Positions 1-64,000 of a stretch of 64,000 nucleotides of DNA are shown here, one piece after another (position 1 is the first letter of the stretch; each line of letters begins with the position of its first letter). The position numbers and the translations under genes were made by a program. The DNA lies in assembly GCA_949317995.1 (NCBI GenBank), contig OX439052.1, forward strand, positions 43,706,599-43,770,598. Reading direction: 5' to 3'. This DNA is from Acholoe squamosa (taxonomy: Eukaryota > Annelida > Polychaeta > Phyllodocida > Polynoidae). The notes beneath the pieces were generated by a model that saw only the letters and a program-made list of their open reading frames with translations, searched no databases and was not told where the DNA came from.

Positions 1-680
1 ATGTTTTGATTCCAATCTGACTCAGTAACCATGGAAACACCTCAATATTTGAAAAGAATCATATATATACGGTTATAATGGTGTGTGATACTTCGGCATC
101 AAACAGATGGGTATGATGCATTTTTCTCCAAATTATACAAGCTAAAGTGTTATTGTCGATCACGTCTGTTGTGCCCCCTTAATCGATACACTATGTGCCG
201 GCCCGAAAGGGTTTAAAACCACTAAGTGTTTAATAGCTGGGATATTGTTCTTAGGCTGTGTTATTTTGACGTAAAAAGGTGTCATATGACCTAGCCTTGG
301 TGCGGCTAGGTCATGTGATTAACTCTTGACCTCATTAGAGAGAAGCCCCGTAATGAGGGAATCTGTCACGTGACGACACTAGGGTGGTTAGAGCAGAAAG
401 GAGCACTCTATGTGAACACTTTTTAACCAGATATTTAAGTCTGCAGGCCCGGATTCATTTTGACAGAACCGAGACCCCAAGATCACATTTGTAAAGAAAA
501 AGATGATGAAAACGTAACATAAATGACTTACTACCTTAATTATTAGCTCACTTAGATATCTTGAATTTAGAGGGAACCTTGATAAAACAGTTGTTCTTTT
601 GTTTGCTTTACACTGTCGCCCTATTGATAATGGTGCAGTTGGCAAGCCATAAAAACTGTCACGTAGTCCAAGGTGCCCAA
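1..680. other. Unassigned DNA at left edge with one hairpin and an E-box
   Basis: No exon or gene is recognised here. A short hairpin has arms at 282-296 and 304-318 (14 of 15 bases pair, loop of 7). A GTCACGTGAC box lies near 366-375, the form bound by USF/MiT-type bHLH factors in animals. An open frame on the minus strand across 388-966 is mostly Leu/Ser from the adjoining simple repeat and is not a gene. Confidence 0.5.
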
Positions 681-687
681 GAGAGAC

Positions 688-765
688 ATACAGATAGATA
701 GATAGATACAGAGAGAGAGAGACAGACAGAGAGAGAGACAGAGAGGAACAGAGACAGAGTGAGAA

Positions 766-804
<39 letters not shown>

Positions 805-855
805 GAGACAGAGAGACAGAGAGAGACAGACAGACAGAGATAGATAGATAGAAAG
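688..855. repeat. Compound microsatellite (GACA/GATA/GA)n
   Basis: Almost uninterrupted runs of GATA, GACA and GA units on the plus strand. It gives a spurious Ser/Leu-rich frame on the minus strand. Confidence 0.95.
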
Positions 856-1186
856 AGCCTGAGGTAGAGATAGAGAATTTGAAACAGGCAGTGGTAGAGT
901 GACGGAGAGTGACAAATTCAATTCTAATTCTAATTTAAATCCTATTAGATATCTTGAGCTCCCCAATTAATATACAAGCGCAGCATTTCATCTTCAGCGA
1001 ATGAAATCGGGATATCATTGTCTAATTGAACCAAGTCTAGCAATGAGTTTGCCCATTTGCTGATGATATGCCTCCAAGAAGTGGAGTGGAAAATTATATT
1101 GAAACATCTTGTGTGCTTCACTGACGGTTCTTCATTAATTCTCCATCTCACATATCCACTTATCTCTACAGAGTGAATTAAAGCCT

Positions 1187-1475
1187 TTAACCCTTCAAGG
1201 ACCGCTGCTGCAGGAGTGCATCATGCCCATTGGTTGGCATGATACACCAATGAAGTCCCAGTGGGTCTGCTTGACAGTGCTGCATTGATACGTCATGCTG
1301 AACCCCTCAGGAGTGTATCAAGCTGGTAGGGCATGCATGATGCATGAATGCACAATAGGCAAGTGTAGAATCACCAGAGCTGCATTTATGCATCATGATG
1401 ACTAATTGGCATGATGCAGTTATATAAATGCATCATGCCTCCAGCGCTGCATCGAGGGCATCACGCAGTAAAGCC
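1187..1475. mobile_element. Family A MITE copy (piggyBac-like, TTAA end), degenerate
   Basis: Begins TTAACCCTTCAAGGACC, matching the family's left terminus, followed by the GCATCATGCCCATTGG block. Two hairpin modules follow, one resembling CACCAATGAAGT and one resembling GCATGAATGCA. The right end is eroded and has no clear TTAA. Confidence 0.75.
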
Positions 1476-1616
1476 TAATGCAATCCACAGAGGGTGAATT
1501 CACATATACCATTTTCTGCTGTCATTATAATATGTTTTTATAGTAAAAGTAATTTCCCCACCTACGAATTGCAATTATATGCTTTTAAGGTTTTCTTGCA
1601 CTTAGACACCGTATTC

Positions 1617-1787
1617 TACCGTATTGGTCTGTATGAGCTGGGTCTACAACGAGCACCGGGGTGTACAGGGATGTTGAAATTTTGAAATACACTATATTCT
1701 TGAATAAGTGCTGGTCTTGATTAAGTGTCGGGGTATGGCCTGGATGAAATCAATGAGTGACTGGGTGCTTACACAGGTCATTACGGT
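1617..1787. mobile_element. Family B MITE copy
   Basis: Ends are TACCGTATTGGTCTGTATGA and, inverted, GCTTACACAGGTCATTACGG. Inside are the family's degenerate blocks: GAGCACCGGGG, a GATGTTGAAAT stretch and GAATAAGTGCTGG. It is short, has no coding capacity, and its termini end in TAC...GT(A). Confidence 0.75.
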
Positions 1788-1930
1788 TTGCATCATCCTC
1801 CAGCCCTACTTCTCTCTGCACCTTCCCCGCCCTCTCTCTTTTGCTCTACAACCCTATTAGACATACCCCAACATGTCGTCCCTAGTCTCTTCTTGAATTT
1901 ATTTGCTCTGTGTGTCCCTCCCCAGAATAT

Positions 1931-2383
1931 CCACATGAGCCCAAGGTGAGAACCTACTGGGCTTTCCGGGCTATCAAAGATGTGGATTTAAGCCAATAAT
2001 TATAAATGTCTGGGCGGCCAGGTGGGGGCCTAGGTGGGCTCAGCCCAGAAACAACTCTTTAGGCATAACCCACCTTGGCCTCACCTGGAGGCCCAGTGAA
2101 CCCCAGACATTTTTTTTATCATGTTTATTGCATTTATGAACTGTAATATTCATTTAAGTGACAATCAATTTCTGTTAAAGGGTGAACAATTGAAATTGAA
2201 CAATTAATCTTCTTAGAACATGACCATCAGTCACAAATGTTCAGGTAATTGAATTGTTGAGAGGGAGTTGGTGATAAGTCTCACAAACTAACAGCAATAG
2301 CCGAGGAGGGAAACCTGATTGAAGCCATATGTGGGCTAGCCCAGAAAGCCCAGGGGGTACCAATTTGGGGCCCATGTGGCCCT
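1931..2383. mobile_element. Long-TIR MITE (family C) with a nested central hairpin
   Basis: Left arm 1931-1978 and right arm 2327-2383 are imperfect inverted repeats sharing CCACATG.GCCC and GGGCTTTC.GGGCTA. Inside, 2006-2112 is a second hairpin whose arms run AATGTCTGGG...GGCCAGGTG and CACCTGGAGGCC...CCCAGACATT. It has no ORF. This is either one foldback element or one MITE inserted in another. Confidence 0.65.
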
Positions 2384-2420
2384 GCTGGCTGGGTTGCTGT
2401 CTATTTGTATGTTACCCAGA

Positions 2421-2600
2421 CTATCTGTCCATATGCCTTCTCTGTCTGTCCATGTATCTGTCTCCCCTGTCTGTCTCTCTCTCGCTGTCTTTGTCTGTCT
2501 CTGCCTCTGTCTGTATTGAAGTTTAGCTGCCTTCTACCTCTCCTCCTTCTCTTCCCCTCCCACCCCCTCTCCCCAAAATAATCTCTCCCTCTACCTTTCT
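2421..2600. repeat. Pyrimidine-rich microsatellite (CTGT/CT)n
   Basis: CTGTCTGT and CTCT runs grade into C/T-rich DNA. The Arg-rich minus-strand frame here is a shadow of this composition. Confidence 0.9.
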
Positions 2601-2858
2601 CACTTGACCGCCAATGATGTGGAGAAAAGGCCCCCACAAAATGGGCTAGTATGTGAGAGCCGATAAAATAATAGGGGTACGAACTACCTCTTATCTAAGT
2701 TTTGAACACTGTCAATACCACTTTTTTCACCAACACACAAAATAATAAATGTAGGGTCTTAAGGGTCATCATATCGACAGTTTTAGATGGCTAAAGGAAT
2801 TTTGTCTCCCAAGCAAGCCTCGAAGTAGTCAAAGAAAAAAAAGGTAAACTTTAAAATT

Positions 2859-3078
2859 GCCGATTGGTCGTCATGACGCATGAATGCAGCCCTGGCAAGT
2901 TATTCACCAGGGCTGCATTAATGCATCATGACGACCCTACAGGGCTGATACAGTCCAAGAGGATCAGCATGATGCTCCGATGAAGCACTGGCGAATAGAC
3001 TCAGCAGCACTTCATTGGTGCATTATGATGACCAATAGACATGATGCCCTCCTGCATCAGCTGCTTTTAGCGGTGCTC
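2859..3078. mobile_element. Family A MITE copy, two hairpin modules, left end missing
   Basis: The GCATGAATGCAGCCCTGGC hairpin module is followed by a GACCCTACAGGG spacer and a CACTTCATTGGTGC module. It ends in a degenerate CATCAGCTGCTTTTAG terminus. The usual CCCTTTAAGGG left tip is absent. Confidence 0.75.
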
Positions 3079-3320
3079 AATTGACACATAATTTGTCCAA
3101 ATTCATGAGAACTCAACTATTAATTCTAACATCGTGGGAACTACAAGGTCCTGCCGCTGGGAAATAGGAAATGTTTGGGTCCAATAGAAGAAGACTCAAA
3201 TCAATTATATTTTAATTACATTCACTTTCATGCTGTCCCACAGCTTGACAGGGTACCCTCTGGACAAACCTGGAGTCGGGATATGCTGAACATGGTAAAT
3301 ATATGTAGGAAATAGTTTAG

Positions 3321-3700
3321 CCCTTTAGGAGTCAGAGATGCATTAATGCATCATGCCCATTGGTCGTCATGATGCATCAATGCAGCCCTGACGAGTAACT
3401 CGCCAGGGCTACATTTATACCTCATGCCGACCCTATTGGATTGATCAACATACACTCCCGGGGGTCGGCATGATGCAGGAGTGCATCATGCCCAGTTTGC
3501 AGACAGTATTAACCATTTAATTGTCACTGATGCAAGAGTGCATCATGTCAAATGGTTCTCATGATGCACCAACGAAGTGCTGGCGAGTCTGCTCACCAGT
3601 ACTTCATTGGAGCATAATGCCGACCCTTCGGGAGTGAATTAACCCTGAGAGGCCAACATGATGCATCAAACATGAATCTTGCCAGGGCTACATGGTCCTA
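3321..3700. mobile_element. Two adjoining family A MITE copies
   Basis: One copy starts at CCCTTTAGG (3321) and carries the GCAGCCCTG hairpin module. A second starts at TTAACCATTTAATTG (3509) and carries the CGAAGTGCTGGCGA module. Both right ends are damaged, so their order of insertion is unclear. Confidence 0.7.
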
Positions 3701-5653
3701 TATTTGAGATTTCTACATAAGTGGCAATTAGCTCTGATTTAGACCCAAGCTCTGTCATTCCCTGTTCCATGACCATGTTGGTCTAATGTTATGTTTGGGA
3801 AACATTGAAGGATTGAGTGTCATTCCAGTGCTTTAAATGTATTTGAGATTTTGTGCATATAAGTTTATATTTGGAACTTGTGACACTGTCTACATCCTTG
3901 CGAGAACCATCGGCATTTCCTCAATCCCGCAGTCACTTCTTATTCCACATTCATTTAATACTCTAGCACCGCACCTTGCTCTACAAATACCAAAAGCTAA
4001 ATGGGGGCTCCTTACTTTCTGTCCGGACCGGAAGTAGAGCCCACCCCATACAAAATGCTTATCAGTCCTGCACTGAAGGCACATCTTGGTCTCTGATTGA
4101 CTTGCCACAGATGGCACTCTCACACTGAATGTATGCCACCTTCTGATTGGTCAAAATAACCTTATTGATCAAAGGGTCAGAATAAGGTCTGATGTTGGGA
4201 GGTCGGGGTTCGGCTCAGTTATAGCGGAAACCCAAATTGAGATTTCACTTTATATAGATCTACCGCACACACTGTATATGGCTCTACTCTTTGAACAGTA
4301 TTAGACTTGAATGAATGGAGGGATTATATCTTGGAAAATAAAATCTTAATCTAGATCTGGAATAACTGCTGGTATGGTGTCAGACCGGTTAGAAGGGATA
4401 AGCACCCTGGTATGGCAAACAAGCCATCATATGTAGCCTATATTAGGTTAATTGCTCTAGTCACCAACATACTATTAACACAAACTACACAATTAGATGT
4501 AATAAACAGACTAGAATCCTATGAGAACAATGTATTTAACCTAATCGAGATTTATTGCATAATTACTGTTAGGGGTAGGTTTGATTCAACTAATAAATAC
4601 ATGAAAGAAAATTGAGATACAAACATGTTTATTTTCCAATGGGCCTGTGAAACTTACTTAATTGCTATGGAAGTTATGCTATTTTGACCTACTACAAAGC
4701 CAAAATACTTCCTTCTGTAGGGCCCAATATAGTTCCACTGCTGACCACCAGCTGGTGGCGCCACTGTGATATGCGCAGTACGTCCTGCTTGCTGCTGTCC
4801 CCTTGTGGGCTCTCAGGGAAGTGACCTTGACCTTAACTGGAGGAGGCTAGTTCCACTTGGCTGATTCCCGAGTGATGTAAGGCCCCTCAGGTCACTGATA
4901 ACAGGGGCGCTGACTGCCTCTGATAGGGCACCTCCCCTCATCACAAACAAAAATAATATTACAGAAATAGCAGTGGCTGTTTCTGGAACTGGTGAGTTGG
5001 ATCCTTCTCACTCATATAGGTTACAGAAAATACCATATTGAAACTGATGGTTTCTGCAAATCTGGATTGTCTGGTTACTCTGCTTTCATCAATCTTATAA
5101 TGCTCTTGCGAATGAGTACACAAGGCACCTGCAGATTCAGGCGATTGATTACTCCCTGGATTAAAAAAAGACAGAAACCTTAGTACAAAACTAACAAAAT
5201 TTATGAATTTGTCATGTTATTGTCAGCCTATAACACCCCCCCTCCCCTAAATAAGACCATGCAATAAGAGATTGTCAAAGAGGTCCCTAAACTGGAGGAC
5301 TTAGAAAGTCAATAGAAATGACACAAAATGCATTCTTTTGCATATTGACAAGTTGGTTGTACATGAGAGATTGGAGATATTGATAGTTAGACAAAGGGGC
5401 TGTAGTCTATCACTGATCATATGAATAGAAAGAAAGTGAGAAACAACCAGTCTTTTACAAAGAATTAAACTAATTCATAGGAAAATATGACAGATTTCAC
5501 ATGTGACAATAAAAGACTTGTAGATAAATATCAGTTCTTTTATTTTAGGTCAGTCTGTTATACATGATTCTATAGTTTTGGTTAACATCTGATAACCAAA
5601 CACAGTGTGAAATGAATTACTTTGATAACTCCAATCAACTAAAGGCTCAGAGT
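3701..5653. other. Unassigned non-coding stretch
   Basis: I see no convincing exon or repeat family member. A palindrome-containing sequence, CCACCAGCTGGTGGCGCC, lies at about 4747-4764; it resembles CTCF half-sites but has an insertion relative to the usual core. Open frames are short and not protein-like. Confidence 0.4.
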
Positions 5654-5852
5654 TACCGTAGTGGCGTGCTTAAGTGCCAAGATCTCAAATAAGCACCGGT
5701 CTGGAATAAGCACCAGGGGGAAGGGTTAGCTGAAATATATAGCGTAAACACTACAGAACAGTATTTAAATAAACACCTGACTGAAATAAGGGCCGGGGTG
5801 AAGAGCATTGAAATTTATATAAGCGCACAGGCTTAAACGGGACACCACAGTA
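5654..5852. mobile_element. Family B MITE copy, near full length
   Basis: Left end TACCGTAGTGGCGTGCTTAA and inverted right end TTAAACGGGACACCACAGTA. Internal blocks CAAATAAGCACCGG, CAGTATTTAAATAAACACCTG and AATAAGGGCCGGGG are clearly alignable to the other copies in this window. Confidence 0.85.
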
Positions 5853-7668
5853 TACAAAAATTGCCAGAATCAGAGGGCAGATATCAAAAGAGCCCTGTCG
5901 TCGCTGGACGCTATCATGGCTGGTGATGTCAGCTCGTGGTTGCCATGTAACTCCATGGTGATGTCTGATAACGTCACCAGGGGTCAGCTTGTCAGGCCGC
6001 TTTCTGTCGTAAAGTGCACCTATTATCACCTGGGTGTAAAGTTCCCTGTTTATCGCTCATCTGTGGCACGAATTAATACCCTGCTCGAAGGCAAAGGCGG
6101 ATACATGGTCAACACTCAACATTTCACACTCACAGTTCCCTCATTATCGCTCAGCAGTTTATGTACAAAACATCAATCAGAAAAAAGGCATTAAAACAGC
6201 ACTCAGAAAAAAGCAATACATTCAAGATATCACATATGCAGTTCTCCTATTATTGCCAAATTGCATATAAAATTTTGATCGTAATTTCACACTTGCTTCT
6301 TTTCCATTACTCATCAATTGATAAATTTCATCAGTGATCATGCATAGGCTGTTGCTTTTATTGTCCATTCATTTTATATGTGAAGTGACACTCTATAATT
6401 CACATGTGTGGGCTTCGCTAGGTTGCACTAGAATAATCGACTGTAGGTGGCAGCAGGTCACACAAAGCAAGCCCGCACTAAAGGGTGTCGTAAAAATGTA
6501 AATGTGGCATCAAATTGATTCTTATGATGTATGCTAAAGGGTTCGAGGTATAGTGCAAAATAGTGCAAAATATTGGTTTAGTGCAAAATATTACCTACAA
6601 AAGTACATAATTTGGCGCTGCCTTGTGGAAACCTGCTTTGAGGCTATCATGCGAAGAAACATTCAGTTTGAAGTAATTCTCGTGGAACTCTGTCTATGTC
6701 CCCAATATTGGGTTTTCAAATTGGCATACTGCTCCTGAAGATCGAGGAGAGGGAGCTTTCCTTATTTTCTTTCTTCCTTTTTTTCCATCTCAGGCTTGAG
6801 AAGTACTATAATTGCAACTGATTTCCATATTATTAATTGTTTATTAGATCATGTGACTAATGACAGTTTTCTGTTCCAATTACAGGTGAGTATCTTACAC
6901 CATGTGACAGCTGTAACCATGACAACCACTTCCAGTCGAGGTAAAATAGTGCCATTTGACAGGGTTGTCAGAAGAAACATGACTTTGGAGGGACCAAAGT
7001 GTTTTATTAGTAGGCACGTAGACAATTCTGAGCAAAACAGTACTTTGAATGTTTAGATGGTTTCAGGGCATGCCCCCGAGGACAATTTTGTATAGTTATA
7101 CATTATTTCTGCAATTTTAGGTCAATCTGTGAGTAAATTACAAGTTCACCATATTGACAATACATGTGTGAATGATGTGGAATGGGGCAAAAAGGGCAAT
7201 TTTGGATCCTTTTTAAACTTAGGGCCTCGGCAATAAATTTCATCCTCTGAATCTTATGAGGTAAAATCAGTTCAGGAAAGCATGTTTCATTTCAGATAAA
7301 GTCAGGAAAGGCGTTTACAACTATTGCCTGAGAATGACTATAGGCCAGCATAAAGGGAAAAAAGACAAAAGAAAAGGAAAAAAAATACACACAGAAAGAA
7401 AGTAAAAGACAGAAATACTAAAGAAACACCAAGAAAAGGCATGAAACACAAAAAAAAACACACCTTTTTGTATCAATATTTTTTGTCTAAACCCACGGTG
7501 AGTCCTGAGTGGCAGTAATTTCATTCATCCTGAAGGGTTCTTCATAAAACCTGTCGGTGTTTTTTTCCCCCTTTCCCATTCAACCTGACAAGGAGCGCTG
7601 TAGGTTTAGTGTTGATGGAAGGAAATGATTTGGGAGATATAGAAGGCGCAAGTACGCCTTAACCCTTT
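5853..7668. other. Mostly unassigned, with one tiny MITE
   Basis: A 73-bp inverted-repeat sequence at 6406-6478 (GTGTGGGCTT...AAGCCCGCAC) is probably a small MITE. A-rich DNA covers 7345-7475. No exon is supported; the longest frames, 92 codons on each strand near 5916-6194, show no recognisable domain. Confidence 0.4.
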
Positions 7669-8185
7669 AAGGACCAATAATGCAGGAATGTATCATGCTC
7701 ATTGGTCGTTATGATGCAGCAATGAAGTCTGCTCACTAGCACTTCATTGGTGCATCATGCCGACCATTGTGGAGTGCATCAAGCCATAAATATAGCCCTC
7801 GCCACGGCTGCATTCATGCATTATCAGGACAAATAGACATGATGCTCCATTGAATCATGCCAGAGGGTCAGTATACATGATGCTCATATGAAGCAGACTT
7901 GCCAGCACTGCATCATGCCCTTTGGTCGGCATGATGCATCAATGAAGTCCTGGCAATTTTGCTTGCCAGCATTGCGTTCTTGTATCAGGCTGCCCAACTG
8001 AGGGAGTATCAACATTGTAGGGTGTGCATGATACTTAAATGCAGCCACTGGCAGCCACTGGGCATGATGCATAAACAGTCACTGTGTGAATGACAACTGG
8101 CATGCCTACTTGCCAGTTTTACATCCATACGTCATTGTGGACCACTGCGAGTGTATACATCGACCGTTTAGGGTTCGCATCAGGC
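7669..8185. mobile_element. Family A cluster, at least two degenerate copies
   Basis: Starts TTAACCCTTTAAGGACC (7669). Several hairpin modules follow, some with their partner arm lost, with repeated GCATCATGCC and ACTTCATTGG blocks. No clean right terminus can be placed, so this is probably a nested or rearranged cluster. Confidence 0.65.
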
Positions 8186-8189
8186 ACTA

Positions 8190-8275
8190 TTGGAGCTTAA
8201 GTACATAATGACGGCGTGCTGGGGTCTCAATTAAGTTTGAGGGTATAGGGGTATTTGAGCACTAAAAACAGGGTT
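8190..8275. mobile_element. Family B MITE fragment
   Basis: Contains GGTCTCAATTAAGTTTGAGGG and a GAGCACTAAAAACAG block typical of family B interiors. Both termini are missing. Confidence 0.5.
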
Positions 8276-8485
8276 GGTTAAAGGGTTTATTGTGTCTGAG
8301 GAGACACTCGGGGGAGAAAAAAAAACCAACATGAAGGCAAAGAGTAAGCCGTTAGTAAGGCATCATTGCAGCTTGGCAGTTTCATTGAAATCACTGGAAT
8401 ATCCATCTTCCCTTTTTATCGCTCACCATCGAGTTCAAACTGGACCTTCACGTTGTATCACACCTGACTGGGAACAGTTTTTGAT

Positions 8486-8676
8486 TACTGTATTAGCCTC
8501 TATAAATGCCAAGTTTTTGGATAAGCACTGGCTTCAAATAACTGCCTGCGGTAATGCGGTATTATTCTGAACATTAAATACACTATTCCAATGAGTGTTG
8601 GTCTCCAATAAGGGCCAGGGTTAAAGTGATACTGAAACCAATAAGTGCCAGGCCACTTAAACAGGCCACTATTGTA
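8486..8676. mobile_element. Family B MITE copy
   Basis: Left end TACTGTATTAGCCTC, right end GGCCACTATTGTA as an inverted match. GATAAGCACTGG, AATAAGGGCCAGGG and AATAAGTGCCAGG blocks lie inside. A minus-strand-free 98-codon frame that overlaps its left half is not a gene. Confidence 0.75.
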
Positions 8677-8734
8677 AAATGATTCCTAATCTATAGGTGT
8701 GCTCACGTATCTTATGAGTCAACTCAGCAGGGGT

Positions 8735-8791
8735 ATGTATTCATGCATAAGGGTCACCAATGGGCATGATGCGCCCATGCACTATGGACCT
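8735..8791. mobile_element. Family A right-end fragment
   Basis: TTCATGCATAAGGGTCACCAATGG followed by GGCATGATGC matches the right half of family A. It abuts the complete copy that follows. (Only the first part of the motif is diagnostic.). Confidence 0.5.
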
Positions 8792-9049
8792 TTAACCCTG
8801 TAGGGCCTGCTAATTCATTAATGCATCATGCCCATTGGATGTCATGATGCCTGAATGCAGCTCTGGTAGGTAACTCGTCAGGGCTTCATTCATGCATCAT
8901 GCCGACCCTATGCAGATGATATACTCCCAGAGGGTGGGCATGATGCACCAATGTAGTGCTTGTGAGACTGCTCGCCAGCACTTCATTGGTGCATCATGAT
9001 GATCAATGGACATGATGCACTTCTGCATTAGCGGCCCTTAGAGGGTTAA
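8792..9049. mobile_element. Complete family A MITE with TTAA on both sides
   Basis: TTAA at 8792-8795 and 9046-9049 flank a 250-bp element. Its termini are CCCTGTAGGGCC and, inverted, CCCTCTAAGGGCC. It contains one GCAGCTCTGG-type and one CAATGTAGTGCTTG-type hairpin module separated by a GACCC...GGGTGG spacer. TTAA duplication with CCY-type termini is the hallmark of piggyBac-related elements; the assignment is inferred because the element encodes no protein. Confidence 0.85.
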
Positions 9050-9229
9050 AGGGTTAAAGCAGCCGCAAACAGTTGGGCACAAGGATGTGCCTGAGTTACC
9101 AAGGTAACTCGTTGGAGGGGGGAATAAAAGATAAGCCGTTGTCACAGCGTATTAAGATTGCCTTATCACATTGACGGCATCAGGCTTAAGTGTGGTGGAG
9201 GCTCTCAATAACCTGCAATGTGCTAGTGG

Positions 9230-9345
9230 CTGTTTAATGCATCATTTACATTGGTTGGCATGTTGTGTGAATGCAGTCCTGGCGAGTGACTCGCCGGAAT
9301 TTATATAACTTTATGTATCATGCTGGTCAAAATGGGTTGACACAA
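9230..9345. mobile_element. Family A fragment
   Basis: One GCAGTCCTGGCGAG hairpin module with an eroded partner arm, just left of the satellite array. Confidence 0.55.
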
Positions 9346-9423
9346 TCCTGAAAGGTACTATCAAAGCACAAACTGTTCATGGAGGCTCTATCCTAAAGCA
9401 TGTTATCATGAGAGCAGATCAGA

Positions 9424-12400
9424 TGCCTGGTCACAACAGACCTGTTGCAGTTCCCACTTTCCCTGTACTACTGGTACACATACCCATGGTTATAACAGGC
9501 CTGCCACAGTTCCCACTTTCCCTGTACTACTGGTACACATACCCATGGTTATAACAGGCCTGCCACAGTTCCCACTTTCCCTATACTGCTGGTACATAGA
9601 CCCATGGTTATAACAGGCCTGCCACTGTTCCCACTTTCCCTATACTACTGGTACACATACCCATGGTTATAACAGCCCTGTCACTGTTCCCACCTACCCT
9701 ATACTACTGGTACATATACCCATGGTTATAACAGGCCTGCCACAGTTCCCACTTTCCCTATACTACTGGTACATAGACCCATGGTTATAACAGGCCTGCC
9801 ACTGTTCCCACTTTCCCTATACTACTGGTACATAGACCCATGGTTATAACAGGCCTGCCACTGTTCCCACTTTCCCTATACTGCTGGTACATAGACCTAT
9901 GGTTATAAGAGGCCTGCCACTGTTCCCACTTTCCCTATACTGCTGGTACATAGACCTATGGTTATAAGAGGCCTGCCACTGTTCCCACTTTCCCTATACT
10001 ACTGGTACATAGACCCATGGTTATAACAGGCCTGCCACTGTTCTCACTTTCCCTATACTACTGGTACATAGACCCATGGTTATAACAGGCCTGCCACTGT
10101 TCCCACTTTCCCTATAATACTGGTACATAGACCCATGGTTATACCAGGCCTGCCACTGTTCCCACTTCCCCTTTACTACTGGTACATATATACCTATGGT
10201 TATAACAGGCCTGCCACTGTTCCCAATTTCCCTTTACTACTGGTACATATATACCTATGGTTATAACAGGCCTGCCACTGTTCCCAATTTCCCTGTACTA
10301 CTGGTACACATACCCATGGTTATAACAGGCCTGTCACTGTTCCCACTTTCCCTATACTACTGGTACATATATACCTATGGTTATAACAGGCCTGCCACTG
10401 TTCCCAATTTCCCTTTACTACTGGTACATAGACCCTTGGTTATAACAGGCCTGCCACAGCTCCCACTTCCCCTTTACTACTGGTACATAGACACATGGTT
10501 ATAACAGGCCTGCCACAGTCCTCACTCTCCCTATACTACTGGTACATATACCTATGGTTATAACAGGCCTGCCACAGTTCCCACTTTCCCTATACTACTG
10601 GTACATAGACCCATGGTTATAACAGCCCTGCCACTGTTCCCACTTTCCCTATAATACTGGTACATAGACCCATGGTTATAACAGGCCTGCCACTGTTCCC
10701 ACTTTCCCTATACTGCTGGTACATAGACCTATGGTTATAAGAGGCCTGCCACAGTTCCCACTTTCCCTATACTACTGGTACATATACCCATGGTTATAAC
10801 AGGCCTGCCACTGTTCCCACTTTCCCTATACTACTGGTACATATACCCATGGTTATAACAGGCCTGCCACTGTTCCCACTTTCCCTATACTACTGGTACA
10901 TATACCCATGGTTATAACAGGCCTGCCACTGTTCCCACTTTCCCTATACTACTGGTACATATACCCATGGTTATAACAGGCCTGCCACTGTTCCCACTTT
11001 CCCTATACTACTGGTACATAGACCCATGGTTATAACAGGCCTGCCACAGTTCCCACTTTTCCTATACCACTGGTACACATACCCATGGTTATAACAGGCC
11101 TGCCACTGTTCCCACTTACCCTATACTACTGGTACATAGACCCATGGTTATAACAGGCCTGTCACTGTTCCCACATTCCCTATACTACTGGTACACATAC
11201 CCATGGTTATAACAGGCCTGTCACTGTTCCCACTTACCCTTTACTACTGGTACATATACCCATGGTTATAACAGGCCTGCCACTGGTCCCACTTTCCCTA
11301 TACTACTGGTACACATACCCATGGTTATAACAGGCCTGTCACTGTTCCCACTTACCCTTTACTACTGGTACATATACCCATGGTTATAACAGGCCTGCCA
11401 CTGGTCCCACTTTCCCTATACTACTGGTACACATACCCATGGTTATAACAGGCCTGTCACTGTTCCCACTTTCCCTATACTACTGGTATATAGACCCATG
11501 GTTATAACAGGCCTGCCACTGTTCCCACTTTCCCTATACTACTGGTACATATACCCATGGTTATAACAGGCCTGCCACAGTTCCCACTTTCCCTATACTA
11601 CTGGTACATAGACCCATGGTTATAACAGGCCTGCCACTGTTCTCACTTTCCCTATACTACTGGTACATAGACCCATGGTTATAACAGGCCTGCCACTGTT
11701 CCCACTTTCCCTATAATACTGGTACATAGACCCATGGTTATACCAGGCCTGCCACTGTTCCCACTTTCCCTATACTACTGGTACATATATACCTATGGTT
11801 ATAACAGGCCTGCCACTGTTCCCAATTTCCCTTTACTACTGGTACATATATACCTATGGTTATAACAGGCCTGCCACTGTTCCCAATTTCCCTTTACTAC
11901 TGGTACACATACCCATGGTTATAACAGGCCTGTCACTGTTCCCACTTTCCCTATACTACTGGTACATATATACCTATGGTTATAACAGGCCTGCCACTGT
12001 TCCCAATTTCCCTTTACTACTGGTACATAGACCCTTGGTTATAACAGGCCTGCCACAGCTCCCACTTCCCCTTTACTACTGGTACATAGACACATGGTTA
12101 TAACAGGCCTGCCACAGTCCTCACTCTCCCTATACTACTGGTACATATACCTATGGTTATAACAGGCCTGCCACAGTTCCCACTTTCCCTATACTACTGG
12201 TACATATACCCATGGCTATAACAGGCCTGCCACTGTTCCCACTTTCCCTATACTACTGGTACATATACCCATGGTTATAACAGGCCTGCCACTGTTCCCA
12301 CTTTCCCTATACTACTGGTACATATACCCATGGTTATAACAGGCCTGCCACTGTTCCCACTTTCCCTATACTACTGGTACATATACCCATGGTTATAACA

Positions 12401-12733
12401 GGCCTCCCACTGTTCCCACTTTCCCTATACTACTGGTACATAGACCCATGGTTATAACAGGCCTGTCACTGGTCTCACTTTCCCTATACTACTGGTACAT
12501 ATACCCATGGTTATAACAGGCCTGTCACTGTTCCCACTTTCCCTATACTGCTGGTACATAGACCTATGGTTATAAGAGGCCTGTCACTGTTCCCACTTTC
12601 CCTATACTACTGGTACACATACCCATGGTTATAACAGGCCTGTCACTATTCCCACTTTCCCTATACTACTGGTACATATACCCATGGTTATAACAGCCCT
12701 GTCACTGTTCCCACTTTCCCTAACTGCTTGTAC
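9424..12733 (+). repeat. 59-bp satellite array, about 56 units
   Basis: Head-to-tail units built around CCATGGTTATAACAGGCCTG, then CCACTGTTCCCACTTTCCC, TATACTACTGGTACATA and a GACC/TACC joint. Most units are 59 bp; a 61-bp variant carries ACATATATACCTATGG. The first unit (from 9424) is strongly diverged, as expected at an array edge. A block of roughly 570 bp starting near 10020 recurs near 11620 at an offset of about 1.6 kb, with the same private variants (CTATAATACTGG, TTATACCAGG, AGTCCTCACTCTCCC). Two 102-codon frames that differ at one residue (10196-10504, 11795-12103) are by-products of this duplication. Confidence 0.97.
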
Positions 12734-12737
12734 ATAT
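12734..12737. other. Left target-site duplication ATAT
   Basis: ATAT precedes the left inverted repeat and also follows the right one (19939-19942). Removing the element and one copy leaves GTACATATACCC, the standard satellite junction. Because ATAT is palindromic, a TA duplication with TIRs starting TGG restores the same sequence. Confidence 0.8.
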
Positions 12738-12767
12738 GGTCGATAGGCACCACTTGTCGTCATTTGG
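12738..12767 (+). repeat. Left terminal inverted repeat of the transposon
   Basis: Thirty bases identical to the reverse complement of 19909-19938, or 34 if the flanking palindromic ATAT is counted. Similarity stops abruptly at 12768. Confidence 0.93.
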
Positions 12768-12933
12768 GGTGGGAGGGGCCCCAGAATAAATATAGTAGGA
12801 CATGTTAAAGTTTTTTTGTGTGTATACTACAGGGATTGGACCATAACATCCACATATTGGGGTAGGTTAAATATGAAAACTCTACTTACACCACCCTGGT
12901 GAAGAAGGCATGTCCAAGATTGAAAAGTGACGG

Positions 12934-13346
12934 GGCGATTCGTCTCACGCCCTAACCCTGTGTATTGTGGGATGCCTTAAGACCTTGTAATATATTATCT
13001 AACTTAGTTATTGCGAATGGTTATGAAAATAGACAGCTAACCTGATAATATGGACCATAAAACATATACATTGGCTTTGATGTCCATCATTTTGCAGTGT
13101 GAGAGAAAATGTTGAAATTTTATGTGGTACGAGGAAACACCAGTACATCCTACACCCCTTCCTATCAAATACCATAACTAAATGTAAAATGGAATAAATT
13201 TATTTATTTATTTATGAATAAGTAAGGTATGACCATGAGTTCATCTTGCTATATCGTTATTAGGCCTGCCTGAAAGCATCAGACCACTAGAGCTCCTGTC
13301 CAGGGCGTGAGACGAATCGCCCCGACAGGCGATTCGTCTCACGCCC
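12934..13346. promoter_or_regulatory. Left subterminal motif group (three 19-bp sites)
   Basis: Sites at 12934-12952 (minus), 13303-13321 (plus) and 13328-13346 (minus). The last two form a perfect inverted pair with 6 bp between 19-bp arms. Position inside the left end suggests transposase binding sites, as subterminal repeats are in several cut-and-paste families; this is inference. Confidence 0.6.
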
Positions 13347-13499
13347 TAGCCCCATGACGGTACCAACACTGCAGGACAGTTAAGCCCCCAGTTAAGCCCC
13401 CAGAAATGACCAAACATGATTCTCACCATAAAGGGGCTATGAAAGGATGATAGTTGAACAACAGTTGAACATGTAATAACATTTATTAACTGCGTAACA

Positions 13500-13565
13500 T
13501 TTCATCATTATCATTACTATTACTACTATTATTATTATTACTACTATTATTATTATCATTATTAC
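13500..13565. repeat. ATT/ACT trinucleotide-rich tract
   Basis: Imperfect runs of ATT, ACT and ATC. They produce an Ile/Val-rich minus-strand frame that is not a gene. Confidence 0.85.
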
Positions 13566-13655
13566 CCCTCTCTTAACGATTAATACATGCAAGGGGTGTG
13601 TACAGGGTACAACATACAATTCTCCGATAATGGTATAACTACTACTACAGGGGGG

Positions 13656-13920
13656 GGGTTAACACCAAAGAAATGACCACAACGCACGGGTGTGAGACGA
13701 TTCGCCTGCTAATATATGAGAAAAAGTTGGACGGTTCTTTCAAGTGGTTGGGACCGTTCGGGCGTCAGACGATTCGCCTGCAGCAGCAAATGTATGGGAA
13801 AAAGGTGGACGGTTCTAACCAGAGGTTGGGACCGTTCGGGCGTGAGACGATTCTCCTGTTGTGCAATGTTTCCTGGATAGAGTTAAGACCTAAAAAAAAT
13901 CATGAAGCAAACACATAACG
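13656..13920 (+). repeat. Internal direct repeat, copy 1 (downstream of transposase gene)
   Basis: About 265 bp, nearly identical to 16836-17104. It contains three 19-bp motif variants (13688-13706, 13760-13778, 13838-13856), each followed by CTGC or CTGTTG, and two copies of a GGACGGTTCT...GGGACCGTTC block. A fourth motif at 13924-13942 lies just beyond. Copy 1 carries changes (GGGTGTGAGACG, GGCGTCAGACG) not present in copy 2 and lacks CAGCAG after the first motif. Confidence 0.92.
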
Positions 13921-13982
13921 TTCAGGCGTGAGACGATTCTCCTGTCGTAGAAGCATATATATATATACAACTTTATACAAAA

Positions 13983-14119
13983 TTTCATCCATCCTGAGCG
14001 TTCCTTCATAAGTCTCCACCAGTCCCCTGGCCGCACCACACAAATGGGGAAGCCGGACCTACCTGTCCACCAGGGAATACAAGTGGAGGCTCATGGAGAA
14101 ATGCTCAGGATGGATGAAA
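13983..14119. repeat. Inverted repeat just 3' of the transposase stop codon
   Basis: Sixteen-base arms TTTCATCCATCCTGAG (13983-13998) and its complement (14104-14119) enclose a GC-rich, partly self-complementary loop. It lies about 30 bp past the stop codon of the minus-strand gene, so it could act in 3' end formation; no AATAAA is evident next to it. Confidence 0.6.
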
Positions 14120-14147
14120 GGTAAATACACTAGTACACAAGCATCAT

Positions 14148-16820
14148 CTACTTCTTCCGCGATGACCTGCGGAGATGTACTTGGACTTCCTTGGTGGCCT
14201 TGGTTTTGGCGGAGGTCGACTTGGTTGCCCTCAACTTGGTTGCCCTCGACTTGGCTACCCTCGACCTAACTAGCTGAGGGAGGGGGACATCATCGTTGTC
14301 ACTCTCAGCAGCAAGTCGTGCCTTCACCTGAGAAAGAGGGAGGTCATCCTCCATGTTGGCCTTGAGGTTGGCAAGAGGGGTGTCTTCCTCAGAGCTGTCC
14401 TCAGAGTTGGGGAGATGGGCTAGAGGAAGCTCGTCCTCAGTGTCGTAGCCTGACTCCCCCTCAAAGTCGAACTCTTCATCCGAGTCTTCACAGACGTCTT
14501 CCTCCTCCTTTGCCACAACCTTGGTCTTGTACCATCCGGCACACCCCGGTACAAGCTGCCCAGTGCTCATGCAGCAAGCTCTGTAGCATGAGGTGCGCCG
14601 GACATAGATGGCACCTTGGAAAGCACATGCTTGGTGCATTTCCATAAGCCCAGCCACACCTGGGCTGTCCCAGTCCTCAACCTCTTTTGTTGACTCCATC
14701 ACTTCCCTGGATGTAACCTGGACAAGTTGGACCTTGGTTGCTGGTGCAACCTTCTCCACAAAGTTGTCTGCCGATTGGATGATCTGATTGGTCTTTACGA
14801 TGCGGTCAGCCAGGCGCTTCATAGCTCCTCCGACCCCGTCGCAGGGGCCTTTCCCGTGCCCGGCCTCGAGCCAATTCCATGCTGCGACGAGGCCGAAGGT
14901 ACTGGTAAACCTTAGAAGCATCTGAATCACGTGCCTATTACGGTACTGCGAGGAGGGACTGTCCGTGCAGAAGTGTATGGATGTCACATATGAAAATGAT
15001 GCCTTGATATCTTCTATAAGTTTCTGTATGAATGTGAAGGTAGTTGGAAAGGAGTGGGAGGTAACGGATGTCACACCTACGTATGTGTGAGTTATGAGGA
15101 GGCCTTCTGGTGATCGTATTTTCACCACCATAGGATGTATGGTTATCTGATCCTTCGAATAGTAGGCTGAGGTGATCTCACGCAGATAGGCACAGTTCCA
15201 GTTTTCGGAGTAGTCCATTAGAATGACAGCATGGCCCACTAACAGATTTTCCTCCAGCCTCCTCATCTCACGGTACTGCGCCTCAACTCTGCCACAATGT
15301 GCACGGAACCCTGGCAGGGCAGCAAGGAAGGTCTTTATGAACACCTCTTTTGGTTCTGACTTGGTGACTAGTTTAGTGTGATGGACTTCCTTGGTCACAA
15401 TTTTCTTGTCAACTATGCTCTCCACCTTCTTGCTCACCCGTTCCCATTGCTTGTATGAGACCATCTCCTTGTTCATCTTTTGAAGCTCCATCTCTATGGC
15501 CTCATCAGTATAGTTGTTTGTCATGGCAGTGGTGCTCTTCGGTAGGGTTGGAACAGCGTCCATCATAAGTGACATATTTGCATGTGCCTTGCACAAACAG
15601 ACGCTGCGTTTTAGGAAGTGATTGAGTTTGATGTACCATGGTCTGGCTCTCCTGAAGGTGGAATACTCTAGGGTCATGTTCTCGAATTCTGAGCAGTACT
15701 TCCTATGTAGATTAATCAACGTATCTCCAAGAGCGTAACGCTGCTGATTTTTGGTTTGGTGTCTTTTGTCTGGCAACATGTAAGAGTTATCGTCACGCTT
15801 CATGAAGTCAATAATAGATTGTTTAGTGGCCTCCCTTTTATCGATTCTGGCGGTGCTCGGCTCTTTCTCTTTCCATATATAATCACGAGAAATTTGTACG
15901 GTCTCCGCGAGCAAGCCAAGTGTTCCATGATAATTTTTGCCGGCCACAGGCTCCCGGAACAGGCCTTTCTTCACATCAACAGAACTCGCCTTCACCTGGC
16001 TGGCAGCAATTTGTAGGGTGAGGAAGGCCTTCACCCTATCACTTGTCAGAGTGATGTTCAATTCCTCCATGTTGTTCATCGTAAGTGTCAATGGGGATGC
16101 AGGGGCTGGTGCTGGTTCAACCGGTGCAGCTTCCACTTGTGGCTGTGGATCTGCTGGTTCATGACCCTCCAAACCAGGGGGTGGGATTGCCTGTGGAGCT
16201 GGTGCTGGTTCAACCGGTGCAGCTTCCACTTGTGGCTGTGGATCTGCTGGTTCATGACCCTCCAAACCAGGGGGTGGGATCACCTGTGGATCTGCTGGTT
16301 CATGATTATCAAACCCAGGAGGTGGGGTCTCTCCTCTCAGCGCATGAAAGAATCTCACTACTGGACGACGAGGTTGTTGCTTAGATGGTGGTGGGAGAGT
16401 TGCAGTCCTTGGAGTGGTAGGTTGCCGCGGTACACTTGCGGCCCTTGGAGTGGTAGGTTGCCGCGGTACACTTGCGGCCCGTGGAGTGGTAGGTTGCCGC
16501 GGTACACTTGCGGCCCGTGGAGTGGTAGGTTGCCGCGGTACACTTGCGGCCCTTGGAGTGGTAGGTTGCCGCGGTACACTTGCGGCCCGTGGAGTGGTAG
16601 GTTGCCGCGGTACACTTGCGGCCCTTGGAGTGGTTGGGTCACCTTGATGACGCATAGCCGCAGCAGCTGCTGAAGCAAGCTGCTTACGTAGCTGTGCTAC
16701 TTCCTGTTGTGCAGCATCCAGCTCCTTCTTCATTGCCCTTGCCTTACTCTGGCGAGAGAACGGCAAGGCGACAACAAGACTGTAATTGATAAAAGAAGTG
16801 AACCATAAGAACTGAGTCAA
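14148..16820 (-). CDS. DDE-like transposase candidate, 890 codons, intact
   Basis: This unbroken 2673-bp frame is the likely catalytic protein of the transposon. From the N terminus: a short coiled-coil-like stretch (KKELDAAQQEVAQLRKQL, about 30-50); six tandem TTPRAASVPRQP-type repeats; two PPPGLEGHEPADPQ repeats; a conserved-looking region with DKRHQTKNQQRYALGDTL and CLCKAH; and a probable RNase H-like core. The core shows LMDYSENWN (D536), HFCTDSPSSQYRN (D620) and WLEAGHGKGPCDGVGG (E652), giving spacing D-83-D-31-E. The tail is acidic (about 790-855) with DLPLSQ/DVPLPQ repeats and ends in a Lys/Arg-rich stretch that may direct nuclear import. Similar invertebrate proteins with SDGPSSQYRN and EAGHGKG motifs are familiar to me as uncharacterised transposon products; superfamily not certain. 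The first exon may really begin at 16748 after a good acceptor (TTCTCTCGCCAG); ATG at 16733 is an alternative start. Confidence 0.82.
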   Translation of the reverse strand: MTQFLWFTSFINYSLVVALPFSRQSKARAMKKELDAAQQEVAQLRKQLASAAAAAMRHQGDPTTPRAASVPRQPTTPRAASVPRQPTTPRAASVPRQPTTPRAASVPRQPTTPRAASVPRQPTTPRAASVPRQPTTPRTATLPPPSKQQPRRPVVRFFHALRGETPPPGFDNHEPADPQVIPPPGLEGHEPADPQPQVEAAPVEPAPAPQAIPPPGLEGHEPADPQPQVEAAPVEPAPAPASPLTLTMNNMEELNITLTSDRVKAFLTLQIAASQVKASSVDVKKGLFREPVAGKNYHGTLGLLAETVQISRDYIWKEKEPSTARIDKREATKQSIIDFMKRDDNSYMLPDKRHQTKNQQRYALGDTLINLHRKYCSEFENMTLEYSTFRRARPWYIKLNHFLKRSVCLCKAHANMSLMMDAVPTLPKSTTAMTNNYTDEAIEMELQKMNKEMVSYKQWERVSKKVESIVDKKIVTKEVHHTKLVTKSEPKEVFIKTFLAALPGFRAHCGRVEAQYREMRRLEENLLVGHAVILMDYSENWNCAYLREITSAYYSKDQITIHPMVVKIRSPEGLLITHTYVGVTSVTSHSFPTTFTFIQKLIEDIKASFSYVTSIHFCTDSPSSQYRNRHVIQMLLRFTSTFGLVAAWNWLEAGHGKGPCDGVGGAMKRLADRIVKTNQIIQSADNFVEKVAPATKVQLVQVTSREVMESTKEVEDWDSPGVAGLMEMHQACAFQGAIYVRRTSCYRACCMSTGQLVPGCAGWYKTKVVAKEEEDVCEDSDEEFDFEGESGYDTEDELPLAHLPNSEDSSEEDTPLANLKANMEDDLPLSQVKARLAAESDNDDVPLPQLVRSRVAKSRATKLRATKSTSAKTKATKEVQVHLRRSSRKK
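16400..16640. repeat. 36-bp coding minisatellite in the transposase gene
   Basis: Six near-identical 36-bp units (plus strand: GGAGTGGTAGGTTGCCGCGG...) encode the TTPRAASVPRQP repeats. The length is a multiple of three, so copy-number change keeps the frame. All the other long frames over this segment are shadows of it. Confidence 0.93.
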
Positions 16821-16835
16821 ATCTCTATGTGAGAA

Positions 16836-17104
16836 GGGTTACTACCAAAGAAATGACCAAACACACGGGCGTGAGACGATTCGCCTGCAGCAGCTAATAT
16901 ATAAGAAAAAGGTGGACGGTTCTTTCAAGTGGTTAGGACCGTTCGGGCGTGAGACGATTTGCCTGCAGCAGCAGATGTATGGGAAAAAGGTGGACGGTTC
17001 TAACCAGAGGTTGGGACCGTTCGGGCGTGAGACGATTCTCCTGTTGTGCAATGTTTCCTGGATAGAGTTAAGACCTAAAAAAATCATGAAGCAAACACAT
17101 AACG
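16836..17104 (+). repeat. Internal direct repeat, copy 2 (upstream of transposase gene)
   Basis: Matches 13656-13920 almost base for base. It carries 19-bp motifs at 16867-16885, 16945-16963 and 17023-17041. Copies 1 and 2 have the same orientation and bracket the transposase gene, so recombination between them would delete that gene. Copy 2 lies where the promoter or an upstream intron of the gene is expected. Confidence 0.92.
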
Positions 17105-17224
17105 CTATGGTTCAACGAGAAATACCTTTTATTAAAGGTGAGAGAAATGACTTTAATAGATCTAATATAGTACTTTTATAGCATTTACAGCATTTATATA
17201 AGTTAGGCCATTCCTTCTTCTTGG

Positions 17225-17252
17225 GTAGAAAAATATATATATATATATATAT
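17225..17252. repeat. (AT)n microsatellite
   Basis: About 11 TA dinucleotides inside the transposon, between its two genes. Confidence 0.9.
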
Positions 17253-17374
17253 AGACTTTTAAATATCTGTGTACATGTTACATCTTACATCTCTTAAATA
17301 GAAGCACCTTGCTGTCTGTACATACATGTATATATATAAGAACTTTCTTAGATTATGTTAAATGCAGTTAAATA

Positions 17375-18601
17375 TTAATTTTTCTTCCTCAGGTTTAGAG
17401 AATGGGCAAATTTCGTCCTCGGACTTTTAGTGGGAGAAAGTGGCTTCTTCTTCTTCTTCTTCCCTTCTTCCCAGGTCCTGTCCACAATATTCTCCATGGT
17501 AGCAATGGGGTGGGGGTAGGGCAGGGGCTTAACAGGGGGAGTTGATTTTGATCTTGTGAAATGTTTGCTGGAAGAAAAGGAAAAATTCTTTTTAACAGAA
17601 AAAAAACAACATAGACACACACAAAAAAAAAATTGAATGAAATGACAAGGTGCTTCATGTATTACAAATAAAAGATGGGGGGAAATAAATTTTATGTTTT
17701 ACTCACCGAGCAGAGCCAGGATCTGGCTTACGCCGCTTCTCGGGAAGGGGTAGGGCAGGCTCTGCCTCCACTCCCTGCACTCTACGGGACGACTTCCCTC
17801 TACCTTTCCCTTTGCCTTTTGTTGGAGTTGGAGTTTGGTGGCTAGGTCCAGCTACGGGCTCTTCGGGTTGTGGTGCTGGCAGAGGTGCTGCCTCAGGTGC
17901 TGGCAGAGGTGCTGCCTCAGGTGCTGGCAGAGGTGCTGCCTCAGGTGCTGGCAGAGGTGCTGCCTCAGGTGCTGCCTCAGCTTCAGCCTCAGGTGCTGCC
18001 TCGGCTTCGGCCTCAGGTGCTGCCTCGGCTTCGGCCTCACGTGCAGCATCTTCATTTAAAATATTATAAAAAGTGACAAGACTTAAATTATTATCATTAT
18101 TATAATTATCATTTGATTATCATAATTATCATTGTTATTGTTATTTATCATTGTTATTGTTATTTATCATTATTATTATCATTGTTGTTGTTGTTATTAT
18201 TATTATCATGATCATTATTATTATTGGAACAGGACTGATAGTACAGGTACAAACCTTTGGCCCTTTTCAGTTTCGCTTTGTACCTTCTCTTTGATTCGCG
18301 GCGACGTTCCTGGAGCTCTGGGTCCAGCTCATCAATGCCCTTCCTCTTTGGTTTGTATTTCTGAAAGAATAAGAATAAGATAATTTAAGAATCATAATAA
18401 AATAATAATTCTTAGTGATAACTTAGTGTCAATATACTTCCAATATACTTCCTTAAGTTACATAACAGGTAAAGTTACCTCATCTGACAACCTCTTGGCC
18501 ATCTTCTTCTCCTCTGTTTGTCTTTTCTTGTCATAAGACCTCTTCGACCGTTTACGAGCACTCTCCAAGGCCGCTGGGGATTTTGGGTCTTTGTAAGGCA
18601 T
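17375..18601 (-). CDS. Basic repeat protein, second transposon gene (4 spliced coding exons)
   Basis: Spliced coding exons on the minus strand are 18479-18601, 18255-18360, 17707-18049 and 17375-17567, ending in TAA. Introns are GT-AG (donors GTAACT, GTTTGT, GTGAGT; acceptors TTTCAG, ATGAAG, TTCCAG) and the phases 0, 1 and 2 all join, giving 765 bp or 254 residues. Exons 1-2 encode a strongly basic region (ESARKRSKRSYDKKRQ; ELQERRRESKRRYKAKLKRA). Exon 3 encodes Ala/Glu/Pro repeats (EAEAEAAPEA, then EAAPLPAP four times) and a KGKGKGRGKSSRR stretch. Exon 4 is Lys-rich with SPTKSPRTKF. No known domain is recognised; a nuclear DNA-binding accessory role is inferred from charge and context. The weakest point is the exon 3 acceptor. 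Exons 1-2 could alternatively splice to the transposase: the phase-0 donor at 18479 would fit the acceptor at 16748. Confidence 0.7.
17870..18045. repeat. 24-bp coding minisatellites in the second gene
   Basis: Four GCAGCACCTCTGCCAGCACC-type units followed (in plus-strand order) by three GAGGCCGAAGCC-type units, all multiples of three. Frames read in other registers on both strands here (Cys/Arg or Gln/His repeats) are shadows. Confidence 0.9.
18060..18230. repeat. ATT/ATC-rich tract within an intron
   Basis: Imperfect TTATTA and TCATTA runs lie in the intron between exons 2 and 3 of the second transposon gene. Confidence 0.85.
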
Positions 18602-18633
18602 CTGCAAGAATAGATTATAAAAAAACATACATG

Positions 18634-19555
18634 GGCGAATCGTCTCACTCCCGACACCTACAGACTATGCCTAACATGGGATAAGTGTACCAAATGGACA
18701 AGACAGGGTGTGTGTTAGTATTCTTTATGATATGGTAATGCCAGGCCAGGTCAGGCCAGAAAATATGCAGTACAAACAAACTTCATTGAGACAGGCGAAT
18801 CGTCTCACGCCCGACACTCACATACCTCTGCCTTCATTTTACATAAGACTAACGGCAGAAAGTGAACCAGATCGGCCGAGCGTAATGTTTACATGTTGCT
18901 GAGGTGATTTACAGCCCTAATTACCACACTTAGCTCGATCAATACAGTCTATAGCATGTTTTCTACATTATTTAATCAAATTTCTTGAAAATTAATGGTT
19001 TAAAGCATAATTTTTCATCAATTTCTTACCTTGAAAACGTTTAGTCGACCGGCGACAAACTTCCAAAGCGCCTGCGTCCGTAACGTTCCTGTCTTTTACA
19101 CCAGATGGCGGGTCATAGGTTTAGTTCTAGCGAAAACCGCCAGGGGGTGAGACGAATCGCTGGGCGTGAGACGATTCGCTCCGGGTCGACCTCTGCCTTT
19201 GTATAGTGATATCTATTGCTATGGAGCTAGCAGGAAAATGCCCTTGACATGTCTTATACCTTTGATATGTAGGTGCTTTGTGATATGAATAAGGATGGTT
19301 AAATATAAAAACCCTAAAAAATTTGGATATATATATAGAAATTGAGGGCGTGAGACGATTCGCCCTCTGCTTCAGCCCCAGACTACCCCACCGTACATCA
19401 ATCATTCTGTTCTGCTCTTTGCAGGACCCAGACTCTAATTTTCTTTTTCTCATATACAAGTATAAGTTCGCAGAGAAAATGGATGGTATAGATAGACCAT
19501 GCACTGTGTGTATATTATAGCTAGACCCCCATCTTTGGGCGTGAGACGAATCGCC
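18634..19555. promoter_or_regulatory. Right motif group (six 19-bp sites)
   Basis: Sites at 18634-18652 and 18794-18812 (minus orientation) and 19143-19161, 19162-19180, 19346-19364 and 19537-19555 (plus). The pair at 19143-19180 is directly abutting. The group covers the presumed 5' region of the second gene and the right subterminal region, so the sites could serve transposition, autoregulation, or both. Confidence 0.6.
19030..19130 (-). other. Probable 5' non-coding exon of the second transposon gene
   Basis: A strong donor reads TTTTCAAG/GTAAGAAAT on the minus strand (exon end 19030). A good acceptor (TTCTTGCAG) lies immediately before the ATG at 18601. Joining them gives an open frame upstream of the ATG without another ATG, so the start stays at 18601. 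The 5' limit is not visible. Confidence 0.5.
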
Positions 19556-19908
19556 TCGAAAATTAACCAACCACATTTCTTATTACAGAAAATAAATAAC
19601 TAAGTCTATACATACCTAAAAGTTCTTCAAAATTTCTTAGACTAATTATACATTTGCCTAGAAATATCTATGGGCCCTCCTACCAGTAATTTTTTTTTTA
19701 TTTATCTCTAAATGTGGATTTTTCGATTTTTTGCCTAAAAAACGAGTTTTTTTGGGTAGTTCTAGGCCCCTCACTCCCAAAATATCCTTCAGATGTATGG
19801 AAAACTAGGGTTCCCCATGTAGCTCTAACCCTGGGCTATCAGAATGAATGATAATGACAGGTGTATATATTATTTTCACTGATTTATTAACCACAGAAGG
19901 CAGAATGA

Positions 19909-19938
19909 CCAAATGACGACAAGTGGTGCCTATCGACC
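19909..19938 (-). repeat. Right terminal inverted repeat of the transposon
   Basis: Perfect complement of the left TIR, followed by ATAT (19939-19942). Confidence 0.93.
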
Positions 19939-19978
19939 ATATACCCATAGTAATAATTGGTCTGCCACAGTTCCAAAA
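19939..19978 (+). repeat. Satellite remnant right of the transposon
   Basis: ATACCCATAGTAATAATTGG followed by TCTGCCACAGTTCC aligns with the satellite unit with several changes, then similarity ends. This is the diverged far edge of the array, displaced by 7.2 kb by the insertion. Confidence 0.82.
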
Positions 19979-20507
19979 TCGCACCAAGCCCCTTTCTATT
20001 AGAACCTTTAGGGCCTGTTGGTTACATGCTGGCTTTATATATTCACCATTAATAAATGAATCCCCTCCTGTGATGTGACGTCACAGTAGGGCATCCCCAG
20101 TACTACAGGGCTTTTTACCTCTAGTTCTAGTAGAGGCCGTGAGGAGGCAGCACTGTGTGAGGGACGCTGTTGTGTCACGTGATGCTGTGTGGTTGTGGGT
20201 TAAGTGGTTCTGGTGACAGGAGACTGTGTACAAGTTGTCATGTCTCTGTTTTACCACCTCCTCCTCCTCTTATTGCTTTAACCCCTTAAAGATAAACATT
20301 ATCCTATTTTAGCGATAGCATACTTGAAATCATGGTGATGGTTGTGGGTGGGAGTTAAGTGACTTTAAGACGATGTACAAGTTGTCATGTCTCCATTGTA
20401 CTGCTTACTCCTCATCTTATCGCTTTGTCCTGTCAAAGATACATCCTTATTCTGACGATAGCGTACTTTTATATGCAGGGCTGGATGTAAATCCCTTACT
20501 GCTACCC
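19979..20507. other. Unassigned non-coding stretch
   Basis: No exon or repeat copy recognised. A TGACGTCA motif occurs near 20078. Two passages (20220-20310 and 20365-20460) are diverged duplicates of each other, sharing TGTACAAGTTGTCATGTCTC and then KATAAACAT/KATACATCC-like text. Confidence 0.4.
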
Positions 20508-20675
20508 AGTGTATTGGCCTGTATACGTAGAGCTGGGGTCCAAGATAAGGGGTAGAGGGACATTGAAAAACACTAAAAATAGTATTCAAATTGCCTGTTT
20601 CAATTAAGGGCTACGGGGTAGAGAGAAATTGATAGAAAAATGAGTGCCTCGGCTCTTAAACGGTCCACTTTAGTA
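20508..20675. mobile_element. Family B MITE copy
   Basis: Left GTGTATTGGCCTGTATACG, right inverted CTTAAACGGTCCACTTTAGTA. Internal CACTAAAAATAGTATTCAAA block is conserved with other copies. Confidence 0.75.
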
Positions 20676-20917
20676 GACTATTACAATGACTGTTACAGGT
20701 TGTGTCAAATTTCAACAAAATATATTGCGGTACCCTTTTTACCTCAACGTTTATTTGAGATCCTGATAGCTGATATGGGCAAATACAGTAACCAGCCGTC
20801 CAGAGCTCTCCAATTAGTCTCCTATTCTAGACACAGAGACACAGTAGGCTACCCAGGGAAGAGGTCTGTATTGTCTTAGATCTTTTGGGACTGCATGAGA
20901 TATCTAGGCTCATCCTC

Positions 20918-21116
20918 CACTGTAAAAAAAATGTCGTCAAAATAACGATGAATCCTTGTCCCGAGGTTGCCGGAGATCCGTCGTAATTTTCAGAGAGATT
21001 CCTTCTAAGACCGTACTGCCATTTGGGGCTTCTTGTAAAGACTACACTGGTTCACTGCTATAGATTTACGGTGGTTCACTGTGATACTCAAGATTCAACA
21101 GTTATTTTTTACAGTG
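20918..21116. mobile_element. Family D MITE copy, complete
   Basis: Termini CACTGTAAAAAA and TTTTTTACAGTG are inverted repeats. Interior holds GTCAAAATAACGATGAATC, AGAGATTCCTT, the block GTACTGCCATTTGGGGCTTC and GGTGGTTCACTG. It has no coding frame. Confidence 0.8.
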
Positions 21117-21175
21117 TAGACACACAGAGAATAGGCTACGTACAGGGGAAGGGGTCTGTATTGTCTTAAATCTTT

Positions 21176-21370
21176 TTGGGCATGCCTGATGCCTCCAGTT
21201 TCACACTCCTTTACCCTCCTGATGCATTGCTGGCTGGTGTACTTACTGCATTGATGCATCATGACGACCCTCTGGAAGTCTGGAAATGCCAGTGGGCCAC
21301 CTTAATGCATGAGTGCCACACTAATGAGCAGAATTACCAGGGCTACATCCATGCATCGTGATATTTTGGA
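21176..21370. mobile_element. Family A fragment
   Basis: TTGATGCATCATGACGACCCTCTGG and a degraded second module are present; both tips are missing. A 61-codon frame across it is not a gene. Confidence 0.55.
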
Positions 21371-21426
21371 AGTTTTCAATTCATTGTTTTACTGCATCAA
21401 CATCGCAGGGTCGGAATGAAGGATAC

Positions 21427-21640
21427 ACTCTAAGAAAAACTTTTGAATCTATCATGGATCCTCATAAATTTGAGCAGTAAACCACTGTAATTTCACTACA
21501 GTAAAGTAGTGCTTTTTTCTTCAGTGAAGCCCCAGATGGCAGTATGGTGGCACAAGGGATCCGTAAGAAAACCAATGAATCTCTAGCAATATATGGGACA
21601 AGAAATTGGCCGATATTTTGACAGTATTTGTTTTTCAGTA
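21427..21640. mobile_element. Family D fragment, inverted relative to 20918
   Basis: Starts CACTCTAAGAAAAACTT and contains GAAGCCCCAGATGGCAGTAT (21526-21545), the reverse complement of the conserved block in the previous copy. The distal part is diverged. Confidence 0.6.
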
Positions 21641-21774
21641 TAAAATGACCTCTGGTGAGCTTTGCTGATACTGTCAAAGAGGAATAATGCATTAGCTTGG
21701 GCTGGAAGATATTGAAGTGGAATAAGACTTTCCGTACTGTCTTCACAAATAGCAAAAACGCTTTAGGGAAGCAT

Positions 21775-21960
21775 CACATCCATTGCTCGGCATTCATTGG
21801 CGCATCATGCCGACCCTCTAGGGGTGTGTCAATGCTGTAGGGTCGGTACGATGCATGGATTTCGCCCTAGCAAATTACTTACCGGTGCTGCATTCATGCA
21901 TCATGATGGCCAATGGGCATTCTATGCATCAGCAGCCCTTAAAGAGTTTAAGAGTTCATA
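21775..21960. mobile_element. Family A fragment
   Basis: TTCATTGGCGCATCATGCCGACCC half-module followed by a CCCTAGCAAATTACTTACC hairpin and a CAGCAGCCCTTAAAGAGTTT right tip. The left tip is absent. Confidence 0.65.
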
Positions 21961-21989
21961 CACTTAAGCGGCATGTAGCCTATAAATGT

Positions 21990-22231
21990 TTAACCCTCTC
22001 AGGGTCACTGAGGCAGGAGGAGTGTATCATGCCCATTGGTCTTCATGATGCACCAATGAAGTGCTGGCGAGACTGCTCACCAGTACTTCATTTGTGCATC
22101 ATGCCGACCCTCTACAGGATTGATACATATACTCCCAGAGGTGAAGTGCAGTCTTGCCAGCACTTCATTGCTACATAATGCCAACCCATGGGCATAGTGC
22201 ATTAATGCATCAGCAGCCCTTAAATGTTTAA
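21990..22231. mobile_element. Complete family A MITE with TTAA on both sides
   Basis: TTAA at 21990-21993 and 22228-22231. It holds a perfect-looking CACCAATGAAGTGCTGGCGA hairpin module; the second module has lost one arm (GAAGTGCAGTCTTGCCAGCAC). Confidence 0.8.
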
Positions 22232-22679
22232 CGCTTCGGACAGAGTATTCTGTATTGTCTTAAGCCGTTAATTAAGGCAGCACAGAGACATGATTAGAGC
22301 CCTAATTAATTCTCTAGACAACCCCTTCCCTCTGCCTTGTCCCTTACCACCCTCCCTGGGCGTCCCTAGCCGCCTATTGTGTATATCTGCATACAACCAG
22401 AGCGCAGTGCTGGCCAATCTGTGAGCTTCCATTTAAACCATTAACACGTCAAGGGCTGGTAATCCACTAGTACAGCCCTAGCAACTAATAAGAGTGCTAA
22501 ATCAATTGCCACCGGCCATTCCGTCATTCATGCTTCTATAACCATTTTGTGACGGAATCATCAGAAAATTGTGATGGAATCATTGCGGAATCTACGATTC
22601 AAGTGCATGAAATGCTGATGATTTTATGACTGAACTGTGGCTGGCGGAATGAGTGACCGCCATGGGTTTACTGCTTAAG

Positions 22680-22832
22680 CAGGGCTACATTAAAGCATCA
22701 TTCTGATTCTGGTTGATATACTCCCATATGGTTCGCGAGATGCTGGAATGCGGACTTGCTTGTGAGCACTTGATTGGTGCATCATGACTAATGGGCCATG
22801 ATGCATTCCTGCCATTGCAGCCCCCAAAGGGT
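22680..22832. mobile_element. Family A fragment
   Basis: AGGGCTACATTAAAGCATCATTC and GTGAGCACTTGATTGGTGCATC half-modules, then a CAGCCCCCAAAGGGTC right tip. Confidence 0.6.
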
Positions 22833-24662
22833 CGATGTTAGTGTTAAGTAGACTGCTATCTAATGGCTAGACTTGTATACAAGGGCTGTCTTAGTGCACT
22901 TTTATCCTAGAAGGTAACACAATATTACTGGTGAAAGGAACTTAAAAAAGGGCAAGGGATGGCAAAATCAATGCATATCATAAGCATAACCATTGCATGG
23001 GTATTACAAATCTTGATGGCGGCAAGGATCTGGCATGTTTAGGGGCAAAAGTAATCGGGTAAAGACTGTTTTACTTAAAAACCTGAGCTATTGCATAGCA
23101 TCAGGCCTATAAAAATGTTATGTTTTAAGGTAATGTTACCTACTTTATTTTTTGTTAGCCTACTCTGATTGATTCCATGGGCATTTTGGAAAGAGAAAAC
23201 CTACCTACTCTAATGTTCTTACCCTGTTACCTGTATGCATTTTTTGTTTAAGTTCTCATAAAATATGTGTGTTAGATATGAGAGAAAACATCGACCATTA
23301 ACCGTATTCAAAATTCCAATACCACCATAGCCAACAATTTAAGAAAAACTGAGGTAATTTACAGTGAAAGGTGATTAATTCTGAATAAACCTCTACTTCA
23401 TATTCAGACGCCACAGTCCCTAGCATAATCAGCCATTGACTTTGTCGCTAGACTTCAATCAGTATGTATAATGTGGCGTAGGTTTTAAACAGCCGCATTC
23501 ATTAGTTTATTCCCCAGTCTCGGCATACAGGGAAAGACATGAATTGAAAAATAGGAGAAATTAACCCTTTTCACCTATGTATATGTACTATCATACCTAT
23601 ATTTATGTATTGATATGATGGATAAATGGAGCTAGGATCTAGATTTTGCCTGATGGGCTTAAGGAATTAACATCCACGGTAACCTGAATACCCGGGCCCG
23701 AATAGAGAAGCTAGCCACGGTCTGTTGTCTACATCCAAATAACTGCCCTGTAAACCATATACATTGTTACTATGGTTACCATGTGGAACAAGGTGGGTCA
23801 ACATCCCAGTTACTGACTCTACTATGTTGCTATGGTTACCCTGTGGTACACAAAAGACTGGTTTAAGCACCTGAATCTTCCAATAATTTCACATCAGTCA
23901 AACTTGTACAGGACTGATCAATGCTTACTCAAGACATGGTTTGCAGTGTATTTTTTTTTCAGAATTTTATTATCACTCTACCCCTGCCCTTACCTATTTA
24001 AAATTATGTATGCATTTTTAGGACTTGCCACTTGAAAAGTCCACTACATTAATTCAGGGATAAATATTATATACATTGTTACCATGACTACTAGATGACC
24101 CAAGATGGCGTCTATGTGACCTCTATATATATTCTGCTTTACCATGGTAAGGTTCCCTCCCTGTGGAGACCAGCTCGATACGTCCTCTGCCCTTCCTGCC
24201 TCCAGCCTTCTCTAACTTCCCCATAGCCCAAAAGGGGGCAGCCCTGTGCTAACACGGACGCTGCCCAATGGCCTGATGGGAAACGGAAATTGGGAACGAG
24301 GCCTTGAAAAGAGGTCACATGGTCAGTCCTCATTGCCAGGGGGCGTTTGGGGGTAATGCTGGAGCGCCCTCTGTACATTCAGCGGAGAATTACTCAGTTA
24401 TTACTGAGTCGGGGACCCGGATGAGGAATTTGTGGGATTGGGCGCTGGGGGTCATAACGGCCATCTTTGATGACGTCATTATGTGCCTGGAGATAAAGCG
24501 TTTAAGATTTTTGCAGAGTCAGAGAACGATTTGCCTTTATGGGCAATATTACTGTCCCCCACTCCTTTCCTGAGCCTATGTATATATATTCGCACAAATC
24601 ACCCAGAGCTATTTCTAAATATAACATATAGAGCATCCCATTGCTTCCCTTTGAAAGAGACG
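22833..24662. other. Unassigned, probably intronic or intergenic
   Basis: No exon supported. Possible regulatory words are GTTACTATGGTTACC near 23766 and GTTGCTATGGTTACC near 23828 (X-box-like with one extra base), CAAGATGGCG near 24102 (YY1-like) and TGACGTCA at 24471-24478. The interval 24140-24440 is GC-richer than its surroundings. Confidence 0.4.
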
Positions 24663-24866
24663 TAAATCACCTTGGCTGCATTCATGCCAACATTACAAGT
24701 ATTTATACACTGACTGGGGTTGATATGTAAACTTCTGGAGGGTAATCATGATGCACCATTGAAGTGCTTGGGAGACTGCTGACCAGCACTTCATTGGTGC
24801 ATCATGCCGACCAATCGACATGATGCATGGTTGCATTTGATAGCAGCCTTTAGACCTGTAACCCTT
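24663..24866. mobile_element. Family A copy, left tip degraded
   Basis: GGCTGCATTCATG remnant, a GGGTTGATATG spacer, then a good CACCATTGAAGTGCTTGGGA hairpin module and a GACCAATCGACATGATGC right half. Confidence 0.65.
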
Positions 24867-25344
24867 CAAAGATCACATTTTCCTTGTTTTGTTTTGAAAA
24901 GTGTATGGACGTGTACGGCTACTGCTATGTGTAACGTCATAGGTCACATGGGGGGTATTTCCATCTACAAGTTTATAACTTCTAGGCTTGACGTTTTTGA
25001 CTTGTAGATCCCTCTCTACAAGTACTTGTGGGAAAATTGTAATTTTGTATTACTTATATATGACCTTAAATGAAATGAGTGCATAGACATAATTGTCAGG
25101 TTTAAATGCAGCATTGGGAGGTGTTAATTGGTGGTAGGGCAAATATATCACACTGTAATTACTCAATCAATTCACCCTAACGTGCACTAGGCACTGACCC
25201 TCTACTTCAATACAGACAGGGCCCACCTAAAGAATGATATCTTAACCACATTACCTCTACCTGTACTGCAACCTGTACTCCTAGGTCTTGCCGTACCCGT
25301 ACAGGTACACATTCCAGAATCTTAAACTCTCTATTATCTCCTTG

Positions 25345-25520
25345 ATAACGCCCGCACTTCATTGGTGCATCATAGCGACACTAGCGGGAATGAACAAACG
25401 CCCTGGGGTTATCATGATGCATGAATGCAGTTACTTGCCAGGGCTGCATCCATCATGAAGCACCACAATGCATTATGTGGTGGAAAGTGTCCCACTACTG
25501 CATCCGTGCGTTAAAATCCT
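25345..25520. mobile_element. Family A fragment
   Basis: CGCACTTCATTGGTGCATCA followed by a GGGGTTATCATGATGCATGA spacer and TTACTTGCCAGGGCTGCATC. It is rearranged downstream. Confidence 0.55.
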
Positions 25521-26772
25521 CCGAACCTCAGATTCCTGTTATGGCAGCACACCTAGTTGTGTCTAGATCAATCAATACAGGCCAATACATTGCATTAAGC
25601 TCATGGGAAACTCAAATCAAACCAGCCTTATATTTTTCAGCACTTTTTCAGCACCTGAAGCCTATACCCATAAAGTTAGTGTCCAGGGGGTATTGCGGCT
25701 ATGCTACATATGCGAGGATTTACGGTAGTACTTTAATGTAACAATTACGATCCTTGAATGTATGATGATTGTTAGCACCGAGCCACTTCTTCTAGCGCAA
25801 TATTCCCCATGATTTATCTTTATTTCATGGTGTACATAATCCGGGTCAGAAGCCATAAAAATAGGTCATTAACTCCCGGACCCGCCACCAGGGGCTGCCT
25901 GATGAAGGTCATGTGATCCTGATGAATGACCTTGACCTCATTATAAATTGACATTGAGTGACCAGCACTTTCCCGGTCGTAAGATAAATAAGGAGTTATG
26001 CGTGTATCTCAAGAACCTAAGCTTGGAGTTCAGTTCGCAATGTGGCCAAAAGTAAAAGGTAAATTTGTTTGGGCTTTTGATTTTATTTTATGCTATCATA
26101 TGGCCCATTTTGACCTAACTACCTGCTTTTAGATATGCTTATGTTTAGGATAGTGCCATTTTTCTTAAAGGTTTCTTAAGGTATTCTTTAGGTTTTGTGG
26201 AATCAGAAGCCCAATCAGTGTGTCACAGGAACAGATTCTTTTATAGCATCGTAGAAAAAGGAAGAGTCGATGAAGAATTTAGAAAAAAGAAAACAACAAC
26301 AAAAACAATCAACAACAAGAAAAAAAATTGATGTGTGGCTTATATAATAGGTGTATTAGCCTTGGAACATTTTAAGAAGGAATGGTTACAGCCAGTGTAA
26401 AATGGATATACAAACAATATATAAACAAATGTCCATGACCATGGCATATTCCCCAAGGTTGAACTGGAGTATCCCACGAATTATATGGCTGAGTGGGATG
26501 CGACAGTCCCACAGTGGGGAATATGATCTAAAAAATTCCATGGAAGTTGACATTTGCATTTACTTTGTGGTTTTACAATCTTAAAACAAGAAAATTCTAC
26601 TAAATTACAGCTCAGAGAGTCACGTGACCTGACCATGGAATACGGGAATGTCATATTCCATGGACCCATGTGATACCTATGGGACTGGTTAAACCTATGG
26701 GACTATTGTATCCACCATGAAATGAAACCTCAAGGACCTTGCTCATTTGCATCACCCTTGCTTTGTTCCTGC
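25521..26772. other. Unassigned non-coding stretch
   Basis: No exon or named repeat. A GTCACGTGAC box is at about 26621-26630. CCATGGAATA words recur around 26440-26660, on both strands, as weak inverted repeats. Confidence 0.35.
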
Positions 26773-26896
26773 ACTCTAAGAAATAACTACTTAATCTACC
26801 AGAACCCTTGTAAAATTGTAAGTGAACCACCTTAATTTTTAATGCATTGAAGAAGTGTTGTTTCTACAATGAAGCCCCAGATGGCAGTACAAAAAA
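26773..26896. mobile_element. Family D fragment
   Basis: ACTCTAAGAAATAACTACTT tip plus the conserved GAAGCCCCAGATGGCAGTAC block at 26871-26890; truncated after it. Confidence 0.6.
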
Positions 26897-27062
26897 GCAT
26901 AGTCGGCCTGATGCGTTAATTTAGTGGCGGCCCTTAAAGGTTTAGGCTAGCACAGTGCTTTAGGTTGACAGCAATCTTGTCAGGTTGACAAGACACAAAA
27001 GTAGATGTATTAATGTAGGGTAACACAAGCTGTTGCTGTATTGTAACGCTTGTGTTGGCTTG

Positions 27063-27306
27063 TTAATCACTTAAAGGTTGCTGATGCAGGAGTGCATCAT
27101 GCCCATTGGTCGTCATGATGCACCAATGTAGTGCTGGCGATACTGCTCGCCAGCACTTCATTGGAGCATCATACCGACCCTACAGGGTCGATACATATAC
27201 TCCCTGAGGAAAGGCATGATGAGTAGTATCACTAGCACTTCATTGGTGCATCATGAGAACTAAAGGGCATGATACATTAATGCATCAGCAGCCCTCAAAG
27301 TGTTAA
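27063..27306. mobile_element. Complete family A MITE with TTAA on both sides
   Basis: TTAA at 27063-27066 and 27303-27306. Module 1 is CACCAATGTAGTGCTGGCGA with its partner; module 2 is shortened. Between them sits GACCCTACAGGGTCGATACA, itself palindromic. Confidence 0.8.
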
Positions 27307-27309
27307 TTA

Positions 27310-27840
27310 TTTAAAGACAGCATGATGCCTTAATGCCGTATGCATCATGCTGATAATATGGGTTTGATACATTGCTGGGGGATTTTCATGATGCATCAAT
27401 TAAGTGCATGATGCTTCAATGCATCATGCACATCGGTCGCCATGATGCAGGGATGTAGCACTGGTGAGTGACACGCCAGTGCTTAATTCATCCATTCTGG
27501 TAAAATTATTGGATTGATGGACTACCGGAGGGTTGGCATTATGCACTAATAAAATGGTGGTGACCAGAGTAACCAGCACTTCATTTGTGCATCATGCCGA
27601 CCAATGGTTATTCACACACTCCTGTATTATGTCCTTCACATAAGTGCATCATGTGCTGCCATGATGCACAAATGAAGCCATAACCAGCATTGCATCCATG
27701 CATCATGCTGACCCTTTGTGCTTGATACACTCCCAAAGGGTTGGCATGATGCACCAGTGCAGTAGACTCACCTGCACTGCACTGGTGCATCATGATGACA
27801 AAAGTTTCATGCATCAGAAGGCATTACGTGACATTTAAAG
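27310..27840. mobile_element. Family A cluster, several partial copies
   Basis: At least three sets of modules in a row, including a complete CACCAGTGCAGTAGACTCACC hairpin near 27745-27790 in which TGAAGT has become TGCAGT. No TTAA pair can be assigned. Confidence 0.6.
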
Positions 27841-28640
27841 CGATAACGACACCGACGTTGTGACATGTAAAAAACGTTTTACTACAACCCGCTCATGTCG
27901 TAAAAACTACACATTGTGGCTTTCACAACCACACATCGCTATTGCCTCCATGATGAATAAAAAAAACAGGTAGACTGAAGAGGATCCCTCAAACTTAAGT
28001 ACCATTTTAGAAGAAAAAGGTGAAAAAAAGGAAGCGTACAAAAGTGCTAAAAAGGTCATAGAGAATGACGGGAATGTCGTAAAAGAGTTATTATGACATG
28101 TTGTAAAGAAGTGTTGGAGAGATCTATATTTGTGATACGATTCACAGTACAGTGGGGAAGGGGAGGCTGTGTAAGACGAGCAAATCAGCAGAATGAATTT
28201 TTGCATAACCATGAATTGTGCAACACATGGCCTTTTCATGTCTCATCAACTTTATCCCCCTTCCCCTTTATGAAATTACCATAAGATTGATATATTTGTT
28301 TATACTGACTTTTTCCCCTTATTTGCCCTAAATCAGGCCAAGAATGAGGTCGTCACCATTCCCATTCGCATGCAGTAATCGTATTGTATTGTAACCGTAT
28401 TGTTTCAAGTGTTAATTGAGTGTTGTCTGTGAGCACATTCTAATCTAAGATAAAAGACAATTCGAGAAAATGAGGCGGACGCAAAAAGAAAAATAACAAA
28501 AGAAACCAAAAAAACCATTTACCTTTATAATGTAACCAGTTGGCTAAATTTGCTGATAAGATGGTAGCTAAGGGCATTAATTGTGCATATATGATTACTA
28601 TGGGATGTGCTATGGGGAATGGCCATCTTGGAAAGGGCCA
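27841..28640. other. Unassigned non-coding stretch
   Basis: AT-rich, without a recognised repeat. The 110-codon minus-strand frame at 27907-28239 shows no domain and is Phe/Ser-rich from A-rich template. Confidence 0.35.
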
Positions 28641-28780
28641 GGGATTAATGCAACCCTGGTGATTTGGCTCACCAGGGCTGCATCTATGTATTAGTTGATT
28701 TGAATAAATGCATCATATGCATTGCTTCTACTGATACATAAATGCAGCCCTGTATTGTCTCCTGCCCACGACTGCATTCA
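28641..28780. mobile_element. Family A fragment
   Basis: GCAACCCTGGTGATTTGGCTC with its inverted partner ACCAGGGCTGCATC forms one hairpin module; remaining parts are degraded. Confidence 0.55.
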
Positions 28781-29148
28781 TATTTTATAAAGACCATACA
28801 GTCATCACAGTGATGTACAGATACACATCTTAATACCCTAGCTCACATAAAAGGTTCTATACACTGACGAAAAAAAGACCATCAGCCTGAGTTTCACCTA
28901 GTCTCTGGCCAGCGCTGCCTGAGTATCATGAGAGCCTCTGCTAGAGGCTCTCCCCTGACATGCCATACTCATGCTGAGCCTGCTGCAATGCCACAAATCG
29001 GGTAAAAGGATCAGCATGAGTATGACACAAGGCTCAGGCATGGTGCCATACTCAGTCTGAATCTTACTGAATACTCCAGCAAAGCAGGGGTCTAGCCCCT
29101 ACACTGATGTCTGAGATTATATCATATCCTAGCACCAACCACACCACA

Positions 29149-29219
29149 TCCCTCATTAGCTCAGTTGATATGGCACTGAACTTCGCATCTGAAGGTGGCA
29201 AGTTCAAGCCCCATTGAGA
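29149..29219 (+). other. tRNA-like sequence 1 (SINE head or tRNA pseudogene)
   Basis: A-box-like TTAGCTCAGTTGATATGGCA and B-box-like AAGTTCAAGCCCC sit at tRNA spacing. The loop CTTCGCA would give anticodon TCG by alignment with lysine-type tRNAs. The stems pair imperfectly, so a working tRNA is unlikely. Confidence 0.6.
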
Positions 29220-29608
29220 ATTTTTGTCAAGATTACTTTTTTTGGTAAGTCAATCTTATTGCTACAATGTGAGCATGAATATGTATTCATAATGGGTTTG
29301 TGAGAAAATTGTTCCCTATTAAGCCCCCCTCTCACCCATTCTTGCACATACTCAATATCCTTTCTATTATCCTCTAGTCCTTGTAACCATGATATCTAAG
29401 AATATAATCTTATCTATATAGGAATATAACAGGAATTGGTCACTAAAATATTTAGAGTATGATCATATATTTGCAGTAAATGCAAAAATGACATATGGTT
29501 CAAGGCATATTTCTACTGTTTTAGGGCTTGCAAAAAGGTGAATACCAGCTTTCAACACACACAGAGGGAGCAGATCATGTGAGACTTCAAGTGGAGATCT
29601 TTCACCAC

Positions 29609-29675
29609 CGTCAAGATGGTGTAGTGGTAACATGTTTACCTTCATGTCAGAAGAGTTCGATTCCAGCCCTGGGAC
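29609..29675 (+). other. tRNA-like sequence 2
   Basis: GATGGTGTAGTGGTAACATG (A box) and GAGTTCGATTCCAGCCC (B box, a near-perfect GGTTCGANTCC match). The terminal stem is weak. It converges on sequence 3. Confidence 0.6.
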
Positions 29676-29822
29676 GCTCTTGAAAAGCTGAATGTTGAAG
29701 ATTCTGTAATTTTTTAAGCAAGCGTCTATCTCAATTAGTTACAAAGTTAGGTCGTAAAAAATACACTGCAATAGATGAGGTGTTTCCTCATCTGAAAAAC
29801 TGAAAAACAAAAAATGTTTTGC

Positions 29823-29893
29823 AGCACCACCGAGAATTGAACCTGAGAACCCTCACATACACAGGGTGAATCCTACCACTGTGCCACCGCTAC
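29823..29893 (-). other. tRNA-like sequence 3, opposite strand
   Basis: Read on the minus strand: GGTGGCACAGTGGTAGGATT (A box) and CTCAGGTTCAATTCTCGG (B box), with GTAGCGGTGG...GGTGCTGC ends. Followed on that strand by A/T-rich DNA. Confidence 0.6.
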
Positions 29894-30203
29894 AACCATT
29901 CAGCCAGGTTGCAATAGGCATATAAGTAGGATTGTGCCCAACTTACTGAGGGCATTGTGGACATTTGTCCTTACTATGGGCATTTTTCCTTACTATGGTC
30001 ATTCCAGTCTGAGGTACCCGGTAAAAATTGGAGTATGGCAGTAGAGGGGGCACAGCTGGGCTATACACACTCTAGAGTAGAGTGTCAGGCAATGCAGGAG
30101 TATGTCCCTACCCCAGGCCCACCCTGAGTATCAAAAAAGTCTCATTTTGATACTCTGAGCCTAACACTAGACTCACTCTGAGTATCATTTTTTCCTCAGT
30201 GTA

Positions 30204-30300
30204 TCTCCACATTCCTCTGTGAAATTGTGTAATGTAGTTCTTGCCATGAATATGACTTTAGCTGTTGAAATGGGATTAAACATATATATTACTCACTCAC
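30204..30300 (+). repeat. Dispersed repeat E, copy 1
   Basis: Shares CTGTGAAATTGTGTAATG, GCCATGAATATGAC and TTAGCTGTTGAAATGG with 51836-51930. Both copies end in TTACTCACTCAC. Only two copies were found, so the family limits are unknown. Confidence 0.7.
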
Positions 30301-30375
30301 TCACTCACTCACTCACCCACTCACTCACTCACTTACTCACTCACTCACTCACTCACTCACATAATCACTCACTCC
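30291..30375 (+). repeat. (ACTC)n microsatellite
   Basis: About 20 ACTC units with a few interruptions, starting exactly where repeat E copy 1 ends. Confidence 0.95.
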
Positions 30376-30394
30376 CTCTACACAGCTGATATAA

Positions 30395-30522
30395 ATCTGA
30401 AGGGTCGTCATGATGCTCCAATGAAGTGCTGGTAAGCAGTCTCACCAGCACTTCATGGGTGCATCATACCGTCCTATGGGCATAATGCACTCCTATGTTA
30501 GCGGCCCATAAATGTTTAAAAA
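30395..30522. mobile_element. Family A fragment, right half
   Basis: Good CTCCAATGAAGTGCTGGTAA hairpin with partner CACCAGCACTTCATGG, then CGGCCCATAAATGTTT as the right tip. Confidence 0.7.
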
Positions 30523-30916
30523 CCTCATTAAGGGACAAGGATCATGTTGGCACATAACAGGCATGTGTTTGATTGTGTATCATGTGACGCGTAATGATGT
30601 CCAATCAGGGCGCAGTGTCTAATGGGATTTACGTAGACATGGGATGAACATGAGAAAAATGTAACTTAGGTCTTCGTCACTGATAACGTGGGTAACGTGG
30701 AACCCAAAGGAATGAAAACAGAGAAGCTAAAATTGGCAATAAATGACTTCATTAAGTAAATATGGCCACCCACCTGCTGGATGAAATGCCTTAATTTGCC
30801 TCCAATTTAGTTTGGATTCCTAAACCCTTCAAGTATCACACAACACCTTGAGGTTAAATTCTCCTCGTCTTGATTTACAAATGCCAGTCTGCTCAACAAC
30901 ACTGTTTTGATGCAGA
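30523..30916. other. Unassigned non-coding stretch
   Basis: Nothing recognised. Confidence 0.35.
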
Positions 30917-31136
30917 CACTGTAAAATATATTTTGTCAAAATAACAGTGAAATCATCGTCCCAGAATTACCAGAGATCTATTGTTATCTTCACTGAGATT
31001 CCTTGTACCAGAGTTCTTACTGCCACCTAAGGCTTCATTGTAGAATCTACACAGCTTCACTGCAATAATATGTTTATGGTGGTTGACTGTTCAGTTTTAT
31101 CGGGAGATATAAATTCAACAGTTCTTCTTTTACAGA
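30917..31136. mobile_element. Family D MITE copy
   Basis: Left CACTGTAAAATATATT, right TTCTTCTTTTACAG. It holds AAAATAACAGTGAAATC, AGAGATCTATTG, CTTACTGCCACCTAAGGCTTC and GGTGGTTGACTG in the same order as the copy at 20918. Confidence 0.78.
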
Positions 31137-31493
31137 GACGTAGGAAGCAAATCTTCATTGGGGTGGCCCAGGGGTCCCCACCCCAGCCACCATGAATTCT
31201 CAGCTTGAGCGCGCTGGTGTTGATACATCGCTGTATGGGATTTATATAAAAAGTTATTCTTTAAAGGCTCATCTTGAAACAATGCTGCCATTTTCCCTAT
31301 CTTAATGACATATTTGTCCAATTTGAGTGGTGAGCTGAGGGAATCTTGTACATTTTATAATGGGGCTTGACACATTTTTGGGGGGCCCAGGTATTTTCAG
31401 CCCCACCTCCTCTGTGATTGGGGGGGGGGCTTTCCTATACCCATGTTTTAGAGTGTAATATTGACACTGTGGGGACATATATACATTATAGAG

Positions 31494-31592
31494 TGATGAC
31501 GCACAAATGCCGCCCTGGTTAGTTACTCACCAGGGCGGCATCCGTGCATCATGCTGACCTATGAGCATAGTGCATCAATGCAGCATTCAGCC
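31494..31592. mobile_element. Family A fragment, one module
   Basis: A hairpin module with GC-richer arms: ATGCCGCCCTGGTTAGTTAC and CACCAGGGCGGCATCCG, then TGCATCATGCTGACC. Confidence 0.6.
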
Positions 31593-31593
31593 G

Positions 31594-31765
31594 TTAAGGG
31601 GGCCGCAGACGTGCCCGATTAGATCGGCCGACCCTGACGATCAGGTTGTCTGTGCTGACGTCCGATCGAGGCTGACAATATCAAACATGTTTGATGTTCC
31701 TGATTGGATCGGGAGTGAATTCCTTAGTTGTTGATCGAGTCTGGCCCGTCTGCGGTCGCCTTTAA
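31594..31765. mobile_element. MITE family G
   Basis: Inverted ends TTAAGGGGGCCGCAGACG and CGTCTGCGGTCGCCTTTAA enclose about 160 bp with repeated GATCGG/CCGATC words and a central CAAACATGTTTG palindrome. TTAA occurs at both edges; the right one is shared with the next element. Confidence 0.68.
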
Positions 31766-31945
31766 CCTTTTAAGGCCTGCTGATGAAGTAGTGTATCATG
31801 GTTGGCCGGTATGATGCACCAATGAACTGCTGGTGAATTTGCTCCTCAGCACTTCAGCGGAGTATCACGCTAACCCTCCGGGGACATATAACCCCCATAA
31901 GCTTGGCATGATGCAGGAATGCATTAGCGGCCCTACAAGGGTTAA
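31762..31945. mobile_element. Family A MITE with TTAA on both sides, short form
   Basis: TTAA at 31762-31765 and 31942-31945. A single CACCAATGAACTGCTGGTGA module is present, and the second module is reduced to its outer arms. Confidence 0.75.
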
Positions 31946-33010
31946 AACATTAATTTAGCTCCAATGGAGTTTTGAGTCAGCCCGGAGGTGGTCCATCATG
32001 GATATGCCACTTCCGTCACCTATTTGTTGCACAGGAAGTACCACCTCTGCTTGGCGATTGTAGAGGATCTGATGCTCTCTCTGCATTGAGAGTGACAAGG
32101 TCTAAATCTCTGGTTGTCCTAATTTATTCCGACAATTTCTTTTTATAGTGTGAGCAATATAGACTTGGGACAAGGGCTCATTATACCTGCAAACTCCACA
32201 CATGGAACAAACTGAGCCCATAAATCCAAACCCTTTTTCCTATGGAAAGGAGCTAGAAGAACATGAGTATGAGGGGGGGGGGGGTTGGGGGGTTTCGCCT
32301 AGTGGGTAGAGAAATTGTGTAAATCTAGAGGCTAAATATATGCATTCTGGTGTTTTTTGAGAATGTCTGATACCCTGCATTTGGAATCTTATTAACGGTG
32401 GTTCACTGTTCAATTTTACAAAGAGGAGATCTCATTGGATCTGGATGAAGCATCGGATTTACCCTAGTGGGTCTTTATAAAACTAAAAGATTCTGAGGAT
32501 TAAAGCCTGCACACTCTCTCTATACATCAGTGTCAAGAAACCTGCAACCAATTCTAATCCTAGACATAAGGTGCAGGATTTTCCCTTGTCTTTAGCAGTT
32601 TTAGGGCCCACCCTTGTAGATGAGCGTCGACGCTCCTCAACTCAGAATACTGAGCCAGCGCCATTTTGAGTAACTGATCAGTCATGAAGAGCATGATAAC
32701 AAGGCTGGCAAGTCGACTCAACCACTTTTTTAGAACCACCTTCTAAAAGAAAGAGAGAAAAAAACAAAGCCAAAGCAAAGAATGCTTAGACTTTTCATAT
32801 TTTACAACATTGTTATCAAGGAACCTTGTATATTATGTGCATCTGTGTCACCTAATGTCTAACAGTCACATGCCAGGAACAAGTTAACACAGACATCAAA
32901 GCTGCTCCCTAGGTACGTGATATGGCCGCCATCTTGTAAATTTCACGTGACTACCACGTGACCTGTGTAACATGTGAGTTATGGGAATCAACCCCAGCAA
33001 TCCCACTCTC
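31946..33010. other. Unassigned non-coding stretch with a G run
   Basis: A 12-15 base G run followed by TTGGGGGG (about 32270-32292) could form a quadruplex. Partial resemblance to family D appears near 32395-32430 (GGTGGTTCACTGTTCAATTTTAC). No exon is supported. Confidence 0.35.
32925..32960. promoter_or_regulatory. YY1-like site and paired CACGTG boxes
   Basis: GCCGCCATCTTG (32925-32936) is a canonical YY1 word. CACGTG at 32944-32949 and 32955-32960 both occur as CACGTGAC, 11 bp apart, about one helical turn. No transcription start is identifiable. Confidence 0.4.
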
Positions 33011-33233
33011 CACTGTAAAAATTATGTCGGGGAAATATAGCATTCCTCGTCCAAAAGTTGTCAGAGATCCGTCGCTATTTTCACAGAGATTCCTTGTACA
33101 ATTGTGTACCGCCATACTGCCACCTGGGGTTTCTTGTAAAAACTACACTGCTTCAGTGCTTTTCAACAATGGTGGTCCATTGTTCTCTTTTACAAGGATC
33201 CCTGCAGTAGATTAAACAGTTTTTTTTACAGTG
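33011..33233. mobile_element. Family D MITE copy, complete
   Basis: Termini CACTGTAAAAATTA and TTTTTTTTACAGTG. Interior AGAGATCCGTCGCTATTTTC and ATACTGCCACCTGGGGTTTC match the 20918 copy closely. The 85-codon plus frame here is not a gene. Confidence 0.82.
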
Positions 33234-33239
33234 CGGCTC

Positions 33240-33437
33240 TGGTCACTGTAACAAATTTCGATCAAAATAGTGATGGTTTGCCAGCAACTTTTGGACAAAG
33301 TTTTCCCAGTTATCTTTCTTTACTCTACTGCCATCTAGGGGTTCATTATAGAAACTACACCACAGAACTGCATTAGAAATAAGGTATACAGTTTTACTGG
33401 GATGCCTATTAGATTGAACAGACATTTTGTAGAGTAT
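33240..33437. mobile_element. Family D MITE copy, diverged, immediately adjacent
   Basis: GTCACTGTAACAAATTTCG start, CTCTACTGCCATCTAGGGGTTC block and a degenerate ACATTTTGTAGAGT end. Same orientation as the copy at 33011, so the two form a tandem pair. Confidence 0.65.
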
Positions 33438-34073
33438 ATGCTATGAGTACAGTGTAGAATGTTGTGGGGAGAGGGGCTTTGATATTGCATGGGTGCAAAG
33501 TGATTTTTTATGATCATAATACAATTTGTAACTTTATCTTCTATTGTAAAACCTGCTATATAAGCCACACCTGCAAATACCAAATTTAACGTAGGTAGCA
33601 CACTGTGCACTTAAAAACATCCAAAATATTTGTCCAGTAGTTAAGAGTTTAAATTGGCTTCAAAAATAATTTTTGGGTCATTTATGTTCTCAAATGGCAC
33701 CAAAAAGAGAGGGTGTGTGCTTAATAGGCTATGTGCGCTAATTACGTCAAATACAGTAAGCCGCACCCCCGAATTGTACAGAAGCTAGAGCCGCAGCTTC
33801 AGCCAAAATTTATCACTGTGGTATCTTCTGTAATAGCCTCCTGGTTGAATATCCCATTCAGAACTAATAAAAAGTACTGGGAATTAACCACAATTCAACA
33901 TGATTGCTAATTAAATGAAAATAAAAACCATGATTAAAATCCAGACTTTGAAGCACATCTGAGTATAATGTGCTTAGCTACATTTCTTTATTAACTGTCA
34001 ACAGCAAAGATATTGGGATTTGTGGTAGACAATTAGGGGGATGCAGAGATTGAGATCTCATTTCTATTCCATT
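33438..34073. other. Unassigned non-coding stretch
   Basis: TAAGCCACACC and TAAGCCGCACCCC words recur (33557, 33759), hinting at a degraded repeat, but no boundaries can be set. Confidence 0.3.
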
Positions 34074-34275
34074 TTAACCCTTAAAGGCCAGCCTGATGCA
34101 TCCAGGCTCAGCTTCCTTTTCCTTTGTGACGCACCAATGCAGTGTTGGTGGGTGCGCTTGCCAGCACTGCATTGGTGCATCGTGCTGGTCCTAAACCCTG
34201 GAATCGAGACGCTTAATAGGGGCGCCATTGCTTGACCTGGTACCTGGTTAGATGAGCACTGATAACAGGCCACAT
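34074..34275. mobile_element. Family A copy
   Basis: Starts TTAACCCTTAAAGGCCAGCC (34074) and carries a CACCAATGCAGTGTTGGTGG module whose partner reads CAGCACTGCATTGGTG. The right part is lost. Confidence 0.7.
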
Positions 34276-34361
34276 GATGTTATGTAACGTGCCCTTAGAA
34301 TTTTGCAGTAAATAAAGGGAATTATCTTATTGATCAATAATATATCCCACTAATCTTGTTT

Positions 34362-34460
34362 TCAGCATAATGCATGAATGCAGCCCTGGTGAGTTACTCA
34401 CCATGGCTGCATTCATGCATCCTTCATTCTTATTTCTCACAATGGATGGTCCTTAAAGGG
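34362..34460. mobile_element. Family A fragment, one module
   Basis: GCATGAATGCAGCCCTGGTGA paired with TCACCATGGCTGCATTCATG; right tip GGTCCTTAAAGGGATTAA. Confidence 0.7.
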
Positions 34461-34681
34461 ATTAATGTTTATTGTGCATGTCTGGGATCGAATCAATTTG
34501 GCTGCCACGCTAGCGGGTGTGGATCATTTTAATGGTGTTGTTAGCCACTGTCGGGGATGAATCGCATCATGTTAACATGACATAATTAACATTGTAATTA
34601 ACTATTTAGTTGCAGCATAATGCACTGGAGCAAATTGGTCATCAACAGTGTGCTGGGACATCATACCTACTATTTAAGAAC

Positions 34682-34926
34682 ATATTGTCGCCTCAGTGCA
34701 ACAAGGTTGTAACTGACATTTTGGCAAAATTGATTTTTCTTCTGTTTTAATATCTATTGATCCTTATCTACCTACTATATAAGTACTGAAACTCTTCCTA
34801 TGATATGTGGGCAATAAGGCTGTGTCCAGTTGGTGCTATGGACTATGGTCATTGTAACACTTCTTTTGTTTCTTGCAAAATCTGAAATATGCAGATACAA
34901 CCTTGTTGCGCTGAGGTGAAAATATT
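34682..34926. mobile_element. Family F MITE, copy 1
   Basis: Inverted ends ATATTGTCGCCTCAGTGCAA and, from the right, ATATTTTCACCTCAGCGCAA continue as CAAGGTTGTA on both sides, a TIR of about 30 bp. Interior matches 51134-51387. Confidence 0.82.
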
Positions 34927-35654
34927 ACTATATTGTTGCATTTGTAATGTTTCCCAAACCGAAGTCGATTGTATTCTTACAAAGAAGGACAATGACGCAC
35001 TACTCGAGATTCCAGTTAGTTTTTTATTTGCCTCTCGTATACACCAGTAAACAAGTCTCGACGTCAGTCGATTAATAGTGCAAGAGTAGCCTCAGCTATC
35101 AATGATCACAAATACTCAAGAGCAAGCTCTGTCGAGTTAAAACATGTGTAGTATTGACTGTAGTCGATACAAATCTTAAAGTAAAATTACATCACTCTCC
35201 CTTAGGCGCAAGTGGGGTTAAGGAGAGAAGTAATACAGAATCAGTGGAACTGGACACATTCGTAGCGAGTCCGGGACTGAACCCAGCTAGATGACCAGAC
35301 TCCCTTTTTATTGTAGAGTGGAGGTATCCATGTGACATGACATAAATAACTTAGAACTAGTCTTACAACCGGGCACCTTGGCACATGTCTAATAAGATCT
35401 CTAGAGTTACCTTGATATGGTTGGATGACCATACTATAACTATCAATGGTGGTCGAAGGTAACAACCAACCGCCACACATTTAAGCCCAAATCAAATAAG
35501 CGCTAGGGGTAAGGGAGTCTTTAAATAACTCTTTATTTGTTGCAAATAAAGCTCGGATAAGTGTCTGTCTTATAAACACTCTGTGGGTAATCACATTCTG
35601 AATCTAATTACCAGCTGGGAGGTTTTTCAAGACAATACCATTTACTACCAGCTT
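34927..35654. other. Unassigned; possible degraded retroelement
   Basis: No ORF is recognised. A phrase near 35263-35285 (GAGTCCGGGACTGAACCCAG) resembles the 3' part of a tRNA or a primer-binding segment, but pairing partners are not visible. The tail at 35478-35560 contains AATAAGCGC and AAATAAAGCTCGG words like family B. Confidence 0.3.
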
Positions 35655-35860
35655 GGCTAGACTCCTGAGAACTGCCTTGTAGATTCAACTCTCCAGGACT
35701 GCATTCATGCATGATACTAAATATATGGGATTTATTGTGTCCATGAGGGTCATCATGACACCCTGATGCAGAGCTGACCAATAGACTCACCAGAACTCCA
35801 TTGGTGCATAATGACAGCCAAGGAGCACTGACCTGAAGAAATCATGTGGTACGTAAGGGG
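35655..35860. mobile_element. Family A copy, degraded
   Basis: CTCTCCAGGACTGCATTCATG and CCTGATGCAGAGCTGACCAA modules are visible, each with a mutated partner. Confidence 0.55.
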
Positions 35861-37560
35861 TTAACAATGTAATCAGCATGTCTCATTAGTAGTAACAGCT
35901 CACAAGAATCTTCTGAAAATAACTGGCCCTGTAATGCCTGCGTAAACAGTTGTAAGCAGATAGCAGCATTAATGGAGCTCTGATGAGGAACATGCCAGCT
36001 ATGCATCACGTGAGTGAAGGAGGCTGAGACTTTAAGAGGTTAAGGGGCATGCCCCAAAGGACAATTTTAAAATTTTAGACCTGCTATTTTAGTCAATTTA
36101 TAAGTAGGGTTCACTAGACGGTGGGCCGGCAGGTAGCTGTGATCATGATGTGTGTGTGTGTTCAAAGTTCAGTTTGAGAAAAAAAGGACACATGTTCTAT
36201 TATTCTCTCTTGGTTTATCTCATTCCTACCAAGCAACCAAGTGTATTTCAATATAAGGGGGGCACCAGCAATGAAGTGGTGACATTCTATATATCAAGAA
36301 AAGTTTTACTCACCAAAATGGTGCTTGTCTTGAATATTTCCATAAGTTGAACTTTGAATCGACATGCCTCAAGCCATTCTTGTAGGCTTTTATACATATA
36401 TATGGTTCCCGTTTTTTTTTTATTATCATTTTTATTTATCAATTTCTTTTTCTATTTATATCCTTTTTTGGGGTGGGGGTAGAGGGGAAAAACACAGTCT
36501 GGCCCCCAAGTCTATGACTGGAGGGGCCATGGCCTCTCTGGCCTCTCCCATGTTCTGACACCCCTGGATAGCACTGGTATCAAAGATCTTGATTTTAATT
36601 CCATCCATTTTGTGGGCATTTAAGCAAGTATATTTTACTTAAACAACTGAAGATACGTATAATGAAAGTACTTTTGTTTTAGCATTGATGCTTTCAGAGC
36701 TTCCTCCACTGTTCTATACATGATTGGGTCTAAAGAAACTGCGGCATGCACTTTTAAATGGTGACTCCACCAAAGATGATTCGTAACGATTTTGCCATCC
36801 GTTTGTATCTGTTTGGACCATCAGCCAGCTATCGACCAGAAATCGGGCTGAGTGGAAGACCTCAAAATTTTCCTTGGTTTGCATCGGCAAAGCATCGGCA
36901 ATGCAAAAAGATGCTGCACGATAGGTGACTGACACTATCAAATCAGTTTGATGTTATCTGTCACCTATCAGCCTCTATAACTCTCAGCCCAACAATCATA
37001 ACAGAATTTTGTTTTCCCTCGGTGGAAGAGGTCAAAGGATCATATCTCTCCTATCGGGCCCATATCGGCCCAATACAAGAAATGCGGTTGTGACCGGGTA
37101 AAAAAAACGCCTCCCGCCGTTAATGTCGGTATACCAGTGTTTGATGACATGTCTCATAAAAGCAGACATAAAGAAGATTTCACAATTATCAATTTCTCTT
37201 TTCAGTAATTTTGTATTGTGAGACCTCATCACATGGGGCAAATGCAATCATCATAGCGCACTCCCGTACCGCTTCGCGTGGGAGGCGCTAAAAAAAGTCA
37301 GGCCCATGGGGAGCCAATAGGAGGAATCCCAGAAATCAGTCCACAATCGCCCGGCAAAATCAATGAAAACTATTGTTTTTTTGTGGAATCACTCCTTTAG
37401 GGTGAGAGGAGCAATGGCTGGTCAGTTATATTGATTCCATCTGCATAAGGAGCTTGTTATAGGCACATAGATAACCTAATTCTTACCCCTGCCAAAATGT
37501 AGTACAACTGGGTGGTGTAAGGGTATCATGGTCTTCATGTCATTCCTAACCCTATAACCC
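35861..37560. other. Unassigned, with a 50-bp hairpin
   Basis: The hairpin at 36920-36969 has GATAGGTGAC and GTCACCTATC arms and an inner ATCAAAT/GTTTGAT stem. T-rich and G-rich tracts occur at 36410-36490. The GCCCATATCGGCCCAATAC text near 37058 lacks a partner. No exon is supported. Confidence 0.4.
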
Positions 37561-37566
37561 TTTTAC

Positions 37567-37825
37567 GCCTTTAAGGACCACTGATGTAGGAGTGCATCAT
37601 GCCCATTGGTTGTCATGATGCAGCAATGAAGTGCTGGCGAGACTGCTCACCAGCACCTCATTGGTGCATTATGCCACCCTACTGGGTTGATACATATACT
37701 CCCGGAGGGTCGGCATGATGCTCCAATGAAGTGCTGGCAAGCAGTCTTGCCAGCACTTCATTGGTGCATCATGACAACCAATGGGCGAGATGCATGAACG
37801 CATCAGCGCCGATTAAAGGACTAAG
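37567..37825. mobile_element. Family A MITE, nearly complete, two CAATGAAGTG modules
   Basis: CCTTTAAGGACCACTGATG left tip, modules GCAATGAAGTGCTGGCGA and CCAATGAAGTGCTGGCAA with partners, and a right half CATCAGCGCCGATTAAAGG. Here both modules are of the same type, unlike copies that combine two types. Confidence 0.8.
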
Positions 37826-38030
37826 GACTGTTTCACGCCCATTGGTTGTCATAAGTCTGCTCACCAGCACTTCATTGGTGCATCATGCTGACCCTCAGGG
37901 ACTGTATCAACCCTGCAGGGTTGGCATGATGCTGCTAATGCAGGAGTGCATCATGCCCATAGGAACGCACCAGTGAAGGACTCGCGGGTCACTCGAACTT
38001 TATTGGAGCTTCCGGCCAACTAAGTGTTTA
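37826..38030. mobile_element. Family A fragments
   Basis: CCCATTGGTTGTCAT and CACCAGCACTTCATTGGTGC without left arm, then TGCAGGAGTGCATCATGCCC again, showing a second copy joined head to tail. Confidence 0.6.
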
Positions 38031-38640
38031 AATGCTTAATGCTTTAACACCTCAATGTTTAGGTGTTTGAAAGGCAAGTGTTTAAAGACTCAACACCTGA
38101 ATACTGTAAGGCTTTAAATCGCATTGGGAAAATTTGGTGCATATTTTCAAACACTTTTTATTTTGGCAAAAGCCTTATTGCATCCAGATCATAACTGTAT
38201 GACGATACATGATACTCAAAAACTTCTCTATAACAGTAATGTTTATTTGTCATGGAGGATATTCCATTAAAATTTTTGGAATAACACCGACCACATTGAC
38301 CATTATTCTGCACTCTATCATTTCATTACTTAATTTAAGCTGGAGTTTCAATGATTGGAAATCCATGGCAAAATAGCCCAGGTGAGAAAGTATTTACCAC
38401 CCAAAGATTTGCCATCTAAAAGTCCTTAGGTCTTCGATAGTGAAAATAAAAGAATTAGAGCCAAACCTTTTCATCAACTGCTTTCTAACAAAACCATGAG
38501 CTATTGAGCAATGCATTACTTCTTTGTAGATCTCCGAGCACATGTTCAGTCTCCTAATAAGCAGATATATGCATGGAGAGTGCTGATCGTGTCAGGAAAC
38601 ATTATCTTTTTTTCATCATGCTTTATTCATGGCGAGATCC
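38031..38640. other. Unassigned non-coding stretch
   Basis: A short region with repeated TGTTTAA(AG)G/CTCAACACCT words (38020-38120) is noted; otherwise nothing is recognised. Confidence 0.35.
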
Positions 38641-38850
38641 TAAATAACCCTTAAATGGCCGCGCTACACCTCGGGGTTCATGTGTCTTCATAAGGCTCCA
38701 ATGCAGCGTTTGCGAGTAGACCCACCAGAGATGCATTTGTGCTTACACTTCCTGAGGGGGGCAACCTTGTAGGGTTAATGTGATTTATGAATGCAGCTCT
38801 GGTGAGTGACCCACCAGGGTTGCATTCATAAATCACCAGCTGACGGGCAT
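38641..38850. mobile_element. Family A fragment
   Basis: A good terminal module, ATTTATGAATGCAGCTCTGG, pairs with CCAGGGTTGCATTCATAAAT; the upstream module is degraded. Confidence 0.6.
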
Positions 38851-39960
38851 TGGTGGATCCAGGGAGAGAGAGGAGGAGGAAAAAAGGGAAATAGAGAAGG
38901 GAAGGCAGGCATTTAGATATGGTGTATTATAGAGTAGATACAGCCCTAAAATCTAATTCGATACGCTAAAACACTAGAAAAATATGGTTTCAAGTCTTAA
39001 ACACCAAAACTTCAGATCTTGCCCTCCTCCCACCTTAAATGGTTATAATGGGGATCCTTAACTCTTCACGTCCCTCTATCAGTTCCCTCCTCACACGCGG
39101 ACAAAAAGGACCATTCGTTGTAACAAAAAGCCTCTCTATCGCACTGATTTCCCTGCGGAATCTTAACAAAAGACTGTCTGACTTGGCAAATATTCATGCA
39201 AATTCTAACTTGAATCAGGTGTTGATTTTGGCAGGAATTTTTATGTTGGTTTGTTTTTAGCGGGCTACAATGTAGGGGTTTATTAATCCTGGCACGTTTT
39301 GTGTTGCGACGCTTGAATTCATCAGCCGGGACCTGGTCTGGGCCGAGGTCATGGAGTGCATTGGGAGAACAGGCTACTTGGGTGGAAATAGTGGGAGGAA
39401 GTTGGATGGGCGAAAATAGGTGCAAAGATAGTTGATAGTGTCTCCCCCTGGAGGATGGTGTAGAGCACTGCCTGGTGTTAGACCGTACAGAAAAAACCCT
39501 ACCCCATTTTCATGGTAGCATGTCTTGATGGCCTTTATGTCAAGTAAAACCAATCTGACATATTTTTTTTTTCCAAATATGTGTCACAAGAGAGGGACAC
39601 AGCAGGTTTAACTGATGCATCTGATGACGTCATAATTACCAAAATGCATCAGGTGCAGCACGGCTTTATTTATAATGATGAGAGGTACAGAGTAACGATA
39701 ATGCACAGCGACCTTCTGTTAGATTTATTAATTATAATTGTCAAGGGAAATAACAAAAACTGCAATCTAAATGGGAAAATGCTCTAATAAGTGCACCCAC
39801 CTTTTTTGGGTGACAATAAGACTAGGCATATCTAGGAGCATCTGAATGTATATGTTGAATACATGTTACCCCTACGCTAAAACAAGTACTATGCTTGATC
39901 AAGGGATTTGGGTTCCTGGCAGCCACTGTGCAAGGGTATCTGTTTAGGCAAATGCAATTT
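38851..39960. other. Unassigned non-coding stretch
   Basis: A 119-codon minus-strand frame (39066-39425) has no recognised domain. A plus-strand stretch at 39310-39418 reads protein-like (LEFISRDLVWAEVMECIG), but no splice borders or homology support it. TGACGTCA at 39625-39632. Confidence 0.35.
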
Positions 39961-40412
39961 GCTATTGATAAAGCCAATAGTGCATTCAAGCACAGTGACC
40001 ATTGATAAAGCCAAATAGTGCATTCATGCATAATGACCATCGATAAAGCCAAATAGTGCATTCATGAATAATGACCATTGATAAAGCCAAATAGTGCATT
40101 CATGCATAATGACCATCGATAAAGCCAAATAGTGCATTCATGCAAAATGACCATTGATAAAGCCAAATAGTGCATTCATGCATAATGACCATTGATACAG
40201 CCAAATAGTGCATTTATGCAGAGTGACCAATGATAAAGTCAATAGTGCATTCATGCATAGTGACCATTGATAAAGCCAATAGTGCATTTATGCATAATGA
40301 CCATTGATAAAGCCAATGATGCATTTATGCATAATGACCATTGATAAAGCCAATGATGCATTTATGCATAATGACCATTGATAAAGCCAATGATGCATTT
40401 ATGCATAGTGAC
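39961..40412 (+). repeat. 38-bp minisatellite, 12 units
   Basis: Unit ACCATTGATAAAGCCAAATA followed by GTGCATTCATGCATAATG; later units lose one A and change ATTC to ATTT. The second half of the unit matches the TGCATTCATGCAT.ATGACCA part of family A, and the array runs directly into a family A copy. Confidence 0.93.
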
Positions 40413-40665
40413 CAATGGTTGGTATGATGCCTGAATGCAGCCCTGGTGAATAACTTACCCGGGGTACTACATTCACACATCATGCCGACCCGATGGGGTT
40501 TATTCACTACCATATGGTTATTGGCTAGCTCACAGACTCACCAGCACTTCATTGGTGCATCATGACAACCATGCAGCATGATGCACCCCACTTCATTGGT
40601 GCATCATGCCCACCAAGCAGCATGATGCACTCTTTCTGCCTTAAAGTACCAGCCCCTGAAGAGTT
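40405..40665. mobile_element. Family A copy joined to the minisatellite
   Basis: GCCTGAATGCAGCCCTGGTGA with its partner, then CACCAGCACTTCATTGGTGC twice with AGCATGATGCAC between. Right tip CAGCCCCTGAAGAGTTAA. Confidence 0.68.
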
Positions 40666-40899
40666 AAACCTTGTGTCAGGAACATGTCGGGGATAATAAC
40701 TCTGTCCTCTCAACTGACAGCACTCCATAGCAGCAGCGAAGTCCTTCGCTGTATAAGTACCCCGTATTGATTATATCAAACAATGACTTCTCTCGGCACC
40801 TACTATTCTGTGAGCCCCTCGGAATATCTTTGATGACCGCATCACGCCTCGAGATTTGTACATTTTTTTTGTCGCTGTCATAAATAAATGCACCAATTG

Positions 40900-41045
40900 T
40901 GAGCAGCTTTTTATACAAGTGATGCATTATTGCATCAGATTTAAACTGACCATTTGGGAGTGTATCAACCAGTGTGTAAGGATGATGCTCAAATGCAGTC
41001 ATGGTGAGTTAACCAGCTGGCATTCATTTCCACCAATGACTAATT
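40900..41045. mobile_element. Family A fragment
   Basis: TGATGCATTATTGCATCAG palindrome, GGGAGTGTATCAACC spacer and a decayed CAAATGCAGTCATGGTGAG module. Confidence 0.5.
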
Positions 41046-42364
41046 TACATTAAAGATGTCTGCAGTCTTTACAGGTCTAACCTGAAAGAATAATTATCGG
41101 AGACATAGTAAGAGGAAGAGGCAATGGCAAAGTGTGTTTATGTTTATGTATTCAGCAGCAATTTGGGGAAATTACCCCGGAATTCATGCACAGAGGACCA
41201 AATTGGTGAAATCAGATCGCCGCGAAAAATAAAAATAGCCTAGAAGCACACGCAATGATCCGGCATCACATGACCTGGGTCCTCAGGCGAGAGGGGAGAG
41301 ACGCTACAAAGTGACGTCACATCCTGCCACAAGACCCCTTAGACAATCAATAAGAAGCCTCTGTTGTTGCGAGCAGCTATTATCCAGTCACTAAGGGGCC
41401 TGTGACAGAGCCAGCTTGTTATTGGGTGACTAAGGGGCCCTAACTAATTGGCTGGTTCCCGTGGGATGAGCTACTAGTTGTCTACGGCTGATGGGGACAA
41501 GTGAAAGCTGCCATCTTGAGAGAAATGCAGCCATACTTGAATGTCGTCTACTATGAGACGCTGAAGATGAATGCTATGTAGATGCTGCAGTATCTAATTA
41601 AGTTGTATTTTGATTTATCTTGCCTTGAAGAGTACTTAATGTCATATCTGGTAATAGAATCCTAAAGATAATTGTGAAATACCGCTCTGGCATAGAGATG
41701 AAAATTATCAAGGATATAGGACACTGCACTAGAGTTAATATTACCATTCTTTGTGGCTTTCACTCAGGCCAAATATAAGAAAAAGCTAGTTTTCATGTTA
41801 CCCAGTCCTACCTAGCAAGCCATGGCTGACCCTAGGAATATCTATTACATTGGGGAAAAATGATGTTTGGCTGTTGTTGGCTTTATCCAGAGACAATGTA
41901 GGTAGGCCTATAGACCAAAACAGAGTAGAATTTCATCAGTTTTACAAAGTGATCCTTAAGATCTAGGGTGTCCAAGCTTCCCTTTAAATCAAATTTAGAA
42001 GATGATTTATGAATTTCCAATCTAGTTCCCCAAACAGCTGTACACATTTTGGCAGTGAGTCTATCATTTTGAAGTTAGACCTCTGCTCAAACTACTTTCA
42101 AGCTAAAACAAACACACTATCTACCAAAGTTCAAGTTCAATGAATCTTTATTGCAAGCATTCGACAAACATGTATTTTAGTTACAACGATGGGCCAAAGA
42201 CACCCTCAGGGAGAAAAACAAGCAGGCTTTTGATAAAAATAATAAAGTTGACAATGCATACCTGTAGATTTCTTGGCTTATTTTGTTACATCATACAAAG
42301 GAGTAACACTTATGTTGACAACTCACACACATGTATGATTACATTATCGTTTTTATCATTTCAG
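41046..42364. other. Probable intron upstream of the Ig exon
   Basis: No other exon is seen. Motifs: TGACGTCA at 41312-41319 and GCTGCCATCTTG at 41508-41517 (YY1-like). The segment just before the exon ends in a short acceptor tract (TTTTTATCATTTCAG). Confidence 0.45.
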
Positions 42365-42634
42365 CGCCACCCGTTTTGGGAGAAGTGTCGCCGAGCTTCC
42401 TCATCCAGAAGGAGGGTGACACGGTCGACATGTACTGTGATGCAAGCGCCACGCCCGAGCCCGCTCTGACCTGGTATAAGGACGGAAAGGTGCTCGAAGC
42501 CTCCTCCAGAGTCAAAATCAACAACAACCGCATCCAGGTGTGCAACCTGGAGAGGGAAGATGGCGGCGTCTACACCTGTACGTTTAAAAATGTCGTTGGA
42601 CAGGTCTCTCACATCATCAAACTCGTCATAGAAG
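42365..42634 (+). CDS. Single I-set immunoglobulin-domain exon (internal, 90 codons)
   Basis: This internal exon encodes one complete I-set Ig domain of a larger protein, probably a cell-adhesion, matrix or receptor protein. The acceptor TTTTATCATTTCAG precedes it and the donor GAAG/GTGAGTG follows. Both introns are phase 1, the symmetric pattern typical of shuffled Ig domains, and 270 bp is exactly 90 codons. Visible landmarks are PPVLGEV at the start, VDMYCDA (first Cys), LTWYKDG (core Trp), RIQVCNL, and EDGGVYTCTFKN (second Cys with the D.G.Y.C motif). The Cys-Cys span is normal. An extra Cys in the strand before the E-D turn is unusual. No other exon of the gene is found in the window, so introns on both sides must be long. 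The parent (hemicentin-, titin-, MDGA- or Robo-like) cannot be told from one domain. Confidence 0.93.
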
Positions 42635-43505
42635 GTGAGTGATAATAGGTTTTTTTCTGGTAGGGTCAGGGGCTGTACTCATACTACTACTACCATAGGA
42701 ACAATAACTCAGCAACTTTTGTATTGGCTAAAACTGAGGATGCTGTGTTGGTTGTTTCTTGGATTTTATATATGTATTACCACCCAGTTGGTTTTATTGT
42801 TTTTTCAGTTTTATATATGTGCTTTTATAAATGTCGCCCATCCCCCTTTTCACGGGTGGTTGAGTGTATCCACAAACAAACAAGGCAGTTGTATACATTT
42901 TGGTGTCTAAATGTTTTGGTGAGAAAAAACACATGCATCCAGACAAAATAAAGCCTAGCCAAAAGACCTCTTCTTTATGTTCATTTAACAAAATAAGGTG
43001 GAGTGATTTTAAAAAGTCATTACAAGATAAAAGTTAAGTAAAGCTCAGAACATGTAAGTAAAGTTCAGAAAAACCACCAAAACTACAACTGCTCTTGTTA
43101 TCATGGCGTCAGCGACGCAACAGCATCATTGCTTATTGTCAGAACGTCCCAATTGTTTATATTGACTTCCAGGTTTCTTCATTGATCCTTTGAGGTCTAT
43201 TCAGGACGTTATACAGTTTACACTCACCATTTTGGCCTTTTAACACAAGGATATGATGCACATAACTTTTTTGAGATGCTTATTAAAAATATTTAGGTAG
43301 AAGTGTAATGACAATATCAGATTTATTCATATAGGCCTAGGGAAGTAGAGCCCTCTGATATGAGGCATCCAGCCTGAGTCTTAGTGGCTAATGTATGTCA
43401 AATCCTATCACTCAGAACCTACAATCTGTTAGGAGAGTGAAATCTCTTCAGGGGACCTAACAAACTCAGAGATTCACTTTTTTCATGAAATGAATTAGGG
43501 CCTTA
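42635..43505. other. Probable intron downstream of the Ig exon
   Basis: Frames at 42635-42951 run from the donor into T-rich intron and are not coding. AAGTAAAG(C/T)TCAGAA is repeated twice at 43034-43071. Confidence 0.5.
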
Positions 43506-43618
43506 TAGTATAGGATGTAGGTTACTGTTAGATATAGGAATTAGGTTACTGTTAGATATAAAAACTAGGTTACTGTTAGATATAAGAACTAGGTTACTGT
43601 TAGATATAAGAACTAGGT
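43506..43618 (+). repeat. 25-bp tandem repeat, 4-5 units
   Basis: Units of AGGTTACTGTTAGATATAAG plus AACT, with minor changes. Confidence 0.9.
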
Positions 43619-43676
43619 AATAGCAATTTGAGAAAGAAAATTTATAATCTAATATTAGGGGTGCTTGTTTTGAACC

Positions 43677-43885
43677 CCTTTAAAGACCAATTAATGCCTC
43701 CAGGTGTATGTACCTTTGTTTTCATGATATATAAATACAGCACCAGTGAGTAACTAACCAGCACTGCATTTCGGCATCATGCCGCCTTCCGGGAGTGTAT
43801 CCAAATCTCTTGCGGTCGACATGATGCATGAACGCAGTCCTGATGAGTACCTCACCAGGGCTATATCAGGTATCATATGGCCTAG
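43677..43885. mobile_element. Family A copy
   Basis: CCCCTTTAAAGACCAATTAATG left tip, AATACAGCACCAGTGAG module with partner, GACATGATGCATGAACGCAG module. Right tip lost. Confidence 0.65.
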
Positions 43886-44325
43886 GAAAAAAATGTCGTA
43901 TTAGCAAATATTTGCCCGACCGACACAGTGGAACCAGCGCTTCAGCTGAGCCTTATTTGTGGGATATTATGATAAAAGTATTTTGCTCTGGGCATGCAGA
44001 CATCGATAAAAGCCAGGGAAATAATGTTAGATTTTGAAATTGTAGCTCAGCCCTTGGCATCAGTAGCGAGCTTTCATGTTTCACAGAATTCTGAATTCTT
44101 GTTTTGTCTGAGGTTTGGATGTCCGAGCTAATCCTATAGTGTATGAATTTGCTTCCTCATATATCAATAATTTAACATTGTATTGGGAATTATAGACTTT
44201 CTAGTGAAGATTGCTGTAATGCATGGAATTCAACACATGGAAAGGAAATTGTCTACTTTTTATCCAACCAAATCTGGAATTGCTACATTAGATAGGGATA
44301 GACCACGTTCGACAGTCACCCCTGT

Positions 44326-44453
44326 ATTAGGGAGGTTCAGCAACCATGACGTATGTCACCTTTTTTTCTGGTTTCACGCAGACATAACAGTGTTGTAGGT
44401 ATGCTGTACGTATGCGTTATATTGCCCACGCAGTGCTTGCTAAACCTCCCTAT
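44326..44453. mobile_element. Small MITE family H
   Basis: Ends TAGGGAGGTTCAGCAA and TTGCTAAACCTCCCTA are inverted repeats (one mismatch) around 95 bp containing ACGTATG/CGTATGCG words. One copy seen. Confidence 0.7.
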
Positions 44454-44544
44454 ACTTGCATTGTGTGAAACGCAGTAAACCCCATACTGCCATTATGGGA
44501 GGCCTCACCAGGGCTGCACTCAAGCACCAATTGGAAGATATTAG

Positions 44545-44659
44545 AGAGGTCAAGATCACGACATGTACGGCAACGTGTACGTCTAGAATGATTGGAAATG
44601 ATAGACTAGTAGGCGTTGCCGTACAAGTTACAAGTAGGCAAATCTTAACCTCTCTATTG
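44545..44659. mobile_element. Small MITE family I, copy 1
   Basis: Ends AGAGAGGTCAAGATC and AATCTTAACCTCTCT, with GGCAACGTGTACGTCTAGA inside; matches 58092-58191. Confidence 0.75.
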
Positions 44660-44872
44660 TAAAATAAGCCTTAGCAGATTAAAAGACATGATAAATAAGC
44701 TTGGGAATCAAGATGAGGCTGTCTGGAGAAAAACTTTTTTTTTCATTCCCCCTCCTCCTCCAGTCTGTACCTTAATATTCAATGTTTTATTAGCATTAAG
44801 TTTCACTCTGATGTCAGTCTTGATGTCAATAGCAATAAAACCCTTCAAGCTAGTATAGTACCTAAACCTTTC

Positions 44873-45035
44873 AACTCCTTAAAGGCTGCTGATGCATTAA
44901 TGCATCATGCTTATTGGTCGTCATGATGTACCAATGGAGTGCTGATGAGACTGCTCACCAGCACTTCATTGGTGCATCATGCCGACCAATGGGCATGATG
45001 CACTCCTACATCAGTGGCCTTCAAAGGGTTTAGGA
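44873..45035. mobile_element. Family A MITE, short single-module form
   Basis: CTCCTTAAAGGCTGCTGATG to CATCAGTGGCCTTCAAAGGG with one CCAATGGAGTGCTGATGA hairpin. At about 160 bp it is the simplest full arrangement of the family in the window. Confidence 0.8.
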
Positions 45036-45221
45036 ACCATAGATGTCTTGCTCATGGTAGTTTAGGCAAAACCCCTGACTACTTCAATGATGACTTGCAC
45101 TTTTAATTTGGATATAAGAACTGGTGCATTCATCCATGATGAGAACTAGCGAAAGTATTGACTCAGATCAATGCATGCCAGCAACCAACACTGAAACAAA
45201 TGTCGTCTGCCTTAGCTCTTT

Positions 45222-45405
45222 AACCATTTAAGGGCCGTTAATGCATTAATGCATCAATCCAATTGGTCTTCATGATGCACCCATGAAGTGCTGATGTCTT
45301 TAAATGGTTCAACCTGGTAGGATTGGCACAGATAATGGTGAGTTATTTGCCAGGGCTTCATTCATGCACCATGCCGACCAATCGGCAAATGTTTAAAGCT
45401 TCAGG
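45222..45405. mobile_element. Family A fragment
   Basis: TTTAAGGGCCGTTAATGCAT left tip, CACCCATGAAGTGCTGATG half-module, then TTATTTGCCAGGGCTTCATTC. Confidence 0.6.
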
Positions 45406-45429
45406 TTCAAGTTTCTTCATCAAGTGTAC

Positions 45430-45535
45430 AAGTGTATTTTTTACAAGAAGCCCCAGGTGGCAGCACAGTGGTACAAGGAATCTCTGTGAAGATCATGAAG
45501 GATCTAGGGCAACTTTGGGAAGAGGATTCCACCGT
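45430..45535. mobile_element. Family D fragment
   Basis: TTTTACAAGAAGCCCCAGGTG with GGCAGCAC, then GGAATCTCTGTGAAGATCAT; same order as the 21427 copy. Confidence 0.6.
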
Positions 45536-45604
45536 TATTTTTATGGGATTTTTTTTTTTAGGAGTTGCCTAGCCGTGTTTTTGGTTTGCTCATGGGCACC
45601 ACTG

Positions 45605-45676
45605 TGACGTCATGTACATCACCATGTGACGTCACTTAACACTGTACATGACGTCAGGAGGTAGAGTATGACGTCA
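45605..45676. promoter_or_regulatory. Four TGACGTCA palindromes, 20-22 bp apart
   Basis: TGACGTCA at 45605-45612, 45627-45634, 45649-45656 and 45669-45676. This is the cAMP-response element bound by CREB/ATF bZIP dimers. Steps of 22, 22 and 20 bp place all sites on about one face of the helix. GTACATCACCATG/ACTGTACATG text between sites is partly repeated, so a tandem duplication may underlie the array. Confidence 0.6.
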
Positions 45677-46329
45677 CAGATGGGGAAACCACATCAGCGG
45701 GGCGTGGGCAGGCCATGGTGTGGAGGATGCAGTGGGGGTTTGGAGTGGCAACTCCTATCCGTGGTCCTTGCCACATGTTTCTTGTTACAGTGTACATTGG
45801 TGAAGCATATTGACCATGTGGAGTGTATCAAGCCTGTAGGGATGCAATAATGCTAGCTTGTGACTCACCAAAACCTAACAACCAAAAAGCAACATGAATT
45901 CAAGTGCCATGGGAGCCCTGAAACACTTAATCAATACTTGCCAGAAATCAGCTGCGAAATGATGGGTACAACCAAGGAAGAATGGAACAAGAGAAAATCA
46001 CACACTCAGCAAAAAGTCTTGATAAAGGGTCGTTCGAACAACAGAGGTTCGTTCGTTGTCAGAACTGCAGCACTTCCGGATGAACAATTGAACAGGTTCC
46101 AAGTGGAATGTGTTTAATTTCCAAAAATTGCATATCTGGATGAAAAATGAGGGCTTTCGGTTGAAGTATGTGGTTTGATTCATGAAACATTATTTCTTAT
46201 ATTCAAAGATTCATGTTCGCAGAATTTTGGCCAATTGCACCTTAGAATGCCTTTGGATGGTAGTAAATGAGAAATCCCAAATTTGGTACTCTGCTAATAA
46301 TATTATACATGGCCTATTTAAAATATCCT

Positions 46330-46485
46330 TTAACCCTTTAAGGGCTGCTGATACAGGAGTGCATCATGCCCTTAGGTCAAAGTACTGGTAAGCAGTCTCG
46401 CCAGCACCTTATTGGACTGTACTGACCCCATAGGGTCGGCATGATACATGAATTCAACCCTCCCGAGTTACTCCCATTAGCTCCC
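46330..46485. mobile_element. Family A copy, partially deleted
   Basis: Starts TTAACCCTTTAAGGGCTGCT (46330). The first module has lost its left arm; GGGTCGGCATGATACATGAA follows. Confidence 0.68.
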
Positions 46486-46655
46486 ATTTTATGTTCTGAC
46501 GACTCTGTACTGTCAGTATTGTCATCCTGATGACTCAGGTCGTCAGGATGATGACCTAAAGTCATCATTTTGACTACCTAAAGTTGTAGTTTCAGGTATT
46601 GTCAACTTGAGGACCTAAAGTGGTCACCACTGACTAGTTTCGGATCTTCCATGTT
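46486..46655. repeat. Inverted and direct repeats of GATGAC/CCTAAAGT words
   Basis: GTCATCCTGATGACTCAGG pairs with CGTCAGGATGATGAC (46517-46555). GACCTAAAGT or ACTACCTAAAGT recurs four times downstream. Its origin is unclear. Confidence 0.55.
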
Positions 46656-46825
46656 TTCAGTGTGAGCAGTCTCGCCATCCCCTCATTAGACTTAACCGAC
46701 CCCATAGGGTCGGCATTATGCATGAATGCAGCCCTCGCGAGTTACTCCCATTACCGCCCATTTTATGTTCTGACATGACAACCTACAGGCATGATGCACT
46801 CCTGCCTAAGCTGGCCTTGAAGCAT
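46656..46825. mobile_element. Family A fragment
   Basis: Repeats the text of 46390-46500 (CCCATAGGGTCGGCAT, ATGAA..CA.CCCTC.CGAGTTACTCCCATTA, CCCATTTTATGTTCTGAC), showing a local duplication of about 110 bp. Confidence 0.65.
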
Positions 46826-47607
46826 CAAAGTCAGATAAAATTGGAGATTCCTATTCGATTTAACTAATGCCAAAACCTGTTCTATCTAAATCCATGGCTT
46901 AGTGACATTAGATGTCACAATACAAGGAGAATCTATAAGCCCACCATCATCAGGGAATCTTGCAGACAGGGTTAGAAAGGTTATAGTCAATTTATAATGC
47001 CATTTAGACGGCATGGTCACATTTTGGACAAGAAAACTATTTTAGACTAGAGATTTTAGATTATAAGTTCAATTTTGTATGCATATTATCAGGGGTGGCG
47101 ATCTAGACATGTTATAACATGGGGGTGGGGGTGACGTGTGACAATACTTGGTTAAAGCTATGAGGCTGTGTGATCCACATGAGGAGAAATGAGTGTTAAG
47201 CCCAGGCAAAGACTTGATAAAGTGAAGACACAAAGACCCAATTAATGAACTGCCAAGGACTCCACAGTGAAATGAAATTCCCCTTTTGTGTTGCGGACTG
47301 GAATTGGGTCAAGGAGGACCCTGGGGATATTGGGTTCTATAGGATCTCAAACCTATGTGTTCACAGATCACCAACCATTTACACAATAATTCTCTACCCT
47401 CCACTTGACACTGATTTCCTGTTATAGGCAAACAGACATGCTTGATCTATTAGTGGGAGAGGAATATACAGTACACAAGTGTTCCTTGTTTTGGAGCAGA
47501 AATATTTCATGATCGTAAAATATCTTTCAGCATGGCTTAGAATGCTGTTTAGATCGTAACAAATTAAAAATCCCAAATTTGCTACTCTGCTAACAGGCAT
47601 GTTATCT
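46826..47607. other. Unassigned non-coding stretch
   Basis: Nothing recognised; no exon borders around the short open frames. Confidence 0.35.
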
Positions 47608-47830
47608 TGTCGAACCCTTAAGGGCTCACCAGTCGGCATAACGCATAAATGAAGTTCTGGCAAGTTTCCCCACCAACACTTCATTGGTGCATTATGCTGA
47701 CTATATGAGCGTGCATCAACCTCATCAGGTTGGCATGATGCATGAATATAGCCCTTGCGAGTTACTCACCCAGGCTGCATTCATGCATCATGACGACCAA
47801 TGTACGTCTTGCACTCCTGAATTCGCAGAT
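47608..47830. mobile_element. Family A copy, two modules
   Basis: CCCTTAAGGGCTCACCAG tip, AAATGAAGTTCTGGCAAG module with partner, AACCTCATCAGGTTGGCATG palindromic spacer, GCATGAATATAGCCCTTGCGA module. Confidence 0.72.
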
Positions 47831-47984
47831 GTAATCTGACACGATACCTACAACTCTCTGTTCCTTTGCTGTCATGATGCTTAAATGCACCTATGGTGAG
47901 TAGACGTACATTGATGCATTGAGTTCTATCTCAAATTTAATGCGACAGCTCTGTAGGTTTAAACAAGAACCTCTGTATCACCCC

Positions 47985-48172
47985 CCCAAGTGTGATAACC
48001 CTACCCCATATCACAATGCTAGATAAAGCATCCGCACTGGGCACATAAGTGATAATGAAATCATTTCTAATATCAAATGGATAAAACTTTGAACATATCT
48101 AACTAAATCAACTTCAGATAAATAAAAAAGAGCACTTAAATTGGTCACCACTGAGGGTTATCACACTCGGCC
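47985..48172. repeat. Inverted repeat pair, possible MITE
   Basis: AGTGTGATAACCCT at 47985 and AGGGTTATCACACT near 48157 are perfect inverted arms; a further GATAACCCT lies at 48184. No target duplication is evident. Confidence 0.5.
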
Positions 48173-49047
48173 TCACCTCGTATGATAACCCTCTGTTGTA
48201 ACAAATTCTCATGGACCTTTGTCTATGTTTGTGCTACTTGCCAGAGCTCCATTCATGGACCATGACAGCAAAAAGGAGTTTAAAATGCTAAACTACTAAT
48301 TCCTCAGGCTACCACCAGGGATATGCACACTGGCGTTCCCCTGACCTCATTCCTGTTTTTGCTGGTTGCTTGCCTTTCCACTTACAGTGCAAGGGGAGTC
48401 GTCTTTTACACTCAGCCTTTGTATCATCATTAAAGCATCTTGGGGTATACTTGGGATTTTGACCTGGCCGGAAGTAGTATGACGTCACACTGGAGACAAA
48501 AGTTTATGTCACCACAGTTCCTCAGGGCAGTGTCGGGACATGGTTTCAGATAAAATCTCATCTGAATCTGTCGGGCTGGCGTCAGCAATGATGGTGGAAT
48601 AAAAAAGATTTGGGATTAATAGTGAACCAAATAATCATACTCCAAGCTCTTATAGAACTAGAAACAATTAAAGGGCTAAGGATAGTGTCCCTACGCCGTC
48701 CATCAAACCCCAGGAACGGTGACAGGCACCCGGGAACCACAACGGCGTCAACATTCGTCTCAGCGGAGGGTCAGGTCGATTGTCCAAGCATGCACCCTTT
48801 TGCATCATTGAATGTAGGACAGCCATGATGGAATAGAGAGGAGGCCAAGACAAAGACGATGCTGCTGATTGGTGCTCCTCTGTCTACCCCCTGCGTCGTT
48901 GTTAAGTTGAGCGATGTTTAGTGATTGGAGTGCTCATTGCCTATTTGCTGTGGGTATTTTATGGCTCTGCATTCCATAATGAGAATAGTGGGGCTGGCAA
49001 ACTATTTGTCCTATTGCTACATGTGGTGTTCAATCACTGCTAGGCCT
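48173..49047. other. Unassigned non-coding stretch
   Basis: TGACGTCA near 48480. The words TAAAATGCTAAACTACTAATTC followed by GCTACCACC.GGGATATG (48280-48320) recur at 50750-50790 in the form AAAATGCTAAACCACTAATT, marking an undefined dispersed repeat. No exon is supported. Confidence 0.4.
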
Positions 49048-49300
49048 TTATCCCTTTAAGGTCTGCGGATGCATTAACGCATCATGCCCATTGGTCTTCA
49101 TGATGCATGAATGCAGCCCTGGTGAATAACTCGCCAGGGCTACATTCATGCATCATGTCAACCTTATTGGGCTGATATGTCCATGAAGGGTTGCCATGAT
49201 GCTCCGATGAAGTGCTGGGGAGCAGACTCACCAGCACTTCATTGGTGCATCATGACGATCATGATACACTCCTGCATCTACAGCCCTTAAAGAGTTGATA
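49048..49300. mobile_element. Family A MITE, nearly complete, mixed modules
   Basis: CCCTTTAAGGTCTGCGGATG to CTACAGCCCTTAAAGAG. Module 1 is GCATGAATGCAGCCCTGGTGA; module 2 is CTCCGATGAAGTGCTGGGGA. Confidence 0.8.
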
Positions 49301-49674
49301 CTGTGCATTAGTGACCCTGAACACTCTGGAGCGTCAAATATTGCAAAAGAGTAGGAGATACCATAATGACCTGTTCAAGTACCGCAGTTAGGGAATAATG
49401 CACGGGGCATGGCTGTGGGAGTGCTCTAGACTGTATTGAGACATCGAGGGGCCTTATAGGCTCCAAGATATTCCTGTTATAACACAGAAAAATCACCCGT
49501 CAGCCACCTGACAACACATGAATATTAATTGTGCATTCTAAACGTGAGATGAAGTTAACCTCCTTTGCCAGGAGTGCATTATCCATCAAACAGCCAATCA
49601 GAATGCAGTATTCAGGATAATGCACTCTGACTTTGCCCAGCAGTGTTATAATCTCAAATAACACCATATCAAAG

Positions 49675-49815
49675 GGGCGCTGGAGGTATAGGGGTATTAA
49701 AAACACTTGTAAGCACTAAAAACAGTATTCAAATAAGCGCCTGTCTAGAATATAAAGGCCGGGTATGCAGGTATTGAAATTAATAAGTGCACATACATAA
49801 ACAGGGTACTATGGT
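49675..49815. mobile_element. Family B MITE copy, left end lost
   Basis: AGCACTAAAAACAGTATTCA, AATAAGCGCCTGTC and AAACAGGGTACTATGGT are in family order. Confidence 0.7.
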
Positions 49816-50082
49816 TTATGCTATCATGGATCATGACGCCAAGTGAACATGATGCCCATACTGGTCCCAGATTTAAGTACTAGCGTCCTAGACTCTGGTC
49901 TTCTGCCCTGTGTATGATGGGGAGGGCACTGAAAGTAGTCCCTGTTGGTATTGGTGAAACACCAGATGGAGCTGTGGTGTCGACTAGGTGTGAGTTAGTT
50001 GGCCTGACCTTAATCAGTGAGAGAGGACTGATCTTGGTGTTGTGAACATGTTGGCAACTTTAATACAGTGTAGTCACCTGTC
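49816..50082. other. Unassigned non-coding stretch
   Basis: A short family A-like word, GGATCATGACGCCAAGTGAACATGATGCC in pieces, is seen at 49828-49858; nothing else recognised. Confidence 0.35.
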
Positions 50083-50150
50083 CACAATAGGGTAGTGGTT
50101 AGAACACTGGACTCATAATGCAGAGTAACTAAGTTCTAGCCTCACCTGAT
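50083..50150 (+). other. tRNA-like sequence 4
   Basis: GGGTAGTGGTTAGAACACTGG (A box region) and AAGTTCTAGCCTC (degenerate B box) at tRNA spacing, with CTCATAA in the anticodon-loop position. Imperfect stems argue for a SINE head or pseudogene. Confidence 0.55.
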
Positions 50151-50315
50151 GCTTTTATTTTTAGATTTTGATTGTGTTAATAAATTGCTATCAATAAAGA
50201 TAAAAAAAAAGGTGTAATAGACGACTGCTATGATATTCAAAGCAGAGGTGATATTTTGGTAATATGTCTCTATAAATACATTTCTTACAAAAATAGTATT
50301 GACCTAGTGGACGTA

Positions 50316-50383
50316 TGGTGACTTGAACCCACCACTCTGAAATCGGGAGCTCAACACTCTACTGCCTGAGCTAGTGGGGCTGT
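50316..50383 (-). other. tRNA-like sequence 5, converging on 4
   Basis: On the minus strand: CTAGCTCAGGCAGTAGAGTG (A box) and GGTGGGTTCAAGTCACC (B box). The anticodon-loop position reads CTCCCGA. About 165 bp of AT-rich DNA separates it from sequence 4, the same layout as the 29609/29893 pair. Confidence 0.6.
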
Positions 50384-50961
50384 TGTTGATTTATGGTATA
50401 ATATTCCCACATAGGTCTAGATCTTCAGACCAACTTATGTTGAGCTGAATGCATAGTCACAGGGAGATTGTGTCTGAGATGTTCTTGTCAGGTTTGTATA
50501 ATAGATGAAACCTCTATACTCCAGGTACAATGCACACCTGTACCACTGCAACTAAATGCAGGTATAACACAATGTACATGTTTGTAGGGCTGTATTGAAC
50601 ATAGGGTCTACTTCTTGTGTTGCCCAATGATATGTGCATCTTATTAGCCTGTAGAGGCTATATCCCACAATGCAGGGCGCAGAGGATCAGGGCTTGCTAG
50701 GAGTCAGCTAGTGACACCTGGTATCAGGTTGCACGATGCCTTGTGGCTTTAAAAATGCTAAACCACTAATTCCTCTGGCTGCCACCGGGGGATATGTACA
50801 GCGGCGTTCCATTGACCTTTGGCTATATGTCAGTCACCCTCTGAATGTCATCATGCCTGGAACTTGTGGCACTGAATATGACCTAAATGCTTTAAGGCGC
50901 TATTTTTGTTGCCAGAATCTTTCATCCGATTTTTCAGTGTTCTGACACAAATCCCTATATT
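50384..50961. other. Unassigned, with an undefined dispersed repeat
   Basis: 50750-50815 shares AAAATGCTAAACCACTAATT and GGATATG(C/T)ACA..GGCGTTCC with 48280-48340. No exon. Confidence 0.4.
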
Positions 50962-51112
50962 GCCTGTACCATAATGGCCCATTTAAGCACCAGGGGAATA
51001 AGTGCCCGGGGTATCGAAAACAATCTTAACACTAAAACAATATTCAAATAAGTGCCTGTCTCAAGTAAAGGCTGAATAATTAACCCCTGGGTGAATAAAC
51101 AGGTTACTACTG
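50962..51112. mobile_element. Family B MITE copy
   Basis: GTACCATAATGGCCCATTTA to CAGGTTACTACTGTA, with AATAAGTGCCCGGGG and CAATATTCAAATAAGTGCC inside. Confidence 0.8.
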
Positions 51113-51133
51113 TAATTCTGACACTAGGAGATA

Positions 51134-51387
51134 ATATCGTCGCCTTAGTGTAAGCAGGTTGTAACTGACATTTTGGCAAAAATGAGTTTTCTCCTGTTTT
51201 AACATTTATCAATCCGTATGTAGCTACTATGGAAGTTCTGAAGCTCTGTCTATGATATGTGTGCCTACAGGCCTCATTGCAATGTTGCGGTTTCCACTTT
51301 GTGCTTTAGTAAGTGGAACACTTCTTTTGCCTCTCCTGCAAAACTTGAAAAATGCAGATACAACCTTCTTGCACTAAGGCAATGATA
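51134..51387. mobile_element. Family F MITE, copy 2
   Basis: Inverted ends ATATCGTCGCCTTAGTG and ATATCATTGCCTTAGTG run on to AGGTTGTA. The interior follows copy 1 (TGACATTTTGGCAAAAATGA, CTATGATATGTG, TGGAACACTTCTTTTGCCTC). Confidence 0.82.
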
Positions 51388-51835
51388 TGGTCATGATAGG
51401 TTGGTGGCCACTAAAAGGATAGAGTGCTAATAAATGAATATCTTGATGTGCTCATTAGCACCCATTGTAAGGGCTAATGCTTAGCAAATGGACAAAATAC
51501 TCTATTATCACTCAGCTTCAAGCCATTAACACCGACAAAATTTTAATAACCTTACTAAGCGTACTGAAGTTATATATGTCTATCTGCATTACATGATCCC
51601 TATAGTTATAAATGGAAAATGTCAAACTGGGTTTCATATCCCTTTGGGCAAAGAACTTTGAACCAATATCGCCAATGGTTTGATCATTGTCGATCAACTG
51701 ATGGTCAACATCAACCTCTTTCGATATAATCTAACCTCCTGTTCATGAAGCGGGTTTTCCTAGCCCACTTAAAACGGTGTATGCCTTCTCTTCCCTATCC
51801 CTTCGAATATGTTCTTGCACATATGTATGGGCACC
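51388..51835. other. Unassigned non-coding stretch
   Basis: A 97-codon plus frame starts at 51745 and runs through the next repeat; it shows no known domain. It may be part of repeat E if that repeat is retroposon-like. Confidence 0.35.
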
Positions 51836-51930
51836 GACACATTCCTGTGAAATTGTGTAATGTAGTTCCTGCCATGAATATGACATTAGCTGTCGAAATG
51901 GCGTTCACCATCTGTTACTCACTCACCCCT
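51836..51930 (+). repeat. Dispersed repeat E, copy 2
   Basis: CCTGTGAAATTGTGTAATG to TTACTCACTCACCCC; about 85 percent like 30204-30300 by eye. Here the terminal ACTC has not expanded. Confidence 0.7.
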
Positions 51931-52627
51931 GTTCATGAAGAAACTGCCATTTGGACAGGTTATCTTAGACCTCTGTTTATACATCGTCTAAGGCTTTATG
52001 ATAGCTTTTTACTGCTTATCCCTTACTGTGAAATATGATCTCAGCTTCTCTCATTCACCACCCAAGAAATCTATAGACTATGGACCCATGCAGCAGAAAA
52101 GGATGACATTTTTCATAAATTGAGTTGTCTTAAGCTTAATTCTAGTTAAATACTTATTTATAACTTAGCCCATGGTGTCCACATATGCAAGCAATTACAT
52201 CAGAAGCTTCACAAGACAACTGTCTTTCAAATAATGCATATTATAGGGCAATACTATGAACAAATATGTGCATTCCCACTATACTAGGTTAGCCTCAAAC
52301 CATTGACAAACCCTTATCAGTGACCTCTCTGAAATGTTACCCCTTCTTGCCTCATTGATCCATATCCGGAAGTGACTTACATCATCCGTCAATGGAACAT
52401 GCGCTGTTGGGGGACATCAGTGGTGCCTGCTGCCTTGAGAAGTCTGCAAGGGCATCATTGATTGGATGATAGGTCCTGTATTTGTTATCTTGCATTCAAT
52501 TGGCTCCGATCAATCTCAGAGGGTTGTCCTTGATGCTGCACATCCCACCTTGTCATAGAATTTTCCACCCCGGCCATTTCCTGCTCCCTTCCGCAGTTAT
52601 TTTGAATCTTAAATTACACTAAGTAAT
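51931..52627. other. Unassigned non-coding stretch
   Basis: Nothing recognised. Confidence 0.35.
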
Positions 52628-52800
52628 ACAGTAGTGGCGTGTTTAAGCCCCCGGACGCATATAATTTTCAAAACCCTCGTGCCCGCAGCACTAATTTGAG
52701 ACCAGTGCTTATATTAATATTGCTTTTAGTGGTTACGGTTGATTACTATACCCCTGTACCCTTGGTGCTTATTTGGGAACGGGGCTTAGAACGTGAACGA
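52628..52800. mobile_element. Family B MITE copy, right end lost
   Basis: TACAGTAGTGGCGTGTTTAA left tip; GAGACCAGTGCTTATATTAA and TGGTGCTTATTTGGGAACGG inside. Confidence 0.7.
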
Positions 52801-52847
52801 GCTAATACGTATGGTACTCTGATTCTCATATTGCTAAAGTCCTTACC

Positions 52848-53098
52848 CTTTGAGGGCCGCAAATGGAGGAGTGCATCATGCCCATTGGTCGTCATGATGC
52901 ACCAATGAAGTGCTTGCAAGACTGCTCACCAGCACTTCATTGGAGCATCATGCTGACCCTTCAGGACAGTATCAAGCCCGTAGGGTCGGCATGATGCATG
53001 ATGCATGAATGTAGCCCTGCCAAGTTACTTGCCAGGGCTGCATTCATGCATCATAGAGACTAACGGTCATGATGCATTAGTGCATCAGCGGCCTTGGT
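52848..53098. mobile_element. Family A MITE, nearly complete, mixed modules
   Basis: CCCTTTGAGGGCCGCAAATG to CATCAGCGGCCTTGG. Modules: CACCAATGAAGTGCTTGCAA and GCATGAATGTAGCCCTGCCAA, the second preceded by a duplicated ATGATGC. Confidence 0.82.
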
Positions 53099-53701
53099 CC
53101 TTAGAAACAACCTTTATATTTCATGTTATTTCCAACACACAGAAACAACCATTTTTTCACATCCACTCACAGTAAATTCAGTTCAACAATGACATGCATT
53201 TCTCAATAAAATCATGAAAACCTCATATTCCTCTCATATCAAACAGAATGAAATGCCTTCCTTAATTTCCCTGACCATAAAAGGAGAAATGCTAAAAGGA
53301 TAAAATATCTAAGTTCATTCTCCTACAAAGAAAACGCCCTGTGGAGGAAATGGGGCAATCAGACTGTGATCCCCACCCCGAGTCTCTGGTGAACGATAAT
53401 AGAGGTATCTGGGCGATAATAGGGGAAAGCTGTGGCACCTGTACCCTGACTAGATCAAAGTGAGGCTCAGACCTTCTTAGAATCACGTGACCAGGCTTGT
53501 CACGTGATCTGGATTAATGAAGAAAGCAGCTTTTCTTTGTGGGACATGGAAACTGGTACGACTAGGTTGGCGACAACTTTCTTTATGCTGCGGTTCTTAT
53601 TCTCTGTCTGCTTGAGCCTGGTCATTTCTCTCTCTGTCTCCCTTTTTGTTTTGGCCTCCCCTTGCCAGAGACTTTTCATCTATCTATGTCTGGTTGACAT
53701 A
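53099..53701. other. Unassigned, with an inverted E-box pair
   Basis: ATCACGTGAC (53482-53491) and GTCACGTGAT (53499-53508) form an inverted pair with 7 bp between. No exon. Confidence 0.4.
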
Positions 53702-53922
53702 TCATAGTGGCCCATTGAACCTTTATAATGTGAGTCTCTGCTTATATTGTGCAGGTCTGTTGGTCTTAATATTTCTGTATCCCCAGCCCTTATTTTAGGC
53801 TGGTGATTACCTAAATACTGTTTTTAGTGCTTAAGCAAGTTTTCAATCCCTTGTATTTCCCGGTGCTTATTTGAGACTGGCACTTATTTAAGACCCCGGT
53901 GCTTAAACCAGCCATCGCGGTA
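53702..53922. mobile_element. Family B MITE copy
   Basis: CATAGTGGCCCATTGAACC to TTAAACCAGCCATCGCGGTA, with AATACTGTTTTTAGTGCTTA and GGTGCTTATTTGAGACTGG. Confidence 0.75.
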
Positions 53923-55212
53923 AGCCCTGGCATGTACACATATTCATCTGTCACTTTATCTAATTTCCTGCCATGATCATGAGCTTACAGTGAAAAAATA
54001 TCTAGTGCATTCAAAATGAGCAGCAAATTTATGAGGCAGAACCTGTCAAAATCTAACATGTCAGACCTGGCACAGACTCTTCAGGTTCACAACTGTCTCT
54101 TTGATGACAAAGTCAGTGCCTCTCACCAAAAGATCTTTTTCAGGCCATATCTACATCATCTTTTCTAGCCTCTCCAATCACCCCTCTCCACATAACCTAT
54201 AGGGGTCTAAACACAATAATAATGGACGTCATGATGTATACATACATTTCTCTTGATAACAGCCACTTCCAGGGACAAGTAAGCTGGTTCCCAATATTCA
54301 TCAGCTCAAATCAGTGCATGTCGCCAGAACCAGCTCCAGAGTCTTTTGGAGCCTATATAGTTAGCGGGTTGCATTAACAACCGATGAGAATATTCCTTTT
54401 ATTCACTGCAGAATGTTTAGAGTGCATTACATAACACCTGGTACCCATCATGCTGGTTGTCATCAGTGCTTATCTTGCAGGCTGCCAGATCAAGCAATGG
54501 CATCCCTTCTGAGGATCCAGCTACCTCAGAATACCCCTACCCGCCCTGCCAACACCCCCTCCCACACACACAAGCATTTTGCCCTGTGCTCTAGTGGCTA
54601 TAGTCATGTTTTGTGGCACTTGCATGCCCTCTAGTGGCCTGTGATTGTACTAACATGGGCCATGATCACCTCTAAGTGCCCCGTTGTATGCGACTCACGT
54701 AACTTGCTCTCATCGTTTGGGACAAAATGGCCGCACCTTTGCAGGTCATGGCACTATAAGATGGGAACTTGCGCTTCAAACTGCATAAACAAAAACTAGG
54801 TCATCCGTGTTCTGATTTTTATGCTTTATTTACCAGAGGCAGACCAACCATGTGGGAGGGGGGGGGGAGGTCCTGGGGGGGGGGCTCTTTTGAAGGATGA
54901 AAATGCAGCTAATACTCACATTTTTGATGTGCAGAGACAATTAATTTTAAGTAGTGCTTCTCTGTTTTTTTTTTGTACGTTTAGAGTCATATTGAACCAG
55001 CTTTAAGACTTCAGAATTACCATTTATTGCATGATACACAAATACAAACAGAGAATCTGCTGAGATTGAAGCATGGAGGGGAGAGTAATTTTATTGGTTT
55101 CCTCCCCTTTGTAGTAGGCTCCTGTGAGGTATTCCTTTGTCTGAATTCTCTTTGATCCAATTGTCTTCATTCATACACAACTTCAACGACAATAAGTTTT
55201 GAATTCAACCCA
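53923..55212. other. Unassigned, with CTCF-like words and a G-rich tract
   Basis: GCTCTAGTGGC (54588-54598) and GCCCTCTAGTGGC (54626-54638) match the CTCF core in the same orientation. A G-rich tract at 54849-54890 (two long G runs) could form quadruplexes. No exon. Confidence 0.4.
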
Positions 55213-55460
55213 TTAACCCTTTAAGGGCAGCTAATCTGTGTGTGCATCATGCCGATCGGTTGGCATGATACACAAATGAAGTGCTGATGAGACTTCCTGC
55301 CTGCACTTCAGTGGTGCATCATGCTGACTCCCTGGGAGTGTATCAATTCCTGAGATTCACTATCAGTGAATTGGTGTATCATGGATGCTCTGAGTATATC
55401 AATGACAGTTTACTACTACGAATGCGAGCATACATCGATCTTTAGGCATCAAACGTTTAA
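55213..55460. mobile_element. Family A MITE with TTAA on both sides, right part decayed
   Basis: TTAA at 55213-55216 and 55457-55460. First module ACAAATGAAGTGCTGATGAG with partner; second module broken. Confidence 0.7.
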
Positions 55461-55601
55461 CCGCTAACACTAACGCTTTAATGCATCATGCCCATTTGTC
55501 GTCATAATTCATAGATGCAGCCCTGAGCAGTTACTCACCAATGCTGCATTCATGCATCATACCAATATATGGGCATGGTGCACTTAATCCCTATACAACC
55601 T
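55461..55601. mobile_element. Family A copy, single module
   Basis: TTAATGCATCATGCCCATTTG, then ATAGATGCAGCCCTGAGCAG paired with AATGCTGCATTCATG. Confidence 0.62.
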
Positions 55602-56227
55602 TTAATCCTTTAAGGCCCATTGGTCGTCAGGATGCACCAATGAAGTGCTGACTGCTCGCCAGCACTTCATTGGAGCATCATGCCAACCCTACAGGTTTGA
55701 TACATATACTCCTGGAGGGTCGCCATGATGCTCCAATGAAGTGCTGGTGCATAGTCTTGCCAGCACTTCATTGGTGCATCATTGGTGCATCATGACGACT
55801 GTAAGGGTTTGTGGCCTTACGGACCTGGGGGGGTTCGGGTCTTACGTTTCGAAAAGAAAGAGTAAGACAGTATTCCAAGTGTATGCCAACGGTTAGTTTT
55901 ATTTCTTATTGTACACTCACGGCTGCCGGATGATGTCAGAGAGGCAGCTAATATCAAGGAATAATGGTTCACATGGTGTGGAGGCCAGAAGGGCCTCTGA
56001 CGTAGCGGCTGAGCCCTGGGCTTTATATACGGACCCAGGTGTTCGTCGTCAGATGTCCCCACAGACCCGGATCAGTGCTGCCACCTATCCGGAACCTGAG
56101 GAACGTCCGACGACTCGACTCACCCGCCACGTCAGACGGTACCCAACTCCTATGGTTTAATAACGTGTACCTCTACACGACCAATGGGCATGACACATTA
56201 ATGTATCAGCGACCTTTAAAGGGTTAA
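55602..56227. mobile_element. Family A MITE split by a nested LTR insertion
   Basis: TTAA at 55602-55605 and 56224-56227 bound the copy. Its sequence is continuous from ...CATCATGACGAC (55799) to CGACCAATGGGC (56178) once the 378-bp insert is removed. It has two CAATGAAGTGCTG modules and a short local CATTGGTGCAT duplication. Confidence 0.85.
55800..56177. mobile_element. Probable solo LTR, 378 bp
   Basis: Begins TGTAAGGGTT and ends CCTCTACA (TG...CA, with short TGTA/TACA inverted ends). It is flanked by CGAC at 55796-55799 and 56178-56181. A TATA-like GGGCTTTATATACGG lies at about 56010. No internal coding region and no second LTR in the window, hence solo. A small unknown DNA element with 4-bp duplication is the alternative. 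Confidence 0.65.
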
Positions 56228-56358
56228 AGGGCCATTTCCTTTCATTATACAACAAATGATACCAATCAAATACAACCTTTGTAAGGCTGCCCTGACTACG
56301 AACTGATAAGTATATATCATCATGGCATGTTCAATTTGCGCTTCAACAACAATCACTA

Positions 56359-56620
56359 TTAACCCTTTAAGAGCCGCTGATGCATTAATGATTCAGGCCC
56401 GTTGGTCATCATGATGCAACAATGAAGTGCTGGCGAGACTGCTCACCAGCACTTCATTGGTGCATCATGCCGACCCTTCAGGAGTTTGTGTATCAATCCT
56501 GCAGGGTCTGCATGATGCATGAATGTAGCCCTGGTGAGTTACTCGCCATGGGTGCATTCATGCATCATGACGACCAATGAGCATGATGCATTAATGCATC
56601 AGTGGCCCTTAAAGGGTTAA
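56359..56620. mobile_element. Best-preserved family A MITE, TTAA on both sides
   Basis: TTAA at 56359-56362 and 56617-56620. Termini CCCTTTAAGAGCCGCTGATG and, inverted, CCCTTTAAGGGCCACTGATG. Module 1 is CAACAATGAAGTGCTGGCGA; module 2 is GCATGAATGTAGCCCTGGTGA; both have near-perfect partners. Useful as the type copy for the family. Confidence 0.9.
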
Positions 56621-56790
56621 CATAGTAAGACAATGCCGCCATTTTTAGTCCAAGCGAAACCGTGTGCACAGGTATTGTATTTAATTGGATGTAGGGAATT
56701 TAATTAAATTAATCCCTGGGAATTCTGAAATACAAAGTTGGCAGTTCGTCATTTACAGATTTATTAACCCATTGTGTTCAGCATTTTGCA

Positions 56791-57187
56791 TTAACCCTTT
56801 AAATGGGCTGTTGGTCATAATGGTGCACCAATGAAGTTCTAACCCTTCAAACATAGCTAATGCACTAATGCATCATGCATGCTCAATGCTCACCATGATG
56901 CATGGATGCATTGCTGGCGAGTAACTCGCCATGACTGCTGATACATACCTGCAATGAAAGCCGTAGTGAGCGAACTTGCCAACAAAGCCAGGCAAGTAAT
57001 TCGCCTGGGCTACATTCATGCATCATGCTGACCCTACAGGGCTGATACATTCCTGGAGTGTCGTCATGATGCACCAATGAAGTGCTGGCGAGCAGACTCA
57101 GCAGCACTTCATTGGTGCATCATGACGACCAATGGTTACGATGCACTCCTGGGTACGATGCACTCTAAGCGGCCCTTAAAGGGTTAA
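56791..57187. mobile_element. Family A compound copy
   Basis: TTAA at 56791-56794 and 57184-57187. A second left tip (CTAACCCTTCAAACATAGC) starts at 56839, and three modules follow, including one with partly swapped arms (GCATTGCTGGCGAGTAACTC without its mirror). Probably one element inserted in another. Confidence 0.7.
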
Positions 57188-57307
57188 TATGGTAACCTTT
57201 TTAGGGTGGCATTATGCATTCTGATCCATGTTCCTTGGCCATGATTATGGACCAATACTATGTAGTCTACGCACCAGCATTGCAGTTGTACATTAGCTTC
57301 CCATAGT

Positions 57308-57478
57308 TGGCCGTTAAAGTGCCCCGGGCTCAAACAGGTGCTGGGGGTTCAGGGGTACTGGAATCAATCTTAAGCCCTGAAGACAGAATTGAGATATGTC
57401 CCTGTCTCAAATAGGGACAAGGGTTATGGAGGTATTGAAATTAATGAGCCCCCGGCATTTAAACGGGCCACTACGGTA
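57308..57478. mobile_element. Family B MITE copy
   Basis: GGCCGTTAAAGTGCCCCGGG to TAAACGGGCCACTACGGTA, with TGTCTCAAATAGGGACAAGG inside. Confidence 0.75.
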
Positions 57479-58091
57479 TGCGAACACCCTGAATTAAGAA
57501 TCTAGCATGGGTGCCGCTTTGTATCCGTACATCATTTGGCAAATACGGAATTATAAACTTTTATTGCAAGTAGACTATTGCATGCTTCAATCCTGAGAGG
57601 GTTGAAGGTTTATATGGAATTTGTCATTCATGACGTCACTTCCACTCCAAAGTCGTCTGCTAGGTTGCCGCCTTTTTTGGTGTCCGCCGGTCCCCGGCGA
57701 TTTAGCGGCGCTGTGTGAACGTGCTTGGGGTACCAGTGAATGTTTAGAGGTGGCTGACATGAAGAGATGGCGTCTCTGATCCTGACAGAAGCAAAATACT
57801 ATAAAAAAGCGATAATAGGGGCAAAGTTCACAACCTGTTGGCAGAGTATGGTGAACACATATTACTTTTTCTTTTTCATAATAGCCTTTCTCGTCCATTT
57901 TTTTCAACCGAGATTTCTGTGTGGAAGATTCTAATATCTATACAGAAAATCAAAAAGTCCAAAATTGCTTCCTTAAGCTTACGTGTTGGATGGTGTCTAT
58001 ACTTCCTTAAGCAGTGTTTGTGATCCAAGATATTGTCATTGTTGTAGATATTTGTGGCCCCTCAGCAAGGGGTCTTGTCAAGGTCCAAAAG
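57479..58091. other. Unassigned non-coding stretch
   Basis: TGACGTCA at about 57630. GC-rich DNA at 57645-57720 with a 106-codon minus frame (57587-57907) without recognised domain or splice borders. Confidence 0.4.
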
Positions 58092-58191
58092 AGAGGTTTT
58101 AGATCTTGGCATGAACGGCAACATGTACGTCTAGATTGGTAGGAAATGATAGTTTAGATGTGTTGTAAATAGGCTTTTGCGAACCTCTCTA
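58092..58191. mobile_element. Small MITE family I, copy 2
   Basis: AGAGAGGTTTTAGATC and TGCGAACCTCTCT ends, GGCAACATGTACGTCTAGA inside; matches 44545-44659. Confidence 0.72.
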
Positions 58192-58325
58192 ATGAAGTGC
58201 TGGCAAGACTACTCGCCAGCACTTCATTGGAGCATCATGCCGACCCTCCAGAAGTGCATCAACCTATAGGGTCTGCATGATGCATGAATGCAGTCTGGGC
58301 GAGTAACTCACCAGGTACCCATACA
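58192..58325. mobile_element. Family A fragment
   Basis: AATGAAGTGCTGGCAAGACT module with partner, GACCCTCCAG spacer, half of a GCATGAATGCAGTC module. It abuts MITE I exactly, so one may have inserted into the other. Confidence 0.68.
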
Positions 58326-58737
58326 CATCTATAGTAAGGCTCGTTCTCAACATGAAATCATAGGTTTTTCCCATCTTATCAGATGTTATCAGTGCATGTC
58401 GCCATACACCAGCGCCGTTAGTGCTTGTATTGGAGCCTAAGTAGTATAAGGCTCGGTAACTTGATTCAGGGACCTTACTACGTCTATGCTGCCTACGACA
58501 GTTAGCATATGGAAAGTTTCACCTCAAGCCTCAATTGCTGTCCATGACCAAAGCCTCAATAACATATAGAAGGGTGTAATGTTTAGTTCCTCTACCACTT
58601 TGGTCCAATTAATCACATATGTGTGTTCAGAGTCACCCTGGTGCTCAGCTGCCGATGGTGCCCTATATCAATGCTTCTACCACCATTATACAAATAAGGG
58701 GACCCCTTGATTTGCGTCCACCCAGGGGCGTTCATCA
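58326..58737. other. Unassigned non-coding stretch
   Basis: The phrase ATCAGTGCATGTCGCCA with CAGC(G/T)CC (58390-58420) also occurs at 54310-54335; an undefined dispersed repeat. Nothing else. Confidence 0.35.
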
Positions 58738-59150
58738 TGCCCCATGCCAGTTTTAAAAAATTGCCATGTCCCCATGTCGATTTTAAGAATCGTGCAAGTC
58801 CCCATGCCATTTATAAGAAATGCCTGTGTGCCAATGTTGATTTTAAGCAAAGCCCTTGTGCATGCCAATGTCTATTTTCAGATATTTTCATGTAGCATGT
58901 TGCAATTTGCTAGAAGGCCCATGTTGTCATGTCAATTTAGTGGTCATTAGCGGGGCCCTTGATGGGGGTCCCCATGTCCAATGTCGATTCTAAGAAATGG
59001 CCATATCGCCATGTCAATTTTAAGAAATTTTCATGTCACTGTGTCGATTTTAAGAAATTCCATGTCACTGTGTCGATTTTAAAGAATTTGCCATATCTCA
59101 TGTCACTAAGCCAAAAAATGCTCATGTCGCCATGTCGATTTTAGCGGTCA
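58738..59150 (+). repeat. Diverged tandem repeat of about 29 bp
   Basis: Ten or more irregular units around CATGTCGATTTTAAGAAAT with CC(A/C)CATG joints and insertions between some units. Frames read through it on both strands are artefacts. Confidence 0.8.
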
Positions 59151-59582
59151 GGAGCCATATTAGCCATAATAAGGGCCTGTCCTTATGTAGTAATGCTGTA
59201 TTTTCACAAATAAAAACAAGGGGTCTTACAATTCGTGGTACATTCACAATCTCTGTGATTGTAGCAGCTGTGGAAATAACCGCCTGGGGTAGAGTGTTTC
59301 AGATAAATGAGCCTGTTTACCTCACTAGACGCTGCAGGGCCCTCAGTCTTAGTACCAGGATGTAGAACTAGGTCACACAGATGCTGTCTCAGGAGGAGGA
59401 GGTAGGAGAGGGACACATGCCCCACCTAGTTTGTTAGAGCGGAACTAGTGGCTGTATTGGTGCCCACTATGGCCCCCTAGTGTCATTGTTGAACACCAAT
59501 TTATTTTGACAGTTTTCTATATAGTGGTTAAGTTTTTTTAATGATATATAAAAGAGCCCGTAGGGAGTGAATTAGTCCTTTA
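59151..59582. other. Unassigned non-coding stretch
   Basis: Nothing recognised apart from a GCCCCCTAGTG word near 59472, a weak CTCF-like match. Confidence 0.35.
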
Positions 59583-59584
59583 GC

Positions 59585-59811
59585 CTAACCCTAGGGCCGC
59601 TGATGCAGTAGTGGCGAGACTGCTCACCAGCACTTCATTGGTGCATCATGCTGACCCTCCAATAGTTTACTTATCAACTCCCGAGGGTCGTCATGAAGCA
59701 CCAGTGAAGTGCTAGTGAGCAGTCTTGCCAGCACTTCATTGGTGCATCATGATGACCGATGGGCATGATGCAGTAATGCATCAGCGGCCCTTAAAGGGTT
59801 AGTCTGCGCAA
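59585..59811. mobile_element. Family A MITE, nearly complete
   Basis: Ends CTAACCCTAGGGCCGCTGATG and CATCAGCGGCCCTTAAAGGG then TTAG. The first module has lost its left arm; the second, CACCAGTGAAGTGCTAGTGA, is intact. Flanks read CTAA/TTAG rather than TTAA, so target duplication is not clean here. Confidence 0.78.
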
Positions 59812-59873
59812 GATGTAAGTAAGCAGCCCTTATGATTAGACCCGCTAGGCTTGCGTTTATGCATCATAAATTG

Positions 59874-60061
59874 ATACCATAATGGCCTGTTTATGCACCA
59901 AGGCACTCATTGATTTCATTCCCACTGTACCCCCGGTGCTCATATGAGACAGGCACTTATTTGAATACTGTTTTAATGATTTCAATGACCCTGTACCCCT
60001 GGCGCCTATACGAGACCAGTGCTTATTTGAGACCCCAGCGCTTTAACGGGCCATTACGGTA
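59874..60061. mobile_element. Family B MITE, complete
   Basis: TACCATAATGGCCTGTTTAT to TTAACGGGCCATTACGGTA. ACCCCCGGTGCTCATATGAG, CTTATTTGAATACTG and GTGCTTATTTGAGACCCC are all in order. A good type copy. Confidence 0.85.
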
Positions 60062-60189
60062 ACCACCAATGGGCACACAGTTTATATATATGAACTTTAC
60101 TGAAGGGTTACAATGATGAGCAATCCAGTGCCGGGGAGTCCCTGACATGCACTGCATTGTTGCAGCATACCGGTCGACAAATACAACTA

Positions 60190-60343
60190 CCATATTGGCC
60201 TGTGTACGCTAATTCAAGACCGGCACTCATTCAAGACTTAGATCAAAGTGCATTTTAAAATTTAGATACCCCTTGTACCCCAGGTGTTTATTCAAGACCG
60301 GCGCTCATTCAATGACCCGGCGCTTATACAGGCCAATACGGTA
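60190..60343. mobile_element. Family B MITE, complete short form
   Basis: TACCATATTGGCCTGTGTAC to CTTATACAGGCCAATACGGTA; TTCAAGACCGG is repeated three times inside. Confidence 0.82.
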
Positions 60344-60762
60344 GCTTTCTCACCAGATATAAGTATTGAAGTGAACAAGGAGATCTTAATTGAAGCTTCT
60401 ATAAAACAGCTCTAAGTGCATACTCAATCTAGGCTTACTGAACTCTTTTTGACCAGTATGCTCATATATGCATTGTTCCCATGCTATAGTGTCACTAGTA
60501 AATGGGAGGTACACCCCCCCCCACCCACCCACACAGAAAAAAAACAACAACAAGTGGGAAGGTACGGAGCTATAGTTGGCCTACCTAACCCCCTTCCCAG
60601 CATAAATCTGCTTCCTATGCCTCTGACTCGTTCCCTTCTCAAGTAGGCTTTGGTAAGATGATGACCGATATGGTATTTAATTATAGACATCTAATTATGG
60701 CTATCAACAAGACTCCTTTAAATGCTGTTCAGATGCACTTAATTCCACCTCTGTAATGCTGC

Positions 60763-62380
60763 AGTGACGGACCCAGGATCTGGAAAAGGAGAGGGCTTTA
60801 CAACCGCTATCTGTATTAACGACCGCTATCTGTAGTACTACAGATAGCGGCTGACCATCCAACCACTATCTGTGTAAAAAATACACTATCTATAGTAACC
60901 ATCCAACCACTATCTGTATCAACAACCAGAAGGGCTTTGCTTAATGTAGTAACTTTTCCAATGCTGTGTTAAGACACATCCAACCATTATCTGTATGAAA
61001 AAACGCTATCTGTATCATACTGTTTTAGCTGTTGCAGTGACCAATGGGCTCAGTGTGCATGAGTATAAGGTGGTGGTTTGGGATATTGGAAGTGTTTCTC
61101 AGCTATAGTTTGTCTACTCTCAGCCTCTTTCATATTAATAAGTATTAGATCAATTTGGCTCCAGATGGTCAAATGATCATAGATTGGGCCAAAATGACTC
61201 AGATTGACACAAAATGGATAGATGGCTCAAATTAGCTCAAAAGAGGTCAAATCGGGCCAAGATGGGTTGACTGTCCCAGTATTGGCCCAATTGAGTAGGA
61301 TGAATCCCAGATGGGTAAATTGGGTCAAATCAGGTCTACATGGGTTAAAATAGGTCTAATTGACCCAGTATGCATCAAAAGGCCTCTGGTTGGGCCTATT
61401 TGAGTCAGATGGCCCAACATGGGCAGATTGGGTCAAATCAAGTCAGGAGAAAAATTGTATCAACAGGTGGGTAAAGTTGGCCCAAGATGTGATATGTTTG
61501 GCCATATTCAGTCAGATTGACACAAGTTGGTCAAATTTTGTTGAATTGGTCGAAGATGGGTCAATTGATCAAATGTTGGCCCAAGTAAAGTTGGCCTAAA
61601 ATAGAACCTAGATGGGTAAATTGGGTCCAATCAGGTAAATATGGGTCAAAATAGGCATGGTGGGTCAAATAACTCAAGATTAGCCCAAATGTGACAAAAC
61701 ATGCGAAAATGTAACATTTATCATTATTTATGGCCACCAGGTGGCCCCACCATTGCTGCAGATGGTATAACATCTTACAATGTCAGAGAAGTTTCACTCA
61801 GTTCTCGTTGTCAAATTTTGATAATCCGTATATACCAAAATGATCCTCAAGACCATTATGAGCTAATGTTCCCATTCTGACCCATATTGACCGTTTTTGA
61901 CTCAATTTGGAACAATCTTGGGTCATTTGACCCATGTTGTGCCAATTTGACCACTTTTAGCCAGATTTGACCCAATTAATCCAACTGGGATCAATCTGAC
62001 TCAATTTGGGGCAACCTTGGTCAATTGTCCCATCTTGTGTCAATTCTTTTGAATGGATTTGACCTAGTTCACCCATCTTGAGTCCTTCTGATTCAATTTG
62101 GGTAAATCCTAGGTCAATCTATCCATTTTAGGTTTTAAACCCCTTTTTGATACATTTATTTGATACAGATAGCGTTTCTTTTACACAGATAGTGGTTGGA
62201 TGGTCAACCACTAACTGTTGTACTACAGACAGCGGTCGTTGATACATAGTGGTTGTACAAAGGCACGGCCTAAAAGAAGGGGGGGGGGCAGGTCTCCTAT
62301 TATTTAGCAAATTTACAGGTCCAAAATATGTGATTAAACACCTAAATACTGGCAAAAAAGAGGGGACGCACGCCACTGAT
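60763..62380. mobile_element. Foldback-type element with long TIRs and a GGGTCAAA array
   Basis: Outer ends resemble GCAGTGACGGACCC and, inverted, ATCAGTGGCGTGCGTCCCC. Inside are inverted arms of about 100 bp: 60796-60895 and 62155-62262 (CAACGACCGCTATCTGTAGTA and ACCATCCAACCACTATCTGT on each, reading inward). The core holds TTGGGTCAAA-like words on the plus strand (61140-61690) and TTTGACCCAA on the same strand further on (61860-62130). No credible ORF is present; non-autonomous. Confidence 0.62.
61140..62135. repeat. Two-armed array of degenerate TTGGGTCAAA units
   Basis: More than 20 approximate copies of GG(G/C)(T/C)CAAAT-type words in the left arm, and about a dozen complementary TTTGACCCA words in the right arm, with an AT-rich loop near 61690-61860. 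Spacing is irregular (about 10-30 bp). Confidence 0.7.
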
Positions 62381-62609
62381 GTCAGGAATACTGTCATCTA
62401 AATATAGGAATACAGCATCAAGGAATGGTAGAAAAGACACCAGAACCCTCGAGGCTACAGTTCTATAGATTCATCAGTTGGGATAAATAGCTGCAGGCAG
62501 GCTATACTAATCCAGATACACAACCCCTTTTTGGACTATTGTGCTATTGTATACAGAACAGATGATACAATCACACACCCACCCCTTAGTCTCTAGGCAC
62601 CTTCACCTA

Positions 62610-62802
62610 CCGTATTGGCCTCTTTAAGCACTGGGTCTTTGAATGAGCGTCGGTTTTGAATTAGCGCCAAGTCTTAAGTAGCATAGCAATTGAAGAACAC
62701 TAAAATTCAGTTCTGAATAAGTGCCGGTCTATAATAATGGCCTGGGATAGAGGTAGTTTGAAATCAATAAGCGTCAGGGCGCTTACACAGGCCAGTATAG
62801 TA
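62610..62802. mobile_element. Family B MITE, complete
   Basis: TACCGTATTGGCCTCTTTAA to CTTACACAGGCCAGTATAGTA, with GAATAAGTGCCGGTC and AATAAGCGTCAGGGCG. Confidence 0.82.
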
Positions 62803-62851
62803 TCTCCTATCATATACCCTCTAGCCTCTAACCCCCATGTTTATCAACCTG

Positions 62852-62865
62852 GTTGCTATGGTAAC
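62852..62865. promoter_or_regulatory. X-box motif (RFX-type)
   Basis: GTTGCTATGGTAAC matches the palindromic RFX X-box (GTNRCC..RGYAAC) except one position. No associated gene is visible. Confidence 0.35.
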
Positions 62866-63049
62866 CAGAAGTAGATGAGGGTTAGTACCTCTGACCCCCT
62901 GCAGAGGGCAGGAGGGTAGATGACCCTTCATCTTGTGCTAAGCCCGCCTACCCCACCGCACATCCAGACTCAACCCTTCAATCCCAGCATGTTACAGAAC
63001 GGTTCCAGGACCTTTGTGCTAATGATGCGCCATTAATATACTGACGCTT

Positions 63050-63190
63050 CTCCTTGCCAACAAAGCATTTGTGCATCATGCCAACCCCGTGGGAGTGTAT
63101 CAGCTGCGGAAAATTGGTGTGATACTCGCCAGCATTGCATTCATGCGTTATAGCCCTCGAAGGGCATTAGGGCATTTTATGGCCCTTAAA
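63050..63190. mobile_element. Family A fragment
   Basis: GTGCATCATGCCAACCCCG, GGGAGTGTATCAGC spacer, CTCGCCAGCATTGCATTCATG, tip TGGCCCTTAAAGG. Confidence 0.55.
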
Positions 63191-63234
63191 GGTCCAAAGA
63201 CAACAAAGATGGCCGACACACAGACAGACGTGCT

Positions 63235-63280
63235 GTTACCATGGTAACGGTTATTGATCGGTCTTCCCTCCAGGTGGCAG
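63235..63280. promoter_or_regulatory. X-box palindrome next to a CTCF-like site
   Basis: GTTACCATGGTAAC (63235-63248) is a perfect palindromic X-box. CCCTCCAGGTGGCAG (63266-63280) matches 13 of 14 positions of the usual CTCF consensus. AAAGATGGCCG nearby (63206) is YY1-like. Confidence 0.4.
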
Positions 63281-63489
63281 CACTGGCCTCCAGTGGCGCT
63301 CATCATGTGACCTCAATCTCCACCCTGAGTCTATGCTAACGACACAAGGTTCCCTGCATGTTGCTGTTCGACTGATTGTCCAGGCGTACTACTACCAGCA
63401 CTTTATTGGCTGAGCTGTTTACTTATGAATGAATAAAATGGTAGCAGGAAGTGTTTGATACAAAAGCATCATGTATATGGTAGGGGCAT

Positions 63490-63657
63490 GTAGTAGTGCT
63501 CGGGCACTCATTAATTTCAATCCCAATCTGCCCCCGGCGCTTAAACAAGACAGGTGCATATTCGAATACTTGTTTTAGTGCTTGAGATTTATTTCGATAC
63601 CGCTAGACTTCCTGCGCTTATTTGACACCCTGGCACTTAAACAGGCCTTTACAGTAG
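63490..63657. mobile_element. Family B MITE copy
   Basis: TAGTAGTGCTCGGGCACTCA to TTAAACAGGCCTTTACAGTA; GGCGCTTAAACAAGACAGGTG and TGCGCTTATTTGACACCC inside. Confidence 0.75.
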
Positions 63658-63857
63658 TTATGTCTTTGTTGCCTTCAGCTAAATAAAAACAAAATTTCAA
63701 TACAGAGTGTAGATTCTAATTTGATGAGCTCTCTTTGTGCGAATAAAGCTATATATATCATCTAGTAGGCCTACCATAGCTATCACGATCTAGTGAGCTA
63801 GCATTAGTATCTTTAAAGCCTTTCCTCTGGCCATTATCAATGACAAGACATGAGGAA

Positions 63858-64000
63858 GTGTCGCTGATGCAGGAGTGCATCATGTCCATTTGGTCGTCAT
63901 GATGCACCAATGAAGTGCTTGCAAGTCTACCCACAAGCTCTTCATTGGAGCATCATGCCGACTCTCTGGGACTGTCTTAACTTCTTAGGTTTGGCATGAT
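63858..64000. mobile_element. Family A MITE cut by the window end
   Basis: GTCGCTGATGCAGGAGTGCAT, CACCAATGAAGTGCTTGCAA module with partner, GACTCTCTGGGA spacer. The right half lies beyond the window. Confidence 0.75.

Follow-up and report, generated by a model that had tools for sequence, protein, structure and literature searches.

A complete and probably autonomous DNA transposon in the annelid Acholoe squamosa, most likely a member of the Sola2 group

The window, that is the whole 64,000-nucleotide stretch of Acholoe squamosa DNA analysed here, contains what is read with moderate confidence as a cut-and-paste transposon that is complete, probably autonomous and most likely a member of the Sola2 group. 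In it, a large exon would encode a DDD/E transposase, exons upstream of it would supply a basic N-terminal part and possibly a short form of the protein, and a repeated 18-bp internal motif would be the likely target of that basic part. In all probability it represents a family not described before within a superfamily already known. Its features are collected in Table 1.

Table 1. Coordinates of the transposon, its parts and the satellite that hosts it (positions in the window).
Feature	Position	Strand	Remarks
Transposon	12738-19938		7,201 bp; identical inverted ends and flanking ATAT
Left TIR	12738-12767	+	30 bp; begins GGTCGATAGG
Right TIR	19909-19938	-	perfect match to left TIR
Left TSD ATAT	12734-12737		satellite comparison and end inspection
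Right TSD ATAT	19939-19942		satellite comparison and end inspection
59-bp satellite array	9450-12737		55.5 copies; transposon inserted at its right edge
Coding exon 1	18601-18479	-	starts with ATG; basic Lys/Arg-rich segment
Coding exon 2	18360-18255	-	second basic segment
Coding exon 3	18049-17707	-	Ala/Pro/Glu 12-bp repeats, basic end; weak acceptor
Last exon of the short form (254 aa)	17567-17375	-	contains stop
Large coding exon, putative transposase	14148-16779	-	877 codon positions between acceptor 16779 and the stop
18-bp motif, seven copies	12934-13942	+ and -	12934-, 13304+, 13328-, 13689+, 13761+, 13839+, 13925+; left part of transposon
18-bp motif, three copies	16868-17041	+	78-bp spacing; intron before large exon
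18-bp motif, two copies	18634-18811	-	at 18634 and 18794; first intron
18-bp motif, four copies	19144-19555	+	at 19144, 19163, 19347 and 19538
Internal duplicated segment, copy 1	13656-13920	+	from alignment to copy 2
Internal duplicated segment, copy 2	16836-17104	+	from alignment to copy 1

The terminal inverted repeats (TIRs) are identical over exactly 30 bp and first mismatch at position 31, as a sequence-only reading of this DNA had stated for the ends of a 7201-bp element; the raw inverted repeat amounts to 34 bp, the palindromic ATAT on either side extending the TIRs. With up to three mismatches allowed, a 15-bp end motif occurs in the window at just the two TIR sites, both perfect; the mean in shuffled sequences at this tolerance was 0.97 matches, and the full 30-bp arms agree. 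The right flank of the transposon resembles a diverged unit of the satellite (family D9). When the flanks were rejoined and aligned to the 59-bp satellite consensus, removal of 4 bp gave the best score (169), the alternative removals of 0, 2 and 6 bp scoring 158, 162 and 158, respectively. Moreover, the stretch 9401-12740 holds 14 exact matches to GTACATATACCC, the form with a single ATAT at the insertion place, and no exact match to the 2-bp-shorter form GTACATACCC. Since 4-bp removal restores the satellite best, and since 14 of its units have a single ATAT and none the shorter form, the target-site duplication (TSD) is ATAT, 4 bp in length, and the insertion is a product of transposition. 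The earlier view of an undamaged target site is therefore borne out.

Likewise, the description of the element as an apparently intact DNA transposon stands, with the addition that it is probably autonomous: TIRs, TSD and frames are undamaged, and the intactness of this single copy suggests recent movement. One might object that its intact look is deceptive, the insertion being old and dead or the gene domesticated, the more so as a single copy is in view in the 64,000-nt window; this is very improbable, however, given TIRs identical at 30 of 30 positions, an intact TSD and unbroken frames. A domesticated gene is, moreover, not expected to retain TIRs and TSD, both of which are retained here. 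Within the accessible text of the literature searched, no experimental study of the Sola superfamily was found; complete Sola-type elements, with ends, target site and frames undamaged, may be regarded as candidates for reconstituting transposition.

The large minus-strand frame (P0001) counts 896 codons from stop to stop (14148-16838), against a longest frame of 241 (mean 128) in 300 first-order Markov sequences; read from the first ATG, it yields 861 aa. The gene had been given as unbroken over 890 codons; unbroken it is, the count being approximate. Three spaced acidic motifs in P0001, MDYSEN, CTDSPSSQYRN and HGKGPCDG, point to D542, D626 and D667 as candidate catalytic residues, with intervals of 83 and 40 residues between the aspartates; the third residue could instead be E658. 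This putative triad is assigned by motif and numbered along P0001. The HGK..CDG stretch may resemble transposase-like animal proteins. C-terminal to the candidate triad, P0001 has a Cys/His cluster (735-783), after which come acidic and basic tails. Residues 497-723, modelled with AlphaFold2 from the single sequence, reached a mean pLDDT of 35.8 and a pTM of 0.24; in this poor model D626 directly follows a predicted strand and there is no strand at D542, and because the model is unreliable and has no strand at D542 the RNase H fold is to be taken as putative. As for the label DDE-like that the gene had received, the motifs are suggestive of a DDD/E-like gene, although family and PDB searches returned no meaningful match.

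No protein relative was found in Pfam, NCBIfam, PHROGs, the PDB, IMG/VR, GTDB or phage records, and these negatives say little on animals because the contig collections consist of bacterial, archaeal and viral sequences and contain next to nothing from eukaryotes. In viral contigs, pattern searches with P0001 and with its core region gave 4 and 8 stretches, respectively, none confirmed; one of two HGK..CDG patterns had no match there, the other had 12 loci at chance level (best tblastn E 0.19), and the 18-bp motif and the TIR were both absent (0 and 0). In GTDB contigs, 65 pattern stretches for the core of P0001 yielded no confirmed match and a separate pattern search none, and the one match in phage records (E 0.9) is no relative. 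Several weak hits were rejected, namely (i) the NCBIfam IgA Fc-binding protein BAC (E 9.4e-07), whose match scores 27 bits where the cut-off is 1700 and lies within Pro-rich repeats (67-146), (ii) the PDB inulosucrase (E 0.049), whose match lies in repeats, and (iii) PHROG 928 (E 0.2), Pfam DUF6026 against P0001 (E 0.86), Pfam Trypan_PARP against the 254-aa protein (E 0.084) and the PDB entry for USPL1 (E 0.16, residues 600-671). Elsewhere in the window, at 42325-42639, there is an immunoglobulin-type exon, whose best PDB match is titin (E 3.1e-37) and which indicates an animal host.

The anatomy of the transposon fits, most likely, that of Sola2, an assignment made from anatomy because no sequence relative was found. 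The yardstick is taken from later papers (PMC3627910, PMC10741241), in the portions available. As described there, two social amoebae harbour Sola2 elements with a transposase of 888 aa, TIRs of 12-21 bp and AT-rich 4-bp TSDs of the form AWWT, with ATAT listed (PMC3627910), and Sola elements overall have a DDD transposase, a 4-bp TSD, TIRs of 11-1124 bp and a length of mostly 2-9 kb (PMC10741241). The present transposon, with its ATAT, its 30-bp TIRs and its 7,201 bp, falls within the description of Sola overall and resembles the amoebozoan DFa and PPa families of Sola2 in an AWWT TSD, short TIRs, a putative transposase of about 890 residues and multi-kb size. The sequence-only reading had matched it to no named family with confidence; this is doubtful, since TSD length and sequence as well as the lengths of TIR, element and protein agree with the Sola2 and Sola elements of those same portions. 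Unlike the amoebozoan elements as described in PMC3627910, with TIRs of 12-21 bp, the transposon has a perfect TIR of 30 bp and lacks a Fanzor gene. Its spliced gene or isoform for a basic N-terminal part and its 16 internal repeats of 18 bp have no counterpart in the Sola2 descriptions found in the available portions. Sola2 has also been recorded in animals, namely as 14 curated bivalve elements (PMC10294476) and in an ostracod (PMC7998251), according to the excerpts at hand.

A DDD/E transposon of another superfamily with a 4-bp TSD, be it Sola1, an unusual Kolobok-like lineage or an undescribed superfamily, is a less probable but serious reading, with which the profile searches without matches are in keeping. 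In the accessible text of PMC9587614, some Kolobok families, like the transposon as it was first described, encode two proteins, and the TSDs of KolobokP are of 3-5 bp rather than strictly TTAA, so that the TSD alone does not settle the superfamily. The same text gives a C/DxxH motif between the second D and the last catalytic residue as a hallmark of Kolobok, hAT, P, MuDR and Dada; here none lies between D626 and D667, and none beyond position 416 of P0001. In contrast to Kolobok as described there, the transposon also has ATAT instead of TTAA and is without long terminal direct repeats. Furthermore, ATAT is an exact fit to the AWWT of published Sola2, in the part of PMC3627910 consulted. Other superfamilies are disfavoured as well: piggyBac and typical Kolobok target TTAA, where the TSD is ATAT; Tc1/mariner duplicates a 2-bp TA, where 4 bp fits better and the form shorter by 2 bp is seen in none of the satellite units; and Ginger has a Gypsy-like integrase domain, where the Pfam scan of P0001 lists just DUF6026.

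Upstream of the large exon, four exons with GT donors and AG acceptors join into 254 aa without an internal stop, which agrees with the four-exon, in-frame gene proposed before. A non-coding first exon probably precedes coding exon 1, with a strong donor (AAG/GTAAGA) at 19030/19031. Among 177 AG sites, the acceptor of exon 18049-17707 does not reach the top 16; seven unused donors score as high as the three used internal donors. On the minus strand, AATAAA follows the short-form stop (17128) and the large-frame stop (13482), and further AATAAA signals are found elsewhere within the transposon.

The donor of exon 3 (17707) joins in frame to 17567 or to an acceptor at 16779, and the latter join, with the first three coding exons, makes an unbroken frame of 1,067 aa; the join of exon 1 alone to an acceptor at 16748 is also open (907 aa), and both acceptors have a good pyrimidine tract. 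The two apparent genes may be one gene spliced two ways, and the earlier count of two genes is to that extent doubtful. The pyrimidine tracts and the AATAAA behind both stops speak for such a join; the unused sites of equal score and the weak acceptor at 18049 speak against it. Of eight joins tested two were open, that is two of six informative ones (in the other two the last short exon carries a stop), which is chance level, and the 1,067-aa product is for this reason a hypothetical one; it is preferred to the 907-aa join because it would retain the exons of the short form. There is close to an even chance that the same transposon carries two independent genes, one for an 861-aa transposase read from its own ATG and the other, with four exons, for a basic accessory protein rich in repeats, a logic comparable to that of two-gene elements such as the Kolobok families just mentioned (PMC9587614, same portion). 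Its own ATG near the start of the large frame speaks for this arrangement, as does the fact that the four-exon gene reaches a stop and an AATAAA ahead of the large exon; yet the large frame stays open upstream of that ATG through plausible acceptors, including 16779, and no promoter of its own was identified for the large exon, short of a systematic promoter search.

The upstream exons would encode an N-terminal part that is basic and probably binds DNA; joined to the large exon in one gene, they may give a full transposase of up to 1,067 aa. The DDD/E transposase of the large minus-strand exon would bind the ends, and perhaps the internal 18-bp sites, cut at the 30-bp TIRs, excise the transposon and insert it into AT-rich 4-bp targets, here ATAT. 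With the stop at 17375, a 254-aa short form would keep the basic end without the catalytic part and might act as a cofactor or a repressor.

The 18-bp motif GGCGTGAGACGATTCGCC is a newly reported observation: allowing up to three mismatches it has 16 copies in the window (3 exact, 12 with one mismatch and 1 with three), with 0.00 copies expected from 100 shuffles. All 16 lie inside the transposon and none in the five exons, which make up 3,397 of its 7,201 bp, although this avoidance of exons could also be caused by coding constraint. The copies at 19144 and 19163 stand immediately upstream of where the first exon probably lies. The motifs are probably binding sites for the transposon's own basic protein and would serve transposition, autoregulation or both. 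The P element and En/Spm-type elements are regulated through splice variants with a common DNA-binding end and through repeated internal binding motifs; the analogy is one of regulation, with no similarity in sequence or TSD. It is conceivable, if rather unlikely, that the transposon belongs to an undescribed DDD lineage in which one gene with alternative terminal exons would give both a transposase of about 1,067 aa and a catalysis-free DNA-binding protein of 254 aa, and in which the 16 dispersed internal sites, two of them next to where the gene starts, would be read by both proteins and so act as an inbuilt brake on transposition; if true, this would be a self-regulating transposon open to testing.

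Six of the 16 copies of the motif fall in an internal duplicated segment, the two copies of which align with 253 identities, 10 mismatches and 8 gaps.

A repeat with palindromic cores, GCATCATG... and CCAGCACTTCATTGGTGCATCATG among them, is scattered over positions 21793-64000. Between 20000 and 64000, one family of this repeat comprises 21 copies of 66 nt at an identity of at least 60%. The repeat is MITE-like, no class being assigned to it. A single copy, at 49071-49177, is predicted to form a long DNA hairpin of -35 kcal/mol, as against -14.0 kcal/mol for shuffled sequences (z -8.2).

Other features of the window are listed in the table; among them, the exon for an immunoglobulin domain is evidence that the host is an animal. 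In addition, a 67-bp direct repeat (30217-30283 and 51845-51911, 90% identical and 21.6 kb apart) may be a fragment of a gene or element that is present twice.

Further features, by position within the window
Feature	Position	Copies	Remark
59-bp satellite array	9450-12737	55.5	ends exactly at the boundary of the transposon (7,201 bp, most likely Sola2 group)
Tandem array, 38-bp unit	39964-40414	12	
Exon encoding an I-set-like immunoglobulin domain	42325-42639		titin/Roundabout-like
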